64,000 bases of DNA from Olivibacter sp. SDN3. GTDB taxonomy: Bacteria > Bacteroidota > Bacteroidia > Sphingobacteriales > Sphingobacteriaceae. Shown here piece after piece: positions 1-64,000 of the stretch. The notes under the pieces are model-generated. The model worked only from the letters and a program-made list of their open reading frames with translations. It did no database searches and had not been told where the DNA came from. Position 1 is the first letter of the stretch. Each line of letters begins with the position of its first letter. Made by a program: the position numbers and the translations under genes. Location: assembly GCF_014334135.1 (NCBI RefSeq), contig NZ_CP060497.1:558001-622000 (forward strand), in the 5' to 3' direction.

Positions 1-412
1 GCTCAGGTTCTTTCCACTGGATGCTGTATTTTGCCTCACGACCCTCATCATTAAAATCGTAAGCTTTTAAAGTTTCTTCAAAACGAAAGTTGTCCGTATT
101 TTTGAAACGGTCCCAGGCCCATTCACTCTGCGTGCCCAAAGACACGCCTGTATCATAGTGCAAAGGAAAGCTTTGCAAACCGGTTACGTCGACGGTAAAA
201 GCAAAGGCACCGTTCCCTAAGGTTAGTGAGCTAAGCGCGTCCATTTCCGTGTTCACGACATTGTGTCTGGATACTACTTTTTTTCTATCAATGGTAGACC
301 CTTCGGGATCACCGCATGAAGCTAATAACAGCATTATTACTATACAAAACCCATTTAAACCGCCCGAACGCCGCGCATTTTTATTGAAAGGAATATACAT
401 TTTGGTTATCAT
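1..412 (-). CDS. Secreted lipoprotein of the pectin operon, N-terminal fragment (cut by window edge)
   Basis: Only the first 137 codons are inside the window; the frame is open to the left edge. The protein begins with a hydrophobic segment ending in the lipobox LLASC (Cys33 from this start, Cys29 from the alternative ATG at 400), so it should be lipid-anchored. The mature part carries the stretch SSLTLGNGAFAFTVDVTGL, which resembles large Bacteroidota proteins annotated as six-hairpin-glycosidase-like and often found in rhamnose/pectin loci. That family assignment is from memory and the catalytic part is not visible. It starts 35 bases after the stop of the preceding GH28 gene, so it is the last visible gene of the operon. 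The choice between the starts at 412 and 400 is open. Confidence 0.6.
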   Translation of the reverse strand, partial: MITKMYIPFNKNARRSGGLNGFCIVIMLLLASCGDPEGSTIDRKKVVSRHNVVNTEMDALSSLTLGNGAFAFTVDVTGLQSFPLHYDTGVSLGTQSEWAWDRFKNTDNFRFEETLKAYDFNDEGREAKYSIQWKEPE

Positions 413-447
413 TTTGCTCGTTTTTTCTTTATCGCTTGCTGGCCTTA

Positions 448-1866
448 CTAATTTTTACCTACAGGTGCATCCATTAACACTCCATTTATACGCACCTTTT
501 CAAAAACAAGATTTTTAACATAGTCGACCTCGAAAGGTTCTTTTATACCCTCCATTTTACAATTGACCATCCGCAGGTTACTTACCGGTGATTCTGGATA
601 GGCCGCTACCATTAAGGCATGTTTTCCTCCTTTTTCTACCACCATATTTTCTACCCAAACGTTACGGATAGTTGGTATATGATTGCCTGGCTTTTCATAG
701 AACATATTGCATTTTACCGCCGCTTCTTTAAAGGTACCCACCTCTATATCTTTCATAAATATATTTTCAATCACTCCACCCCGACTTGAGCTCGTTTTGA
801 TACGCAGTACCCGATCTAAATTAGGGCTATCCATGGTACAATTAATGGCGAAGATATTCTTTGCACCACCTGCAATTTCACTTCCGATCACGACTCCACC
901 GTGACCATCCTTCATGATGCAGTTCTCGATGATGTGGTTTTCTGCCGGTCTGGCGATATTTCTGCCATCCTCATCCCTACCGGATTTGATAGCAATGCAA
1001 TCGTCGCCCGTATCAAAATAGCAATTGCTGATCAATACATTCTGAGAAGCTTCCGGATCGCAGCCGTCATTATTCGGCCCATGTGTAATAATCTTCACCT
1101 GATCTACGGTTACATTTTCACATAATACAGGATTGATATTCCACATAGGTGAATTGATCATCTTCACATCAGCGATGAGGACATTTTTGCAGTTATAGGG
1201 CTGAATGAAGTTTGGACGTAGATAATGCCCATCGCCGAAAACACGCTTTTTAGGATCTACTTCTTCATGCATCATTTCATGTAAAGCATTACGGGCAGGC
1301 GTTTGCTTCCCCATACCCTCTTCCCATCCAAACTTTTTTGCGCCACACCACCACCACCAATAGTCATTGTTGGCATTACCATCTAGCGTTCCGTTACCGG
1401 TAATGGCAATATTCTCTTCCCCATAAGCATAAATGAATGACGAATAATTCATACATTCCATCCCTTCCCAACGCGTGAACACGATGGGGTAGTCGCTACT
1501 ATCTCTACTGAATAAAATGGTGGTACTATCTAGGAGGTGTAGGTTAACATTACTTTTTAAATAAATCGCGCCTGTTAGAAATGTACCAAAGGGTACCACG
1601 ACTCTTCCACCACCACTTGCATGGCAGGCTTCTATTGCTTTTTTAAAGGCTGCTGTATTTTTGGTTTTGCCATCTCCAATAGCTCCGTAATCGGTTATCA
1701 GGAAATCCTTTTCGGAAAAGGTCGGAGGAACGATCTGCTCACGTATTTTAGCCATTTCCAACATCGGCTCGCTACTTGAACGCCATACTTTTTCCTGCCC
1801 CGCGGCAGACATCGATAACATAACAAAAAAACAAAAGCTAAAAAAAATGATACGGTTTATATACAT
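448..1866 (-). CDS. Secreted GH28 polygalacturonase-type glycoside hydrolase
   Basis: Right-handed beta-helix hydrolase that cleaves galacturonic-acid linkages in pectin, probably in the periplasm or at the cell surface. Counting from the ATG at 1866, residues 1-23 form a signal peptide. The beta-helix entry motif ITDYGAIGDGKT lies at 57-68. The full set of GH28 catalytic motifs is present: NNDGCD (265-270), DTGDDC (285-290), GHG (321-323) and RIK (355-357). A run of four tryptophans at 170-173 could form a sugar platform. An upstream in-frame ATG at 1944 would add 26 polar residues before the signal peptide and overlap the previous gene. The start at 1866 follows that gene's stop by 10 bases and is preferred. 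Exo-polygalacturonase and rhamnogalacturonan hydrolase cannot be separated by eye. Confidence 0.9.
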   Translation of the reverse strand: MYINRIIFFSFCFFVMLSMSAAGQEKVWRSSSEPMLEMAKIREQIVPPTFSEKDFLITDYGAIGDGKTKNTAAFKKAIEACHASGGGRVVVPFGTFLTGAIYLKSNVNLHLLDSTTILFSRDSSDYPIVFTRWEGMECMNYSSFIYAYGEENIAITGNGTLDGNANNDYWWWWCGAKKFGWEEGMGKQTPARNALHEMMHEEVDPKKRVFGDGHYLRPNFIQPYNCKNVLIADVKMINSPMWNINPVLCENVTVDQVKIITHGPNNDGCDPEASQNVLISNCYFDTGDDCIAIKSGRDEDGRNIARPAENHIIENCIMKDGHGGVVIGSEIAGGAKNIFAINCTMDSPNLDRVLRIKTSSSRGGVIENIFMKDIEVGTFKEAAVKCNMFYEKPGNHIPTIRNVWVENMVVEKGGKHALMVAAYPESPVSNLRMVNCKMEGIKEPFEVDYVKNLVFEKVRINGVLMDAPVGKN

Positions 1867-1876
1867 GGTTTTATCG

Positions 1877-3316
1877 TTATAATTTGATGTTTGCTGTGTT
1901 TGTTTGCTGGACGGATTCATTTTCTGGGGTTTGAATATGTACATTTTCTATCTGCCAGTTACGGGCATGTTTGATGCTTCCCGCATCTTTAGCATTTATA
2001 CTTACATCTACTAAATGGAATTTTTCCAATGGGCGCTCTTCCAGACCATCTACAAAGAGGGCCTTTTTGGCATATTTGACCTGAATACCCGCTATATGAA
2101 TATGTTGGAATGTTGGAATACCCTTACGTTCCGGAACCACAGGTTCTAGCATTTTTTTCCAATGCTGGGGTATGGTATTACTATCGTAACCATCGGGCAG
2201 CTCCGAATAGCTATAAGAAGGATTCCAGTTAGGTGTTACTTCAAAAGCAACATCAACACTATCCATTTGAATATTTTCCAGATAGATATCCTCGACTACG
2301 CCTCCCCGATTACGTGCAGATTTAAAGCGCATACCCACCTTCGTACCCTGCGCTTTTAAGTTTCTGGCGATGATATGTCGCATCCCTCCAGAAGTTTCGC
2401 TTCCAAAAGTAATCAAGCCACCGCCCCTGCGCGAGATACAATCGGTAATCAACACATACTCAGTAGGCCGATTAACACGTAGCCCATCCCAGTCGCGTCC
2501 CGACTTGATGCAGAAATTATCATCGTTACAATCGATATCGGCATTTTTTACCAAAATCCAGGAAGACGAATCGATATCAATACCATCGGTACTGGGCCCT
2601 ATACCCTTTGTGTTATTACGAATAACAACGCCATCTACTGTTATATACGATGAATACAAGAGATGTACTGTCCAAAAGCCCGCCTCCTGGAATGTCAGCT
2701 CCTTAATCACGATATCCTCACAGTTATCTACAAGTAAGGTACGTGGCCTTTGTGCATCGTAATCCACGATCCAACGCAAACCTTTCGGTTCGTATTCCTT
2801 TCGTAGCGACCAATAGGCATCCCAGAACGGTTTTCCCTGACCGTTAATGATGCCTTTTCCTGTTATACTGGCTTTTTTTTGTCCGATAATATTTACTAGG
2901 GCGGCAGGCCATTTCATTTCAATCCCCGCCACGCGGGTATCTATGATGGGATAGTCTTTCAGTTCCTGGCTCCCCAAGATTTCCACCCCCTCATCGAGCT
3001 GCAAACACACACCGCTTTTTAAGAAAATAGCTCCCGTAAGGTATTTTCCCGGTTTTAGAACCACAGTTCCTCCACCTGCTTCTGCACAGGCGTCAATAGC
3101 TTGCTGTAAGCTATTTGTATTTAACGTGATACCGTCGCCGAGCGCGCCGTAATTATTTGCGACGAATTGTTGCTGAGCGATATTAAAATCACGCGAACCA
3201 ACTTTGGAAACCCAAACCGGATCATCCGCTAGTACCGAAAGGGCAGGTAAAAGCAAAAAGATTAAGCATACATATGGTTTATAGTGGCAAAAAATGCTGT
3301 GCATAAGCTGTGTCAT
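1877..3316 (-). CDS. Secreted GH28-family protein with a replaced catalytic-site histidine
   Basis: Second beta-helix GH28 protein of the operon. From the ATG at 3316 there is a signal peptide (about residues 1-30), then VANNYGALGDG (52-62), a STDGID motif (242-247) in place of NTDGCD, NDDN (264-267) matching the paired catalytic aspartates, and RFK (330-332) matching RIK. The conserved GHG of polygalacturonases reads GGG (298-300), so the usual histidine is Gly299. The aspartates are kept, so activity on another linkage is as likely as loss of activity. The longer frame to 3469 adds 51 residues without signal-peptide character and overlaps the upstream gene, so it is rejected. The gene lies 34 bases after the propeller gene. 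Confidence 0.85.
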   Translation of the reverse strand: MTQLMHSIFCHYKPYVCLIFLLLPALSVLADDPVWVSKVGSRDFNIAQQQFVANNYGALGDGITLNTNSLQQAIDACAEAGGGTVVLKPGKYLTGAIFLKSGVCLQLDEGVEILGSQELKDYPIIDTRVAGIEMKWPAALVNIIGQKKASITGKGIINGQGKPFWDAYWSLRKEYEPKGLRWIVDYDAQRPRTLLVDNCEDIVIKELTFQEAGFWTVHLLYSSYITVDGVVIRNNTKGIGPSTDGIDIDSSSWILVKNADIDCNDDNFCIKSGRDWDGLRVNRPTEYVLITDCISRRGGGLITFGSETSGGMRHIIARNLKAQGTKVGMRFKSARNRGGVVEDIYLENIQMDSVDVAFEVTPNWNPSYSYSELPDGYDSNTIPQHWKKMLEPVVPERKGIPTFQHIHIAGIQVKYAKKALFVDGLEERPLEKFHLVDVSINAKDAGSIKHARNWQIENVHIQTPENESVQQTNTANIKL

Positions 3317-3350
3317 ATTTCTTCGTTTTATAAACTTACCATGAGCGCAT

Positions 3351-4430
3351 TTAGCTACACTTAAAAATAAAGGCGCTTGAGGTACCAAACTTTCCTCCTT
3401 GCGATGTTCCGAACAACCAGGCCGGTTTATCATTTTCAAGCAGTAACATCGGTCTTTCCAACCTGCCATATCGTTTTAGATGAGAAGGAGCCGGAGGTTC
3501 TTTCACATAACGACTTAAAGCATGATAAGCTATTTGTGGTTCCGTCCATTGGATGCCGTCTTTTGATTCCATAATTAATCCTACTTCATGATTATACACG
3601 CCCATATCCCGGGCAATCATTTTATATTTACCATCCTCCCGCCAAACGAAGGCGTCTTCAAACTGTCGGTTATCACCCTTAGCAGAAAAATCGATAACGG
3701 GATTATTTGCGTATTTTTCATACGGTCCTCCTGGATGATCGGCGAAGGCCAGGCCATATTTTCTATTCCCGCGGATATCTCCCGAGGCCGACTCATATTC
3801 TTTTGTATTCCAAGACTTATAGAAGAGCATACTTTTTCCTTCTGGGCTGGATACCCATGCGGGATTTGTGGTACAATGGTCGTCCCAGGCTCCGGCTGAT
3901 CCCGGCAACAATAACGGTGCATCACCGCGGCTCCATGGACCATCAAGCGAATCTGCCGTTGCCAGTCCTATACGTTTGGTATCCGTTTTGCCATTCGCAT
4001 TCCCCATGTAAAATAGGTAGTATTTACCGTTGACAACCTTAACAAGTGGGTTATGACAAGTAGTCGCATCCCAGTAACCTTCGCCCCGCGGCGCCAGTAC
4101 AGTTTCCCGCAATTCAAAAGGCTGGTCAGGCGCTTCCGCAACTGCATGGGCAATTTCCGATCCGCTGATCCAACCGCTCATTCCCAATTCAGCCTTCCAT
4201 CTCGAAAAAAACACATGTGTTTTCCCATCGGGACCAATAATTGGACTGTTGCACCATACGTAGTAGCCGGCTATCTCCAATGCCCGACCAATGGGTTCAA
4301 GCTTTTTACTGAAAGAAGACGCTTGTAATGCAGGATGGCCGGCAGCGCTTAAGAAATCGCTGCCAATGGCCAAACCTGCGGCGGTAACTGCCAATCGTTG
4401 GATGAACCCCTTTCTATTGAGTGACATCAT
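3351..4430 (-). CDS. Secreted five-bladed beta-propeller glycosidase-like protein (GH43/GH117 superfamily type)
   Basis: 359 residues with an N-terminal signal-like segment (about 1-30, RKGFIQRLAVTAAGLAIGS). Repeated propeller strands follow, such as NSPIIGPDGKTHVFFSRW, NPLVKVVNGKYYLFYMGN, TNPAWVSSPEGKSMLFYKS and FEDAFVWREDGKYKMIARD. The pattern of acidic residue plus short hydrophobic strand is that of GH43/GH32/GH117-like propellers. I cannot name the exact family or substrate. Given the neighbours it probably removes a side-chain sugar (arabinose, galactose or an unsaturated uronide) from pectin fragments. Two adjacent ATGs (4430 and 4427) are possible starts. It begins 3 bases after the oligogalacturonate lyase stop, which implies co-translation. 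Confidence 0.7.
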   Translation of the reverse strand: MMSLNRKGFIQRLAVTAAGLAIGSDFLSAAGHPALQASSFSKKLEPIGRALEIAGYYVWCNSPIIGPDGKTHVFFSRWKAELGMSGWISGSEIAHAVAEAPDQPFELRETVLAPRGEGYWDATTCHNPLVKVVNGKYYLFYMGNANGKTDTKRIGLATADSLDGPWSRGDAPLLLPGSAGAWDDHCTTNPAWVSSPEGKSMLFYKSWNTKEYESASGDIRGNRKYGLAFADHPGGPYEKYANNPVIDFSAKGDNRQFEDAFVWREDGKYKMIARDMGVYNHEVGLIMESKDGIQWTEPQIAYHALSRYVKEPPAPSHLKRYGRLERPMLLLENDKPAWLFGTSQGGKFGTSSAFIFKCS

Positions 4431-4433
4431 ACA

Positions 4434-5684
4434 CTATATTTCTACGGCATAAATTCCTTCAAAACCCTCAAAATTTGCCCGGAAAATGATCCATTTCCCA
4501 TCGGGCGAGTAATGCACATTGGGTTCGAGTTTATAATTGTGATTTTTCATATTCACTAATTTTTGCGATTGAATATTTTGTCGATCCTCTGGGATGAATT
4601 CATAAATATACTGTCCATCAGGGGCTTTGGCTACAGCGCCGGGATCACCTCCATCACCGGCAAATTTACTTTGGTCGGGGGATGTAGTATAATGTACCGA
4701 CCATTCGTTCTGTGTAAGTTGATATTTGACCTCCTCTCCTGTCTGTAGATTTGTACCACTTATATAGAAGGTTTCGCCTCGGGGTAATTGCAAATCGTAC
4801 CATATGTATTGACCATCACTGCTGAACCATTCATGTCCGGCTATTTCCATAGCCATCATTCGCTTATGGATCAATGTGGGTTGCGCACGTTTCGAGACAT
4901 CTATTGTCCAGATGCGGTCTACCTTATGCCAAGGGCCTTCGTGACAGAACATAAGCAGATGAGGATCTGTAGGTGAAAACTGCACATGGTTGAGCCAAGC
5001 ACTATCGGTAAAAACCTTTTGCAATTCACCATTGGCGATATTGATCGTAAATAAGGTGCGCGGCAGTTTAGCCTCATATATACGATTGAAAAACTGGCTT
5101 TTCTCGGGATATTTTCTGGATATCTCCTTTTCAGCATCCGTAGCATAGGCTCCGCCCAATAAGGTACCATTGGCATTTACAGTCGTAATGGAAGCTTTAA
5201 AATCTTCAGGAAAAACAAAAACCAATTGTTCCTTTCTTGTGTTTACGTCAATGGAAAAAACGCTGTCGTTGCTTTGGTAGTAAACCTTTCCCGTATTATT
5301 GTGTACAATTTCACCCGCTACAGGCCCATTACGGCGGCTCAATTGTTGCACCTCAAGCGTTTTTAAATCAACCATATAAAGTTGCTTATTTTTCACATTA
5401 AGATTGTAGATCTCCTGTGCCCGTTTATCTAGTTCGCCGGGGTAGTTTTCTTTTTGATATTCATCGCTTCCATAGAACACCATTTTATTTCCGACAAATG
5501 GATTGTTATGAAAGTAAAAGCTCAGGTTTATCCCGGGCCTTCGGACGAGTTTCACGATACGGTGCTGCGTCACATCGTCTATCCACTCGTTAGGCATTTC
5601 CCTGCCTCCTGTTTCCAATATAGGCTGTGCAGCCAGTTCCCCAGCAAAAATCAGCAGTAATATTAATACGGTTAAGCATCGCAT
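4434..5684 (-). CDS. ogl: Oligogalacturonate lyase, PL22, with a signal peptide
   Basis: Seven-bladed propeller lyase that cleaves (unsaturated) digalacturonate to 5-keto-4-deoxyuronate by beta-elimination with a manganese-type metal. The PL22 hallmarks are visible: HNNPF (59-63), HVQFSP (233-238), CHEGPWHKVDRIW (247-259), IAGHEWFSSDG (281-291) with the metal-site His284, and WYD (295-297). Family members are about 390-420 residues; this one is 416. Residues 1-20 form a cleavable signal peptide ending in LAAQ, so the enzyme should be periplasmic, whereas classical PL22 enzymes are cytoplasmic. It lies 40 bases after susD and is the clearest evidence that the operon targets a galacturonan-containing pectin. 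Confidence 0.9.
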   Translation of the reverse strand: MRCLTVLILLLIFAGELAAQPILETGGREMPNEWIDDVTQHRIVKLVRRPGINLSFYFHNNPFVGNKMVFYGSDEYQKENYPGELDKRAQEIYNLNVKNKQLYMVDLKTLEVQQLSRRNGPVAGEIVHNNTGKVYYQSNDSVFSIDVNTRKEQLVFVFPEDFKASITTVNANGTLLGGAYATDAEKEISRKYPEKSQFFNRIYEAKLPRTLFTINIANGELQKVFTDSAWLNHVQFSPTDPHLLMFCHEGPWHKVDRIWTIDVSKRAQPTLIHKRMMAMEIAGHEWFSSDGQYIWYDLQLPRGETFYISGTNLQTGEEVKYQLTQNEWSVHYTTSPDQSKFAGDGGDPGAVAKAPDGQYIYEFIPEDRQNIQSQKLVNMKNHNYKLEPNVHYSPDGKWIIFRANFEGFEGIYAVEI

Positions 5685-5724
5685 ATCTCGTTATTTAAAT
5701 AGTCTGCACCTTGTAAACGCTGCG

Positions 5725-7230
5725 CTAGTAACCAGGGTTCTGTGTATAAATACCCGGTTTGGCATCCAATTCGGCCTGCGGGATGGGGTACAAGGTATAG
5801 TTCAGCTGAAAAGGGTTTATCCTGGAAAGTTCATCTTCCCTTTCTATCCAACTCGTCATGACCGGTTCCACCAAACCAGTTCTGATCAGATCATGCCATC
5901 TGGAGCCTTCTGCGGCAAACTCCTTTCTCCTTTCTTCCATTAGCTGCGCTAAGTTCACGCCACTCACTGTGCCCAAGCCTGCTCGACTACGGACCTGATT
6001 GACCACATCATCTACCTGTTGTTGTGATCCTGAAGCGCCATTCAGGATGCATTCGGCACGTAACAAAAGTACATCGGTGTATCGAAGTACAATAAAATTA
6101 ATAGGCCAATCCACTCTGTTGTTTGGTACTCTTGAAAGATCGATATATTTCTTAAAGAAAGATCGAGGTTCGAATACACCATTAAAAGTGTAGCCTGTCT
6201 GTATGGAGAAAGTTCTCCGCACGTCCCCTTCTTCATAGGAATCCAACAAATTGTTCGATACCGGTCTGATTGTTAATCCACCTTGGTTAGGATGACCATT
6301 AGCGTTGAACCAGGTGTCTGGTGCCAGCAACCAGGCAAATGTTCCGCCCACTACCGGATTTTGATTCACTTCATACTGTACATCGAATATGACCTCCATA
6401 TTGTTCTCATTATCATAAGAAAAAATAGATGCGTAGGCATTATTTCCTTCCAGCAGTTGATAAGCGCCACTATTGATCACTTCATCCAATAGATCCGCAG
6501 CTTGCTGCCACTCATTCAGCCCCAGGCCGGGCCCATTTATCCCATAATCCGGTCCCGATCGTGTCATGTGTACGAGTGCCAGTAAGGTCTGTGCCGCAGC
6601 ATTGGTAGCACGGCCCCGGTCTACGCCGGCATAGTTAGCTTTTGCCGGTAAAAATGCTGCAGCTGCTTGTAGATCTGCTATGATGAAGTTGTAAATCTCT
6701 GCGACGTCACTTTGCGGGATCTCGGCTGCTTCGGATGCCGAAATCACCCGATCAACGATCGGAACCCTGCCATACCATCTAACCAAATCAAAGTAGAACA
6801 ATGCCCGTAGGAAGCGCGCTTCACCTTCCAAACGTTGGCGTAGTTCAGCATCGGTTACAATCTCTCCGTTGATTTCCAACTGTTGAAGCAATACATTTGC
6901 TCGGTTAATACCGTTATAGTTGGTAAGCCATGCTTCTGCCACATAAGGGTTGCCCATTAGTGTACGATGAAAGCCGTTGATACCCTCCCAATCGCGTACA
7001 CCACCATCTGATGCGGCATAAAGGTTGTCGGATCGGGTTTCAGACAAATTCAGCTGCCGATCAGGATAAGTTCTTAACGCAGCGTAGATCGCATTGGCTC
7101 CCTGAATAAAATCGTTTGGAATCGCATAAAATGTTTCTATTGTTGGGTCGGAGATCGGGTTTTGATCCAGTTCTTTTTCACAGCTGCAAAATAACCCCAG
7201 CAAACTTATGATAATAATAACTCTCTTCAT
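5725..7230 (-). CDS. SusD/RagB family glycan-binding lipoprotein
   Basis: Surface glycan-binding lipoprotein partner of the SusC-type transporter. Starting at the ATG at 7230 gives a short signal peptide with lipobox LFCSC (Cys close to residue 17), followed by the typical SusD N-terminus ELDQNP. The helical SusD core is seen in segments such as RFLRALFYFDLVRWYGRVP, and the C-terminal LLLRAEC and EERRKEFAAEGSRWHDLIR motifs are diagnostic of the RagB/SusD family. Length is about 501 residues, usual for the family. A longer frame starting at 7254 would overlap the susC stop; the lipoprotein signal supports 7230, 10 bases after susC. It binds the pectic oligosaccharide and caps the SusC channel. 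Confidence 0.93.
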   Translation of the reverse strand: MKRVIIIISLLGLFCSCEKELDQNPISDPTIETFYAIPNDFIQGANAIYAALRTYPDRQLNLSETRSDNLYAASDGGVRDWEGINGFHRTLMGNPYVAEAWLTNYNGINRANVLLQQLEINGEIVTDAELRQRLEGEARFLRALFYFDLVRWYGRVPIVDRVISASEAAEIPQSDVAEIYNFIIADLQAAAAFLPAKANYAGVDRGRATNAAAQTLLALVHMTRSGPDYGINGPGLGLNEWQQAADLLDEVINSGAYQLLEGNNAYASIFSYDNENNMEVIFDVQYEVNQNPVVGGTFAWLLAPDTWFNANGHPNQGGLTIRPVSNNLLDSYEEGDVRRTFSIQTGYTFNGVFEPRSFFKKYIDLSRVPNNRVDWPINFIVLRYTDVLLLRAECILNGASGSQQQVDDVVNQVRSRAGLGTVSGVNLAQLMEERRKEFAAEGSRWHDLIRTGLVEPVMTSWIEREDELSRINPFQLNYTLYPIPQAELDAKPGIYTQNPGY

Positions 7231-7240
7231 GTCCGTTAGA

Positions 7241-10200
7241 TTAAAAGGTAACATTTAAACCAAAAATTAATGATTTGGGTATAGGCAGACCACCATAGTC
7301 GCCCGCTTCAGGAAAATCCGAACTGCCACTCAAATTGGTGTTAGTTGCTTCCGGATTGAATCCCCCATCGTATCTATCAAAGCCAAAAAAGTTTTCTGCA
7401 GTAACGAAAATGCGTGCTCCGCTGAAAATATTTTTGCTCACGATACGTCCCAGATCATACCCGAGGGTGATATTTCTAACCCGTAAGTAATCAGACGGGT
7501 AGAGCCAGTCGGTATTTTTTATACGTCCAAAAGTGGAAGTCGTTTTTCCGACCTCTCCATTGCCAGGATCTTCTTCCGAACGCCACCGGTCACGCCAACT
7601 ACCGATTACATTATCTACGAATCCAGTCCCTGTACGATTTACTGCCCTACCGAATAAGGAATAAATATGGCCACCCCATTGACCTTGCAACAGCACGCTG
7701 AGATCAAAACCTTTATAACGGAAAGTATTGGTTATCCCCCAAATAAATTTTGGGTTGGGTTGCCCCATGATCATCCGGTCGTTCTCATCAATTACGCCAT
7801 CGCCATTCGCATCGAAATACCTGGGGTCTCCTGCGCTTTGGTTGCCGAAAAGTGGCACACCATTGTCTATATCCTGCTGACTTAAAATACCATCTTGGCG
7901 AACCACATAAATGCTGTACATGGGGTCGCCCACTCTTAATATACTGTGTGATATATCAAATTCCGAAGGAATTAAAATCTGTGACTGTCCGCTGGCCAAA
8001 GAAAGCAGCTTATTATTATTATGGCTAAAATTGAAGGAGGTTGACCATTGGAAATCATTTCCGACAACATTCTGGCTATTGACCTCAAACTCCCAACCAC
8101 GGTTGCGAACACTACCTGCATTATCCAGAGACGACACAAAACCCGTTATTTGGGAAATAGGCACATTTAGGAGCAAGGCCGTACTTTTTCGATCGTAATA
8201 ATCTACTGCCGCCGTTATTCTACCATTTAGAAAACCGACGTCTAAGCCGACATCAATTGTGTTAGACTTTTCCCAGGTCAAATTAGGATTAAATATACCG
8301 CTGGGTGCTAATCCCGTTACCAGCTCGCCTCCTAAAGCATAAGCATAATTCCCCAGTAGCGATAAGCTGCTGTAATCGCCTATATTATAATTACCGGATG
8401 TACCCCAGCTAGCTCTCAGTTTCAGATCGTTCACTGTCTCTTTGATACCGGCCATGAATGCCTCTTCAGAAATACGCCATCCTCCGGAGACTGAAGGGAA
8501 CCATCCCCATTTGGTATTTGCCCCAAAACGTGAGGATCCGTCACGTCTTGCTGAGGCACTTAAGAGATATTTGTCCTTAAACGCATATTGTAAGCGGGCA
8601 AAATAAGAAAGTAACACATTTTTTGTTTCTGTTGTATTACCATTCACACCGATAGCGTAGTTCAATGTAGTGATCGTACTGCTTCCGTAGCCGTTTTGTG
8701 AAGACATGGTGGCATTATCGAGCTTATCGGAATTATAGGAAAAACCTAACAACGCAGAGAGGTTATGATTTTCAGCCAGCGTCTTATTGTAACTTAAGGT
8801 ATTTTCGTTTACAAAGGTTTGACGTCTGAAAGTACTATAAGTACCAGAAGTTCTACGCGTTAAATCCGACTCTCTATTGGGTAAGCTCCCTGTGATCGTG
8901 AATGGTATGTAACGTTTGAAAGTATTATCTACATGATCCAGGTTGAGTGTGGTTTTAAAAGTTAAGCCGTCGACGATCTCATACTGTCCAAATAACGACC
9001 CAACTGTTCTGAAGCGTTTGGTTGCTGCTTCCGTTTGTTCCAGTTTACCCAACGGACTGTTAGGTGAAGTGCTCCATTGATACTGTCCGATATCGCCCAC
9101 GTTCGGGTAAAGCCCCGCACCGGCTTCCTGTACCGGGCTCATAGATACGAGCTGGTGGAGGATATTGTCTTTTCCTTCCACTCCCGGGTCTTCATTAATA
9201 GAATAGGTGGGCGTTAAGTTAATACCAAAGGTTAGGCGTTCATTGGCTTTTACTTCCACATTTGCTCTAGCCGCGTAGGAGGTAAAACTTTGTTCCTTTA
9301 CCATACCTTCCTGACCGTTGTAGTTACCGGACACGTAGTATTTTACGGCATCCGTTCCACCACTTGCCGATAATTGATAGTTTTGCGTTAGCCCCCTTCT
9401 GAAGGTAGCATCCTGCCAGTCGATGAGATTTAAGCCAGGATACCCGGGTTGCATCCAGCGATCGTCGTACATAAAACGCGTATCCACCTGATCGTCAGCA
9501 AGTCCTAACAGCTGTCTTCTTTCGGCAGTCGACTGACTTGCCGTCCGTCCCGACCCCGATTGCACCCATTGATCGTTAATCATTTCGACTGCACGATCGA
9601 TCCACTCTTCGCCACTTAATACATCGAGTTTGCGGCTACGTTCGTTAAAGCCGGCATAGGTATTCAGGTTAATGATCGGTTTACCCGATTTACCCTTTTT
9701 AGTCGTAATGATTACTACGCCGTTGGCAGCCCTCGATCCATAAATAGCTGCAGCAGAAGCGTCTTTCAACACCTGAATAGATTCTATATCATTTGGGTTG
9801 ATATTATCCAAAGGTGTGCCGGTAGGGTATCCTCCACTGGCATTAGGGCTCGCACCCGATAGCGGGAAACCATCCACTACGTATAATGGTTCGTTACCAG
9901 CTGAAATAGACCCTACTCCCCGTACCTGAACACTCATTCCCTGACCGGGGTTACCCGTGGTCTGCTGTACCCTAACTCCCGCCATCTGACCCACCAGAGC
10001 TTGGTCTACACGTGGCAGGGGACGTTCCGTTAACTGTTCGGTATTCATGGTGGTAACGGCACCTGTAATATCTCCTCTTTTTTGCTGGCCATAACCCACC
10101 ACGACCACTTCTTCGAGATTTTGATTATCTTCTTCGAGCATCACGGATAAGGTAGCGCTATTGACCACAACATCCTGTGTTTTGTAACCTACAAAAGTGA

Positions 10201-10480
10201 ATGTTAGGGTACTTCCTATCTTAGCGTCAATGGTAAAATTTCCATTGGCATCCGTTGAGGCTCCGCCCTGCCCCCCGCTCACCCGCACGGATACGCCCGG
10301 CAAGGGCTCATTGCTCCCCGCTCCCGTTACCGTACCGCGTATGGGCTGACTATCCTGTGCGTTTACCTGTGACAAGACAGCTAACATTACCCATAGAAAA
10401 AGAGTAAGACGCGCCAGTTGATTGGGATTTTTCTTAAACAGTGCGATTTTAATACTGTTTTGTTGCGATTTTAGATCCAT
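7241..10480 (-). CDS. SusC/RagA family TonB-linked outer-membrane transporter
   Basis: 1079-residue TonB-dependent importer for pectic oligosaccharides. The N-terminal region holds a signal segment (to about residue 42), a CarboxypepD_reg-like domain (IRGTVTGAGSNEPLPGVSV onward, about 47-120), the SusC signature LEEVVVVGYGQQKRGDITGA, and the plug domain with VRGVGSISAGNEPLYVVDG. The rest is a beta-barrel with paired aromatic strands, ending in GLNVTF with a C-terminal Phe as expected for outer-membrane insertion. It is the first gene of the seven-gene operon and is directly followed by susD. No adjacent anti-sigma or two-component regulator is present. A 439-base gap upstream contains an inverted repeat that may be its operator. 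Confidence 0.96.
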   Translation of the reverse strand: MDLKSQQNSIKIALFKKNPNQLARLTLFLWVMLAVLSQVNAQDSQPIRGTVTGAGSNEPLPGVSVRVSGGQGGASTDANGNFTIDAKIGSTLTFTFVGYKTQDVVVNSATLSVMLEEDNQNLEEVVVVGYGQQKRGDITGAVTTMNTEQLTERPLPRVDQALVGQMAGVRVQQTTGNPGQGMSVQVRGVGSISAGNEPLYVVDGFPLSGASPNASGGYPTGTPLDNINPNDIESIQVLKDASAAAIYGSRAANGVVIITTKKGKSGKPIINLNTYAGFNERSRKLDVLSGEEWIDRAVEMINDQWVQSGSGRTASQSTAERRQLLGLADDQVDTRFMYDDRWMQPGYPGLNLIDWQDATFRRGLTQNYQLSASGGTDAVKYYVSGNYNGQEGMVKEQSFTSYAARANVEVKANERLTFGINLTPTYSINEDPGVEGKDNILHQLVSMSPVQEAGAGLYPNVGDIGQYQWSTSPNSPLGKLEQTEAATKRFRTVGSLFGQYEIVDGLTFKTTLNLDHVDNTFKRYIPFTITGSLPNRESDLTRRTSGTYSTFRRQTFVNENTLSYNKTLAENHNLSALLGFSYNSDKLDNATMSSQNGYGSSTITTLNYAIGVNGNTTETKNVLLSYFARLQYAFKDKYLLSASARRDGSSRFGANTKWGWFPSVSGGWRISEEAFMAGIKETVNDLKLRASWGTSGNYNIGDYSSLSLLGNYAYALGGELVTGLAPSGIFNPNLTWEKSNTIDVGLDVGFLNGRITAAVDYYDRKSTALLLNVPISQITGFVSSLDNAGSVRNRGWEFEVNSQNVVGNDFQWSTSFNFSHNNNKLLSLASGQSQILIPSEFDISHSILRVGDPMYSIYVVRQDGILSQQDIDNGVPLFGNQSAGDPRYFDANGDGVIDENDRMIMGQPNPKFIWGITNTFRYKGFDLSVLLQGQWGGHIYSLFGRAVNRTGTGFVDNVIGSWRDRWRSEEDPGNGEVGKTTSTFGRIKNTDWLYPSDYLRVRNITLGYDLGRIVSKNIFSGARIFVTAENFFGFDRYDGGFNPEATNTNLSGSSDFPEAGDYGGLPIPKSLIFGLNVTF

Positions 10481-10716
10481 AATGTAACACGGTTTTCTTG
10501 GTTGTTAAAATTGTTAATACAGGGTATATAATTGTTTTAAGTATCTGCACCGCTATAGCTGTTGCCCTTTTATGCTTTGGTTAGTATTCAAGCACTCGAA
10601 CTCAGGTTAATATAAAAGCAATAATAAAAAGTCGACACGCAGCCCGCATCCTGTAGTGTCCTGCACCGATTAAACAAAAGAAAAAAAATCGCTCAAATAA
10701 GAACGTAAAAGCATCT

Positions 10717-10735
10717 TTTTAACCTATGGTTAAAA
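10717..10735. promoter_or_regulatory. Inverted repeat, possible operator for the pectin operon
   Basis: Perfect 8-bp inverted repeat TTTTAACC-TAT-GGTTAAAA about 240 bases upstream of the susC start. The short spacer suits a dimeric DNA-binding regulator rather than a terminator, and no T-tract follows on either strand. The regulator is unknown. The site could also be a chance palindrome in AT-rich DNA. Confidence 0.35.
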
Positions 10736-10858
10736 TACGCAATCGTTTGCGGCGCTATTTGGTTTCCAGCACTATTCGATAAAACTAATTGCTGTTACAG
10801 GATACTGATGAAAGAGCAGTCATTGATGACCTATCTCAACTATTATAGGTAAATAAGA

Positions 10859-10887
10859 AAGGCTACCGGTAATAACACGGTAGCCTT
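10859..10887 (-). terminator. Rho-independent terminator of the rhamnose operon
   Basis: Ten-base-pair perfect stem AAGGCTACCG / CGGTAGCCTT with a 9-nt loop, 32 bases after the kinase stop. On the minus strand it is followed by the T-rich run TTTCTTATTT. It separates the rha operon from susC. Confidence 0.85.
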
Positions 10888-10919
10888 CTACATTTATAAT
10901 TATACTGATAAAATTGATT

Positions 10920-12305
10920 TCAAAATACTGCCTTAGACAATGGAGCATAGTATTTTAATTCGATGATGTCATTAGGAAAGGGAAGGCTGTTCCAGGAAGC
11001 ATGAATGGCCATCGCCGTACCTACTGCTGTTGCCTGGGCCATAGAAGCCGCAAATACTTCTGTCTGCGGAAATGCTGCTGCCAATAGATTCATGAAAACC
11101 ACGTTCTTCCCAAATCCACCATCAACAAACAGTCGTTTTACAGCGGTATTACCGATAGCCAATTCAGTTGCACTTTTTTGTGCTTCTACCAAATCCAGCA
11201 TAAACTGGTGATAGGCTACCGTTGCTGATTCAAAGATTGAAAGATCTCTGGAGGCGAATTTTGCGAGTTTTCGCTGCGGACTGTCTTTATGGCCAGCATC
11301 GGCTTTTTCATGCAATTTTTCTACAATTGCCAAATCGAAGTTGATGGTCTTGAATTTAGCCGTAGAAACATTAAAATGCTCGCCTATCCGTTTTATTTGC
11401 TGCTCGTGCTCATATCCTGCAAATAAACGGGAAGCCTTCACCGGTTTGCCTTGGTAATGCATATAAGACAAGCAGTCTGCTTTTAGATCAGCTGCTGTAA
11501 GCGGTGTATCATTAAAGGGGTTCAAACTAATACACCAGGTACCGGTGGAAAGCAATACAAAAGGCTTAGAAAAACTCACCAAATAAGGAACCAAAGCGGC
11601 TGAACTATCATGGAACCCAGCGCCTACAGCATAATTGTTGCCGGGAAAAGACGCTTCAAAAGTACTGTCTGCCGGTACAATGGGAGCCAGCTTGTCTGCT
11701 ATTTTTTCCTTTTCTACCCAATCGTGATAGCGATTACGCTTAAAATCCCATAAATTGGTATGGCAGCCAATGCTTGTCATATCCGAGTATACTTTACCCG
11801 AAATCAAAAAGCTCATATACTGAGGTAGATGTAAAGCCTTGTACATTTTTTTAAAGATCTCGGGCTTTTCATATTTGATTCGGTACAATTGCATACCTGA
11901 ATTCAGGCTGTCAAGTACGGGCGATGCTGTTTCGAGCGCAAAAGCATCTTCTCCCCCGTAGGTACGGTAAAATTTTTCTTTGAGGTGTATAGGGTAAGGT
12001 TTCAGATAATTATATAAAGGTGTTAAGGGTTTACCGTCTTTATCTATATAAACCAAACTCGCGCCATACGTAGAAAAATTAATGGCTTTAATATCAAATT
12101 CCTGTCTACGGAAGACCTCATGCAAAGAATCAAATACAGAAAGACGCAGGCTTGCCAGATTCTCACAAGGGTCGCCGTCTTCATCAACGGTTTCCGTAAA
12201 GCGTGCGGATCTTTCAAAAACAATCTGATAGTGTTCATCAAAAAGGAACAGTTTCTTATTTGTTTTACCTACATCAAATATCGCTATAACCGGTATCTTA
12301 TTCAT
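10920..12305 (-). CDS. FGGY-family carbohydrate kinase, probable L-rhamnulokinase
   Basis: 461-residue sugar kinase expected to phosphorylate L-rhamnulose at C1. The N-terminal phosphate-binding loop FDVGKTNKKLFLFD (about 10-23) and the C-terminal LFVDGGFGKN motif with the adenosine-site glycines are typical of FGGY kinases. LSTGTWCISLNPF is the second ATP-site motif. It is the last gene of the rhaT-rhaEW-rhaI operon, 41 bases after rhaI, and supplies the only missing step of the pathway. It is divergent from the enterobacterial RhaB, so the specificity rests mainly on context; L-fuculokinase or xylulokinase are less likely alternatives. Confidence 0.88.
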   Translation of the reverse strand: MNKIPVIAIFDVGKTNKKLFLFDEHYQIVFERSARFTETVDEDGDPCENLASLRLSVFDSLHEVFRRQEFDIKAINFSTYGASLVYIDKDGKPLTPLYNYLKPYPIHLKEKFYRTYGGEDAFALETASPVLDSLNSGMQLYRIKYEKPEIFKKMYKALHLPQYMSFLISGKVYSDMTSIGCHTNLWDFKRNRYHDWVEKEKIADKLAPIVPADSTFEASFPGNNYAVGAGFHDSSAALVPYLVSFSKPFVLLSTGTWCISLNPFNDTPLTAADLKADCLSYMHYQGKPVKASRLFAGYEHEQQIKRIGEHFNVSTAKFKTINFDLAIVEKLHEKADAGHKDSPQRKLAKFASRDLSIFESATVAYHQFMLDLVEAQKSATELAIGNTAVKRLFVDGGFGKNVVFMNLLAAAFPQTEVFAASMAQATAVGTAMAIHASWNSLPFPNDIIELKYYAPLSKAVF

Positions 12306-12346
12306 GACACTAATGCTGACATTTATTTGCTATAATACTACGATGC

Positions 12347-13621
12347 CTACAGCCCCGTGGCTACTGTTTTAGCGCCTCTTTCCTTAATAAGCACATCACG
12401 TACTGCCACCGTGCGGTAAAGTGCTATTGGATTTAATGCGCCATTTGCCTTTAATCTGGCTTCGGCCACCAGTGGTCTTACATCTGTGCGAAAAGCATCC
12501 TGTAAAATCTCCTGAGCCTTTGCCACGTCATTTGCTTGTTGTGCCTGTACTAATGCTTCTCTATCTACCAATAATGCCTGTGCATAGGCAATCATGATCG
12601 CTTCAACCGATTGCAATAAATCCTCTAATGGATCTTTCACATTGTGCGAAGCATCGATCATCCAGCCTAAATCGGTTGTGTGATCCATCCCCTGTGCATC
12701 CATCCCCTCTACAAGCTCATTAAAGATCAAAAATAACTGATAGGGCTTTATACTCCCTGCGGTAAGATCATCATCACCATATTTAGAGTCGTTGAAATGA
12801 AATCCGCCCAATTTGCCCTCCATTAATAGCAATGAGACAATCTGTTCTATATTGGCATTGGGTAGGTGATGTCCGAGATCGACCAGCGTATATGCTTTTG
12901 GTCCCAGTTTACTGGCATAAAGAAACGACTGCCCCCAGTCGCCCACGGTAGTAGAATAAAAATTAGGCTCAAAAGCTTTATATTCTACAAACATTTTCCA
13001 ATCGGACGGCAAAGCGGTATAAACTTCCTGTAAACTTTCCAGCGTATTTTGAAAGGCCTTTCTAAAATTCAGCTGCCCGGGGAAGCATGACCCATCGGAG
13101 AGCCATACGGTCAGCGACTTCGACCCCAACTCTACACCATGTTTAATAACCTCTATATTATGATCAACTGCTTGTTTTCTCGTAGCCCGATCAACATGCT
13201 GCATAGATCCAAATTTATAGCTTCTTTCTTGGTTCGCTTGATCCTGAAAGGTATTCGAATTCATGGCATCAAACTTCAACCCATGTTGAGCCGCCAATGA
13301 ACGGATGGACTGATAATTATCGGGCACGTCCCAAGGTATATGTAAGGAGATCGCTCCACTAGAACGATTTAAAGCATGTAATAGCCCGACATCTTCTATT
13401 TTTTCCTCCAAATTTCGAGGCTCTCCTCCCCCTGGAAACCGGCCGAAGCGCGTACCTCCCGAGCCAAGGGCCCAACTAGGTATAGCTATTTGGAAATTTG
13501 TCAGTTTTTGCAATACCCCCTCATAATCAACAACATCTTCTCTAAGATAGGCTAATTTTTTTCTATGGTTCACCTCATATTGCTGATTATGTTCTTCTAT
13601 TTTATATTTTTCGATATTCAT
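12347..13621 (-). CDS. rhaI: L-rhamnose isomerase (RhaI type)
   Basis: 424-residue TIM-barrel isomerase converting L-rhamnose to L-rhamnulose. It belongs to the Pseudomonas stutzeri/Bacteroidota RhaI type rather than E. coli RhaA. Visible family features are ALGSGGTRFGRFPGGGEPR (about 51-69), LTVWLSDGSCFPGQ, FVEYKAFEPNFY with a metal-binding Glu, VDLGHHLPN and GGFHFNDSKYGDDDL with metal-binding His and Asp. It starts 74 bases after the aldolase-dehydrogenase stop and ends 41 bases before the kinase. Some members of the family act on several aldoses, but the gene order makes rhamnose the natural substrate. Confidence 0.92.
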   Translation of the reverse strand: MNIEKYKIEEHNQQYEVNHRKKLAYLREDVVDYEGVLQKLTNFQIAIPSWALGSGGTRFGRFPGGGEPRNLEEKIEDVGLLHALNRSSGAISLHIPWDVPDNYQSIRSLAAQHGLKFDAMNSNTFQDQANQERSYKFGSMQHVDRATRKQAVDHNIEVIKHGVELGSKSLTVWLSDGSCFPGQLNFRKAFQNTLESLQEVYTALPSDWKMFVEYKAFEPNFYSTTVGDWGQSFLYASKLGPKAYTLVDLGHHLPNANIEQIVSLLLMEGKLGGFHFNDSKYGDDDLTAGSIKPYQLFLIFNELVEGMDAQGMDHTTDLGWMIDASHNVKDPLEDLLQSVEAIMIAYAQALLVDREALVQAQQANDVAKAQEILQDAFRTDVRPLVAEARLKANGALNPIALYRTVAVRDVLIKERGAKTVATGL

Positions 13622-13695
13622 AATTTTCGGATTAAAACCACTAATATATTAAATGACTGGCAGATCACAGCAATAAAACATGTTGTTAGATTCGT

Positions 13696-15822
13696 TTAAC
13701 GCACAAAAGCCATTGCTACACCACCATCCACATTCAACACATTACCTGTAGATTTATTGAGCAAGCCACCAACAAATACAAAGCAAGCATTAGCGATATC
13801 GTCTGGTAGAATAATTTCATTCAGCAAGGTGCGCTTCGCATAAAAAGCCGGGAGCTCTTCCACTTTGATACCATAGGCTTTTGCTCTCCCTTCTGCCCAA
13901 GCGCCCTCCCATATTTTACTATCCGAAATTACCGCATCTGGATTCACCACATTTACACGTATTTTATCGGCTCCAAGTTCGGCAGCATTCAGCCTGCTAA
14001 GGTGCAGTTGTGCGGCCTTTGCCGATCCATACCCCGCATTGTTTGGTCCGGATACTAATGCATTTTTACTTACAATGTTTAGCACATCTCCTCCTAGCGC
14101 CTGTTTTCTCAAAACAGAAACAGCTTGCTGTGTTACTTTAAATTGGCCTTTTACCAAGACATCGTAGAGCAGATCCCAATCCTTATCTGTATGCTCCTCA
14201 ATAGGCTTAGAAATAGACAGTCCAGCACAGTTCACGATGATATCGACCCCTCCAAAAGCTACATTACCAGCATCGAAAGCCGCGGCGATTGCTCGATCAT
14301 CGGTCACATCCAAGCTTGTAGTAATATAGGCATCTTTGCCAAAGCGTTTTTTAAATTCTTCATCTGCCTTTATCAATCTACTTTCGTCATTATCATTCAC
14401 AATAACTACAGCCCCCTCTTCTACAAACTTAACAGCAATTGCTTTCCCTATTCCACCGGCACTACCAGTGATTAACGCTATTTTGCCCGACAGTGCTTTG
14501 GGTTTTGGCATGCGTTGCAATTTTGCTTCCTCTAATAACCAGTATTCGATATTAAAGGCCTCCTGTCTGGGTAACGAGGTATACGCAGAAATTGCCTCGG
14601 CCCCTTTCATCACGTTGATGGCATTGGTATAAAACTCCGCAGCTACACGTGCCGTTTGTTTATCTTTTGAAAATGAAAACAAGCCGATACCTGGGTATAA
14701 GATAATCACCGGATTCTTATCTCTTATAGCCGGGCTGTTAGGGTGTTTACATTGTTCATAATAGTCGGCATACATTTTTCGATATCCATCAAAAGCTGGA
14801 GCTAATCTCTCTTTAATCTTTTCTGCATCTGTTAAATCCTCCGCTGGATCCAGTTCGAGTACCAGCGGACTGATTTTGGTACGCAGAAAATGATCCGGGC
14901 AACTAGTGCCCATAGGTGCCAAACGATCTAAATCATTTGAGTTAATAAATTCCAGCACACGCTCGTCATCCGTGAAATGGCCAATCATATGTCGCTCTGA
15001 CGAACAAAACCCTCTTAATATAGGTGCTATTTCTGCTGCTTGTTTCTTCCGCCTATCCGATGGCTCACTAGCTATCTTTTCCCCTCCAAAAACGGCTCTA
15101 TTCTTACCATAGTGCTGTTCTAGATATTCAGCGCAGGTCTCGATAACTTCCAACGTGTTGATATAACTTTCGTAAGCGGTATCTCCCCATGTAAATAATC
15201 CGTGAGACCCTAGCATAATACCTCGAATCCCCGGATTTTCATCCAGACATTGTTTCATCTTAAGCCCCAGGTCAAAACCGGGCCGTTGCCATTCTACCCA
15301 TCCTATACTCCCTTTAAACAGCTCCTCGGTTATTTTTTTTCCATCTTTTGCTGCAGCAATGGCAATAGCAGCATCGGGATGTAAATGATCTATATGTTTA
15401 AAGGGTAGAAAACCATGCAGGGGCGTATCTATCGAAGGCGCTTTGGAAGCGAGATCGTAGATACTGTGATTAAACAGTTCAACCATTTCATCTTCGTACG
15501 CTATCCCTCTATATACCTTCTTTAAACTACGCAGCCGATCAACATAAAGTGCTGCCAGTCCACTCCTTTTCAAGGTGCCAAGATCACCCCCAGACCCTTT
15601 TACCCACATCACTTCAACTTCCTCTCCGGTTAACGGATCTTTTGCAGAAGCTTTACACGAGGTATTACCCCCACCGTAATTGGTTAATCGCAGATCAGCT
15701 CCTAATAGATTTGACCGATAAATCAGCAAAGCCACCTCATCGCCCGCTAAACGAGCTGCTTCTTGGTCGTCCCAAAGATAGCTTACATGCTTAAAATTTT
15801 GTTTTTTAACTAAATCAGACAT
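13696..15822 (-). CDS. rhaEW: Bifunctional rhamnulose-1-phosphate aldolase / L-lactaldehyde dehydrogenase
   Basis: 708-residue fusion. Residues about 20-280 are a class II aldolase domain: NYGGGNTSCK, HGFLPFKHIDHLHPDA with zinc-ligand histidines, and GSHGLFTWG. Residues about 430-705 are a short-chain dehydrogenase: the NAD loop TGSAGGIGKA, NCAG, and the YGSAK catalytic Tyr/Lys. The aldolase would split L-rhamnulose 1-phosphate to DHAP and L-lactaldehyde; the dehydrogenase domain would oxidise lactaldehyde to lactate. The fusion is the usual form in Bacteroidota and Bacillus. It lies 40 bases after rhaT in the same operon. The segment between the domains (about 280-425) has no motif I can name. 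Confidence 0.93.
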   Translation of the reverse strand: MSDLVKKQNFKHVSYLWDDQEAARLAGDEVALLIYRSNLLGADLRLTNYGGGNTSCKASAKDPLTGEEVEVMWVKGSGGDLGTLKRSGLAALYVDRLRSLKKVYRGIAYEDEMVELFNHSIYDLASKAPSIDTPLHGFLPFKHIDHLHPDAAIAIAAAKDGKKITEELFKGSIGWVEWQRPGFDLGLKMKQCLDENPGIRGIMLGSHGLFTWGDTAYESYINTLEVIETCAEYLEQHYGKNRAVFGGEKIASEPSDRRKKQAAEIAPILRGFCSSERHMIGHFTDDERVLEFINSNDLDRLAPMGTSCPDHFLRTKISPLVLELDPAEDLTDAEKIKERLAPAFDGYRKMYADYYEQCKHPNSPAIRDKNPVIILYPGIGLFSFSKDKQTARVAAEFYTNAINVMKGAEAISAYTSLPRQEAFNIEYWLLEEAKLQRMPKPKALSGKIALITGSAGGIGKAIAVKFVEEGAVVIVNDNDESRLIKADEEFKKRFGKDAYITTSLDVTDDRAIAAAFDAGNVAFGGVDIIVNCAGLSISKPIEEHTDKDWDLLYDVLVKGQFKVTQQAVSVLRKQALGGDVLNIVSKNALVSGPNNAGYGSAKAAQLHLSRLNAAELGADKIRVNVVNPDAVISDSKIWEGAWAEGRAKAYGIKVEELPAFYAKRTLLNEIILPDDIANACFVFVGGLLNKSTGNVLNVDGGVAMAFVR

Positions 15823-15862
15823 ATATCACTCCAAATTATTGACTTAATGTTATTAAATATTG

Positions 15863-16939
15863 CTAACCCAATTCTTTTGCGAAACCAACGATCAATACCG
15901 AAAGGATGATTACCAATATTCCAGCAACGATGGTAGCATATGTTTTCCTGCTAACGCCTTTCCATTCTTTCAGCACCACACCCCAGACGTTAGCCAATAA
16001 GATGATAAAGGCCATATGAAGGATCCAGGAACTGGCACCGTTGCCCAAACGACTTTCACCCATGCCATAGAAGAAGAACTGCATATACCAAGTAGTTCCG
16101 GCCAGCGCGCATAACAAGTAGTTTTTAAGCAATGGTGCTTTTTTATCTACATAGTTACGGTAGCTTTTATTGCGGAGGTTAAGTACTAAGCACCAAATAA
16201 AATTGGTCGTAAGCCCTCCCCATAAGATGACCACATAAGTAACGTTATTCTGAAAGAGAAATTCTCCTTCATTTGGATGAAGGTCTTTCCAAAGATTATT
16301 TGCAACGATAGCCATCGGTTTACCTGCCTCTAGCCCAAAGTTAAAACAGGCACTGAGCATCCCAGACACGATTGCAACAGCTAAGCCCAGGGTCAGGTTA
16401 AATTCTTTATTTCCACTGGCGTCGCTATGGCCTCCTAAGTCTTTCTCCTTCCTAACGCCTGCCAGTCCACAAAGGTAGATACCAACCACGCAGATCAACA
16501 ACCCGAGAATGGTTAATAGCCCCCAACTTGTACTAAAGAATAAGGAAATCCCTTCCTTTCCTTCTGCCGGAAAAAACTCATAGTATACCGCTGGGATCAT
16601 GGAGCCGATCACCATACTTAAACCCAACATGATGCTACTACCTAAGGAAACCCCTAGATACCGTACACCTAAACCGTAGGTAAGTCCTCCGATACCCCAC
16701 AGTACGCCGTAGAGATATGTGTAGCCAAAGGTAGACGCTGACGATTGTTTGATTATATCCGTAAAATTAGGGATAGTTAGCCAAGCAGCTACAGGTGGAA
16801 CAATTAGCCAGGAAAAGATTCCACCCACAATCCATAGACTTTCCCATGCCCAATTATGCACCTTTTTGTAAGGAATATAAAAGCTACTGGAAGCAAAGCC
16901 TCCTATAAAATGAAAAATTACGCCTAATAATGCCTGCAT
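15863..16939 (-). CDS. rhaT: L-rhamnose/proton symporter RhaT
   Basis: 358-residue inner-membrane protein with about ten hydrophobic segments. The N-terminus (FHFIGGFASSSFYIPYKKV) and the central WGIGGLTYGLGVRYLGVSLG are characteristic of RhaT, the rhamnose-proton symporter of the drug/metabolite transporter superfamily. It imports rhamnose released in the periplasm. It is the first gene of the rha operon; transcription must start in the 451-base gap to the right, where no convincing minus-strand promoter was recognised. No AraC-type rhamnose regulator is encoded beside it. Confidence 0.95.
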   Translation of the reverse strand: MQALLGVIFHFIGGFASSSFYIPYKKVHNWAWESLWIVGGIFSWLIVPPVAAWLTIPNFTDIIKQSSASTFGYTYLYGVLWGIGGLTYGLGVRYLGVSLGSSIMLGLSMVIGSMIPAVYYEFFPAEGKEGISLFFSTSWGLLTILGLLICVVGIYLCGLAGVRKEKDLGGHSDASGNKEFNLTLGLAVAIVSGMLSACFNFGLEAGKPMAIVANNLWKDLHPNEGEFLFQNNVTYVVILWGGLTTNFIWCLVLNLRNKSYRNYVDKKAPLLKNYLLCALAGTTWYMQFFFYGMGESRLGNGASSWILHMAFIILLANVWGVVLKEWKGVSRKTYATIVAGILVIILSVLIVGFAKELG

Positions 16940-17390
16940 ACTACTATTTGGTCTACGTTGGTAAAATACCCTTCATGAAAACCTATTTCCTCAATATGGC
17001 TTGAAGCAGCCATTAAAGGAAGTTTATTCACAAATTCAATGGCCGCAAGTTAAATGATCTTCACATCGCAACTGTCATGCCCTGTTATGGCAAAAAGCTT
17101 CTGTATGAGAACGAGTGTGATAGAAAAGAGATTTTTTTCTCCCCTTGGAGATAAAAACTACATTAAAGTTTCATTAATTACACTTTTATTATAAGAATTG
17201 GCATTTTTTTATAGTAGGTTTGTAGTATGAATAACAAAAGGATCCGGTATTTGCATCAAGTTGGCATGCCGAGGATTTTTGGACCAATTGCTGTATACCT
17301 GAACAACAGAGAAAACATATGAACGGGGAATGCGAATAATGTATTTACACTCCTCTAGTAGAAAGTAAAATAAAAACAAATGATATTCTT
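16940..17390. other. Intergenic region upstream of rhaT and the GNAT gene
   Basis: 451 bases between divergently transcribed genes. On the plus strand TAGGTTTG at 17215-17222 fits the Bacteroidota -7 consensus but has no good -33 element. It is followed by an ATG-started 31-codon frame (17227-17322) with no recognisable product. No operator or riboswitch was identified for rhaT. Confidence 0.5.
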
Positions 17391-17831
17391 ATGAAAATAA
17401 GACAGGCCACTATAGACGACTTAGCTTCTCTATCCGCTGTATTTGCTGATTACAGGAATTCATCCGGTCAGGATTACGATCTAGATGATGGAAAAGCGTT
17501 CCTGGAGCAACGGCTAACAAAAAAAGACAGTGTCATTTTTATCGCTATAATCGATGGAGAGATTGTTGGTTTCACCCTACTTTTCCCGTTTTTCACCCCT
17601 GCCGGCATTCGGGAAATGTGGTTATTAAACGACATTTATATTGCAGATGAGTACAGGCATCAGGGAGTTGCCCAATCTTTGCTTAGCGAAGCCATTTTCT
17701 TCAGTAAAAAAACGAAAAAATGTAAGGTTTACTTAGCTACCAAGATTGATAATGTTAATTCACAAACGCTGTTTGAAAAATTTGGTTTTAAGAAAACCGA
17801 TTATATCAACTATGAATTTATAACAGGCTAG
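17391..17831 (+). CDS. GNAT family N-acetyltransferase
   Basis: 146 residues covering one GNAT domain that transfers an acetyl group from acetyl-CoA to an amine. The acetyl-CoA site is seen as WLLNDIYIADEYRHQGVAQS (about 77-96), corresponding to motif A with the RHQGVAQ pyrophosphate loop. The C-terminal NSQTLFEKFGFKK is motif B. The substrate cannot be told from the sequence. It stands alone, between the rhaT upstream region and a strong bidirectional terminator shared with the M16 peptidase operon. Confidence 0.88.
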   Translation: MKIRQATIDDLASLSAVFADYRNSSGQDYDLDDGKAFLEQRLTKKDSVIFIAIIDGEIVGFTLLFPFFTPAGIREMWLLNDIYIADEYRHQGVAQSLLSEAIFFSKKTKKCKVYLATKIDNVNSQTLFEKFGFKKTDYINYEFITG

Positions 17832-17841
17832 TCTGTTTTGA

Positions 17842-17894
17842 GTTAATAAAAAAAGGTTTTTGGAACTGAGTTCCAAAAACCTTTTTTTATTAAC
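17842..17894. terminator. Bidirectional rho-independent terminator with a 24-bp perfect stem
   Basis: Two perfectly complementary 24-base arms (17842-17865 and 17871-17894) enclose the loop CTGAG. Each arm contains an A7 or T7 tract, so the core stem GGTTTTTGGAA is followed by a T-run on either strand. It lies between the convergent GNAT and M16 genes, serving both. Confidence 0.92.
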
Positions 17895-17905
17895 TATCAT
17901 TTTAT

Positions 17906-19951
17906 TTATTTCAACTCTTCTGCTGTTAGTGCAGGGTTGATCAATTGTTCAACGGTTATCAATTTTAGCGGAACAGGAACATTTGGATTTTTTACGGTGC
18001 TTATGGAAGGCAGTTTAATCCCATCGTATTCTTTGTACTCGTTTATCTCCGCTTCGCCTTCGGCAGCGCTTTCTGTTTTTAGTTTAAGGCCAGAAGAGAC
18101 ACTATAATAATTCACACGTTTATTACCATCTGGATGGCTAACATTCACTTTATAGGCGTCTTCGTCATTTACCTTTACCATACCATCCAACTCCAGGTTA
18201 ACATTTCCCGTTTCGTAGTTTAGTTCAGGAAAAATTTCCAGGAGTTGCTTCAGTGCATTAAACATCTCTGCAGGCGCTTCCTGTTCTTGTCCCTGTGCGG
18301 TGATCAGTGCTTTATCAGGATGCACTACAATTTTTGACATCACCTGTTCGCCCATTTTCATGGTTTGGACAGCAACAGGTTGTGTCTTATCAATCGCAAG
18401 TTCAACAGTGATACTCATTCCCTGTATCTCGGCCTCTTGGATACTTTTCAAGGTTTTAACAGCGGCTAATTTTTCTGTACCACCAATAGCTTCCAAATAA
18501 TTAGCAATTACCTTTTCTGCGGTAATGCTGGCATCCTGTACTTCAGTTTTTACTTCAGCATCGCCGGTATTCGTGTAATATTTAACTTCACCAAACTGCT
18601 GGATCTGGTCGGCAAAAGCATCTGTATTTCCAACGATTACCAGGTAAGCGTTATCCGGTTTGATGTACTTAGGTGCCAATGCATTCAACTGGTCTACCGT
18701 AACTCCATCTAGACTTTTAAGATAATTTTTATAGTAATCTGCGGGAAGTTCCTGTAATTCCGTATTGATAGCAAAGCGGGCGATGGTGGCTGGCTGTTCC
18801 AAAGACCTTCCGAAATCGCCACTCAGTATTGCCTTCGAAGAAGTCAGTTCTTCTTCAGTAATGCTCCCTTGGTCTAATTTTTTTAACTCCTGAAAGAATT
18901 GATAGGCGGCGCTATCGGTAACTTCTGTGCGTACACTGGCATTAGCACTAAAAGAACCTACGATTTTATTAGGGCTGAGTGATGAATATGCACCATAGGT
19001 GTAACCCTTATCCTCTCTCAAATTCTGAAATAACCTACCAGCAGAACCTCCCCCTAGAATATTATTCAACACCTGCAGCGGGAGGGCATCTGGGTTATTA
19101 TGTTTCAGCTCAACGGGATAGGTAACATTCATAACCGATTGCACACTAGACGGTCTATTGACCAATACTACCGTTGTTTTTTCCGGAGCCGAAGGTGCTG
19201 GCCATTCTTTCTTCGACACATCACCCTTTTCCCAAGTACTGAAATATTTCTTTACCAGCAATTCTGCTTCTTTCTTTGTGATATCGCCTACAATAGCTAA
19301 ATATCCTATGTTCGGTTTGAAATAGGCATCATAATATGCCTTAATGTCGTCTACGCTAATATTGGAAACTGTTTTTTCAGTCTCTACTTCTCCGTAAGGA
19401 TGGTCTTTCCCGTAAAGTACAGCACTTGAAACAATAGAGGATATGGCATTTGGATCATCTTTAGCGCTAGCAATTCCCGAAATAGTCTGCTTCTTTAGCT
19501 TATCCAGTTCACTTTGCGGGAAAGAAGGATTCAATAATATATCCGCAAATAATGTTAACAGTTTGTCTTGGTATTTCGTTAGGGATGACGCATTGGCAGA
19601 GGCTGAACCAAAAGAAATGCTACCACCTATCATATCGATTTCTTCATCCAATTGATCTTTTGACCTAGTAGCTGTACCTCCCATCATCATTCCACCGACC
19701 AAACCGGTTAGGCCTGCTTTATCGCCTTCTAACAAGGGGTCACGATCTAATACCAATGAAAAATTAACTCTGGGCAGTTTATGGTTTTCCACCACAAAAA
19801 CTTTCAATCCGTTGTCTAGGGTAAACGTTTCTGCATCCCCTATATTAATTTGGGGAGCAGGACCTGCTTCGGGATACTTTGTTCGGTCAACTTGTGCATA
19901 AGCGCTACCTATGGAAACGATAAATATGAATATATATCTAATAGTCTTCAT
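17906..19951 (-). CDS. M16 family peptidase subunit without the zinc site, with a C-terminal extension
   Basis: 681-residue exported protein with a signal peptide (1-20, ending AYAQ). It has the two-lobed M16B fold, but the position of HxxEH reads GLTGLVGGMMMGGT (80-93), so it cannot bind zinc. It keeps the substrate-binding Arg/Tyr motif LREDKGYTYGAY (311-322). It is therefore the non-catalytic chain of a heterodimeric protease whose catalytic chain is the preceding gene, 11 bases upstream. Beyond the M16 part, residues about 480-681 form an extra domain with beta-strand patterns such as INEYKEYDGIKLPSIS, resembling outer-membrane lipoprotein-carrier-like folds; this is an inference from pattern only. 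Confidence 0.9.
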   Translation of the reverse strand: MKTIRYIFIFIVSIGSAYAQVDRTKYPEAGPAPQINIGDAETFTLDNGLKVFVVENHKLPRVNFSLVLDRDPLLEGDKAGLTGLVGGMMMGGTATRSKDQLDEEIDMIGGSISFGSASANASSLTKYQDKLLTLFADILLNPSFPQSELDKLKKQTISGIASAKDDPNAISSIVSSAVLYGKDHPYGEVETEKTVSNISVDDIKAYYDAYFKPNIGYLAIVGDITKKEAELLVKKYFSTWEKGDVSKKEWPAPSAPEKTTVVLVNRPSSVQSVMNVTYPVELKHNNPDALPLQVLNNILGGGSAGRLFQNLREDKGYTYGAYSSLSPNKIVGSFSANASVRTEVTDSAAYQFFQELKKLDQGSITEEELTSSKAILSGDFGRSLEQPATIARFAINTELQELPADYYKNYLKSLDGVTVDQLNALAPKYIKPDNAYLVIVGNTDAFADQIQQFGEVKYYTNTGDAEVKTEVQDASITAEKVIANYLEAIGGTEKLAAVKTLKSIQEAEIQGMSITVELAIDKTQPVAVQTMKMGEQVMSKIVVHPDKALITAQGQEQEAPAEMFNALKQLLEIFPELNYETGNVNLELDGMVKVNDEDAYKVNVSHPDGNKRVNYYSVSSGLKLKTESAAEGEAEINEYKEYDGIKLPSISTVKNPNVPVPLKLITVEQLINPALTAEELK

Positions 19952-19962
19952 CCTTGTATGAT

Positions 19963-21315
19963 TTATTGTTGATTGCCTTCTTTTGATTGTACCGATTTAG
20001 GTAGGTAGTGTAATACCACCCTACCGTTTTCATCCAGATATTCTTGTGCTACCCTTTGAATATCTGCTTTGGTTACTTTGTTATATTTTTCTAATTCCCT
20101 GTTCACTTCACTTGCATCACCAAAATATACTTTTGCCTCTGCAAGGCTTTGTGCTATTCCGGCAACAGATGCATTTCTACTCACCACTGAATTTTCAACC
20201 TGTGCCTTTAATTTTGCAAAGTCTTGATCGGTAATTCCATTCTTTTTCAGCTTTTCGATCTGTTCATCAATGGAAAGTTCCAGCGAATCAACATCAACCC
20301 CCATATTGGCTACGCCAAGAAAGAGGAATAAACCACCATCCTCCAAATCCAGGGGCATAGCCATCACCTGTACAGCTTTTTGTTGTTTATCAACCACTTC
20401 TTTGGTTAACAAGGAGCTTTTCCCGCCAGCTAGATAGGTCGATAACATATCCAAAGCATAACTATCGGGATTATCCTTACGGGGCATATTATAAGCCTGT
20501 ACAACCGCTGGCAGCTGTATATTATCATAAACCACATCCCTGATTTCTTTGTTACGTTTAGGTTCAACAACTGATGGTCGTGCAATTTCGTTGGTTCCTT
20601 TAGGAATTTCACCAAAATATTTCCTTACCCACTCTTCTGTTTGGTTGTAATCAATATCTCCGGCGATGGTGAGCACCGCATTATCGGGCACATAAAAGGT
20701 GTTATAGAAATCCATAAACTCACTTAGTGAAGCTACATTAAGATGATCTAGCGAACCTATTGGGGCCCATTGATAGGGGTGCACATGATAAGCTCTCTTT
20801 AGCACTTCAACAAGTATAGATCCATAAGGTTGATTATCCATTCGCTGCCTCTTTTCTTCTTTTACCACCTCGCGCTGGGTCTCTACTCCTACAGAATCTA
20901 TTTTTGCGTGCAACATACGTTCACTTTCCATGTAAAGTGCAGTTTCCAGGTAATTTGAAGGAACAACTTCGTAGTAGTAGGTTTGATCGTTCGAGGTGAA
21001 CGCATTTAACGTTCCCCCGATACTCTGAATCTTCTTCATATATTCACCTCTACCAATATTTTCACTTCCTTCAAAAAGCAGGTGTTCAAAAAAATGTGCA
21101 AACCCTGTACGTTCGGGGTTTTCATTTTTAGAACCAACATGATAAAATACGGATACCGATGCAATAGGCGTTGTTTTATCCTGATGCATGATCACGGCAA
21201 GCCCATTATCTAATGTAAATTCTTTAAACTTAATTTCATTTTGGGCGTATGAGACGTTGTTAAATCCTAACAGACCAACAAAAACAGCCCCGAAGAGTAG
21301 ATTTGTTTTATTCAT
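19963..21315 (-). CDS. M16 family zinc peptidase, catalytic subunit
   Basis: Periplasmic zinc protease of the insulinase/pitrilysin superfamily. From the ATG at 21315 the protein starts with a signal peptide (MNKTNLLFGAVFVGLL, cleavage near SYAQ, residue 25). The inverted zinc motif HFFEH is at residues 74-78 and the downstream glutamate lies in REVVKEEKRQR. It lacks the GYTYGAY substrate motif that the partner chain supplies, so the two genes make one active site. A frame extending to 21345 adds ten residues before the signal peptide and is not used. It is the first gene of a two-gene operon. Confidence 0.93.
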   Translation of the reverse strand: MNKTNLLFGAVFVGLLGFNNVSYAQNEIKFKEFTLDNGLAVIMHQDKTTPIASVSVFYHVGSKNENPERTGFAHFFEHLLFEGSENIGRGEYMKKIQSIGGTLNAFTSNDQTYYYEVVPSNYLETALYMESERMLHAKIDSVGVETQREVVKEEKRQRMDNQPYGSILVEVLKRAYHVHPYQWAPIGSLDHLNVASLSEFMDFYNTFYVPDNAVLTIAGDIDYNQTEEWVRKYFGEIPKGTNEIARPSVVEPKRNKEIRDVVYDNIQLPAVVQAYNMPRKDNPDSYALDMLSTYLAGGKSSLLTKEVVDKQQKAVQVMAMPLDLEDGGLFLFLGVANMGVDVDSLELSIDEQIEKLKKNGITDQDFAKLKAQVENSVVSRNASVAGIAQSLAEAKVYFGDASEVNRELEKYNKVTKADIQRVAQEYLDENGRVVLHYLPKSVQSKEGNQQ

Positions 21316-21419
21316 AAAGATCAATTGTTGATTGCCGAAAGACAAATATTATTCTGTAATGCAAAATACAAATGTTTGATAACAATTGATCATAGTTGTT
21401 ACAATTTTATTTGGGAAAA

Positions 21420-21450
21420 TCGCTTGTTTTCCCTACGAGAAAACAAGCGA
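21420..21450 (-). terminator. Probable terminator downstream of the TonB receptor gene
   Basis: A 12-bp perfect stem, TCGCTTGTTTTC / GAAAACAAGCGA, with a 7-nt loop, 25 bases past the receptor stop. On the minus strand the stem is followed by TTTTCCC and then AT-rich sequence, so the T-tract is only moderate. Confidence 0.65.
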
Positions 21451-21474
21451 TAATAAATTTTGCGTCAAAATGAT

Positions 21475-23931
21475 TTATTGCATTGGCTGTCCTTGACCAC
21501 TTTCACCATCCTTCTGGTCATCGTTCTGCACGCCTCTTTCTTTTCTTGGTTTCGCATTGTAATTCATTTTGCCAAATTTCCAACTGAACGTTACCCCGAA
21601 GGAACGAAAAGGAACAGCAAAATTCGATGCTTGATTATACGCCGGTGTTTGTACACTTGACCTAAAGTTCTTAACCTCATTGAATGGATCTATCATATTA
21701 AACCCAATAGTAGCCTGCTTTTTTAGAATCTCTTTTTTTACACCCAGACTCCACATATTAAACGCTGGGTTATAACCCTGAAAGGTTCTTCTGGGAGCAT
21801 TTAAAATCAAAAACGTTTCGGCAGTAAAGCCTCCTTTCAAATTAACTGTACCGCTCAAGAATGCCTGATACATCAGGTAGACATTACCTGCTTGCGAAGT
21901 TAGATCGTCACTCACGCGCTGTAAGTTAATATCATAGGTATAAAGGTTGAGATTTCCCCGCAAGGTTAAAATTTTTATGGGATTTACAGAGGCAAATAAA
22001 TTGGTACCAAACGAATTGTTCTGTCCAATATTTTCAAAACTTTGTAACACCACAGGCTGTTCTTCATCACCGATGTTGGTAAAGATCGACTCGATGACAT
22101 CATTCGTTCGCCGATAATAAAGTGATGCATTCAATATCGTGCTTTTTATCATGGTTGAGTATCCCAGCTCTATATTATGCGACAACTCGGGATCCAAAGC
22201 GGGATTACCCTGGCGCTGATTTACCGGGTCGGCTTCATTTCTGAATGGGTTGAGGTAAAACAAACTAGGTCGTTGAATTCGCTGGTTATAACTCAACTTA
22301 AGGTTAGACGTCTTGCCAAGTTTTCGGGATACCACAACACTCGGTAACAGGTTATGGTAATCGTTCTTAAAAGCAGGAAAATCACCTATGGCGTCTCCGT
22401 CAAGTAGCGTATATTCATAGCGGACACCCGCCTTCATTTCATAGTTTTTGGCAAAAGGAATATTGACAGATGCATAACCAGCGCCCACGTTTTGGACATA
22501 ACCAAAATTATACGACCGCTGTGCATGACCAATATAAGATCCATCCCGAAGCATCGTATCGACCGTCACGTCAGAAACAATATCACGAAGGATAGCTTTC
22601 GCTCCTATTTCCAACACCGCCGTTTTAATGGGATGTGTATAGTCGACCTGAAACGTCAACTCATCATTCACTCCATTGTTATACCCGATCTCATTGGGAC
22701 GGAAACCCTGCTCCTGATATAGGGTGGTGTAGTCTGTATTGTTATTGTTTTTTGAGTACTGCCCAGCAAAGGTAATCTCTTGGCCCTTTCTGCTGAATTT
22801 ATGCGTATAATCAGCACTCCAGTCAAAGCCGTGAAAACGCATGTCGTTATCCGAATTGCTAAACACCTGATTGATCCCCCCGTACAAAGAAGTCATATCT
22901 CCTGCTACACCCATCTGGAATCTGTTGAAATTGAATGAAGAGGTAATCAGGTTGTTGTCGTCGATGTCATAATCTAGACTAACACTTCCTCTTCCGCCAC
23001 CGCGCTTTGTAGTACTGGCGCTATGCTGTGAAATAATTGGCGCACCGTTTAGCGCTGTTTGATCAAAGCTTATGTTAGTGGTTACCGGCCAACCCCACAT
23101 CGCTCCTAGATTGGTAGTAAGCCCTACTTTACCCTTACGCATATTGACATTACCATTAAAGTTGTTCTGCCGAATACCAAATCCTCCCGAAATAGACCCA
23201 CTTACGCCAACCACGTCACGCTTTTTTGTAACGATATTAATAATACCCGAAGTTCCTTCTGCGTCATATTTTGAAGACGGGCTAGTAATTACTTCAACGT
23301 TCTTGATCTGATCAGCAGGAATCATACGCAACGCGTCGGCTACGTTATTCGTCATCGCTCCAGAGGGTTTTCCGTTGATAAAGATCCGTACATTTTGATC
23401 GCCTCGCAAAGACACATTACCATCCATATCCACTGATAACAAAGGTACTTTACGTAATACATCAGCGGCATTACCACCGGCAACTGTTACATCCTGTTCT
23501 GCATTATAAACTAAACGATCGACCTTATTTTCTACCAAAGGCACCTGACCGGTTATTTCCACCTCCTGTAATTGTGTGGAAGATGGACCAAGAGCTACGT
23601 CAGCCAGATCAATGCGCGCATGTTGTGCACTTATTTCTACCGGCTCGATGGTTTTCGCCGTAAAGCCCATGGCACTTACAATAAGCTTATAGCTACCCTC
23701 TGGGATTTTTTCCAATTGAAAAACTCCCTGTTCGTCTGCTAAGACACCTGCCACGGCCTGCGCCTGTCCGCTCTTTAAAAGCGTCACCGTAGCAAAATCT
23801 AACGGATTGTTTGTCAATGAATCTACTACTCTTCCACTAATATATCCACTACCTGTTTGCTGTGTAAATGCTACACTTAAACTAAATGGCAGTAAAAGGA
23901 TATACACGATTACCTGTTTGTTTATGCTCAT
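21475..23931 (-). CDS. TonB-dependent receptor with CarboxypepD-regulatory-like domain (outer membrane beta-barrel family)
   Basis: 818-residue outer-membrane protein. A signal peptide (to about residue 24) is followed by a carboxypeptidase-regulatory-like beta-sandwich ([20 protein letters not shown], about 29-115). Next comes a plug domain with [19 protein letters not shown] and [12 protein letters not shown] (about 130-240), then the barrel. The barrel type, with [19 protein letters not shown], is that of the Bacteroidota outer-membrane beta-barrel family rather than SusC. The C-terminus is polar and Gln-rich ([15 protein letters not shown]) instead of ending in an aromatic residue. Its ligand is unknown; peptides or metal complexes are plausible. 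It is monocistronic. Confidence 0.9.
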
Positions 23932-24208
23932 TAATGATCTGTTTTTTGGACATTAGTCTTAAATAGTCAGCAAATGTTACAAGCTTGTAGTACTTTTTTA
24001 CTATACAACCGGTAACTTATTAGTTACTTTACATCCCCATATATCCATCTATAAAAAGACACTGTACTGCTAAATGTACCGAAACGCGTGCAATTCATTG
24101 AAAGTCAATTGCTGTTAAACTTCCGTCTTGTACCAAAATTTGTTCTAAAGTTGTTGAAACAACTGGTGTTTTTTGACATCATTTTTTTTGCTACAGGTCT
24201 AAAGCATA

Positions 24209-24225
24209 TTTGGCACGATATATGT
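24209..24225 (+). promoter_or_regulatory. Sigma-54-like (-24/-12) promoter
   Basis: TTTGGCACGATATATGT matches the RpoN consensus TTGGCACG-N4-TTGC well at the -24 end: TTGGCACG is exact. The -12 element reads TGT rather than TGC. The GG (24212-24213) and GT (24224-24225) are exactly ten bases apart, the required spacing. Transcription would begin near 24237. Confidence 0.6.
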
Positions 24226-24236
24226 AAAAATGATGG

Positions 24237-24300
24237 TAGGTTTAGGTTGATTTGAAACTTAGGTTTCAGCCCCACTTCCCAAGTGGGGTTTTTTCTTTTT
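24237..24300 (+). ncRNA. Candidate small RNA of about 60 nt with two hairpins
   Basis: The transcript expected from the sigma-54-like promoter runs for about 60 nt. It contains a first hairpin TGAAAC-TTAG-GTTTCA (24253-24268) and ends at a strong intrinsic terminator, CCCCACTT-CCC-AAGTGGGG plus TTTTTTCTTTTT. No start codon with an open frame lies in it and no plus-strand gene follows for 800 bases, so the terminator is unexplained unless this is a small RNA gene. Its targets are unknown. The 5' end is inferred from promoter spacing. Confidence 0.55.
24270..24300 (+). terminator. Strong rho-independent terminator of the candidate small RNA
   Basis: Eight-bp GC-rich stem CCCCACTT / AAGTGGGG (24270-24277, 24281-24288), CCC loop, then a run TTTTTTCTTTTT at 24289-24300 on the plus strand only. 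There is no plus-strand coding gene upstream. Confidence 0.9.
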
Positions 24301-24498
24301 AGCCCTTTTCATTTTCATTTGATGATGTGTTTTACTTTACGCCAGCAAGACCAATCGGGCTATACCTAACTCGTGTCAACCGTCTTACTTAAGCTGCCAA
24401 AAAACCGCATATTTTATAAAAAATCCATTATTTTTAACTTATAAATTTCAAATATATTACCTTATCAACTTGCTCAGCAATTCTTGACTAAAAACTTG

Positions 24499-24528
24499 TT
24501 GATATGTGCAAAATTACCACTATCTTTG
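24499..24528 (+). promoter_or_regulatory. Bacteroidota-type promoter (TTG-N19-TATCTTTG)
   Basis: TTG at 24499-24501 and TATCTTTG at 24521-24528 match the -33 and -7 elements (TTTG/TTG and TAnnTTTG) at the consensus 19-base spacing. The start would be near 24535. Nothing coding follows closely; the next small frame starts at 25137. Confidence 0.5.
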
Positions 24529-25136
24529 ACACGTTCCGTCCGGCTGAAAAACCATCGTATTCACTAAAATTAAAAACGACACCCTACAAAAAGCCCTAGC
24601 AGAAAATCAGGTAACATCAAAGCGACCACATCTATATATTAAGTTTATATGTTTTATATAAACTTCTGTTTATTAAAATATTAAAAAACCAAATAAATGT
24701 ATTTTATGAATTTTTCAATCACCTGTGCTTGGTAATGGTCAATTTGGAATCACGAAAAAATGACGCGAAGAGATAACCATAACTTAAACTTTAAAAAAAA
24801 TGTTATAATAAACTGATTATAAATATTTTATATTATAACTATTTATTTCATTGCAAATTTCATAATCGCCTTTTTACATTTAAAACGATCATTTTTAATG
24901 CCAGTGCACCTATCTCAAACCAAAAATTAGGCTTGCATATTTTATACTAATAAAAATAGCAATTTTTTCCCCGTTCCAAGTTAATAGAAAAAAATGATCA
25001 CCTCCATGTCTTACCTTATCAAAGACCATAAGTAGTATAGAATACACACATTAAATCTAACGACTAACAAAATTCTTAAACCTGTTAACGTGTGGCAACT
25101 CTAAAGTTTATATATGTAAATAAACAAAGGAAACTT

Positions 25137-25265
25137 ATGAAAGTATTACAACTAATTATGGTTACCCCATCACTCCTATTTGTCTTTAGTTATTCAGGTG
25201 CTGTTGCTCAACGAAGTCATAAAACATGCGAAAGAACAGCATGGGAAAAAAGGCAAATATTCTAG
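25137..25265 (+). CDS. Small exported peptide of 42 residues, possibly a frameshifted remnant
   Basis: An ATG preceded by AAAGGAAACTT opens a 42-codon frame. The first 24-25 residues look like a signal peptide (MKVLQLIMVTPSLLFVFSYS, ending GAVAQ). The mature part is only 17 residues. Right after the TAG the same frame stays open for a further 60 or so codons. Alternatively, a one-base shift near 25212 would give a basic, Lys/Arg/Tyr-rich tail of about 40 residues ending at a TAA near 25350. The presence of two usable frames suggests either a genuine tiny secreted peptide or a gene broken by an indel. No family is recognised. Confidence 0.35.
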   Translation: MKVLQLIMVTPSLLFVFSYSGAVAQRSHKTCERTAWEKRQIF

Positions 25266-25551
25266 AAAGCTGCAAAAGCGGTATATAAAAAAAGCGCGTT
25301 ACAAGGCATCTTCCACGACAGCCTCAATGGGCAAAAGCACATAAAACGTAAATCTTGGGAGAGCAAGAGTATAGTTATAGCAGCTCTCCCACAGACCCGG
25401 TATCCAGCGTTATATTGCAGTAATTATGCGCGCTTACAGCCGCAACACTAGTATAAATATCCGTATTGATCTATAACTCGATCTATAACAAAAAGAGCCG
25501 TTGTGCAAATCAACGGCTCTTTTCATAGGTGAAACAAGTTGGTAATAACCA
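25266..25551. other. Intergenic region after the small frame
   Basis: 286 bases holding the possible decayed tail of the small exported protein (to about 25430) and the hairpin terminator at 25491-25523. Nothing else was recognised. Confidence 0.4.
25491..25523 (-). terminator. Rho-independent terminator after the M28 peptidase gene
   Basis: Perfect 13-bp stem AAAAGAGCCGTTG / CAACGGCTCTTTT with a 7-nt loop. It lies 28 bases past the M28 peptidase stop. The arms supply T-runs on both strands, so it could also stop plus-strand transcription coming from 25137. Confidence 0.88.
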
Positions 25552-27111
25552 TTAATCGAGCATTCCTTTTCGCGTGGGCGACTTCCTTTCCGGCCATTGC
25601 ATTTGCTCGCCACTTCGCTCATCGCGAGGTAGAACAGCTTTTTCTTTAGAAGCTCTTTCGGGGTCTTCACTTGCCATATAAGCAAGGATAGCTGTTAGGA
25701 TTACATTATTTCGAAGGTCATCAAAAACAATTTTATCGTAGGTATCTCGATTGGTATGCCATGTATAGTTCCAATATGACCAGTTCAACGAGCTCAACGA
25801 AAAAGCCGGCGCTCCCGCCGCTACAAATGAAGCATTGTCTGACCCTCCGGTGCTTGGGCTTCCCGGGAAACTTGTTTCAATATGCTTTTTTATTTCTTCC
25901 GGAACTTTATCTAGCCACCGTGTCAGATAGTCGTAAGCATGAAGGAAACCCTGACCACTGATATTGACTACACGCCCCGTGCCATTGTCTTGGTTAAAAA
26001 GAGCTTGTACATTGTCAACAATTTCGGGATGATCTTCCACGAAACCCCTAGAGCCGTTCAAACCTTGCTCCTCGCTACCCCAATGGCCAACCAATATCGT
26101 TCTTTTAGGGTTTGGATAAAACTTTTTCAATAAGCGCATCGCCTCCATCATTACCAAAGTACCCGTCCCGTTATCTGTTGCTCCAGTACCTCCATCCCAC
26201 GAGTCAAAATGCGCGGAAAGCACAACATATTCATCGGGGTTTTCCACTCCTTTAATTTCTGCTATCGTATTGAATGTAGGTACCGTACCAAGCTCTTTTG
26301 CATCTGCCTTCAAACTAATTTTCGGAGCCTTGCCCGACTCCACCAACCGATAAAGTAGCCCATAATCTTCTAAAGCCAGATCTATTGTAGGCACTTTTTT
26401 TGTAAACGCACTAAAGACTTTATTTACGCCAAAACCATTTGACCAATAGGAGGCAATTATGCCAGCTGCTCCCGCATTTTCCAGCGCTTCTGGCAATGTT
26501 CTCATGTTATAACCTGTTTGACTGATACGTTTCGTCCACTTTTCGGTTTGCGCTTCTCTTTCTTTCCGCATTTTTTCAAACGATTCTGGTGTAGCAAACT
26601 CTTCCCAGTTATAATCAGGCCGTCCCGTAGGCTGTGGCATAGAAACCAACACAAACTTTCCCTGAACGTTAGGCAGCCATTCTTTGAAGGCAGCCGAATC
26701 ACTCAAATCAGGCAAAAGGACGACATCTGCTATGATTGTTTCGCCATTGGTGCCAGGGCTCCATGCGAGCTGGCGTCCTTCGAGGCTTCGCACCCATGGT
26801 GACACCATATCAATATGGGTAATACCACGCTCCCAGCCCCTCCATTCTCCCCACTGTTCGTTCCTAGCATCAATTCCCCACTCCCCATATTTAGCTACCG
26901 CCCATTCATGGGCCTTTTCCATCTGTGGTGAGCCTACCAACCGCGGGCCTATCCCATCTAATAGCTCATGTGCAAGTGAGGGTAGAAGAGAGTTTTCCGT
27001 TGCTCCAGTTACAATATCATCAATGATTTTATCATCGACTTGAGCGAAACCTATTACTGGTACCATAGATAATGAAGCGATGAGCAAATGCTTACCAGCG
27101 CCAAGCTTCAT
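25552..27111 (-). CDS. Secreted M28 family zinc peptidase with PA-like insert
   Basis: Exopeptidase with a co-catalytic two-zinc site, exported by a signal peptide (MKLGAGKHLLIASLSMVPV, cleavage near GFAQ). Zinc ligands are in VVLSAHFDSWDGGTGATDNGT, the catalytic Glu and next ligand in GHWGSEEQGLNGS, and the last His in WHTNRDTYDK. Between about residues 130 and 270 lies an insert resembling a protease-associated domain (DVVLLPDLSDSAAF to GIIASYWSNG). The architecture is like carboxypeptidase Q or glutamate carboxypeptidase relatives. About 519 residues. A frame start at 27144 would add 11 residues; the signal peptide favours 27111 but does not exclude it. Monocistronic. Confidence 0.9.
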   Translation of the reverse strand: MKLGAGKHLLIASLSMVPVIGFAQVDDKIIDDIVTGATENSLLPSLAHELLDGIGPRLVGSPQMEKAHEWAVAKYGEWGIDARNEQWGEWRGWERGITHIDMVSPWVRSLEGRQLAWSPGTNGETIIADVVLLPDLSDSAAFKEWLPNVQGKFVLVSMPQPTGRPDYNWEEFATPESFEKMRKEREAQTEKWTKRISQTGYNMRTLPEALENAGAAGIIASYWSNGFGVNKVFSAFTKKVPTIDLALEDYGLLYRLVESGKAPKISLKADAKELGTVPTFNTIAEIKGVENPDEYVVLSAHFDSWDGGTGATDNGTGTLVMMEAMRLLKKFYPNPKRTILVGHWGSEEQGLNGSRGFVEDHPEIVDNVQALFNQDNGTGRVVNISGQGFLHAYDYLTRWLDKVPEEIKKHIETSFPGSPSTGGSDNASFVAAGAPAFSLSSLNWSYWNYTWHTNRDTYDKIVFDDLRNNVILTAILAYMASEDPERASKEKAVLPRDERSGEQMQWPERKSPTRKGMLD

Positions 27112-27362
27112 TTTATAACAAAAGTTTTTGTACAAGTTCTGCATAATGATTTAATTGTTTATGATGTGTGATCGTCAATTACAACGAAAGTACAATTTAA
27201 AAGAAAATCCAAGTCGACAGCAGCGCTTTAAAAGCAATAAAAACGAATCAAAACCGCCATTATAACAAAAAAATTACTATTTTAACACGAAATTCAGGTG
27301 TCGACCAAGCGCATCAAAAAAAAAATAGTCATTATTATCACAGTCATTAGGATTTCATATTT

Positions 27363-27890
27363 ATGAATTTTTGGAAAATTGATCCACCACATTCCGCCAT
27401 ACATTTTAAAGTAAAACACATGCTCATTGCGACCGTAACCGGTCTCTTCACGAAATTTAAAGGTACCGTAGAGAGCACCAACGGTGCTAACTTTGAGGAT
27501 AGTCGTGCTGAAATAAGTATCGAAACAAACAGTGTTTACACCAATGAAACCTACCGAGACGACCATCTACGGTCGCCGGAATTTTTCGATGCTGAGAAAT
27601 TCCCCAACATAACTTTCTCCTCAACATCTTTGATAAAGACAAAGAATGAAAATCATTTTCTGTTAAGTGGCAACTTAACTATTAAAGGTATTACAAAAGA
27701 AGTCAAACTAACCGCCATTTATGGAGGCTCCGTTGAAGATAATGGACAGCTGAAAGCAGGCTTTGAAGTCACGGGCACCATTAGTAGAAAAGCATTTGAC
27801 CTAACCTATAACCCTTTAATGGAAGCGGGCGGTATGGTGGTCTCGGAAAACGTTGATATTCTTGCAAACATTGAATTAGTAAAAGCGTAA
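27363..27890 (+). CDS. YceI family lipocalin-like protein
   Basis: 175-residue YceI-type beta-barrel, a family that binds isoprenoid or other amphiphilic ligands. The characteristic start WKIDPPHSAIHFKVKHM, the central DDHLRSPEFFDAEKFPNI and the C-terminal GTISRKAFDLTYN are all visible. There is no signal peptide, so unlike periplasmic E. coli YceI it should be cytoplasmic. It is followed after 3 bases by the acyl-CoA thioesterase gene, so they form an operon. A clear paralogue lies at 56536-57063, similar at about half the positions by eye. The function is not known more precisely. Confidence 0.9.
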   Translation: MNFWKIDPPHSAIHFKVKHMLIATVTGLFTKFKGTVESTNGANFEDSRAEISIETNSVYTNETYRDDHLRSPEFFDAEKFPNITFSSTSLIKTKNENHFLLSGNLTIKGITKEVKLTAIYGGSVEDNGQLKAGFEVTGTISRKAFDLTYNPLMEAGGMVVSENVDILANIELVKA

Positions 27891-27893
27891 TAT

Positions 27894-28448
27894 ATGAACA
27901 AATACAAAACCGTAAGTGAATCACAAACAGTAATGACCGAGCTGATGATTCCCGCATATGCTAATTTCGGCGGAAAAATCCATGGAGGAATCATTTTATC
28001 CTTAATGGATAAAGTAGCTTATGCCTGCGCTGCTAAGCACGCCGAAACCTATTGTGTAACGGCATCTGTCGACACGGTAGACTTTAGAGCCTCTGTTGAA
28101 GTTGGTGAAATTATTTCACTGCTCGCTTCCGTAAACTATGTAGGGAATTCGTCTTTGGTTATAGGCATAAAAGTACTTTCGGAAAACGTTAGAACACGCG
28201 AAGTGAAACATACCAATTCCAGCTATTTTTCCATGGTAGCATTAAACGAAGAGACACACAAACCTACTCAGGTACCCGGTCTGATACTTGAGCATGAAGT
28301 GGAAATACAACGCTTTATTACTGCCATGCATAGGAAGGAGCTCAATAGGTATTACAAACAGGAGGGTGCAAGGATTAAAACAGCCTTCAAAGATGAAGAC
28401 TTTCTTGAAGTATTAAAAAAAGAAAAATGTAAAATCAAGACATTTTAA
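27894..28448 (+). CDS. Acyl-CoA thioesterase (hotdog fold)
   Basis: 184-residue single-domain hotdog thioesterase that hydrolyses acyl-CoA to free acid and CoA in the cytoplasm. The motif ANFGGKIHGGIILSLMDKVAY (about 20-40) contains the Asn/His and Asp residues of the YciA/acyl-CoA hydrolase family. DTVDFRASVEVGE (about 60-72) is the central hotdog strand. The C-terminal 50 residues are charged and helical, longer than YciA. It is translationally coupled to the YceI gene, which suggests a shared role with fatty or isoprenoid ligands; that link is an inference. Confidence 0.88.
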   Translation: MNKYKTVSESQTVMTELMIPAYANFGGKIHGGIILSLMDKVAYACAAKHAETYCVTASVDTVDFRASVEVGEIISLLASVNYVGNSSLVIGIKVLSENVRTREVKHTNSSYFSMVALNEETHKPTQVPGLILEHEVEIQRFITAMHRKELNRYYKQEGARIKTAFKDEDFLEVLKKEKCKIKTF

Positions 28449-28457
28449 AAGGGCTCT

Positions 28458-29498
28458 TTAATCTTTATAGATCTTAACTTCGATATTACCGTGCCGATCA
28501 ACAGCTCCACGATACATACCCTCCGTATTAAAAGGCATAGCCATATTACCTGCTTTATCTAAGGCAATCAGCCCCCCATCTCCCCCGGCATTTGCGACCT
28601 TAGCCATTACCGCTGCGGCAGCTTCTTCCACGGAAAGCTGTTTATAGCTCATCAAAGCAGCTATATCATGTGCTACAACATGACGGATATAGAACTCTCC
28701 CCAACCGGTACATGAAACCGCAACCGATTCGTTATTTGCATAAGTACCTGCACCTATAACCGGCGAGTCTCCAATTCTCCCGAATTTTTTATTCGTCATC
28801 CCACCAGTAGAAGTACCCGCTGCAAGGTTTCCCTGCTGATCTAAAGCGACACATCCCACTGTCCCAAATTTATCGTCTCTGTTAACTGTTCCGGCTTTTG
28901 CCGCTTGCCGATTATCAACGTTTTCACCTGCAGCCGTAGAATCTTTTTTCAATGCCCTTTGTAGTGCATCCCACCTATCTTGTGTATAGAAGTAAGAAGG
29001 ATCTACCAATGTAACCCCCACTTGCTGTGCAAAGTTCTCCGCTCCCTTCCCGCTGAGCATCACATGCTCGGACTTTTCCATAACTGCCCTCGCTGCGGTT
29101 ATGGGGTTGCGTATGTTTGTTACCCCCGCTACAGCGCCAGCATTAAGTGTACGTCCGTCCATAATCGACGCATCTAGCTCATTTCGTCCATTATTGGTAA
29201 AAACAGCTCCTTTCGCCGCGTTAAATAAGGGAGAATCCTCCAATACATGAATAGTAGCTTCAACCGCATCCAAGGCAGCTCCCCCCTCCTGTAAAATATG
29301 ATAACCGGTTTGCAATGCCTTTGTCAACACTTCCTCGTAAGCAGCCTCCTTTGCTGAAGTCATAGCAGTCTTCACAATAGTACCTGCACCCCCGTGGATA
29401 ACGAGTGTATATTGTTTCCTATTGGGCTCCTGTTGACGGGCGATAAGCCCAAGCGTACACAGGAGCAGCGTAATGAAAGGCGTTATCATTTTTTTCAT
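28458..29498 (-). CDS. Isoaspartyl peptidase / plant-type L-asparaginase, exported
   Basis: 346-residue N-terminal-nucleophile hydrolase. Residues 1-21 form a signal peptide. VIHGGAGTIV (33-42) and GRNELDASIMDG (104-115) are family motifs. The autocleavage site FG-TVGCVALD exposes the nucleophile Thr213, and GTSTGGMTNKKFGRIGDSP is the substrate-binding segment. It would remove isoaspartyl residues from peptides and hydrolyse asparagine in the periplasm after self-cleavage into two chains. It converges with the thioesterase gene, with 9 bases between stops. Monocistronic as far as visible. Confidence 0.93.
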   Translation of the reverse strand: MKKMITPFITLLLCTLGLIARQQEPNRKQYTLVIHGGAGTIVKTAMTSAKEAAYEEVLTKALQTGYHILQEGGAALDAVEATIHVLEDSPLFNAAKGAVFTNNGRNELDASIMDGRTLNAGAVAGVTNIRNPITAARAVMEKSEHVMLSGKGAENFAQQVGVTLVDPSYFYTQDRWDALQRALKKDSTAAGENVDNRQAAKAGTVNRDDKFGTVGCVALDQQGNLAAGTSTGGMTNKKFGRIGDSPVIGAGTYANNESVAVSCTGWGEFYIRHVVAHDIAALMSYKQLSVEEAAAAVMAKVANAGGDGGLIALDKAGNMAMPFNTEGMYRGAVDRHGNIEVKIYKD

Positions 29499-29701
29499 TC
29501 GAATAACTTGTTTTTAAGGGGTAATGAAACCTTCCGCTTATGTTAAACAGATCTGACGCTGAAAACATCATTTTTTTATGTAAAAATAAAACTTTCAAGG
29601 CAGAAACCAAGGCCATACACCACCAAACACCTAATAAAGAATATAATTCATATATACTTTAACAAAAAAGAACACAATTCATTAAAATATTATTTTTTAT
29701 G

Positions 29702-29709
29702 TATTTTTG
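29702..29709 (+). promoter_or_regulatory. -7 element of the Lrp gene promoter
   Basis: TATTTTTG, followed by CATC, matches TAnnTTTG. Start of transcription would be near 29716, giving a leader of about 20 nt before the ATG at 29737. No good -33 TTTG was seen. Confidence 0.4.
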
Positions 29710-29736
29710 CATCTTTATTTTATCAAAAACGTGAAC

Positions 29737-30228
29737 ATGGAACTTACTGAAATATCTTTAGATAAAATAGATTTACAGATTCTGAGCCTTTTACAGGACA
29801 ATTGTAAGATCACAAATGCCGATTTGGCCAGGGAATTGGGCATGGCTCCTTCGGGGATATTAGAACGCGTAAGAAAGTTGGAACAGAAAGGCATACTCAC
29901 ACAGTATACCGCACGAGTTAACCCGGCAGCAGTGAATCAAAACCTACTGGCTTTTATTTTTATAAAGGTAGCTGATGGCTTAGGCTGTGGCGAAACCGAC
30001 AAGTCTTTAGCTGCTATCGAAGCTATACAAGAAGTGCATCATATTACCGGTGAAGACTGTTATCTGGTGAAAATACGTGTTTCTAGCTCAAATGAGTTAA
30101 TGGAACTTATGCGCTCTTCTTTTCGAGACATCCCAAATATCATTTCAACAAGAACTACGATTGTGCTGGAGACGGTAAAAGAGAACCAACACATCGTTAT
30201 ACCAAAATCGACTGCAACTAATGAATAA
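29737..30228 (+). CDS. Lrp/AsnC family transcriptional regulator
   Basis: 163-residue regulator with an N-terminal winged helix (LDKIDLQILSLLQDNCKITN, then the recognition region APSGILERVRKLEQKGI, about 8-60) and a C-terminal RAM/AsnC ligand-binding domain (about 65-150, with HHITGEDCYLVKIRV). It overlaps the following EamA transporter gene by 8 bases, so the regulator and exporter are co-translated. By analogy with Lrp-exporter pairs it probably controls that transporter in response to an amino acid. A TTG at 29707 opens a longer frame, but the ATG at 29737 gives the standard Lrp start and fits the promoter. Confidence 0.9.
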   Translation: MELTEISLDKIDLQILSLLQDNCKITNADLARELGMAPSGILERVRKLEQKGILTQYTARVNPAAVNQNLLAFIFIKVADGLGCGETDKSLAAIEAIQEVHHITGEDCYLVKIRVSSSNELMELMRSSFRDIPNIISTRTTIVLETVKENQHIVIPKSTATNE

Positions 30229-31162
30229 AAACACCAGTACCTTAGCCATTGTTGTGGCTTATTTACTTATTTATATTGTATGGGGATCTACCTATTTTTT
30301 TATACACATTGCACTACAGGGATTCCAACCGTTTCTGTTAGGCGCGATACGTTTTACGATAGCTGGCCTACTTTTGCTGCTCTGGTGCAGTAAAACCAGG
30401 GAACCTATCTGGAACAGGCAGCTCATTAAAACGTCTGCCATTACAGGCATTCTATTGCTGTTTATAGACATGGGGTTAGTAATGAAAGCACAACAATATC
30501 TTCATAGCAGTTTAATTGCTATTATGGCTTCGTCTACTGCAATCTGGATATTGATGCTTGATAAAAAAATGTGGAAAGTGAACTTCCGGAACTGGAACAC
30601 TGTTCTTGGCGTATTCATTGGTTTTATAGGCGTAGTTCTGCTATTTGGTGAACAACTATTTCTTTCCCTGCATGCTGCCGAAGGCAATCACAAAATTATA
30701 GGCATGTGTTTACTTATACTGGGTACTATCGCTTGGGCTTCTGGCTCTATCTATTCCAAGTACAGTTCCCTACCAAAAAAGGTGACTTTTGCAAGCGCAG
30801 CTTGGCAGATGATCATTGCTGGATTAATGTTTTGGGTAGCTGCATTTTCAAACGGTGATGTTCAGGAACTAGCTATTCAAACGGTTCCAAATACTTCATG
30901 GCTGGCTATCATTTATCTCATTGTTTTCGGGTCAATACTTGCCTTCACCAGTTACATCTGGCTGCTGAAGGTACGTCCGGCTACGGAAGTAAGCACCCAT
31001 GCTTATATAAACCCTCTAGTGGCTGTTTTCTTAGGAAGTACTTTTGCTAATGAGCACATTACTACCACGCAACTTTCGGGCCTGTTTATCATCTTAGGTG
31101 GTGTGATGCTTATAAACCTCGTAAAAAGCAAAAAAACTAAACGAGTTAAGGAAATCTGCTAG
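30221..31162 (+). CDS. EamA/DMT family transporter, probable metabolite exporter
   Basis: 313-residue inner-membrane protein with ten predicted hydrophobic segments arranged as two EamA repeats (about 10-145 and 158-300). The N-terminal YIVWGSTYFFIHIAL and the second-repeat GTIAWASGSIYSKYS are typical. Family members export amino acids or related metabolites. The start overlaps the lrp-type gene by 8 bases, pointing to an amino acid or derivative as the substrate. It ends 27 bases before an intrinsic terminator. The C-terminus is basic (SKKTKRVKEIC). Confidence 0.88.
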   Translation: MNKNTSTLAIVVAYLLIYIVWGSTYFFIHIALQGFQPFLLGAIRFTIAGLLLLLWCSKTREPIWNRQLIKTSAITGILLLFIDMGLVMKAQQYLHSSLIAIMASSTAIWILMLDKKMWKVNFRNWNTVLGVFIGFIGVVLLFGEQLFLSLHAAEGNHKIIGMCLLILGTIAWASGSIYSKYSSLPKKVTFASAAWQMIIAGLMFWVAAFSNGDVQELAIQTVPNTSWLAIIYLIVFGSILAFTSYIWLLKVRPATEVSTHAYINPLVAVFLGSTFANEHITTTQLSGLFIILGGVMLINLVKSKKTKRVKEIC

Positions 31163-31189
31163 CCCCATAGTTAAGTAGGATATGTATTG

Positions 31190-31217
31190 ACCTCCTCACA
31201 TAGGCGAGGAGGTTTTT
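31190..31217 (+). terminator. Rho-independent terminator after the EamA gene
   Basis: Eight-bp stem ACCTCCTC / GAGGAGGT with an 8-nt loop followed by TTTTT on the plus strand. It has no T-run on the minus strand, so it serves the lrp-eamA operon, not the convergent DinB gene. Confidence 0.82.
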
Positions 31218-31218
31218 G

Positions 31219-31749
31219 CTACTTGCCCAACACGTTATAATAGTTGTAATCTGTCATAGGAGCATCTGTAAAACCCAAATGACGACCGATTGTAACCAAC
31301 TGCCCACGATGATAGGTACTGTGATTAAAACAGTGCATCAAATATTCAAATGCTGGAAAGTCCGATTGAAACCATTGACTAACAATCAATATCTGCTCTT
31401 CCATGCTATAGTCAGACATTTCTTCTACAAACTCAGCCAACTCAGCTGATTGCGCCAATATCCCGGTAAAGACCTCTTCAATCTTCATGATCTCTTCATC
31501 ATCCATCTCCCTATATGCAGTTTTATTTATGATAGACAACCAATATTCTTGTGTTTTCCAAATATGCAGCAAGGTTAACTTTATACTTGGAAAACTAGAA
31601 GCTACTTCCTTTTCTAATTGTTCCTTTGGCTTATTCTTTAACCAATTTATCAAAGCATTATTTGCCCAAAGGTTATAATTAGCATAATTTTTCATGAGAT
31701 CGGCTAGCCCTATTTCCGCTACTCCAACTGTTGATTTTACTTGTTCCAT
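31219..31749 (-). CDS. DinB family protein
   Basis: 176-residue four-helix bundle of the DinB/YfiT type, putative metal-dependent enzymes that include bacillithiol/mycothiol-dependent transferases. The metal-ligand histidines are recognisable: one in LLHIWKTQEYW (about residue 62) and two in CFNHSTYHRGQL (about 139-150). These are the three positions expected. The reaction and substrate are not known for this member. It is monocistronic and convergent with the EamA gene. The start at 31749 is the only good one. Confidence 0.85.
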   Translation of the reverse strand: MEQVKSTVGVAEIGLADLMKNYANYNLWANNALINWLKNKPKEQLEKEVASSFPSIKLTLLHIWKTQEYWLSIINKTAYREMDDEEIMKIEEVFTGILAQSAELAEFVEEMSDYSMEEQILIVSQWFQSDFPAFEYLMHCFNHSTYHRGQLVTIGRHLGFTDAPMTDYNYYNVLGK

Positions 31750-32007
31750 AATCTATAAGTTTAAATACTTATACAAAGGAACCACAAGCCAGTGACAACC
31801 GTATGTCAGTACCATTTATTTATTATAAAAGAAATTAGAATGGCAAAAAAACGGGCAAATTTAATCCTTAAAAAACGTTAATAATTGCTTTTGCAGAAGA
31901 TAAAGTTTCCCCAACCGCAAAAAGCAAATGTATTTAATAGTGATCAATATTCGCTTTTATATGAATGGCAATTTACCTAAGTTTGTTATATACATTTTTA
32001 TACTTTG

Positions 32008-33180
32008 ATGAATTACACTGCAATTATCGCGGAAGCCGCCAAATGGGTGGGCGACTTTATGGAAAAGCAAAACGATTCCAAATTGTGTTTCCATGACGGT
32101 GTTCACACTTTCCAAGTAGTAGAGGCGGCAAAAAAAATCTCGACCTATTATCAGCTAGATGAAAAAGCATATTTCATTGTAATAATAGCGGCTTATTTTC
32201 ACGACCTTGGTTATTATACGGGCCCGGCCGAGGACCATGAGGTTCGTAGCGCTCAGCTGGCAACGCGTTTTCTCCAGGATCACATGGTGTCGCAGGACGT
32301 TATTGCGGCTGTTCAACAATGCATTAAAGCTACCCGTATGCCACAAAGACCCAGCAACTTACTTGAACAAATTGTATGCGACGCAGACCTATTCCATTTA
32401 GGTAGCAACGATTTTACAAAACGTAATAGGCTCATGAGGAAAGAGGCAGAATCTTGTAAAAATGAACGTATCGATAAGGAAACATGGCAAAAAAACACCA
32501 TAGCCTTAATGGAGAGACACCACTACCACACCGATTACGGCAAACAGATCTTGGCACCCAAAAAGCAGGAAAACCTTCGTCTTATTAAAGAAAAAAACAC
32601 GCTAGTTAAGGAAAAAAACAATTTGGACAGCAGCAATAAAAAGAAAAACAACCGCCCGGACCGAGGTATAGAAACCATGTTTAGGGTTACTTCGACCAAC
32701 AATCAGCGACTAAGCGATATGGCCGACAATAAAGCAAACATACTGATTACAGTAAACTCTATCATCTTATCGGTTATTATAGCGCTGCTCCTTCGGAAAT
32801 TAGACGATAATGAGCACCTGACCATCCCAACCTTTGTTTTACTCGCAGCAAGCCTTACGACAATGGTTTATGCCATATTAGCCACTAGACCCGCTATTCC
32901 AAATGGTGTTTATGCCCCTAAAGATGTAAAAGAAAATAAAGTAAACTTGCTGTTCTTCGGAAATTTTCACCGGATGCCACTCGAAAACTACAACCAAGGG
33001 ATGAAAGATGTGATGGAAGACAGGGATCTGCTTTATGGCACACTCATTAAAGATGTATATTCCCAAGGTGTTGTTTTAGGCAGAAAGTATAGACTCTTAC
33101 GTTTGGCTTACAACATCTTTATGTACGGCTTAATTGTATCCGTTCTATCTTTCATCATTGTCATCATATACTTTTCTTAA
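32008..33180 (+). CDS. HD phosphohydrolase domain fused to a Pycsar-effector-type transmembrane domain
   Basis: 390-residue membrane protein. Residues 25-185 form an HD domain with H33, H65-D66 and D127 as metal ligands (GVH, YFHDLGYY, CDADLF), expected to act on nucleotides or cyclic nucleotides. After a charged Lys/Asn-rich linker (about 190-218), residues 220-390 match the Pycsar effector family (formerly DUF5706): the hallmark NNQRLSDMADNKANILITVN is followed by membrane segments at about 245-263, 272-292 and 370-390. No cyclase gene is adjacent. The gene sits 15 bases before ppk1, so they are probably co-transcribed. The ATG at 32008 is preferred to a TTG three bases upstream. Confidence 0.85.
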   Translation: MNYTAIIAEAAKWVGDFMEKQNDSKLCFHDGVHTFQVVEAAKKISTYYQLDEKAYFIVIIAAYFHDLGYYTGPAEDHEVRSAQLATRFLQDHMVSQDVIAAVQQCIKATRMPQRPSNLLEQIVCDADLFHLGSNDFTKRNRLMRKEAESCKNERIDKETWQKNTIALMERHHYHTDYGKQILAPKKQENLRLIKEKNTLVKEKNNLDSSNKKKNNRPDRGIETMFRVTSTNNQRLSDMADNKANILITVNSIILSVIIALLLRKLDDNEHLTIPTFVLLAASLTTMVYAILATRPAIPNGVYAPKDVKENKVNLLFFGNFHRMPLENYNQGMKDVMEDRDLLYGTLIKDVYSQGVVLGRKYRLLRLAYNIFMYGLIVSVLSFIIVIIYFS

Positions 33181-33195
33181 ACATCAGCGAGCGTC

Positions 33196-35241
33196 ATGAA
33201 AAATCGCTTTTTTAGTAGAGACTTAAGTTGGCTTACATTTAACGATCGCATATTAGATGAAGCGACGTATGCACGCACCCCTTTGAAAGAAAAAATGAAA
33301 TTCTTAGCGATATACTCTTCTAATTTAGACGAGTTTTATCGCGTTAGGATACCAGTGTTAATGGCGCTGAAAAAGATAAACAAAAATGAAGCAATAGCCG
33401 AAAATATTATAAAAAAAGGCGAGTTCAAAGCTGTAAAACAGACCATCGTACAACAGCAGGAACGTTTCGGCCAAATACTTAGCAGTCAAATCCTTCCGCT
33501 ACTTCATAAGGAAGATGTACACTTGGTTTATAACGAGCCTATCCCACTAACTATCCTGGAAAAAACGCGTTATTATTTTTTCTGTACACTTGCTGGATAT
33601 CTCGAGATTATTTACCCCAAAAAGCAACGTTTTTTCCCTCGTAACAATCAACTATATTTGGCCATCTTTTTTACAGATCAAAGCGATGAGCAGCTCGCTC
33701 TAGTCAATATTCCTTCAAATATCGTTTCCAGGTTTCTAAAAGTTGATTTTAATGGAACTTCTTATATATTGTTTATTGATGACATCATTAAACAATACCT
33801 TCAGGTTTTCTTTCCGGAAAAGGAAATTATTGGAGTCTATTCTTTTAAAGTGACACGGGATGCCGAATTGGATCTGCAAGATGAGTACGAGGGAGATATT
33901 GCGGAAAAAATTGAACAACAGCTCAATCAACGTGACTTCGGACTGGCTACCCGTTTACTATATCAACCAGATTTGCCCGAAACATACCTAGCTGCACTTG
34001 TACAAGTTTTTACGTTAAAAAAAGCAAACAAGGTGGCTGGTGGCTACTACCATAATTTAAAAGACTTTTTTGATTTTCCGATATATAATAGTGCCTGGGA
34101 GTATAAGGCAGCTCCTCCAATCGTGTCTTGTTTAAAAAACGAAGCGGCATCTGTATTCGATTCGTTAGACAGAAGGGATTTATTAATAAATACCCCATAT
34201 GAATCGTACGACACCGTTCTTCGATTTTTTAACGAAGCAGCAATAGATCCTTATGTAGAAGATATCTATACCACCATGTACCGGGTAGCTCCCGAATCAA
34301 GAATTGCACGTGCATTAATAAGTGCCGCCAAAAACGCTAAAAAAGTAACGGTGTTCGTAGAGTTGAAAGCACGTTTCGATGAATCAAACAATATCAAATG
34401 GGCAAAACAAATGAAGGAGGCAGGTGTGCAGATCATTTTCAGCATACCAAAACTTAAAGTCCATGCAAAAACAACTTTAGTAAAAAGGCGGATCTCTGAT
34501 AAAGTTCAACATTATGGCCTATTCGCCACCGGTAACTTAAATGAAAATACGGCAAAAACATACACTGATCATATCTTATTAACGGCTGGTAGGGAAATGA
34601 CAGCTGATCTGCAAAAGCTTTTTTTGTTCCTCGCTGAAAGAAAGCATCCCGCTACGGGCGACTACATTTTATTTAAACAGCTTTTAGTAGCCCAATTTAA
34701 CCTGCTGCCCTCTTTTATTAACTTGATAGATCGGGAAATCGAACATGCACAACAGGGCAAAAAGGCATCCATCATATTAAAAATGAACAACTTGGAAGAA
34801 CAGAGGCTTATAGACAAACTTTACGAAGCAAGCGAAAAGGGCGTACAAATAACCCTTATCATACGCGGTATCTGCAGGTTAAGGCCAGGGTTAGCAAAGG
34901 CAAACACGCCTATTAACGTTATAAGAATCGTAGGCAGATACCTCGAACATGGCCGAGTCTTCATTTTTGACAATAATGACAATCCTAAAATCTATTTAGG
35001 ATCATCCGACTGGATGAACAGAAACATTTACAGACGAATAGAGGTATGTTTCCCTATCCACGACGTGGAATTAAAAAACAGGCTGTGTAAAATCATACAG
35101 CTCCAGCTACAGGATGATGTGGCGGCCGTCAACTTAGATCACTGTTTGAATAACGTAGAAAAACCTTCGAAGAATGGCATACACGCTCAAGAAGACATTT
35201 ACCGATACCTCAAGACGTCTGTCCATCCGATTAATTTATAA
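33196..35241 (+). CDS. ppk1: Polyphosphate kinase 1
   Basis: 681-residue kinase that polymerises the gamma-phosphate of ATP into polyphosphate. The N-terminal FSRDLSWLTFNDRILDEA and FLAIYSSNLDEFYRVR are PPK1 signatures. The autophosphorylated histidine is H423 in LKVHAKTT, and the second active-site histidine is H585 in YLEHGRVF, followed by YLGSSDWMNRN. The usual motif IKxTLYR reads IYTTMYR, a small deviation. The order of domains (N, head, C1, C2) is complete. It follows the HD-Pycsar gene by 15 bases and precedes a propeller lipoprotein by 21 bases, consistent with one operon. Confidence 0.95.
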   Translation: MKNRFFSRDLSWLTFNDRILDEATYARTPLKEKMKFLAIYSSNLDEFYRVRIPVLMALKKINKNEAIAENIIKKGEFKAVKQTIVQQQERFGQILSSQILPLLHKEDVHLVYNEPIPLTILEKTRYYFFCTLAGYLEIIYPKKQRFFPRNNQLYLAIFFTDQSDEQLALVNIPSNIVSRFLKVDFNGTSYILFIDDIIKQYLQVFFPEKEIIGVYSFKVTRDAELDLQDEYEGDIAEKIEQQLNQRDFGLATRLLYQPDLPETYLAALVQVFTLKKANKVAGGYYHNLKDFFDFPIYNSAWEYKAAPPIVSCLKNEAASVFDSLDRRDLLINTPYESYDTVLRFFNEAAIDPYVEDIYTTMYRVAPESRIARALISAAKNAKKVTVFVELKARFDESNNIKWAKQMKEAGVQIIFSIPKLKVHAKTTLVKRRISDKVQHYGLFATGNLNENTAKTYTDHILLTAGREMTADLQKLFLFLAERKHPATGDYILFKQLLVAQFNLLPSFINLIDREIEHAQQGKKASIILKMNNLEEQRLIDKLYEASEKGVQITLIIRGICRLRPGLAKANTPINVIRIVGRYLEHGRVFIFDNNDNPKIYLGSSDWMNRNIYRRIEVCFPIHDVELKNRLCKIIQLQLQDDVAAVNLDHCLNNVEKPSKNGIHAQEDIYRYLKTSVHPINL

Positions 35242-35262
35242 ATTGCTAAAAAACCGAAAAGT

Positions 35263-36111
35263 ATGAAATTATTCATATCGATCTTCACCACTTTTCTCTC
35301 ATTTGCAAGCTGCGCGCAACCCGCTAAGCAAGACTACAGCAGCCCGAATGGGTACGACCTGGAACGGCCGGAAAAATTCACGCTACCTCATATCTTACAG
35401 GAAATCTCTGGTATTGCATTCCATCAAGGCCAGCCCGATACGATATATGCACAACAAGACGAAGATGGGAAGATTTTTCGTTTTAGACCGGGTGATAAGA
35501 AAATTCTGAACACTAAATTTGGCAAAAAAGGTGATTACGAAGATATAGCCATCTACAATAGCAGTGTTGTGATGCTCCGCAGCGACGGCACACTGTATAC
35601 CTTTCCGTTAAAGTCTATCAATGGCAAAGAAATAACCGACACCAAAGAATGGAAAAACCTGCTTCCTAAGGGAGAGTATGAAAGTTTAGCAGCACATATG
35701 GGGAGTTTATTTATATTGTGCAAAAAATGTAAAGCAGATAAAAAAACTGATCAAACCAGTGGTTACGTCTTTCAGCTCTCAGACAATGGTGCGATAAAAG
35801 CTAATGGCACATTCCACATCCAAGAGCAGGAGATAGAAAAAAAAGCTGATTTAAAGGGAAAACGTTTTAGGCCATCGGCTATGACCAAGAATAACAGAAC
35901 AAACGAATGGTACATCTTATCTTCGATTAACAAGATGCTGGTTGTAACAGATGAGACATGGAAAGTAAAAGCAGTTTATCCTTTAAATCCAAAAACATTT
36001 AATCAGCCAGAGGGCATGAGTTTTGACCGGGATCATAACTTATATATCAGCAATGAAGGTGGAGGTAAAAGTCGTGCCGCAACCCTGTTGAAATTTAAAT
36101 ATCTGCAATAA
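35263..36111 (+). CDS. SdiA-regulated-like beta-propeller lipoprotein
   Basis: 282 residues. The signal peptide ends in a lipobox-like FASCAQP (Cys17), so it is probably lipid-anchored. The body shows propeller repeats beginning with LPHILQEISGIAFHQGQPDT and ending with NQPEGMSFDRDHNLYISNEG. This is the pattern of the SdiA-regulated/esterase-like phytase propellers, which include calcium-dependent phosphatases and sugar-lactone-binding proteins. A phosphatase role would suit its place between ppk1 and a metallophosphoesterase, but no catalytic residues could be assigned with confidence. The spacing of 21 bases to ppk1 and 10 to the next gene supports one operon. Confidence 0.75.
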   Translation: MKLFISIFTTFLSFASCAQPAKQDYSSPNGYDLERPEKFTLPHILQEISGIAFHQGQPDTIYAQQDEDGKIFRFRPGDKKILNTKFGKKGDYEDIAIYNSSVVMLRSDGTLYTFPLKSINGKEITDTKEWKNLLPKGEYESLAAHMGSLFILCKKCKADKKTDQTSGYVFQLSDNGAIKANGTFHIQEQEIEKKADLKGKRFRPSAMTKNNRTNEWYILSSINKMLVVTDETWKVKAVYPLNPKTFNQPEGMSFDRDHNLYISNEGGGKSRAATLLKFKYLQ

Positions 36112-36121
36112 CTGAAATCAG

Positions 36122-39100
36122 ATGAGTTGCTTAAAAACCACCCTATTAAGAACCCTAGTTTTTATACTGGTGTTGCCCGGCATCCGTGGCCTAAGGGCTC
36201 AGGATTCGATCGCTCATCGCGTGATTTTTGTAGGAGATGCCGGAGAGATCAACCACCAACAGGAAACCATTATACCAATGGCGGCCGAGTTAAGCATACC
36301 CAATAAAACGACGGTATTGTTTCTTGGCGACAATATTTATCCACGAGGGATGGGGCTCGAAGGTGCACCGGAAGAAACAGACACACAAGATATCTTACGG
36401 TCGCAATATGAGCCAATGCGTGCAAAAAACATCCCGGTGTATTTTATCCCTGGCAATCACGATTGGGATCGCATGGGAAAAAAAGGGCTTGCAAAAGTAA
36501 TCGCCCAAGGCAAATTCCTAGAAACCCAACAAGATTCTCTATTAAAGCTTATTCCTCCCAATGGTTGCCCTGACCCTGTTGAAATTCCGCTTACAGATGA
36601 CCTGGTAATAATTGCATACGACAGTGAATGGTGGCTATTCCCTCACGAAAAGCAAAACACCGCTATCGAATGCGACTGTGAGACTGAAAAAGACGTGTTG
36701 GAAAAAATGGAAGAACTACGCTATAATAACCGCGATAAAACCATATTATTGGCTTCTCATCATCCGTTCGTCTCCTATGGAGTACACGGTGGCTATTACT
36801 CCTGGCAAGATCACCTTTTCCCTTTTACCGTGTTAAATAACAAACTGTTCATCCCTCTTCCGGGCTTAGGCTCCTTATACCCGCTTCTGCGGTCAACCGT
36901 ATTCCTCAACCCTGAAGATATGCAGCATCCCGCGTATAAAAAATTGCGCGAAGAGGTAACGGATGTATTCGAGCAATTTCCGAATATTATTTATGTTGCG
37001 GGGCATGAACACGGTTTGCAATTAAATAAACAAGGAGATATTCTACAGGTGGTGAGTGGTGCAGGGGCCAAACACACGTATACGAAAAAAGGGAAAAACA
37101 CCCTTTTTGCGGCATCAATGCAGGGTTTCGTGGTCGTTGACCAGATGTTAGATAAGCGTGTACGAATTACTTATTACACGTATGCCAATCACTCCATTAA
37201 AAAATCTTTTTCCTATGTTAAACCATATGTTGAGCAGGAGCAACAGCTCGAACCACTGGAAGGCGGCAACCTAACAGCAGACAGCATAATTACACAGGCA
37301 AATCCACGTTACAATAAAGTTGGATCGTTCCATCGCAAACTTTTCGGCGAAAATTATCGCAAAGAATGGGCTGCCGACACCAAGCTTCCAATCATTAAAA
37401 TATCCGAAATACACGGTGGTTTAAAACCCTTAAAACGTGGTGGCGGGATGCAATCTGTATCTTTAAGACTCGAAGACTCTACCGGCAAACAGTGGGTCAT
37501 AAGAAGCGTAAATAAAAATTCCGAAAATTTACTGCCAGAAGAACTTCGACATACTTTTGCGGAAGACTTTCTAGATGATGCGAACAGTGCCCAACACCCC
37601 TATTCCGCATTGATGGTTCCGCCCATTGCTCATGCCGTAAACGTTCCTCATGCAAACCCTATTATCGGCATTATTGCTCCAGACACCGCATTAGGTGTAT
37701 ATAATAAGGTTTTTGCCAACACCATGTGCCTGCTGGAAGAGCGCGAGCCTTTGGGCGACTCAGACAATACGATTAAGATGCTTAAAAAAGTAAACAATGA
37801 CAACGACGACACCTATAAAGCAAAAACATTCTTAAGAGCCCGATTAGTAGATCTATTGATAGGTGACTGGGATAGGCATGAGGATCAGTGGCGCTGGCGA
37901 GATGTAAGTAATGATGGAGATAAAGACTATTTGGTAGTGCCCAGAGATCGGGATCAGGTATTAAGGCTAACGGAAGGCTTTTTCCCGAAAATAGCCTCCA
38001 AATCCTGGGTCTTGCCCACCCTACAGGGATTTAACAGTCAAATAAAAAACATCCACTACTCTTTATTTAAATCCGACTTCCTCAACGCTCATCCTAAAGC
38101 GCAGTTCAGCTACGATGAATGGATGGAGATTGTTGATAGTTTTGTGTCGGATATTACCGACAGCGTTTTATTAGAAAGTGTAAAAAGACTGCCGATTTCA
38201 AGCTATCAAATCAGGCATGAAGAATTATTCGACCAACTAAAACAGCGAAGGGATGCCATTCCTTCGGCAATGGCAAAACATTATTACTTCATCAATAATA
38301 TTGTTGACATTAAATTGAGCAACAAGCATGAACAGGTACGAGTTGAAAGCACCGAAGATAAGGCTCTTCGTGTGATTGTCCGCAAAATAAATAAAAATGG
38401 AGAAGTTAAACGTAAGTTAATGGATAAAACCTACTTACCATCGCTCACAAAAGAAGTGAGGATTTACCTGGGTAGCGGCAACGACAGCGTTTATATAGCT
38501 AATAAAGATGCCGATATCAAACTTAGAGTAGTAGGAGCGGGAGGAGATAAAGATTATAACATTCGGGAGGCAAAGCGTAACATACACCTTTACGACCCTG
38601 GTAAATATGCCACCTTTACCCAAGGCACTGATAAACTAAAAAAACATCTGGCAAACGATAGTGCAAATACTTCCTTTGTGCCCGTTAACCTATATAATGT
38701 GTGGCTGCCGCTGATAACAGCTGGTTATAATGCGGATGACGGCATGCTGCTGGGTGGCGGGTTCAAATACACACATCAAAGAGGATTCCGTAAGACTCCG
38801 TTTACAAACACCCAACAGGTGTTATTCTCAGGAGCATTCGCAACTGGAGCATTCAAATTAAGGTATACCGGTCATTGGAAGAACCTTCTTGGGAAAGCCG
38901 ATTTCATTATACATGCTAATGTTTTTGCTCCAAATAATACGCAGAACTTCTTTGGTCTAGGTAACGCATCTGTTTATGATCAAGAAAACTATAGTATAAG
39001 ACATTATAGGGCCCGGTTTAGCTTATATGAGCTTCACCCATCGCTTCAATGGTCGTTAAATGACAATACTGTTTTCAGTATCGGGCCGACATTGCAATTA

Positions 39101-39754
39101 TACTACTACGACCCCAGTGACAATGAAGGCCGTTTTATTAATAATAGTGATTTATTGCATAGCTACGACAGTTTAACGATAGATAGGACTAAAAGCTTTA
39201 GCGGTTTAAGGACCCATTTTTACAAAGACAGTAGAAATAACAAGGTTTTAACTACACAGGGAGGATTTTTGGATGTTGAACTGTTAGGTACATATGGTCT
39301 CAACCGTTATTCCAGATCATTTTTACAGGCCAAAGCGACGATAGCGCTCTATGGGAACATAGCAAATGAGGCGATTGTATTAGCTAACCGGATGGGCGGG
39401 GGTACGACCATAGGAAAAACCGCCTTTTACCAATCGTTATTTTTAGGAGGACATGGTAATTTATGGGGTTTTAGGCAATATCGTTTTGCCGGGGAGCACT
39501 TATTTTTTAATAACTTTGAAGCTAGAATTAAAGTAGCTGAAATAGGCAGTTACATTATTCCAGGCCAGCTTGGTTTAATAGGTTTCTATGATATTGGAAA
39601 AGTATGGGCTTCTGGACTCAACGATAAAAGGATGCATCAAGGAGTTGGCGGAGGAGTGTATTATTCTCCAGCAAAGATTGCGCTTTTTCAACTTGTAGCC
39701 GGTCACTCCAATGAAGGATGGTATCCCTATATTTCACTAGGCGCACGTTTTTAA
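36122..39754 (+). CDS. Exported calcineurin-like phosphatase fused to an atypical-kinase-like region and an outer-membrane barrel
   Basis: 1210 residues. After a signal peptide (1-26), residues about 33-340 form a metallophosphoesterase with FVGDAG (D39), LGDN (D70, N71), GNHD (111-114), SHHPF and GHEHG. Residues about 420-640 hold a second conserved region. It has a Gly-rich loop (about 440), a following IRSVNK with Lys465, the sequence LIGDWDRHEDQW with D584-R-H, and VPRDRDQ with D609/D611. This spacing resembles the FAM20-type/PI3K-like kinase core, an inference. From about 860 the sequence alternates into beta-strands of a BamA/surface-antigen-type barrel and ends in Phe (ISLGARF), expected for an outer-membrane protein. 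It is followed after 5 bases by the GAF gene. Confidence 0.8.
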   Translation: MSCLKTTLLRTLVFILVLPGIRGLRAQDSIAHRVIFVGDAGEINHQQETIIPMAAELSIPNKTTVLFLGDNIYPRGMGLEGAPEETDTQDILRSQYEPMRAKNIPVYFIPGNHDWDRMGKKGLAKVIAQGKFLETQQDSLLKLIPPNGCPDPVEIPLTDDLVIIAYDSEWWLFPHEKQNTAIECDCETEKDVLEKMEELRYNNRDKTILLASHHPFVSYGVHGGYYSWQDHLFPFTVLNNKLFIPLPGLGSLYPLLRSTVFLNPEDMQHPAYKKLREEVTDVFEQFPNIIYVAGHEHGLQLNKQGDILQVVSGAGAKHTYTKKGKNTLFAASMQGFVVVDQMLDKRVRITYYTYANHSIKKSFSYVKPYVEQEQQLEPLEGGNLTADSIITQANPRYNKVGSFHRKLFGENYRKEWAADTKLPIIKISEIHGGLKPLKRGGGMQSVSLRLEDSTGKQWVIRSVNKNSENLLPEELRHTFAEDFLDDANSAQHPYSALMVPPIAHAVNVPHANPIIGIIAPDTALGVYNKVFANTMCLLEEREPLGDSDNTIKMLKKVNNDNDDTYKAKTFLRARLVDLLIGDWDRHEDQWRWRDVSNDGDKDYLVVPRDRDQVLRLTEGFFPKIASKSWVLPTLQGFNSQIKNIHYSLFKSDFLNAHPKAQFSYDEWMEIVDSFVSDITDSVLLESVKRLPISSYQIRHEELFDQLKQRRDAIPSAMAKHYYFINNIVDIKLSNKHEQVRVESTEDKALRVIVRKINKNGEVKRKLMDKTYLPSLTKEVRIYLGSGNDSVYIANKDADIKLRVVGAGGDKDYNIREAKRNIHLYDPGKYATFTQGTDKLKKHLANDSANTSFVPVNLYNVWLPLITAGYNADDGMLLGGGFKYTHQRGFRKTPFTNTQQVLFSGAFATGAFKLRYTGHWKNLLGKADFIIHANVFAPNNTQNFFGLGNASVYDQENYSIRHYRARFSLYELHPSLQWSLNDNTVFSIGPTLQLYYYDPSDNEGRFINNSDLLHSYDSLTIDRTKSFSGLRTHFYKDSRNNKVLTTQGGFLDVELLGTYGLNRYSRSFLQAKATIALYGNIANEAIVLANRMGGGTTIGKTAFYQSLFLGGHGNLWGFRQYRFAGEHLFFNNFEARIKVAEIGSYIIPGQLGLIGFYDIGKVWASGLNDKRMHQGVGGGVYYSPAKIALFQLVAGHSNEGWYPYISLGARF

Positions 39755-39759
39755 AAAAA

Positions 39760-42105
39760 ATGAAAACACAATTATTCAATATAATCGAGCATCAGAAAAC
39801 CGCTGCTTTTGATAAGCTCCAGACAAACTTATCGTTTAATCATTTTATTAAACACTTAGAAAAACTGGTAAGTGAAGGCGAGCAGGGTAAACATGAACTC
39901 TTTCAGTTTGTGGTGGAAAGGTTTGTCGAGGCCAAAAAAAAGCATGGACCCATCCAGGAAACCAACCTTGCAGACTACCAGACAGAACTATATTACACCT
40001 ATAATTTACTGGTTCCAACACTTCATAATGAAAACCAGACCTTATGGGCACTAGCTTTGCCTTTAGGGAAAAAAATATTCTACGGAACTGACGCTTTTTA
40101 TAGCCTCTTAACCCAAAATTCCTGTGAAGATCAAATACGTCTGAAAGTTACCGGCAAAAATGATGACCATGAAAAAACCATCCTGCAGTCGATCTACGCA
40201 TTGATACTCGACAGGCTCTATCATATCCCGCTTTTTGAAAGTGATAGTATAGTGTGCGCTTATATCAATAATGATACCGGACTACCTCAATATTTTGCCA
40301 TAACGATTGATAACACTTTTGTAACCGTAAAAGCAAAAAACAAATTGCCTCCTCTCAATTATGCCGCACTAAGGCAGAATAAAATGCAGGTAGACTGGGG
40401 AATAATGCTGGAGATACTGCCTTTAAAGCATTTTGAATTCGAAGGTTTTTCTATCATTACCCTGTCTGATATTACCTTAGACCATGTTACGGAGAATATA
40501 AAGAATATCATTATTAATAGCTCCGACAATAATTTTGCTTCCAATTATGAGGTACTGCAGGAATCACTCAAAATTCTTATGGGTAATCCCCATATAAAAT
40601 TTGGTATATCTCCGCTTTTGCAAGTTAACGGAAAACCGCTCATAGATCACGCTTTTATGTATGGAAGTGTACTTTCCGATTTATTGCAAAGCAAAGAGGA
40701 CCTGCACAATCAAGAAAAAATCACGGAAGAATATCTTAAAAACCCACAAAATCTAGTTTATAATATTGGAGCAGAAATTGAGAACAGTGATTTCGAATTT
40801 CTTGGTGATCTTTCTGATTTAGGCATTACTTCGTATGTATGTATGCCTTTATTCTACAACAACAACGTCACAGGAATACTCGAAATATATACTGAAGACG
40901 GCCACACATTTGATAAAACCAGTATTGCTAAACTGAGGCGCACCTCTGCTTTACTTGCTCAACTTCTTTATGATCAGGCTAATTATTTCAATGCAAAAAT
41001 CGAGACAATAATTAAGGAAAAGTTCACGTCGCTGCAGCCCGCAGTACAATGGAAATTTAACGAAGTAGCCCTTGAATATCTCAGGAAAGTAAAACCTGAT
41101 CAGCCTAAGCCAATAATTGAAAACATTCAGTTTAAAGACGTATTTCCACTTTATGGTGCAGTTGATATCAGAAACTCCACCATTGAACGTAACAAAGCAC
41201 TTATTGCCGATTATCGATTACAGCTGAATTTCCTGTTAAAAGTATTAGCGGAAATAAAGCACATTTTTAGTTTAGCAATTATCGATGAAGTGAACTTTAA
41301 TTGTGTGCAATGGCTGGAAAGATTAGACATTACTCCCGTTGACAGTTTACAACTCAAGCTAAATGAATTTTTAGAAAAAGATGTACCGCTTGTTCTGGAT
41401 CATTTTAAAAGGGGTAATGCCGGCTTGACAACTCTTATAAATGATTATGAAAATGAAACGATTATTGAAACAGGGTTATTTCATAGCCATCGCCGATCTC
41501 TAGAAGCTTCCATGGCAACGATTAATACGGCTGTAAATGGCTATCTCGATTTACTTAATCTGGAGATTCAACAATCTTACCCTTGTTATTTTGAAAAGTT
41601 CCGGACGGATGGCGTAGAATACGATATTTATATCGGTCAATCCATCGCACCAGACAAGCCATTTAACTCCCTTTACGTAAAAAATGTGCGTTTATGGCAA
41701 CTCTCATCGATGGCTGCCATAGCAAAGATCACTAATAGTTTACTTACGCAAATGGAGACACCATTAGAAACAACACAACTTATTTTTGTGAATTCCAATG
41801 AAATTGATATCAGTTTTAGAGTGGACGAAAAAAGATTTGATGTTGAAGGTTCTTATAACATCAGATATCATATTATAAAAAAGAGGATCGACAAGATACA
41901 TATAAAAAATACAAATGAACGACTCACGCAACCGGGTAAGATAGCACTGGTTTATTATGACAACAAAGAAAAGGCAGCGTATTTAAATTACATTAGCTAC
42001 CTACAAAATAAACAGATATTGTTAACTGATTTAGAAGAGCTGGAATTGGAAGAACTGCAGGGCATCAGTGGCCTAAAAGCGATGCGTATAGGCGTAAAAT
42101 TCTAA
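39760..42105 (+). CDS. GAF-domain protein of the polyphosphate-kinase operon
   Basis: 781 residues, cytoplasmic, no signal peptide or membrane segment. A GAF-like region lies at about 300-430: the sequence ENSDFEFLGDLSDLGITSYV leads into CMPLFYNNNVTGILEIYTEDG, the usual GAF beta-core for ligand binding. No kinase, GGDEF, EAL or helix-turn-helix domain was recognised on either side. The flanking parts are long, mostly helical and unassigned. It starts 5 bases after the phosphatase-barrel gene (a longer frame from 39718 would overlap it). Its place suggests a sensory or regulatory partner of the upstream phosphate-related genes. Its stop overlaps by three bases the stop of the convergent PAP2 gene. 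Confidence 0.75.
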   Translation: MKTQLFNIIEHQKTAAFDKLQTNLSFNHFIKHLEKLVSEGEQGKHELFQFVVERFVEAKKKHGPIQETNLADYQTELYYTYNLLVPTLHNENQTLWALALPLGKKIFYGTDAFYSLLTQNSCEDQIRLKVTGKNDDHEKTILQSIYALILDRLYHIPLFESDSIVCAYINNDTGLPQYFAITIDNTFVTVKAKNKLPPLNYAALRQNKMQVDWGIMLEILPLKHFEFEGFSIITLSDITLDHVTENIKNIIINSSDNNFASNYEVLQESLKILMGNPHIKFGISPLLQVNGKPLIDHAFMYGSVLSDLLQSKEDLHNQEKITEEYLKNPQNLVYNIGAEIENSDFEFLGDLSDLGITSYVCMPLFYNNNVTGILEIYTEDGHTFDKTSIAKLRRTSALLAQLLYDQANYFNAKIETIIKEKFTSLQPAVQWKFNEVALEYLRKVKPDQPKPIIENIQFKDVFPLYGAVDIRNSTIERNKALIADYRLQLNFLLKVLAEIKHIFSLAIIDEVNFNCVQWLERLDITPVDSLQLKLNEFLEKDVPLVLDHFKRGNAGLTTLINDYENETIIETGLFHSHRRSLEASMATINTAVNGYLDLLNLEIQQSYPCYFEKFRTDGVEYDIYIGQSIAPDKPFNSLYVKNVRLWQLSSMAAIAKITNSLLTQMETPLETTQLIFVNSNEIDISFRVDEKRFDVEGSYNIRYHIIKKRIDKIHIKNTNERLTQPGKIALVYYDNKEKAAYLNYISYLQNKQILLTDLEELELEELQGISGLKAMRIGVKF

Positions 42106-42956
42106 AATCTACCTACAATACTTAGCCCCCCCAAAGTTGGGGTCATATTCCAGGAAATCTTATCTTTCCTCTTGAGTGGGTTATCATATTTATTCTTTTC
42201 CATACGTTGAATGATTGATTTTGTACAGAACCACGATATTGCTCCGCCAAACGCCATATCCGAAACCCAATGGGAATCTGAATACATACGGCTAACCAAT
42301 GTAACCCCTGCTGTGCTATAAAACAGTGCTTTTAACCACGGCTTTTCTACTCTATTCGCTAGTACAATTGCGCTTACAGCAGCAATTTGTATATGTCCTG
42401 AAGGAAACGAATGATAACCTGCTTCTGGAGAGAACGGATCAAAGCCCCATGGGCCGACTTCGGTAGCAGGTCTTGCCCTTCCTATAGCCGTTTTCATAAA
42501 GGTTTGTACGGCCCCACTGGTAAGGTAAGCTGTGGCCAGTATTAAGCCGGTTTCCCTCGCCCATTCGTTTTTGAATACCAAACCCGTAAGATAAAAACCT
42601 CCGGTCATAATAAAAGCAGCATAAGGTTTTCCATAATGAAACCCGGCTCGTTCGACAGCGTCCCAAGCACCTGAATTCCTATTTTGCCAGAAACTACGTA
42701 CAGGCTTGTCAGCCAGTGTCAGCAAAGCAGTTCCTGCGACCACTCCTCCCGCTTTCAGCCAGTCGTCGCTTTTCCACCTTACCGGTGAAATAACTGTATG
42801 TACTACCCCATCTGCAAAACGAATAGCATCATGTGTTACTTTTTTTTCTTCCTTTGCTAAAGAATCTGAAGAAAAAGAGGAGCAATATGCCTTTGGGGAA
42901 TTCCATAAGACAAACAAAATAATGATTAAAAGTAGCGGCCTTATTTTTAGTTCCAT
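42102..42956 (-). CDS. PAP2 family membrane-associated phosphatase
   Basis: 284 residues with an N-terminal signal or anchor (about 1-26) and several hydrophobic helices. All three PAP2 motifs are present: KTAIGRARP, SFPSGH and SRMYSDSHWVSD, the last two supplying the catalytic histidines. It would remove phosphate from a lipid phosphate such as phosphatidic acid or undecaprenyl diphosphate at the outer face of the inner membrane or in the periplasm. It converges on the GAF gene with overlapping stop codons (42102-42105). No terminator separates the two genes. Confidence 0.92.
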   Translation of the reverse strand: MELKIRPLLLIIILFVLWNSPKAYCSSFSSDSLAKEEKKVTHDAIRFADGVVHTVISPVRWKSDDWLKAGGVVAGTALLTLADKPVRSFWQNRNSGAWDAVERAGFHYGKPYAAFIMTGGFYLTGLVFKNEWARETGLILATAYLTSGAVQTFMKTAIGRARPATEVGPWGFDPFSPEAGYHSFPSGHIQIAAVSAIVLANRVEKPWLKALFYSTAGVTLVSRMYSDSHWVSDMAFGGAISWFCTKSIIQRMEKNKYDNPLKRKDKISWNMTPTLGGLSIVGRF

Positions 42957-43123
42957 AATAAAATCATCCGATGTAAAGAATGGCCAAAGTTAAGTATTTA
43001 CACGTATACAACAATAAGTTGATATTCAGACAACAATTTTATCATGCTATTAGTGCTATATTTAACCCGTTTATAAAACCATTATACTGTTCATCTATTG
43101 GTGAATAGAACAAGAACATTCCT

Positions 43124-43155
43124 GATTAATCTGCTCTTATATGAGCAGATTAATC
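43124..43155 (+). promoter_or_regulatory. Perfect 13-bp inverted repeat covering the ABC transporter start
   Basis: GATTAATCTGCTC (43124-43136), spacer TTATAT, GAGCAGATTAATC (43143-43155). The upstream ATG at 43141 lies in the spacer and right arm, and the second in-frame ATG at 43156 directly abuts it. In RNA it would form a stable hairpin over the ribosome-binding region; in DNA it could be an operator. No T-tract follows, so it is not a terminator. Confidence 0.6.
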
Positions 43156-44955
43156 ATGTTCAATAAGAAAAATATGCGATTATTACTGAAATATCTTAGC
43201 CGACATAAGTGGCTTATCTTGCTAGCATTGTTGTTAGCTTCCGTCAACCAAATTTTCTCCCTTTTGAATCCATATATACTGGGTAATGTATTAATAGACC
43301 CTTATGCAAATAAAGCGCAAGAATTTAGAGAAAGGGGAGCAGATAGTACTTTTTTTAAAGGAATTACCATCGGATTATTGATGATAATCGGCGCCGCAAT
43401 GGTTTCCAGGATTGCCAAGGCATTTCAAGACTATGTGGTGAATGTGGTTATCCAAAAGTTTGGTGCAAGGCTCTATACAGATGGGTTAAGACATGCCTTA
43501 AGGCTTCCTTTTCAAGATTTTGAAGACCAGAGAAGTGGCGAAACACTTTCCATACTCCAAAAGGTACGCGCCGATTGCGAGAAGTTTATTACCAATTTTG
43601 TTAATGTATTATTTGCCACATTAGTTGGAATCGTATTTGTTGTAATTGTTGCCTTTAAACTTAGTCCACTACTACCCCTGATCTATCTGGTTGGCGCCGT
43701 GGTGCTATCTATTCTGACAAGTTTTCTCAGTAGAAAAATTAAGACGATACAGCTCAACATCCTGAATGACACTACTGCGCTTGCCGGCTCCACTACAGAA
43801 TCGCTCCGTAATATAGAATTGGTTAAAAGCTTGGGCCTTACGCAGCAGGAAATTGGCAGACTCAATGACACCACCATGAAGATCCTTAAACTTGAACTTA
43901 AAAAAGTGAAACGTATACGATCTGTTAGCTTTGTTCAGGGCACCTTTGTAAATTTTCTTCAACAATGTATTATGTTTACCTTGTTATTCTTTGTATTCCG
44001 AGATAAAATAACGGTTGGACAAATGATGATGATGCAGTTTTATTCTTTTTTCATTTTTGGTCCTCTGCAAGAACTTGGAAACGTCATTATGTCTTACCGC
44101 GAAGCGGAAGCCTCTTTAAATAATTTACAGCGCTTACTTAATAAAAAAGTAGAATACCAGCCCACGTCTCCAAAAAACATACATAGCATTACACAGCTTC
44201 GTTTTGAAAAAGTAACTTTCCAACATCAATCAGCTAACCAACCCGCTCTTCAAGGTATCTCTTTTAAGGTAAAGCAAGGAGAAACGATTGCTTTTGTTGG
44301 CCCCTCGGGAGCAGGAAAAACAACTTTAGTGAAATTGCTTGTTGGACTCTATCATCCTACCGATGGCCACGTATATTACAATGAACTCTCCGATAAAGAA
44401 ATTGATTTTGATGAACTGCGGCATCAAATCGGATTTGTTACGCAGGATACCCAGCTTTTTTCGGGAACCATCAAAGAAAATCTGCTATTTGTAAATCCTA
44501 CAGCCTCCGAGGAACAGATGTACGACGTTATCAAAAAGGCCTCTGGTCAAAGCATTCTAACACGTGCAGAAAATGGTTTAGAAACCGTTATCGGGGAAGG
44601 AGGATTAAAATTATCCGGCGGAGAACGGCAACGCTTATCTATTGCCCGTTCTTTACTAAGGCAGCCGCATTTAATGATTTTTGATGAGGCCACTTCTGCG
44701 TTGGATTCCATAACGGAAGATGAAATATCAACTACCATTCGACATATTACTTCTCAACGTCAACATATGACCATTATGATTGCTCACCGTTTGTCGACTA
44801 TTATGCATGCGGATAGAATTTATGTGCTCGAAAAGGGACAAATAATAGAAACTGGCAGTCATCAAGAATTGCTGGAATCGAAAGGTTTATATTTTGCGAT
44901 GTGGCGACAACAGATAGGCGAAAGAAAAGAGGATCTTACTATCTCCAGCTACTAA
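43141..44955 (+). CDS. ABC exporter, permease fused to ATPase
   Basis: 604-residue half-transporter: six membrane helices (about 20-320) followed by a nucleotide-binding domain (about 345-590). The ATPase has Walker A GPSGAGKTT (387-395), the Q-loop in IGFVTQDTQLFS, signature LSGGERQRLS (from 491), Walker B LMIFDEATS and the switch His in IAHRLS. It belongs to the lipid A/multidrug exporter type and should act as a homodimer. The substrate is unknown. The start could be the ATG at 43141 or the one at 43156, which lies immediately beyond a 13-bp inverted repeat. Monocistronic. Confidence 0.9.
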   Translation: MSRLIMFNKKNMRLLLKYLSRHKWLILLALLLASVNQIFSLLNPYILGNVLIDPYANKAQEFRERGADSTFFKGITIGLLMIIGAAMVSRIAKAFQDYVVNVVIQKFGARLYTDGLRHALRLPFQDFEDQRSGETLSILQKVRADCEKFITNFVNVLFATLVGIVFVVIVAFKLSPLLPLIYLVGAVVLSILTSFLSRKIKTIQLNILNDTTALAGSTTESLRNIELVKSLGLTQQEIGRLNDTTMKILKLELKKVKRIRSVSFVQGTFVNFLQQCIMFTLLFFVFRDKITVGQMMMMQFYSFFIFGPLQELGNVIMSYREAEASLNNLQRLLNKKVEYQPTSPKNIHSITQLRFEKVTFQHQSANQPALQGISFKVKQGETIAFVGPSGAGKTTLVKLLVGLYHPTDGHVYYNELSDKEIDFDELRHQIGFVTQDTQLFSGTIKENLLFVNPTASEEQMYDVIKKASGQSILTRAENGLETVIGEGGLKLSGGERQRLSIARSLLRQPHLMIFDEATSALDSITEDEISTTIRHITSQRQHMTIMIAHRLSTIMHADRIYVLEKGQIIETGSHQELLESKGLYFAMWRQQIGERKEDLTISSY

Positions 44956-45075
44956 ACCGTACAAACGCTTTCAGCATAATAAGCGGTTGATTTGTTATTT
45001 ATGATTTATTTCGTTAGCTTGGTATAAGCTGCGGCGCAGCACAAACCAATTCATTATAAATAAATCTTATGCGTT

Positions 45076-46218
45076 ATGAAATGCTTTCTAAAAAACATGG
45101 TTTACTGTTCAATTGCTATCTTCTTTCCGGCACTAAGCAGCTTTAGTACCATATCCCAGCAAGACAAACAAGAAGAAACTGCTCTTCAGATCAATGATAA
45201 GGCGCCTGATTTTTCGTTGATTGGTACGGATGACAAGCAATACAGTTTAAAAGACTTTGAACAGGCAGACATATTGGTAATCATTTTCACCTGCAACCAT
45301 TGCCCAACCGCCCAAGCCTATGAAGACCGCATCATTGACTTTACCGAGACCTATAAGGATAGCGGAGTGGCTGTGGTTGCCGTATCGCCTAACAACCCAC
45401 AGTCCGTGCGTTTGGATGAATTGGGCTATAGCGAATACAATGATACATTGGAAGAAATGAAGATGCGCGCAGCAGATAAACAATATAATTTCCCCTACCT
45501 ATACGATGGCGATCAACAACAGATGTCAAAACAATATGGTGCGGTAGCTACGCCCCATGTTTTCATTTTTGATAAAGAGCGCATACTCCGTTATAAGGGG
45601 AGGTTTGATGACAGGGAAAATCCACGGGAAGTAGAAAATCACAATACCATAGACGCTGTTGAGTCTCTTTTGGCAGCGCAGGAGATTACGGTGAAGGAAA
45701 CAAAAACTTTTGGCTGCAGTGTTAAATGGCTGGAAAAAGAAAGTGGTGTAAAAAAAGCGGATGAAGATTGGTCAAAAGAGCCCGTTGCCATGGAAATGAT
45801 AGATACCGCACAGATAGCCTCTTTATTGAAGAATGACTCCGACAAGATGCGACTGATTAACATATGGGCTACCTGGTGCGGACCATGTGTTACTGAATTC
45901 CCAGATTTTGTTGTCATTAATAGAATGTACAGAAACAGACCCTTCGAGTTTATAACGATAAGCGCCGATCACCCTGATAAATCTGACCCCGTATTAGCAT
46001 TTCTAAAAGAGAAAGGAGCTGCCAATAAAAATTTCCTTTTCAATAGCAAGAATAAATATGAGTTGATAGAAGCCATTGATGAAAACTGGCAAGGCGCGTT
46101 ACCTTATACCCTGCTCGTTGCCCCGGGCGGCAAGATTCTTTATAGCAAACAGGGTGAAATGAACCCACTTGAAATGAAGAAAAAAATCTTAGAACATATT
46201 GGTCGATATTATTTTTGA
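45076..46218 (+). CDS. Exported protein with two thioredoxin-like domains
   Basis: 380 residues. A signal peptide (about 1-28) is followed by a redoxin/AhpC-type domain (about 35-190: INDKAPDFSLIGTDD, then C73-N-H-C76, ending TPHVFIFDKERILRYKGRFDD). A second TlpA/ResA-type domain (about 235-378) has the standard W-C268-G-P-C271 motif. The first CxxC has NH between the cysteines instead of GP, as in a known subgroup of redoxin-like proteins. It is probably a periplasmic thiol-disulfide protein acting in reduction of cytochrome or other substrates. The tandem arrangement within one chain is less common than either domain alone. Confidence 0.88.
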   Translation: MKCFLKNMVYCSIAIFFPALSSFSTISQQDKQEETALQINDKAPDFSLIGTDDKQYSLKDFEQADILVIIFTCNHCPTAQAYEDRIIDFTETYKDSGVAVVAVSPNNPQSVRLDELGYSEYNDTLEEMKMRAADKQYNFPYLYDGDQQQMSKQYGAVATPHVFIFDKERILRYKGRFDDRENPREVENHNTIDAVESLLAAQEITVKETKTFGCSVKWLEKESGVKKADEDWSKEPVAMEMIDTAQIASLLKNDSDKMRLINIWATWCGPCVTEFPDFVVINRMYRNRPFEFITISADHPDKSDPVLAFLKEKGAANKNFLFNSKNKYELIEAIDENWQGALPYTLLVAPGGKILYSKQGEMNPLEMKKKILEHIGRYYF

Positions 46219-46259
46219 AAAAAGATTCTGACATAGGAATTACATTTTTATGCGATATA

Positions 46260-46277
46260 TACGTAGTTAACTACGTA
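46260..46277. promoter_or_regulatory. Perfect 18-bp palindrome, probable MarR operator
   Basis: TACGTAGTTAACTACGTA is perfectly self-complementary and centred on GTTAAC, a shape typical of MarR-family sites. It overlaps the first two bases of the -7 element at 46276-46283, so a bound dimer would block RNA polymerase. The MarR gene is the second gene of this operon, which suggests autoregulation. Confidence 0.7.
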
Positions 46278-46283
46278 GTTTTG
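46276..46283 (+). promoter_or_regulatory. -7 element of the GNAT-MarR-GNAT operon
   Basis: TAGTTTTG matches TAnnTTTG and lies 20 bases before the ATG at 46304, giving a very short leader. The -33 element is not clear. It is overlapped by the palindromic operator. Confidence 0.55.
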
Positions 46284-46303
46284 CAGATATATTTTTATTT
46301 ACA

Positions 46304-46804
46304 ATGTATCAGATAGAAACGTTAAACAATCAAGATATTGATCAGATCATCAACCTCATTTTGCCCATTCAGCAAATAGAACATCATATTGCTGTTGATA
46401 TACAAGACCAACCAGACTTATTGGCCATCGAGCACTATTATCATCATGCGGGTGGTTGTTTTTGGGGCATAAAGCATAACTGCGAAATAATAGCAACTAT
46501 CGCTTTGATTAAGCTGCCCAGCGATCAAGGTGGTGTAATTCGCAAAATGTTTGTGAAAAAAGAATACCGAGGAAAAGAACTGGGATTGGCCCAAATGCTA
46601 CTAGCGCATCTGATCAACTACGCGCAAGAAATAAAACTAAAAACCTTATATCTTGGAACAGTACATACGCTCCGGGCGGCAATACGTTTCTATGAACGCA
46701 ATCACTTTGTACAAATAAACAAAAATAATTTACCATCTAATTTTCCGATAATGGAAGTAGATGATGTTTTTTATTCACTGCAATTAAACACCGAAAATGA
46801 GTAA
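46304..46804 (+). CDS. GNAT family N-acetyltransferase (first gene of MarR operon)
   Basis: 166-residue GNAT domain. Motif A, VIRKMFVKKEYRGKELGLAQ (about 77-96), carries the acetyl-CoA pyrophosphate loop RGKELG. The following helix and the AAIRFYERNHFVQI segment match motif B. The substrate is unknown. Its stop overlaps the start of the MarR gene by 8 bases. It shares the palindromic operator at 46260-46277, so its expression is probably repressed by that MarR protein until an inducer appears. Confidence 0.88.
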   Translation: MYQIETLNNQDIDQIINLILPIQQIEHHIAVDIQDQPDLLAIEHYYHHAGGCFWGIKHNCEIIATIALIKLPSDQGGVIRKMFVKKEYRGKELGLAQMLLAHLINYAQEIKLKTLYLGTVHTLRAAIRFYERNHFVQINKNNLPSNFPIMEVDDVFYSLQLNTENE

Positions 46805-47288
46805 TGTAATTGACCAATCGGGATTGCTGGCTATTTCTACTCGCCTGCAACGATTAAGTGATATGCTTAGAAAAGATGGGCAAAAGATATATGCATCATA
46901 CGGTATAGATTTCGAACCCAAATGGTTTCCGGTAATCTATACCTTACATCAAAAACACCCATTAAGTGTATTGGAAATAGCTACTGAAATAGGTTATTCA
47001 CATCCATCTACCATTAGCCTTCTAAGGGAGTTGGAAAAGAAAAAGCTGATTCGATCAAAACGTGATAAAGAAGACGAAAGAAAGCGGCTACTTATTCTTA
47101 CGGAGAAAGGCAGGTTGTTGATCAACCAGATGCAGCCGGTATGGCAAACGATGGTTGCTGCTCTTACTGCTCTTACCAATACTGAAAATAACCTTATGAA
47201 CGCCATTGACGAGGTGGAACAACAAATGAACGTACAAAGCTTTTATCAAAGAGCCCAATCTATAAAAAACACAAGTGATAACCATTAA
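46797..47288 (+). CDS. MarR family transcriptional regulator
   Basis: 163-residue winged-helix regulator. The recognition region is EIATEIGYSHPSTISLLREL (about 61-80), followed by the wing IRSKRDKEDERKRLLILTEK (about 84-103). The Asp/Glu-Arg-rich wing is the MarR signature. Flanking helices would form the dimer interface. It sits between two acetyltransferase genes, overlapping the first by 8 bases and leaving 3 bases to the second. It probably binds the palindrome in front of the operon and controls its own synthesis; the inducer is not known. Confidence 0.9.
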   Translation: MSNVIDQSGLLAISTRLQRLSDMLRKDGQKIYASYGIDFEPKWFPVIYTLHQKHPLSVLEIATEIGYSHPSTISLLRELEKKKLIRSKRDKEDERKRLLILTEKGRLLINQMQPVWQTMVAALTALTNTENNLMNAIDEVEQQMNVQSFYQRAQSIKNTSDNH

Positions 47289-47291
47289 AAC

Positions 47292-47768
47292 ATGAACCTT
47301 AGAATTATTAAAGAAAGTGATAATAAAACCTTAGCGAATATATTAAGGAAATCACTCGAAGAATTTAACATTCCTAAAGAGGGCACTGTTTATACAGACC
47401 CTGCCACAGACAACCTCTATCAGCTTTTTCAACAACCAAAAAGCATTTATTATGTTGCCGAAGAGGGAGAAACAATACTGGGAGGATGTGGTATCTATCC
47501 GACGGAGGCTTTACCCACAGGCCATGCAGAACTCGTAAAGCTTTACCTGTCTGCACAAAGCCGGGGTAAAGGCATAGGCAAAATGCTATTGGATAAATGT
47601 TTTGAAACGGCCCTTAGTTTCGGGTATACACACTTGTATCTAGAATCATTTCCGCAATTCACAAAAGCTGTTAATATGTATGAAAAAGCTGGTTTTAAAA
47701 AGCTTTCACACCCACTAGGTAATTCCGGGCACTATGCTTGCAACATCTGGATGGTTAAGGAACTCTAG
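47292..47768 (+). CDS. GNAT family N-acetyltransferase (third gene of MarR operon)
   Basis: 158-residue GNAT domain. AELVKLYLSAQSRGKGIGKM (about 77-96) is motif A with the canonical RGKGIG loop, and FTKAVNMYEKAGFKK is motif B. It is more canonical than the first GNAT protein of the operon and not closely similar to it, so the two are not a recent duplication. The 3-base gap to marR implies co-translation. Bacteroidota MarR-GNAT pairs are common, but substrates are generally unassigned. Confidence 0.88.
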   Translation: MNLRIIKESDNKTLANILRKSLEEFNIPKEGTVYTDPATDNLYQLFQQPKSIYYVAEEGETILGGCGIYPTEALPTGHAELVKLYLSAQSRGKGIGKMLLDKCFETALSFGYTHLYLESFPQFTKAVNMYEKAGFKKLSHPLGNSGHYACNIWMVKEL

Positions 47769-47869
47769 TATATTTTCAGCACGAGCTATACACAAAAGAA
47801 GTTTAGACGCAGAAAACTTATCCCAACTGAAATTTAACTATCTTTACCTTATACCAATAGGCATAATTT

Positions 47870-48769
47870 ATGGACCGTATTAAAATATTAGATTGCGTTT
47901 TAGATGGTTTGATGAATAGATATAAACAGCGTGTTCCTGACGTAGAGGGTATTTTATCTGCTATGCGAAATGAGCAAATAATTAAAGATGATGATGCTAT
48001 AGAGAATGATCATATTGCTTTTAGGACAATAGGTGTACCTCATCTTGGTATACAGTCGTTTGAAAAGATTTTCACCCATTACGGTTATGAAAAACGTGAC
48101 TACTATCATTTTCCTTCCAAGAAGCTAGATGCCTATTGGTATGCTCCCCCCACAGATAAACATCCTCGTGTTTTCATAAGTGAGCTAAGGGTAAACGAGC
48201 TGTCACACACTGCGCAAACCATCATAAGAAGTTACACTGCTGAAGTAAAAAGCGACCCTGTAGATAAGCTAGATTTAAATGATGTACAGGTCGTTGACCA
48301 ATTTCTACATAGCCCACTATGGCGTGTCCCAACGTTGGAAGACTACAATAACCTTGCTAATGAGAGTGAATACGCTTCTTGGGTTATCTACAACAGGTAT
48401 TACTTAAATCATTTTACCATTAGCATCCATAACTTACCGAAAGGGTACAACGATATTGCATCTTTTAACCGGTTTCTGGAAAGACATGGATTTAAACTGA
48501 ACACTTCGGGTGGAAAAATAAAAACGAGTCCGGATGGTGGATTGTTGCAAAGCGCAACGGTTGCTGAAATGATTGAAGCTACTTTTGCAGACGGCCAGCA
48601 ACAGAAAATATCGGGTTCTTATGTTGAATTTGCAGAAAGGCGGGTTCTTCCTGAATATGCAGACCTACCAGCCGATCAGCTAAAGCGCCATCACCGCCGA
48701 GACGGCTTTGAAGCGAATAACGCTGATAAAATCTTTGAAAGCACTTATCGTTCGCAGACAAAATCATAA
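47870..48769 (+). CDS. DUF1338 family protein, 2-oxoadipate dioxygenase/decarboxylase-like
   Basis: 299 residues. The family includes HglS, an iron(II) enzyme converting 2-oxoadipate to 2-hydroxyglutarate in lysine catabolism. The likely metal ligands are H48 (ENDHIAFRT), H181 (LNHFTISIH) and E253 (GSYVEFAERR), spaced as in the family's vicinal-oxygen-chelate fold. Length is shorter than HglS (about 460) and like the short bacteroidal DUF1338 proteins, which may use another 2-oxoacid. It is alone between the MarR operon and the convergent leuS gene. Confidence 0.85.
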   Translation: MDRIKILDCVLDGLMNRYKQRVPDVEGILSAMRNEQIIKDDDAIENDHIAFRTIGVPHLGIQSFEKIFTHYGYEKRDYYHFPSKKLDAYWYAPPTDKHPRVFISELRVNELSHTAQTIIRSYTAEVKSDPVDKLDLNDVQVVDQFLHSPLWRVPTLEDYNNLANESEYASWVIYNRYYLNHFTISIHNLPKGYNDIASFNRFLERHGFKLNTSGGKIKTSPDGGLLQSATVAEMIEATFADGQQQKISGSYVEFAERRVLPEYADLPADQLKRHHRRDGFEANNADKIFESTYRSQTKS

Positions 48770-48778
48770 GTGAAGTTC

Positions 48779-48823
48779 AAAAAAAAACGCATAGCTATAT
48801 AGGTGAAATTTATACAGCTATGC
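48779..48823 (-). terminator. Rho-independent terminator of leuS
   Basis: GCATAGCT (48789-48796) pairs with AGCTATGC (48816-48823), extended by a TATA/TATA inner helix. On the minus strand it is followed by T9 (complement of the A-run 48779-48787), 14 bases past the leuS stop. Confidence 0.82.
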
Positions 48824-48836
48824 ATCAGGTATGTAT

Positions 48837-51623
48837 TTAAACCACTACGTTTACAATTTTACCTTTTACAACGATCACCTTTTTAGGGCTTTTACCATCG
48901 AGGTAGCGTTGAACGTCCGAATTGCGCAACACTTCTTCTTCCACATCCTTGGGTTCTAAACTTAAAGCCATATTCAGTTTCATGCGCATTTTCCCGTTAA
49001 AAGAGATGGGATATTCAAACTCGTTTTCCACGAGGTATTCCGGGTTAAAGGTTGGGTAGGCAGCAAACGATAAAGAACCTGCTTCATTCCCTAGTAACAC
49101 CCATAATTCCTCACAGATATGCGGCGCATACGGAGACAAGACAATTACCAACTCTTGCAAGATTGCTCTTTTATTGCATTTCAAATCGGTCAATTCATTT
49201 ACACAGATCATAAAGCTGGAAACCGATGTATTAAATGAAAAGCGCTCAATATCTTCACTTACCTTTTTTATAATTTTATGCAACGATTTAAGTTCTGCTT
49301 TTGAGGGTTGTTCCTCCGAGACAGAAAAGTTAAAAGCATTATCATGGAACAATTTCCAAAATTTACGCAGAAACTTATAAACCCCCTCAATTCCATTGGT
49401 ATTCCATGGTTTACTTTGCTCCAGCGGACCTAAAAACATCTCATACATCCGCAGGGTATCGGCACCGTACTGTTCTATAATATCATCTGGATTAACCACA
49501 TTGAACTTCGATTTCGACATCTTCTCGATCTCATATCCACAAATGTATTTACCATCTTCTAAGATAAAGTCGGCATCCGCATACTCCGCTCTGGATTGAC
49601 GGAATCTATCCAAATCAAGTACATCATTTTGCACAATATTGACATCGACATGTAAAGCAGAGGTTTTATACTGATTTTTCAAGCCGTGTGAAACAAATGT
49701 ATTGGTTCCCCCTCCTTCCTCGTCTAGAAGTCGGTATACGAAATTTGATCTCCCTTGGATCATTCCCTGATTAATCAATTTTTTAAAGGGCTCTTCTTCA
49801 TTTACCACGCCTAAATCTTTCAGGAACTTATTCCAAAACCTACTATATAGCAGGTGTCCGGTGGCATGTTCAGATCCACCTATATATAAATCGACGGCTT
49901 GCCAGTAGTCTACCGCTTCTTTTGAAGCAAAAGCTTGCTGATTATGCGCATCCATGTAACGATACCAATACCAGCTTGACCCTGCCCAGCCAGGCATAGT
50001 GCTCAGCTCATATTCATACGTATCTTGATACTTCCAATCTTTAGCACGGCCCAGAGGTGGTTCTCCCGTTTCTGTAGGCAAGTATTTATCCACTTCGGGC
50101 AGTAAAAGTGGCAATTCAGCTTCGTCAATAACGTTAGGCAATCCTTCTTTAAAATATATAGGTACGGGCTCTCCCCAGTAGCGCTGCCTCCCAAAGATGG
50201 CATCACGCATTCTAAAATTAATTTTTGCTTTACCGGCCGCTGTACGTTCCAGTTCTGCAATAAGAAGCTGCACAGCTTCTTGATAACTCAAGCCGTTAAT
50301 CAGTTGTGAATTGATATATTTCCCTTCCTTACGACTATCGGCTTCTTCGTCAATTTCCTGTGTATCTAAGATTTTTATAATGGGCAGATCGAAATGCTTC
50401 GCAAACACATAATCCCGCTGGTCTCCCGAAGGCACAGCCATAACGGCTCCGGTACCGTATCCGGCAAGCACGTAATCAGCTATCCAAACAGGCACCGTCT
50501 CTCCCGTAAGAGGATGTATGGCGTAACTACCGGTAAATACTCCAGAAACATATTTCGTATCTGCCATCCGATCGCGTTCTGACTTTTTCTTCGCTTGTTC
50601 TACATAAGCTTCTACCGCCTGCAATTGCTCTTTCGTAGTGAGGGTAGCAACCAATTCATGTTCTGGAGCAAGTACGAGAAAGCTAACGCCATAAATCGTG
50701 TCAACCCGCGTGGTGAACACTTCGATAAAGAGCGTTTCTTCATGTGCTACGCTAAACTTTACACTGGCGCCCACACTCTTTCCTATCCAATTGCGTTGCA
50801 TTTCCACTAGGGGTTCCGGCCAGTCAATTGTATTAAGCCCATTTAACAGACGTTCGGCGTAGGCTGTTATCCGCATGCTCCACTGCATCATCTTCTTTTG
50901 AATAACCGGATACCCCCCCCGTTCTGAAACGCCGTCTTTTACTTCATCATTTGCCAGCACAGTACCTAAGGCTGGACACCAATTCACCGCACTTTCTCTT
51001 AGATACGCCAATCGGTATTTCAGCAATTCGCGTTGTTTCTCCTCTTCGGAAAAAGCTTGCCATTCTTGAGCTGTAAACGACAAGGTGTCTTCATCGCATA
51101 CCGCAAGTACCCCTTTACTACCTTCATTTTCAAAACGATGTAACAGTTTAGAAATGGACTCTGCTTTATCTGAAGTAAGGTCATAATAAGCATTAAAAAG
51201 CTGTATAAAAATCCATTGTGTCCATTTATAATAAGAAGGATCACTGGTTCTGATCTCTCTACTCCAATCAAAAGAAAAACCGATATTATCTAACTGTTCT
51301 CTGTATCGATTGATATTAGCGGCCGTTGTTATCGCTGGGTGCTGACCGGTTTGAATAGCATATTGCTCCGCCGGAAGCCCAAAAGAGTCGTATCCCATAG
51401 GATGTAAAACATTATACCCTTTCAGGCGTTTATAACGACTGAAGACATCTGAAGCTATATAACCTAGGGGATGACCGACATGCAGCCCTGCCCCAGACGG
51501 GTAAGGAAACATGTCTAGCACATAATATTTTGGCTTTTCTGACGTATTACTTACTTTGAATGTTTTGTTAGAGGCCCAGAATTGTTGCCACTTTTTTTCT
51601 ATAGTTTTAAAATGATAGTCCAT
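48837..51623 (-). CDS. leuS: Leucyl-tRNA synthetase
   Basis: 928-residue class I synthetase charging tRNA-Leu. The HIGH motif is H48-V-G-H51 in [14 protein letters not shown], and the KMSKS loop is at 701-705. The editing (CP1) domain lies in between, with [20 protein letters not shown]. Two stretches are longer than in E. coli: a charged insert near 155-190 and one before KMSKS (about 630-690, with [16 protein letters not shown]), both usual for Bacteroidota. The coding strand contains a run of eight G (complement of 50913-50920) in the codons for Arg-Gly-Gly. It is monocistronic and divergent from ftsX. Confidence 0.97.
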
Positions 51624-51647
51624 TATAACACATTACAGTATGACTTG

Positions 51648-51655
51648 CGAAAGTA
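51648..51655 (-). promoter_or_regulatory. -7-like element of the leuS promoter
   Basis: On the minus strand TACTTTCG, followed by CAAG, is a one-base variant of TAnnTTTG, 24 bases from the leuS start. A similar TAATTTCG lies on the plus strand at 51700-51707 before ftsX. No clear -33 element accompanies either. Confidence 0.35.
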
Positions 51656-51725
51656 CGAAAAATCTTACATCTCATGTCCTATATATCGTATCTAATTGTT
51701 AATTTCGCAGTTCAAATCATTACAT

Positions 51726-52604
51726 ATGGAAGAATTTGAAGTAAGTACCTCATCGCGAAAAACAAAATCTGTTTATATATCAACGGTAATCAGCATTGCC
51801 TTGGTTTTATTGATGACAGGCTTATTGGGTTTGATTTTAGTACACGCCAAGAACCTTTCAAACTATGTTAAGGAAAATATAGTACTTAATATTATCGTTA
51901 ATGAAGACGTTAAAGAAGCTGACATTCTGAATTTACAGAAGGAACTAGATGGCAATGAAGCAGTTTTACGTACGCAGTATGTAAGCAAGGAATTAGCAGC
52001 AAGAAACCTCCAAAACGATCTGGGCGAAGACTTCGTGAAATTTTTAGGTTATAACCCACTGCTTTCTTCCATTGATGTTTATTTGAAAGCGGATCATGCC
52101 AATAAAGCTGGGGTTGAAACGTTCACAAAACAAGTTTCTGACAATGCATCGGTAAAAGAAGTCGTTTATCAAGATTCGCTTATTGATATGGTAAACCAAA
52201 ACATCCGTATCATAGGCTTAATCATATTAGCTTTTGCTGCAATACTACTTGTTATAGCTGTTGCTCTTATCAATAATACGATTCGTTTGGCTATTTACTC
52301 GCAACGTTTTCTCATTAAAAGTATGCAGATGGTAGGAGCAACAAAAGGCTTCATTAGACGCCCTTTTCTCGGTTACGGTATTCTTCATGGTCTTTTAGGT
52401 GGAATGATCGCCATCATTCTACTTTTGATCACTTTATATTTTGCACAAGAACAAATTCCAGAGATTGTTATTCTTCGTAATTACTTTGAGTTTGCTTTAA
52501 TCTTTATTGGTGTTATTTGTTTGGGTATTCTAATATCTGGGGCAAGCACTTATTTTGCGGTAAGCAAGTATTTACGCTTGAGAATGAATGACCTCTATCG
52601 ATAA
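51726..52604 (+). CDS. ftsX: Cell division protein FtsX
   Basis: About 293 residues with four membrane helices. One lies near the N-terminus (about 20-45), followed by a periplasmic domain (about 50-160, with NLQKELDGNEAVLRTQYVSKE). Three C-terminal helices carry the FtsX-permease signature MQMVGATKGFIRRPFLGYG. It works with the ATPase FtsE to activate peptidoglycan hydrolases at the septum; ftsE is not in the window. The ATG at 51726 is preferred over the in-frame TTG at 51696. It heads a run of tightly packed plus-strand genes. Confidence 0.93.
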   Translation: MEEFEVSTSSRKTKSVYISTVISIALVLLMTGLLGLILVHAKNLSNYVKENIVLNIIVNEDVKEADILNLQKELDGNEAVLRTQYVSKELAARNLQNDLGEDFVKFLGYNPLLSSIDVYLKADHANKAGVETFTKQVSDNASVKEVVYQDSLIDMVNQNIRIIGLIILAFAAILLVIAVALINNTIRLAIYSQRFLIKSMQMVGATKGFIRRPFLGYGILHGLLGGMIAIILLLITLYFAQEQIPEIVILRNYFEFALIFIGVICLGILISGASTYFAVSKYLRLRMNDLYR

Positions 52605-52629
52605 AATGTGGCGCTAAAATTCTATTATT

Positions 52630-52887
52630 ATGGCTAAAGAAAGAAAAAAGACTGTCCAAACAAAACAAAGCCCAACTTTTGTGTTTGGCAAGTTAAATTA
52701 CCAATTGATGGTATTAAGTATGGCAATAGTTGTTCTGGGATTTATATTAATGGCAGGAAAAACTGATATCTATAGTTTTACAAAAATAACTTTGGCACCA
52801 ATAGTTGTTGTTGCCGGGTTTGCATTGGGTATTGTTGCTATTTTAAAAAACCCTAACAAACAAGATAATAATTCTAATAATTCGTAA
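52630..52887 (+). CDS. DUF3098 family small membrane protein
   Basis: 85 residues with two hydrophobic helices (about 26-44 and 54-72), a basic N-terminus and an Asn/Asp-rich tail. The sequence [20 protein letters not shown] is characteristic of the Bacteroidota family DUF3098. The family is always seen between ftsX and uppP as here, suggesting a role at the division site or in envelope synthesis, but its function is not established. Its stop overlaps the uppP start by one base. Confidence 0.88.
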
Positions 52888-53681
52888 TGACGTTGATTGA
52901 AACGCTCGTGTTAGCCATCGTAGAAGGTTTAACAGAGTTTTTACCTGTGTCCTCCACAGGCCATCTCATAATAGCTACAGCTTTACTAGGCATAGAACCC
53001 ACTGCTTTTGTCAAATTATTTACGGTGGCTATTCAATTGGGCACCATACTATCGGTAGTAATTCTATATTACAAAAGGTTCTTTAGATCATGGTCTTTTT
53101 ATTTTAAGTTATTTGTTGCTTTTCTACCAGCAGCATTTTTTGGATTGCTCTTAAGTGATGTTATTGACAACATGCTCGAGAGCCCTATGACAGTAGCCGT
53201 TACATTGGTTATTGGTGGCGTGATTTTGCTGTTTGTAGACAAGTGGTTTAACAATCCGAGAATCGAAGATTCTGATAAAATATCTTATTTTACCGCTTTA
53301 AAAATTGGCTTATTCCAATGTTTAGCTATGATTCCGGGAATGTCACGATCGGGAGCAACTATTGTAGGGGGTATGGCACAAAAGCTAACGAGGAAAGCGG
53401 CCGCAGAGTTTTCATTTTTTTTAGCGGTACCTACCATGTTCGGTGCAACCGCAAAAAAGCTTTTGGATTTCTATTTAGACGGCTATGCATTTACACAACA
53501 GGAGATCAATGTTTTGGTAGTTGGCAATATTGTTGGCTTCGTTGTAGCGATTATTGCCATTAAGAGCTTCATTGGCTATGTAACCAAATACGGATTTAAA
53601 GCCTTTGGGTGGTACAGAATTATTGTTGGAGGAGTGATTATCGTGATGCTACTAAGTGGCCACAGTCTATCTGTGCTGTAA
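52887..53681 (+). CDS. uppP: Undecaprenyl-diphosphatase UppP (BacA)
   Basis: 264-residue integral membrane phosphatase that recycles undecaprenyl diphosphate to the monophosphate carrier used in peptidoglycan synthesis. The two catalytic segments are visible: [16 protein letters not shown] (about 13-28) and the [13 protein letters not shown] motif (about 150-162). Eight or so hydrophobic helices are predicted and the length is standard. The start overlaps the DUF3098 stop and its TAA overlaps the truB start codon, so the three are co-translated. Confidence 0.96.
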
Positions 53682-54406
53682 TGGAAGAAAACAATAAAAA
53701 AGATCGATCTTATCCAACATTTGACTTTGTAGAAGGAGAAGTTTTGTTAATAGACAAACCCTATGAATGGACAAGTTTTGATGTGGTAAACAAAATAAGG
53801 AATACCCTAAAACCTCTTAAACTTAAGGTAGGACATGCCGGAACGTTGGATCCGCTGGCTACGGGATTGCTCATTGTTTGCACAGGAAAACGTACCAAAA
53901 CAATAGACGAATTACAGGCACAGGAAAAAGAATATACAGGTACTTTTATACTGGGAGCAACGACCCCTTCCTATGATTTAGAGACTGCTCCAGAACAACA
54001 TTTTGATACATCAGCACTTCGTGCATCCGATTTAAAGGAAGCTTGCAAAAATTTTACAGGTGACATTACACAATACCCTCCGGCACATTCTGCAGTTAAG
54101 GTAAAAGGAGAACGGCTCTACGAAAAAGCGCGCCGGGGCGAAGCAGTTGAACTAAAGGCAAGAAATGTACGAATCAGTCTGTTTGAACTGACAAGAATTG
54201 CGTTACCCGAAGTGGATTTCAGGGTGATCTGTAGTAAAGGCACCTATATACGCTCCTTGGCAAACGACTTTGGCAAAATATTGAATAATGGAGCCTATCT
54301 GAGTCAACTTAGGAGAGTTCGCAATGGACATTTTCACATTGACAATGCTTACCAAATTGACGATATTGTAAACCATATAAATGAATTAAAAAAAAATTCA
54401 CACTAG
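53681..54406 (+). CDS. truB: tRNA pseudouridine(55) synthase TruB
   Basis: 241-residue enzyme forming pseudouridine 55 in the T-loop of tRNAs. VLLIDKPYEWTSFDVVNKIR and KVGHAGTLDPLATGLL (catalytic Asp) are the defining motifs, and CSKGTYIRSLANDFGK is the conserved C-terminal segment. The start at 53681 shares bases with the uppP stop (TAATG), giving translational coupling. A longer frame from 53609 lies wholly inside uppP and is not used. It lacks the long C-terminal PUA extension of E. coli TruB, as is usual in this phylum. Confidence 0.95.
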   Translation: MEENNKKDRSYPTFDFVEGEVLLIDKPYEWTSFDVVNKIRNTLKPLKLKVGHAGTLDPLATGLLIVCTGKRTKTIDELQAQEKEYTGTFILGATTPSYDLETAPEQHFDTSALRASDLKEACKNFTGDITQYPPAHSAVKVKGERLYEKARRGEAVELKARNVRISLFELTRIALPEVDFRVICSKGTYIRSLANDFGKILNNGAYLSQLRRVRNGHFHIDNAYQIDDIVNHINELKKNSH

Positions 54407-54502
54407 CCCACAGGTTCATTACTACTGAATAGCAAACCGATCCATGAATAGCGCAAAGCTTATTGAAGGCTTAGTAAGGGCTATAGTTAATGAATTATTT
54501 GA

Positions 54503-55474
54503 ATGAAAATATATAGAAACATTGAAGATTTCATACCTTTAGATAATGCGGTTGTTACTATTGGTACATTTGATGGTGTACATATTGGTCATCAGAAAAT
54601 TATCAGCAGCTTAAGTGATTACGCAAAGAAAATCAGAGGCCAAACTGTATTACTAACCTTTTTTCCGCACCCAAGAATGATTCTGCATCCAGATGACGAT
54701 AGTTTAAGGCTCATCAATACCATCGAAGAAAAGGCTGATAGACTGGCCGACTGCGGTATAGATCATTTAATCATAACACCATTTACTCGAGATTTCTCCA
54801 ACCAATCTGCGGAAGAGTATATACGCGAAGTTTTGGTAAGTAAAATAGGCACTAAACGCATCATCATTGGTTATGATCACCATTTTGGAAAAGACCGTAA
54901 GGGGTCGTTGGTTGATTTGCTAAAATATGCCGAACAATATCATTATACGGTACAGGAAATACCGGAACAAGACATCAACGATGTCGCAGTTTCTTCTACA
55001 AAAATAAGAGAAGCGCTTATTATTGGTGCAATTGCCACCGCTAATAAATACTTAGGTTACCCCTTCCATATCACGGGAAAAGTAGTTAAAGGTCAACAAT
55101 TAGGCCGTACAATCGGTTTTCCTACGGCCAATATTGAAGTAGCGGAAACTTATAAGCTGATACCTGCATACGGAATTTACGCGGTTGAAGCAAACGTTTT
55201 GGAACAAGAAGAAATGACCACTGGCGACTATAAGCCAGCCGTAAAAGGCCCATTGCTAAAAGGTATGGGCTATATTGGCACCCGTCCAACGGTTAGAGGG
55301 GTTAACCGGAGCATCGAAATTAATTTTTTTGATCTCAATGAAGATTTGTATGGAAAAACATTACGCATCAAATTTTTACATTTTGTTCGTCATGACCATA
55401 GATTTGATAACGTAGAACAAATGACTCAGCAGTTAGCTGAAGATGAAAAAAAAATACGGATGCTCTTAAGTTAA
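54503..55474 (+). CDS. ribF: Bifunctional riboflavin kinase / FAD synthetase RibF
   Basis: 323 residues converting riboflavin to FMN and FAD. The N-terminal adenylyltransferase domain (about 1-165) has GTFDGVHIGHQKII and IIGYDHHFGKDRKG with the nucleotidyl-transferase His residues, and VSSTKIRE near 171. The C-terminal riboflavin kinase domain (about 190-320) has GKVVKGQQLGRTIGFPTANIE. It follows truB after 96 bases and precedes the DUF2157 gene by 6 bases. Both domains appear complete. Confidence 0.96.
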   Translation: MKIYRNIEDFIPLDNAVVTIGTFDGVHIGHQKIISSLSDYAKKIRGQTVLLTFFPHPRMILHPDDDSLRLINTIEEKADRLADCGIDHLIITPFTRDFSNQSAEEYIREVLVSKIGTKRIIIGYDHHFGKDRKGSLVDLLKYAEQYHYTVQEIPEQDINDVAVSSTKIREALIIGAIATANKYLGYPFHITGKVVKGQQLGRTIGFPTANIEVAETYKLIPAYGIYAVEANVLEQEEMTTGDYKPAVKGPLLKGMGYIGTRPTVRGVNRSIEINFFDLNEDLYGKTLRIKFLHFVRHDHRFDNVEQMTQQLAEDEKKIRMLLS

Positions 55475-55480
55475 AAGCAG

Positions 55481-56527
55481 ATGAAACTTAATGTTGACAG
55501 ACATGAGCAAGAAACTATAAAAAACGCCATCGATCATTGGCACCAGGAAAACCTCATTGATGATAATACCGCCCGACGTTTACACGCGTCGTATGAGGTA
55601 AAAGGTTTTGATTGGCGACGGCTAGCACAATATTCCTTTTGGATAGCATTATCCTGTATTGTTTTGGCTTTTCTATCCTTGTTTATTGATCAGCAAGTTT
55701 TAGATTTGGTTTCCCGACTGTATCAAACCCCTAACATTGTTATCAGTGCGTTCTGTGCTATTTTAGCAACGCTATTTTATTATCTTGGTTCTTATAATAA
55801 GAAGAGACATCCAGAAAAATTATTCAGTAATGAAAGCCTAATGGTACTCGGTGTATTTGCTACAGCTACCAGCATAGGCTACTTAGGCAAGATTATCGAA
55901 AAAGAAAATGGCGCTTATTCCCTTTTATTTTTTGTGTCCATTGTAATTTATACCCTATTGGCATTAAAACTGCACTCCAAAACTATCTGGGCCTTCATGT
56001 TAATTGCATTAGGTATTTGGTTTGCTATGGAAACAGCATATCACAGCAATTGGGGTTTTAAGTTCTGGGGGATGAATTACCCTCTTCGCTTTACGCTTTT
56101 CGGCGCTATGCTTACGGCTTTTGCCTTATTTGTACAAAATAAAGTCAATATTTTACGGCCTTTTCATCAACTGAGTTATATAACGGGTGTTTTATATCTA
56201 TTTATATCATTATGGTTATTATCTATCTTTGGTAATTACGATGATTTAGATAAATGGGCAGAAGTTAAGCAATTTCACATTTTATATTGGGGTGTATTAT
56301 CCACCTTGGTATCGCTCGCTTTTGCATGGTACGGCTTAAAAAACAAAGATGTCATTGCAAGGGAGTTCGGCATCACTTTTCTTATTATAAACCTTTATAC
56401 CCGTTTTTTTGAGTATCTCTGGGATAATGTCAACAGAGCTATTTTCTTTTCTCTATTAGCTATGTCCTTTTGGATTATAGGAAAAAAAGCGGAGAAAATA
56501 TGGAGCGGAACCTTTCTGAAAAAATAA
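55481..56527 (+). CDS. DUF2157 domain membrane protein
   Basis: 348 residues. A soluble N-terminal part (about 1-48, LIDDNTARRLHASYEVKGFDW) is followed by about nine hydrophobic helices. The arrangement, a short helical cap ending in DWRRLAQYSFWIALSCIVLA, is typical of DUF2157 membrane proteins of unknown function. It is probably co-transcribed with ribF, 6 bases upstream. Nothing in the sequence indicates a transport or catalytic role. It converges with the YceI gene at 56536. Confidence 0.75.
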   Translation: MKLNVDRHEQETIKNAIDHWHQENLIDDNTARRLHASYEVKGFDWRRLAQYSFWIALSCIVLAFLSLFIDQQVLDLVSRLYQTPNIVISAFCAILATLFYYLGSYNKKRHPEKLFSNESLMVLGVFATATSIGYLGKIIEKENGAYSLLFFVSIVIYTLLALKLHSKTIWAFMLIALGIWFAMETAYHSNWGFKFWGMNYPLRFTLFGAMLTAFALFVQNKVNILRPFHQLSYITGVLYLFISLWLLSIFGNYDDLDKWAEVKQFHILYWGVLSTLVSLAFAWYGLKNKDVIAREFGITFLIINLYTRFFEYLWDNVNRAIFFSLLAMSFWIIGKKAEKIWSGTFLKK

Positions 56528-56545
56528 AACAGTTCTTACTGTTTT
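56526..56545. terminator. Short bidirectional terminator between DUF2157 and YceI genes
   Basis: Perfect 8-bp stem AAAACAGT / ACTGTTTT with loop TCTT, overlapping the stop regions of both convergent genes. T-runs at each end (TTTTATAA plus, TTTTATTTT minus) are short, so efficiency may be modest. Confidence 0.5.
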
Positions 56546-57063
56546 ATAAACTGTAAACTTAAAAGAATCTCAACTTCATCCGCCACCACAACAGAACCGG
56601 CTTCTGTAACATCATTCCACGTTAACCCAAAAGCTTTGCGGCTAATCGCTGTTGTAGCTTCGAATCCGGCTTTAAAATTACCATAACCATCTTTTGCGGT
56701 ACCTCCGAATATGACATCAAACTCAACCTCCTCCGTAACTCCTTTTACAGAAAGATGTCCTGTTAACAGGTAGTCACCAATTTCATTTTTTTCAAACGAG
56801 GTTGAATGAAAGACCAACTCGGGGTATTTTTCCGCATCAAAAAAATCTGGGGATCGGAGATGTTCATCACGATCACCCATGTTGGTATCTATGCTTGATA
56901 CGTCTACAGAAAAGGTCACCTTAGCCCCTTCAAAACCTTCTCCTTCTGACACAATAGTTCCATCAAACTGGTTAAAACTCCCTCTAACAGTTGAAATAAC
57001 TAGATGCTTCACTTTAAACTGGACTGCTGAATGTATCGGATCTACTTTCCAAATGATCGACAT
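56536..57063 (-). CDS. YceI family lipocalin-like protein (second copy)
   Basis: 175-residue YceI-type protein, paralogue of the one at 27363-27890. It shares the start WKVDPIHSAVQFKVKHL, the central DEHLRSPDFFDAEKYPEL and the C-terminal TAISRKAFGLTWNDVTEAG. It has no signal peptide and is expected to be cytoplasmic. The ligand is probably a polyisoprenoid or other hydrophobic molecule by family analogy. It stands near the OsmC gene on the same strand (115-base gap), possibly one stress-related unit, though a promoter between them cannot be excluded. Confidence 0.9.
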   Translation of the reverse strand: MSIIWKVDPIHSAVQFKVKHLVISTVRGSFNQFDGTIVSEGEGFEGAKVTFSVDVSSIDTNMGDRDEHLRSPDFFDAEKYPELVFHSTSFEKNEIGDYLLTGHLSVKGVTEEVEFDVIFGGTAKDGYGNFKAGFEATTAISRKAFGLTWNDVTEAGSVVVADEVEILLSLQFIKQ

Positions 57064-57177
57064 AATTTACTCCTCCTAATACGATTAATAATTTGAGTAC
57101 TATCAATAACAGTCTGCAAGCAAAAAAAGTTTACTTATTGATGCAACAGTGCTGAAGATCGTCACCCAGATACGATA

Positions 57178-57594
57178 CTAGCCGATATCAACGGTATAAG
57201 TTATATCGACACCTCCCGCCGCAAGCATATCATGAACAGAGCAATACTTTTTCACAGCAAGTTCAGCAGCTTTATCAGCTTTAAGCTGGTCTATGTTGCC
57301 TGTTAATTTAAATAACAGATGTATGCTTTTGAAAACTGCGGGAATGGTATCTACCCGCTTGCCTTCCAGTTCAATGGAAAAGGCAGAGACTTCCTGTTTT
57401 TGTTTTTTAAGGATACTGATGAGATCAAGCGCACTGCATGAACCTAGAGCCATCAGCACAAGCTCCATCGGTCGCGCTCCCAAACCCTCACCTCCAAGGT
57501 CAGGAGAACCATCAATTTGTATTTTCACATCAGAAGTAGGACTAGTTCCTTCAAAATGAACTGCTTGGTTCACTCTATTTAATACAACTTTCAT
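57178..57594 (-). CDS. OsmC family protein
   Basis: 138 residues with the OsmC fold. The two redox cysteines are C53 in LGSCSALDL and C118 in KKYCSVHDM, the positions used for hydroperoxide reduction in OsmC/Ohr proteins. The longer spacing and the GARPMELVLMALGSC context are of the OsmC/YhfA branch rather than Ohr. The role is probably thiol-dependent peroxide detoxification. It lies 46 bases after metZ on the same strand, so the two may be co-transcribed. Confidence 0.9.
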   Translation of the reverse strand: MKVVLNRVNQAVHFEGTSPTSDVKIQIDGSPDLGGEGLGARPMELVLMALGSCSALDLISILKKQKQEVSAFSIELEGKRVDTIPAVFKSIHLLFKLTGNIDQLKADKAAELAVKKYCSVHDMLAAGGVDITYTVDIG

Positions 57595-57640
57595 TTCCCT
57601 TATTTATTTTCAACCATTAAATATAACTACAGCATTAAGG

Positions 57641-58810
57641 CTATTTACTATTTTCGAGTGCCTGTAACAAATCGTCCATGATATCATTAATATCTTCAAG
57701 TCCAACAGAAATTCGAATTGTACCAGGCTGAATGCCAATACTCTCCCTTTCCTCATCCGTCAGTTTGGAATGCGTTGTCGATGCCGGATGAGTGGCAATT
57801 GATCTCGAATCTCCAAGATTAGAGGTAATCAAAATCATCTTTAAGCAATCTAGAAAACGTTTCGCTCTATCAAAGCCACCTTTGACAATGAAGGTAACAA
57901 TACCACCCCCAGCTTTCATCTGCTTCTTCGCCAACTCATATTGTGGGTGTGAAGGAAGAAAAGGATAGCGTACCAATGCTATCTCAGCATGTTCTTCTAG
58001 CTTTTTGGCAACATCTAACGCGTTACTGCAATGCCTATCCATGCGTAAAGGTAGTGTTTCAAGGCTTTTAGATATTATCCATGCGTTAAATGGCGACATG
58101 GCCGGCCCTGTATGACGAATAAAAAACATGATTTCGTCCATCAATACCTGCTTACCGACAACAATTCCTCCTAAAACACGGCCCTGCCCGTCCATATACT
58201 TAGTAGCAGAGTGACTTACTAAATCAAAACCATAGGCAATTGGCTTTTGTAGATATGGAGTGGCAAAGCAATTATCGACATTAAGAATAATATCAGGATA
58301 TTTCTCTTTGAAATTTCCCAACCACTCCAAATCTATTAATTCAAGACCTGGATTGGACGGCGTCTCAATAAAGATCATTCGGGTATTTTCCTGAATAGCA
58401 CTTTCCCATTTTTCAGGTGTAGATGCGTCAACATAAGTCGTCGTGATGCCCCACTTAGGAAAGAGCATGGTAAATAGCTGGTGTGTTGAGCCAAAAATTG
58501 ATCTACATGCAACTATATGATCACCACTTTTTAAAAGTGCAGCAAAAGAGGCAAATACTGCCGCCATCCCGGAAGAAAAAGCCAGGCCCATTTCTGCGCC
58601 TTCCATATCACACACTTTCTGTATAAATTCATTGGTGTTGGGATTGGAATATCGGGAATATACATTCCCATCCTCCTCGCCCGCAAATATTGCGCGCCCC
58701 TGTTCAGCGTCATCAAAAATAAAACTTGATGTCAAATATAAAGGCACAGAGTGTTCTCTGTTTTGTGATCGTTGCGCTTGACTGCGCACCAGTTTACTTT
58801 GTTCTTTCAT
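57641..58810 (-). CDS. metZ: O-succinylhomoserine sulfhydrylase (MetZ type)
   Basis: 389-residue PLP enzyme of the Cys/Met metabolism family, making homocysteine from an O-acylated homoserine and sulfide. The PLP lysine is in LVSHSATKYMDGQGRVLGG, and NVYSRYSNPNTNEF and LAFSSGMAAVFASF are family motifs. The GRVLGGIVVG context favours MetZ over cystathionine synthases. It is preceded by a promoter close to its start. The sulfur theme continues with cobA (siroheme) and an Rrf2 regulator just upstream on the same strand. Confidence 0.88.
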   Translation of the reverse strand: MKEQSKLVRSQAQRSQNREHSVPLYLTSSFIFDDAEQGRAIFAGEEDGNVYSRYSNPNTNEFIQKVCDMEGAEMGLAFSSGMAAVFASFAALLKSGDHIVACRSIFGSTHQLFTMLFPKWGITTTYVDASTPEKWESAIQENTRMIFIETPSNPGLELIDLEWLGNFKEKYPDIILNVDNCFATPYLQKPIAYGFDLVSHSATKYMDGQGRVLGGIVVGKQVLMDEIMFFIRHTGPAMSPFNAWIISKSLETLPLRMDRHCSNALDVAKKLEEHAEIALVRYPFLPSHPQYELAKKQMKAGGGIVTFIVKGGFDRAKRFLDCLKMILITSNLGDSRSIATHPASTTHSKLTDEERESIGIQPGTIRISVGLEDINDIMDDLLQALENSK

Positions 58811-58829
58811 TCTTTTTGTATTGTCGGTT

Positions 58830-58856
58830 CAAACCTACCACAAAATTTATTTACAA
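58830..58856 (-). promoter_or_regulatory. Promoter of metZ
   Basis: On the minus strand TAGGTTTG (complement of 58830-58837) is a perfect TAnnTTTG -7 element, with TTG 16 bases upstream (complement of 58854-58856) as the -33 element; the spacing is slightly short. The leader would be about 12 nt. Confidence 0.45.
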
Positions 58857-59087
58857 TAAAACTTTATTTTCATCCTTAGCTAATTTTTCCTTGATGTTTG
58901 ATTTCTAGTGGTACCTGAGAACGGCTAGACTTTTATTTCAGTCAGATGCTTAGGTTAGACAGGGAGCCTAACGTGTCTGAAATTCCCATTTTTCCCGTAG
59001 AATAAATCCGAAATTTAGACATAGGCTTCATTACAGTTACATTTCGGCGGCTACTGCATGCGGCCTTTCGACCCAATAACTGCTATT

Positions 59088-59123
59088 AAAAAAAAGCACC
59101 AGCCATAGAATGATAGCTGGTGC
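59088..59123 (-). terminator. Rho-independent terminator of cobA
   Basis: GCACCAGC (59096-59103) pairs with GCTGGTGC (59116-59123); on the minus strand T8 follows. A second imperfect hairpin, AACCCAAAT...ATTTTGGGTT, lies right after the stop at 59153-59182. Confidence 0.85.
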
Positions 59124-59181
59124 CGTTAATAACAACCAAAAAACTAAGATTCAACCCAAATCCCTAACGCGGATTTTGGGT

Positions 59182-59982
59182 TTAATACTGCTGACCTTCA
59201 AGAAAATCCAAAATGTGGTAAAAGCTTTTATGTAAAGAAACGGTCTGGCCGAACACCAACAATACCGGACCGGTATTATCGATCGCCTCTTCTTTAGCAA
59301 CCTCTTCTATGGTATTTACCAGCCCTATTGCTACCTTCTCATTCTTCATAGATCCATTCTGTATAACAGCTGCCGGAAGACGCCCTTTTCCTACGCTTTT
59401 ATAGATCTCTACTATATCATGAAGCTGATCATACCCTAATAAGACTACAACCGTTGCTTTGCTCGCCGCCGCATCCCGAAACTCTGGATTCAATTTACCA
59501 TCGCCGTCGGTGCCACTTAATATCCATAAACTATCGCTACCTCCTTTATGCGTCACAGGGATGCCCTGTAACCCAGGTACGGAAATAGCACTACTGATTC
59601 CCGGAACGATTGCTGTTTCAATGCTATAAGAGGCAGCGAAATCCAGCTCCTCATACCCCCTTCCAAATACAAAAAGATCTCCTCCTTTCAAACGCACGAC
59701 ATGACCGAAGTTTAAAGCATAGTCAACCATCAACTGATTTACGGTCGGTTGCGAAAAATTTTCATCACCAGACGGATTACCTACGTAAACCCTGGTTGCT
59801 TCTTTTGGCACGTAGTTTAACAACTCTTCATCAACCAACGCGTCATAAATAATAACGTCTGCCGTTTTTAATGCCTTAACACCTTTTACGCTAATTAAAT
59901 CGGGATCTCCAGGACCGGCACCAACTATTGTTATCTTAGGTTCTACATATAACCTTTCGACTTCGGTAAATTGCTTATCCAT
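59182..59982 (-). CDS. cobA: Uroporphyrinogen-III C-methyltransferase
   Basis: About 266 residues; methylates uroporphyrinogen III at C2 and C7 with SAM to give precorrin-2, the route to siroheme (sulfite reductase) and cobalamin. VGAGPGDPDLISVKG (about 20-34), VVRLKGGDLFVFGRGYEE and VPGISSAISVPG are the SUMT motifs. The ATG at 59982 is preceded by AAGGAGG eight bases upstream, an unusually strong ribosome-binding site for this phylum, and fixes the start. The frame stays open for another 56 codons upstream. Its placement near metZ and an Rrf2 regulator suggests siroheme for sulfur assimilation. Confidence 0.92.
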   Translation of the reverse strand: MDKQFTEVERLYVEPKITIVGAGPGDPDLISVKGVKALKTADVIIYDALVDEELLNYVPKEATRVYVGNPSGDENFSQPTVNQLMVDYALNFGHVVRLKGGDLFVFGRGYEELDFAASYSIETAIVPGISSAISVPGLQGIPVTHKGGSDSLWILSGTDGDGKLNPEFRDAAASKATVVVLLGYDQLHDIVEIYKSVGKGRLPAAVIQNGSMKNEKVAIGLVNTIEEVAKEEAIDNTGPVLLVFGQTVSLHKSFYHILDFLEGQQY

Positions 59983-60236
59983 TTGCTTACCTCCTTTTAA
60001 ACTATTAATAAAAAGCCCCCACAATCTAACTGAAGAGGCCTCTATCACTACATCTACACCCTCTTCTATGCCGGAAATAAAAAACACATACATTTTTTTA
60101 TCCCGTAGCAAGTAATATTCATATGTAGATTTATTTTTTGCATGCCACAAATATATATAAAATATACCTTTTTTGTAGACTTTATTTATTCAAAACCAAA
60201 ATAAATCATTAACAAACTGATAATGAGTTAAATATT
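59983..60236 (-). promoter_or_regulatory. Structured leader and promoter region of cobA
   Basis: On the minus strand TATATTTG (complement of 60148-60155) fits the -7 element. The direct-repeat sequences TGTAGATTTATTT (60125 onward) and TGTAGACTTTATTT (60174 onward) flank it and could be sites for the neighbouring Rrf2 protein. The leader forms a 7-bp hairpin GAAGAGG/CCTCTTC (60032-60066) and ends with AAGGAGG. The segment is open in the cobA frame, so a longer protein cannot be ruled out. Confidence 0.4.
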
Positions 60237-60674
60237 TTACAACCCTAATGCTAAGTTTGCTTCTCTCTTGATGATATCGGCTATACTCGTATCATTTAAA
60301 ATTTGCAGCATAGCGTTTCGTACATCTACAAATGTATCCCGAATACCACAAGTCTCTTCTGTTTTACACTCATCACATCGTCTATAGAAATTAAGGCTAA
60401 CGCATGGGAGCAATGCTATTGGTCCGTCGGTTAAGCGTATAACCTGTGATAATCGGATATCTTCTGGATCCTTATTTAGACTATACCCTCCCCCTGCACC
60501 TTTTTTACTATATAGAATCCCGGCATTACGCATCTCAAGCAGTATTTGCTCTAGAAATTTTTTCGGTATGTTTTCTTCTTCTGCAATTTTCAGAATCTGC
60601 ATAGGTTCTTTCCCATAATTCTTACCCAATACAATGAGTGCTTTAATTGCGTATTTAGACTTTTTGGACAGCAT
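60237..60674 (-). CDS. Rrf2 family transcriptional regulator with cysteine cluster
   Basis: 145 residues. The N-terminal winged helix (about 1-65, SKYAIKALIVLG, EENIPKKFLEQILLEM, KGAGGGYSL) is typical of Rrf2/IscR/CymR regulators. The C-terminal part has four cysteines, C91, C100, C103 and C109, able to bind an iron-sulfur cluster. It is 254 bases upstream of cobA on the same strand. A role in regulating sulfur assimilation or siroheme synthesis in response to iron-sulfur status is a reasonable inference, by analogy with IscR and CymR. Confidence 0.9.
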   Translation of the reverse strand: MLSKKSKYAIKALIVLGKNYGKEPMQILKIAEEENIPKKFLEQILLEMRNAGILYSKKGAGGGYSLNKDPEDIRLSQVIRLTDGPIALLPCVSLNFYRRCDECKTEETCGIRDTFVDVRNAMLQILNDTSIADIIKREANLALGL

Positions 60675-60820
60675 ATTTCCTTTACTTTGCGTATGCCTGT
60701 AAATTTACAAATTTTAAACTATATATTAATTTAATCTACTGTAACTAGCTTCTTCAGGTGAATAATAATTTTGCCAACCTCCTTAGTAGATCATAAAACT
60801 GCTCTTTTAAGCTAGAGCTA

Positions 60821-63637
60821 TTAGCTATAGGATGGTTTATTTTGCAAATAATCAGCCAGAAACTCACCCGTATAGGAGCCCTTTTGGCTAACCAAATCTT
60901 CCGGGACACCTTCAAAAACCAGCTGCCCGCCTCTTTCACCTCCTTGCGGACCAATGTCGATAATCCAATCTGCACATTTTATAACATCCATATTATGCTC
61001 AATAACCAGTATAGTATTTCCTTGTGTAATCAACGCATCAAAAGACTTCAATAGCTTCTTAATATCATGAAAATGCAGACCCGTCGTAGGTTCGTCAAAT
61101 ATGAACAGGGTGTTTTTACTATTGTTACCCTTAACCAAAAAGGACGCTAGCTTGATACGTTGCGCTTCACCCCCTGACAGCGTGTTTGAAGACTGGCCCA
61201 ATTTAACATAACCTAAACCGACCTCCGCTAAAGGTCTTATCTTATTCAATATTTTTGGTTGACTATCAAAAAATTCTAAAGCTTCATCAACGGTAAGTTC
61301 CAGTACTTCATATACATTTTTATCATGCCAAGTAACGTCTAATACCTGCTGTTTAAATCGCTTGCCAGCGCAGACCTCACAAGGGAGAAAGAGATCTGCC
61401 ATAAACTGCATTTCTATTTTGACCTCGCCTTCTCCCTGACAGACGTCACAGCGCCCGCCTTCTACATTAAATGAAAAGGCTGCAGGTTTTAATCCGGCGG
61501 CTTTTGCTGCTGGCTGGCTACTATATAGCGTTCTGATTTCATCCCAAGCTTTCACATAGGTTACCGGATTTGACCGTGATGACCTACCGATGGGGTTTTG
61601 ATCAACCATTTCTACCCTTTCCACCATATGCAGATCGCCGTCGACGCCATCATACACACCTGTCTGTTCTCCTGAATAATTACCCGTAGCCTTTTGAAGC
61701 GCCGGGTATAAAATCCTTTTTACCAAAGACGTCTTACCCGATCCCGAAACGCCTGTAACAACAGTAAAAGTATAAAGCGGAAACTTGACATCAATTCCTT
61801 TTAAATTATTCTCTCTAGCACCTTTAATTTGAACAGCATGCTGCCACTTTCTGCGATGAGTTGGTATTTCTATAGTTTCAACTTTGTTCAAGTACCGTCC
61901 AGTCAAACTTTTTTTGTCCTGCAAAATTTCCTGGAAAGTTCCGGAAAATACCAGCTCTCCCCCATTAATGCCAGCTTCTGGTCCAATATCGATTAAATGA
62001 TCGGCGGCGCGCATCATCTCCTCTTCATGCTCCACCACGATTACTGTATTACCTACATCCCGCAGCGACTTTAGCACACTGATTAACCTCGTAGTATCAC
62101 GTGGATGTAACCCAATACTGGGCTCATCCAGTACGTAAATTGATCCGACAAGTGAACTACCTAAGGATGTTGCTAAATTGATCCGCTGCGATTCACCTCC
62201 GGAAAGTGTATTTGACAGCCTGTTAAGAGTCAAATAGCTCAACCCTACATCTGTCAAAAATCTGATTCTATTGGTTATCTCCATCAGTAACCGCTTGGCT
62301 ATCGTTTCTTCATTTTTCGTTAGCTGTAATGTCTCAAAGAAAACCAGCAGTTCATCCAGTGGCATTAAAACGATATCTGTAATTGACTTTCCCCCTATTT
62401 TGACATAGGCAGCATCTTGCCGTAACCGTGTACCTTTACATGCGGGACAATTCGTTTTCCCTCGATAGCGCGACAACATCACCCGATATTGAATTTTATA
62501 TGTCTGTTCTTCCAGCTCCTTGAAAAACTCATCCAGCCCTTTGAAATAACTATTTCCTTCCCATAAAAGATTTTTTTGCTGTTCACTTAAATCGTTATAG
62601 GCCCGATGAACGGGGAAATCAAATTTAATAGCACTTTTCACAAGTTTTGATAACCATTCGCCCATTTTTTCCCCTCTCCATGGCGCAATGGCTCCATCAT
62701 AAACAGATCTGCTTTTATCCGGCACCACTAAATCTGGGTCTATACCGATTATCTTACCATAACCCTCACATCTCGAGCAAGCCCCATAAGGATTATTGAA
62801 ACTGAAAAAGTTAGCAGTTGGCTCTTCAAACACCATTCCGTCCAGCTCAAAGCGATCGCAAAAGAAATGCTCTCTCTCGCCGTCATTTAGGAAACAATCC
62901 CCCTTTCCCTCAAAAAATGCTGTTTGTACTGAATCCGCTATGCGACTTAAAGTTTCTTCTTCTTGATTGACTCGAATGCGGTCAACCACAATTCTTAAAT
63001 CGCCTTCTCCAACCGCCTCATTTCCGATAGCTTTATCTTCCAATAAGTTCTCTACTTTATGCAGCTCCCCTTTATATTCTACCCTTATAAACCCTTTCTG
63101 AAGTAAGACCGCCAGCTCTTCTTTCAGCTTTCGATTGTTATGTGGATGCAGAGGACAATAAATGGTTATCACGGTATCTTCTTTCAATGTACCGACAAAA
63201 TCAATTACATCAGTAACCGTATCTTTTTTTACTGCCTTACCAGACACTGGAGATATCGTTATACCAATTCTTGCAAAAAGAAGTTTCAAATAATCGTATA
63301 TTTCTGTCGAAGTGCCAACCGTTGACCTCGGGTTGCTGGTAATAACTTTCTGTTCAATTGCAATAGCTGGCGCTATTCCTTTAATATAATCAACCTCAGG
63401 CTTATTCATTCTGCCCATAAACTGCCTTGCATATGAAGATAAGCTCTCCACATACCTGCGCTGTCCTTCCGCATACAGTGTATCGAAAGCAAGAGAAGAT
63501 TTGCCAGAACCCGACATTCCGGTAATAACCACCAGTTTGTTTTTGGGTATTTCTACGTCAATATTTTTAAGGTTATGAACGCGCGCTCCCTTTATTAATA
63601 TATGAGATTTGGGGTTTGAATCTAGCTGTTTTGTCAT
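60821..63637 (-). CDS. uvrA: Excinuclease ABC subunit A
   Basis: 938-residue DNA-damage-recognition ATPase of nucleotide excision repair. Two ABC ATPase halves are present: Walker [15 protein letters not shown] near the N-terminus and [11 protein letters not shown] in the second half, each with LSGGE-Q-RI signatures. Zinc-binding CxxC pairs are seen in [28 protein letters not shown] and CEVCAGKRF. Length is that of normal UvrA. It acts in the cytoplasm with UvrB and UvrC, not encoded here. Monocistronic, with its promoter just upstream. Confidence 0.97.
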
Positions 63638-63709
63638 GAAATAATCCTAATTTTTGCCTCTCCACTTGATTGTTTATTTGACTTTATGACCAAGCAAAAG
63701 CAACGGCCA

Positions 63710-63717
63710 CAAAAATA
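63710..63717 (-). promoter_or_regulatory. -7 element of the uvrA promoter
   Basis: On the minus strand TATTTTTG matches TAnnTTTG, with TTTG 16 bases further upstream as a -33 candidate. The start of transcription would be near 63703, giving a leader of about 65 nt before the uvrA ATG at 63637. Confidence 0.45.
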
Positions 63718-63903
63718 CACAATAAAGAAATAACAAACGATTTTGATATTTTTTCTTTGTTTTTCTAAAAAAATTGTTTTGCTTTGAAGAAATTTACTAA
63801 CAAAACAAGGTATACATTATATACCATTAGGAGGACTGCTATAGAAAAAAAACTACTTACAAATACTTTTTTATTAAACGAAAAAGACGAAAAGTAGCAT
63901 AGC

Positions 63904-64000
63904 ATGACACTGCATAAAAAGACGGACCAACAGTTAATTCATTTGTATTTGGTCGGCAATGAAGCCGCAATTGAAGAGTTAGTTCATAGATATAAATCAA
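63904..64000 (+). CDS. RNA polymerase ECF sigma factor, N-terminal fragment (cut by window edge)
   Basis: The first 32 codons of a plus-strand gene reach the right edge. The sequence DQQLIHLYLVGNEAAIEELV followed by HRYKS is the start of sigma-70 region 2 in extracytoplasmic-function sigma factors of Bacteroidota (pattern QLIxLYxxGNExAxEELxxRY). The ATG at 63904 has no strong ribosome-binding site. Upstream lies a short inverted repeat, GGTATA-CATTA-TATACC, at about 63810-63826. Which ECF group it belongs to cannot be told from the fragment. Confidence 0.75.
   Translation, partial: MTLHKKTDQQLIHLYLVGNEAAIEELVHRYKS

Follow-up and report, generated by a model that had tools for sequence, protein, structure and literature searches.

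An open reading frame of Olivibacter sp. SDN3 encodes a single polypeptide carrying a phosphatase domain, a kinase-like domain and an Omp85-type barrel. On balance we favour the view that this protein is an outer-membrane-anchored phosphate-handling enzyme, in which the kinase-like domain would transfer phosphate, the phosphatase would remove it and the barrel would serve as the anchor.

Domain layout and gene neighbourhood

The gene occupies positions 36122..39754 on the forward strand of the window, the 64,000-nucleotide stretch of DNA analysed here, as a single uninterrupted frame of 1210 residues. Its product starts with a probable export signal, read off the sequence as a hydrophobic stretch (residues 1-26, 36122..36199), followed by a purple-acid-phosphatase-type domain (residues 28-373, 36203..37240; PF00149, VIA and phmmer), a kinase-like domain (residues 384-740, 37271..38341; predicted fold, conservation and profile matches), a beta-rich linker (residues 741-859, 38342..38698; DSSP of the model) and a predicted 16-strand Omp85-type barrel (residues 860-1210, 38699..39751; model strands and VIA), all on the forward strand. 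Since the full-length model has a pTM of 0.70, the relative placement of these domains is unsure. A preliminary description of this DNA had put a phosphatase, a kinase-like region and a barrel on one exported chain. The single frame, the domain matches and the models bear out the first point, and the signal stretch together with the modelled barrel supports export.

Upstream on the same strand lie genes for a protein with an HD domain and a PycTM membrane domain (32005..33180), for polyphosphate kinase 1 (33196..35241) and for an SdiA-regulated-type protein (E 8.6e-7; 35263..36111). The last of these ends 10 bases upstream of the gene, and its product shows a phytase-like match below the cut-off and, as read from its sequence, a signal-like N-terminus. 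Downstream, a forward-strand gene whose product has sub-cut-off GAF matches (39718..42105) overlaps or abuts the end of the gene, and a PAP2-type phosphatase is encoded on the reverse strand (42102..42956).

The phosphatase domain

By sequence and predicted structure, the N-terminal domain is of the purple-acid-phosphatase type, with a calcineurin-like fold, the metal ligands and a Tyr after GDN. PF00149 (Metallophos) matches residues 33-229 with E 2.9e-9, phmmer retrieved rat PAP (E 0.0076), and comparison with human PAP (2bq8) by VIA gave Z 28.6 and rmsd 2.9 over 267 aligned residues, with 22% identity. The domain thus resembles mammalian-type purple acid phosphatase (TRAP), from which it differs in belonging to a barrel protein. 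A calcineurin-like phosphatase with all metal motifs had been claimed, and all of them are present on the forward strand: GDAGE (from residue 38, 36233..36247; D39 in 47 of 49 rows), GDNIY (from 69, 36326..36340; D70 in 47/49 and Y73 in 46/49), GNHD within GNHDW (from 111, 36452..36463; N112 in 47/49, H113 in 46/49), H213 and H214 within SHHPF (from 212, 36758..36763; 49/49 and 48/49) and GHEH within GHEHG (from 294, 37001..37012; H295 in 49/49, H297 in 46/49). Y73 is the Tyr found at this place in purple acid phosphatases (rat PAP has lgdnfy), and all seven metal ligands are retained in 45 of the 49 rows. The closest Foldseek match of this part is GAP50, a Plasmodium anchor protein, which counts against the enzymatic reading that we favour.

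Conserved motifs of the kinase-like domain

Conservation was counted in an alignment of 84 rows, which includes the window protein, and in a non-redundant set of 110 rows (<80% identity) drawn from a wider set than that alignment. The 169-row set comprises domain matches that score above 80 bits and are longer than about 230 residues, so that the most remote members (L143 and L144) lie outside the conservation counts. The preliminary description had read in this region a Gly-rich loop, K465, LIGDWDRHEDQW with D584, and VPRDRDQ with D609, and each was found at those residues. The Gly-rich loop, GGG440-442 (37439..37447, forward strand as are all that follow), lies between beta1 and beta2 by DSSP and is kept in 84/84 rows and in 102-107 of 109. 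D486 (37577..37579; 109/110) belongs to a helix (479-488) at what would be the alphaC place, and E539 (37736..37738; 107/110) to a strand at the putative hinge. DWDRH (582-586, 37865..37879) holds D584, the probable catalytic Asp, which aligns with the DRH of CtkA and the WD of CotH, and RDRD (608-611, 37943..37954) holds D609, which aligns with the metal Asp of both. Ten residues (G440, G441, G442, R461, D582, D584, R585, H586, D609 and D611) are invariant in the 84 aligned rows, and the Gly loop, D584, R585, H586, D609 and D611 are each retained in 102-108 of the 109-110 diverse rows. Such conservation in both sets argues that the motifs are not due to chance. It extends to the Asp and Lys residues on which the kinase reading had been made to depend: D584 is kept in 105/110 rows, D609 in 108/110 and K465 in 106/109.

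The role of K465 (37514..37516; 83/84 in the first alignment) is less certain. It had been taken for the catalytic Lys, and its conservation stands, but in the model it lies three residues beyond the end of strand beta3 (457-462), and the equally conserved R461 (37502..37504; 84/84 and 106/109) sits within that strand, at the usual position of the kinase Lys. Perhaps, then, K465 is not the kinase lysine. An Arg where beta3 normally has its Lys, as modelled, counts against the kinase reading in that it makes nucleotide binding uncertain. It would fit a scaffold that is catalytically dead, or no kinase at all, and that would bind phosphate compounds and either gate the barrel or regulate the phosphatase, as would the presence of a barrel on the same chain in 78 of 80 loci, the Ser that two barrel-less paralogues carry at the D584 position and the degeneration of three remote rows. 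We consider such a scaffold unlikely because it would have no need of the Gly loop, DRH and metal-Asp residues that the diverse rows retain; moreover, in three members (L007, L056 and L070) the phosphatase ligands have decayed while the kinase motifs are intact.

Predicted fold and relatives of the kinase-like domain

An AlphaFold2 model of residues 384-880 (pLDDT 92.0, pTM 0.91) shows a two-lobed protein-kinase-like fold in Foldseek and VIA comparisons; the kinase core, whose absence would have undone the preliminary description, is thus predicted to be there. The top Foldseek match is CtkA (E 1.9e-7; TM 0.35 by query, 0.55 by target), and PI4K-IIalpha is matched with E 2.1e-5. VIA ranks PI4K-IIbeta first (Z 14.5, rmsd 4.9, 257 aligned residues), then CtkA (Z 13.2, rmsd 5.1, 240 aligned) and CotH (Z 13.2, rmsd 4.2, 242 aligned), with HipA (10.8), Fam20A (10.3) and Golgi casein kinase (10.2) lower down. 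From its motifs and modelled fold, we count the middle domain among the members of the protein-kinase-like superfamily, near CtkA/HipA, CotH, PI4K-II and FAM20.

The first place of a type II PI4K in VIA raises the tentative possibility of a special case, overlapping with our preferred reading, in which the domain is not a protein kinase but an outer-membrane lipid or glycolipid kinase, acting on a lipid head group, whose action is reversed by the phosphatases of the cluster. PAP2 genes occur nearby in the window and in L145, L207, L208 and L216, a gene for the phosphatidate phosphatase APP1 is found near the barrel-less genes in L138, and the domain itself adjoins a membrane barrel. Against this, the Z scores of PI4K-II, CtkA and CotH are nearly tied (a spread of about 1.3), Foldseek and the sequence profile described below both rank CtkA first, and the PAP2 label, assigned with a two-sequence HMM and the threshold chosen for it, fell on only 2 of 80 loci. 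A further difference from type II PI4K is that PF00454 has no match across 198 Bacteroidota genomes, that of the window included.

Sequence comparisons agree with the fold but are weak alone. A profile of 38 domains, chosen for diversity (L219 among them because of its Fam20C match), was searched against all PDB chains and placed CtkA on top with E 0.019, the second match having E 0.27; the alignment sets DWDRhedqW over NFDRHNGNW, and D584 and D609 on the DRH Asp and the metal Asp. When 20 close members made up the profile, no PDB kinase was retrieved. Aligned to CotH with hhalign, the domain scored 31.3 (probability 12%); seven unrelated families reached 14.1-18.3, HipA 23.6, the reversed profile 19.6 and 40 column shuffles at most 23.6; in an earlier run with close homologues, an unrelated phosphatase control (22.5) exceeded HipA (21.3). 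Of 58 member domains scanned (20 + 38), none reached the curated cut-off of a Pfam kinase family, and the middle domain of the window protein stays below the cut-off of every Pfam model. Matches of the middle region to Mlo, DUF1598 and EnY2 in Pfam, and to HDAC6 and others among PDB sequences, were discarded as chance since they are weak, scattered and at odds with the fold.

CtkA of Helicobacter pylori (PDB 3akj, 3akk, 3akl) has been reported to be a protein kinase. The domain shares with it and the HipA group the aligned DRHxxxW and metal-Asp segments, at an identity to CtkA of about 15%; CtkA is not known to have an export signal plus barrel. The HipA family PF07804 matches 3 of the 38 members, all below the cut-off (best E 0.19). 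The likeness to CotH (PF08757, PDB 5jd9 and 5jda) lies in the VIA score and in a profile alignment where D584 and D609 coincide with the motifs WD and PWDxD of Bacteroidota CotH proteins. The D228Q and D251A forms of B. subtilis CotH are reported as inactive (PMC7821199), and these two residues would belong to the same two motifs as D584 and D609. Unlike the domain described here, CotH is a separate gene, near the kinase-like family, in L207 and L208; PF08757 has no match at E 10 in the 20 or the 38 members and is absent from the genome of the window.

The region had originally been read as FAM20-type. The order of motifs (Gly loop, DRH, metal Asp) holds, as do secretion, which is predicted here, and a structural similarity of Z about 10. 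We have dropped membership of that family: PF06702 reaches at most 20.4 bits in the members scanned against a cut-off of 26.8, PI4K-II, CtkA and CotH all match the model better than FAM20 structures do, and the cysteines are not conserved. FAM20 kinases have conserved disulfide cysteines; no Cys is found among the positions kept in at least 93% of the 110 rows. Across 198 Bacteroidota genomes, Fam20C (PF06702) gave one match, under the cut-off (E 4.8e-4), inside L219, 1 of the 38 members, and nothing at E 1 for the window protein.

The barrel and its linker

The claimed C-terminal barrel ending in Phe is also seen: from residue 860 onward the model contains 16 long strands, VIA matches it to BamA and TamA with Z about 25, and Phe is the last residue. 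The NCBIfam model Omp85_fam scores 61.9 bits on it (cut-off 200), and where the barrel is a separate gene, in L139, PF01103 scores 49 bits (cut-off 24). The linker is modelled as strands with helical turns of only 3-4 residues and occupies the position of the POTRA domains of other Omp85 proteins, from which this protein may differ, no POTRA being seen in the model. An N-terminal enzyme domain before a C-terminal 16-strand barrel is also the arrangement of PlpD and other enzyme-bearing Omp85 proteins, but these carry a patatin, metalloprotease or WD40 domain instead of a kinase-like domain and a phosphatase. The words 'phosphatase' and 'kinase' are absent from the main text of a 2014 survey of ten Omp85 subfamilies (PMC4104836).

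Distribution and architecture of the family

The kinase-like domain defines an unnamed family, widespread in Bacteroidota, with members in 112 of the 296 Bacteroidota genomes sampled. One scan for relatives took in the 80 highest-ranking of at least 584 places. A literature search, incomplete and excluding preprints, returned no title or abstract opening describing the family. None of 32 pattern matches in viral contigs was a relative, and a phage origin was rejected; among 72,556 plasmid records, 5 hold a relative, each below 60% identity.

The phosphatase is fused in 37 of 80 loci, and the commonest form, in 41 of 80, consists of kinase-like domain and barrel only, so that a substrate shared by kinase and phosphatase is not a necessity. 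On a tree that excluded three degenerate or partial rows (L141, L142 and L209_4952), the phosphatase was gained or lost in at least 10 changes. The fusions, together with three adjacent genes in place of one fusion in L139 and L140 and a phosphatase gene beside the kinase-barrel gene in L145, suggest a functional link between the two domains. The variability of the phosphatase argues against a protein that is chiefly a Pi-scavenging phosphatase at the outer membrane, with a secondary kinase-like part and a barrel that imports the product. The largely intact phosphatase site, the phosphate-related neighbours and, in L207 and L208, Porin_O_P genes close to the relatives speak for such a scavenger; the frequency of the phosphatase-less form speaks against it, as does a Pi-starvation table of Flavobacterium johnsoniae, from which a barrel-bearing PF00149 protein of the outer membrane is missing, in a species that may lack the gene (PMC8115612). 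We judge this reading quite improbable.

Polyphosphate kinase 1 is a frequent but non-obligatory neighbour, a count that rests on 55 of the 112 domain-bearing genomes, with a second copy unrecorded for some. Strict dependence on it was rejected because at least 4 of the 112 (G133, G160, G186 and G292) have no PP_kinase_C match. An apparent fusion of polyphosphate kinase 1, phosphatase, kinase-like domain and barrel in L146/L011 was likewise set aside: its phosphatase part opens with its own signal-like stretch in frame, and it looks like two genes with a missing stop. VTC polyphosphate polymerases beside CotH genes are a possible parallel, of which we found no description in the literature.

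Proposed function

In the reading that we favour, the Omp85-type barrel would insert into the outer membrane and hold the two catalytic domains that precede it in the chain. Their most likely location is the periplasm, by analogy with PlpD, whose N-terminal enzyme domain is reported to be periplasmic (PMC11116518). The kinase-like domain would place phosphate onto a protein, lipid or glycan that is periplasmic or membrane-bound; D584 would act as the catalytic Asp and D609 would bind the metal. The purple-acid-phosphatase-type domain may strip phosphate from these substrates or from related ones. Computation gives the sequence features, predicted folds, conservation, separable phosphatase and neighbourhood set out above; that the protein both adds and removes phosphate is plausible.

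The periplasm is not known to contain much ATP, which counts against this enzyme. Given that scarcity, one outer-membrane polypeptide might write and erase periplasmic phosphate marks with a kinase-like domain that draws on a donor other than ATP, for instance polyphosphate from the cluster's own polyphosphate kinase 1, and the Arg replacing the beta3 Lys would belong to that adaptation; we hold this to be a very long shot.

If active, the outer-membrane-anchored enzyme, present in more than a third of the Bacteroidota genomes sampled, would carry out phosphorylation in the Gram-negative envelope. The recurrent gain and loss of the phosphatase offers a natural comparison of forms with and without an eraser. 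The kinase-like family suggests that Bacteroidota add phosphate, and take it off again, outside the cytoplasm, and, were the enzyme active, the phosphorylation of envelope proteins, lipids or glycans there, and its donor, would become directly testable.

Phosphatase and barrel domains of the protein

The gene at 36122-39754 on the forward strand is a continuous, real open reading frame of 1210 amino acids, present once in the genome of the window (6.1 Mb, one contig). The only Pfam match of the protein is a calcineurin-like phosphatase (residues 33-229, E 2.9e-9), and NCBIfam gives an Omp85 match at the C-terminus, below the cut-off; the middle region has no credible match in either collection. 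The full-length model (residues 27-1210) reaches a pLDDT of 85.6 and a pTM of 0.70 and is poor at residues 222-268 and 374-380. Its N-terminal part resembles human purple acid phosphatase (Z 28.6, rmsd 2.9, 267 aligned, 22% identity), and phmmer relates it to the rat enzyme (E 0.0076), with LGDNIY over LGDNFY and GHEHGLQ over GHDHNLQ; the best Foldseek match of this part is GAP50, a Plasmodium anchor protein. All seven ligands checked (D39, D70, N112, H113, H214, H295, H297) are kept in 45 of 49 rows below 80% identity. One relative (L100) differs only at H214, and three others (L007, L056 and L070) have lost three to five ligands with their kinase motifs intact, which argues that the kinase-like site is constrained even where the phosphatase is not.

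From residue 860 onward the model has 16 long strands, and this predicted barrel aligns with BamA and TamA at Z of about 25. Of the 153 open reading frames with both domains, a redundant set, 113 end in Phe and 26 in Tyr. In the excerpted text of PMC11116518, PlpD is an Omp85 protein whose patatin enzyme domain is located in the periplasm; by analogy, the enzyme domains of the 1210-residue protein would be periplasmic too. The ten-subfamily Omp85 survey (PMC4104836) contains neither "phosphatase" nor "kinase" in a term search of its main text. At L210 (9703-11589), a separate 629-residue Omp85 protein (PF01103) adjoins two kinase-like-barrel genes.

Fold of the kinase-like domain

The preliminary description placed a kinase-like region with FAM20-type motif order between phosphatase and barrel. 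A model of residues 384-880, built from 57 sequences, has a pLDDT of 92.0 and a pTM of 0.91, and predicts a kinase fold. Foldseek against the PDB ranks Helicobacter pylori CtkA first (E 1.9e-7, rmsd 7.4, TM 0.55 by target), followed by PI4K-IIalpha (2.1e-5), CAMK1D (1.1e-4), HipT (2.6e-4), Rio2 (3.9e-4) and Golgi casein kinase (1.5e-3). In VIA, the leading values are close to ties for this model: PI4K-IIbeta (Z 14.5, rmsd 4.9, 257 aligned), CtkA (Z 13.2, rmsd 5.1, 240 aligned) and CotH (Z 13.2, rmsd 4.2, 242 aligned); lower come mTOR (12.2), Vps34 (about 11), HipA (10.8), Fam20A (10.3) and Golgi casein kinase (10.2).

Sequence comparison was carried out independently of the model. Searching the PDB with a profile of 20 close members gave no credible match. 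With 38 diverse members, CtkA was the best of 177,635 distinct PDB sequences (E 0.019; runner-up 0.27), with DWDRHEDQW of the members over NFDRHNGNW of CtkA and PRDRD over APIFDCG. In hhalign, 110 members scored 31.3 against CotH (E 0.0024, probability only 12%). Among the controls, seven unrelated families scored 14.1-18.3, HipA 23.6 and the reversed CotH alignment 19.6; 40 column shuffles averaged 14.8 and peaked at 23.6. With the close set, used first, CotH scored 29.5, a phosphatase control 22.5 and HipA 21.3. Fam20C had a single match in 198 Bacteroidota genomes, below the cut-off (E 4.8e-4); it sits in a 1272-residue member of the kinase-like family, the only one of the 38 diverse members in which hmmscan also gives Fam20C (6.7e-4). 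Individually these sequence matches are weak; the stronger point is that sequence and structure both point to CtkA. The kinase-like domain itself is real; the FAM20 label proved too narrow.

Conservation of the predicted active site

Conservation was assessed in 110 rows below 80% identity. The glycine loop (G440 106/109, G441 107/109, G442 102/109) is followed by R461 and K465 (106/109 each), D486 (109/110) and E539 (107/110). The catalytic-loop region contains D582 (109/110), D584 (105/110), R585 (107/110), H586 (104/110) and Q589 (105/110), and beyond it lie D609 (108/110) and D611 (106/110), so that K465, D584 and D609, the residues proposed originally, are indeed conserved. In the model β3 spans 457-462, placing R461 inside the strand and K465 three residues beyond its end; either of the two may contact the nucleotide. 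Thirteen of the 110 rows deviate at one or more of 14 checked positions; D584 is Ser in L137_3936 and L138_6891, one copy per paralogue cluster, and L141, L142 and L209_4952 are degenerate. In CotH, D228Q and D251A are inactive (PMC7821199, excerpt).

Genomic neighbourhood

In the window, a gene joining an HD domain to a Pycsar effector-type (PycTM) membrane domain (32005-33180, forward strand), polyphosphate kinase 1 (PPK), an SdiA-type gene and the gene under study form a series separated by 15, 21 and 10 bases; a GAF-type gene overlaps or abuts the end of the last. Of 80 loci, the best 80 of at least 584 places, 51 have a labelled HD-PycTM relative. Among loci with full flanks drawn from the same 80, those encoding phosphatase, kinase-like domain and barrel on one chain have PPK in 26/30, HD in 29/30, and SdiA-type and GAF-type genes in 27/30 each; for phosphatase-free loci the counts are 9/30, 12/30, 9/30 and 9/30.

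In the phylum sample, among the matches listed, PPK lies within 20 kb of the domain in 24 of 55 genomes with both; 0.83 would be expected by a rough uniform estimate, the 55 genomes not being independent. Fifteen of the 24 come from one family, 14 of these at 11.5-13.1 kb, and the other nine are scattered across several families; at least four genomes with the kinase-like domain lack a PPK match. The excerpted Pi-starvation table of Flavobacterium johnsoniae (PMC8115612) has no entry of the phosphatase-kinase-barrel kind.

Two loci, L207 (8089-11049) and L208 (5167-8211), carry a trio of Porin_O_P, CotH and PAP2 genes close to a member of the kinase-like family, so two kinase-like families share a neighbourhood; in L207 the trio and an SdiA-type gene lie to one side and PPK to the other. 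Williamsia is an actinobacterium by name; a locus so labelled (L057) also has HD, PPK, SdiA-type and GAF-type neighbours and is probably a mislabelled MAG.

Distribution and architecture of the family

In the relatives' set, 34 of 60 genomes match some part of the protein, many via the phosphatase alone. The middle domain occurs in 112 of 296 genomes and 62 of 140 genera of the phylum-wide Bacteroidota sample. A genome-collection scan confirmed at least 584 places, of which the best 80 were kept as loci; among these Olivibacter jilunii is the closest named relative, with 72% across the middle domain, although records very near the genome of the window may be absent from the set. Phosphatase, kinase-like domain and barrel are joined in 37 of these 80, kinase-like domain and barrel in 41, and the kinase-like domain stands alone in two. 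One of the two (L029) ends at a contig end; in the other (L094, 7911-10496, Pontibacter ramchanderi) the barrel is the next open reading frame, in the same frame after a stop, either a break or a true split.

Barrel-less domains measure 426-433 residues in L131-L135 and 502-586 in L136-L138. L137 (3936-7275) and L138 (3629-8648) hold two and three clustered barrel-less paralogues, partly divergent, with an APP1-type phosphatidate phosphatase gene close to those of L138. L139 and L140 encode the kinase-like domain, the phosphatase and the barrel separately, in three neighbouring codirectional genes (in L139, Pfam phosphatase E 2.6e-8 and Omp85 E 8.1e-13), and in L145 a phosphatase gene lies upstream of a kinase-like-barrel gene. 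A quick tree of 107 rows requires the phosphatase to have come or gone 13 times, and starred branches force at least 10 of these changes. In L146 (14498-19900) and L011, a single open frame runs without a stop through PPK and the phosphatase-kinase-barrel protein, the latter part opening with its own signal-like stretch; in L045 (2757-10478, a Chitinophagaceae MAG), frame changes, probably assembly errors, break several neighbours and the phosphatase domain.

Literature searches listed no paper on the kinase-like family; in an excerpt of PMC9758233, new Legionella kinase families fall mostly outside the clusters of established ones. The middle domain, for which we found no existing name, is a family within the protein-kinase-like superfamily, with a function that is only predicted, tied to an outer-membrane barrel and with the phosphatase as an optional partner.
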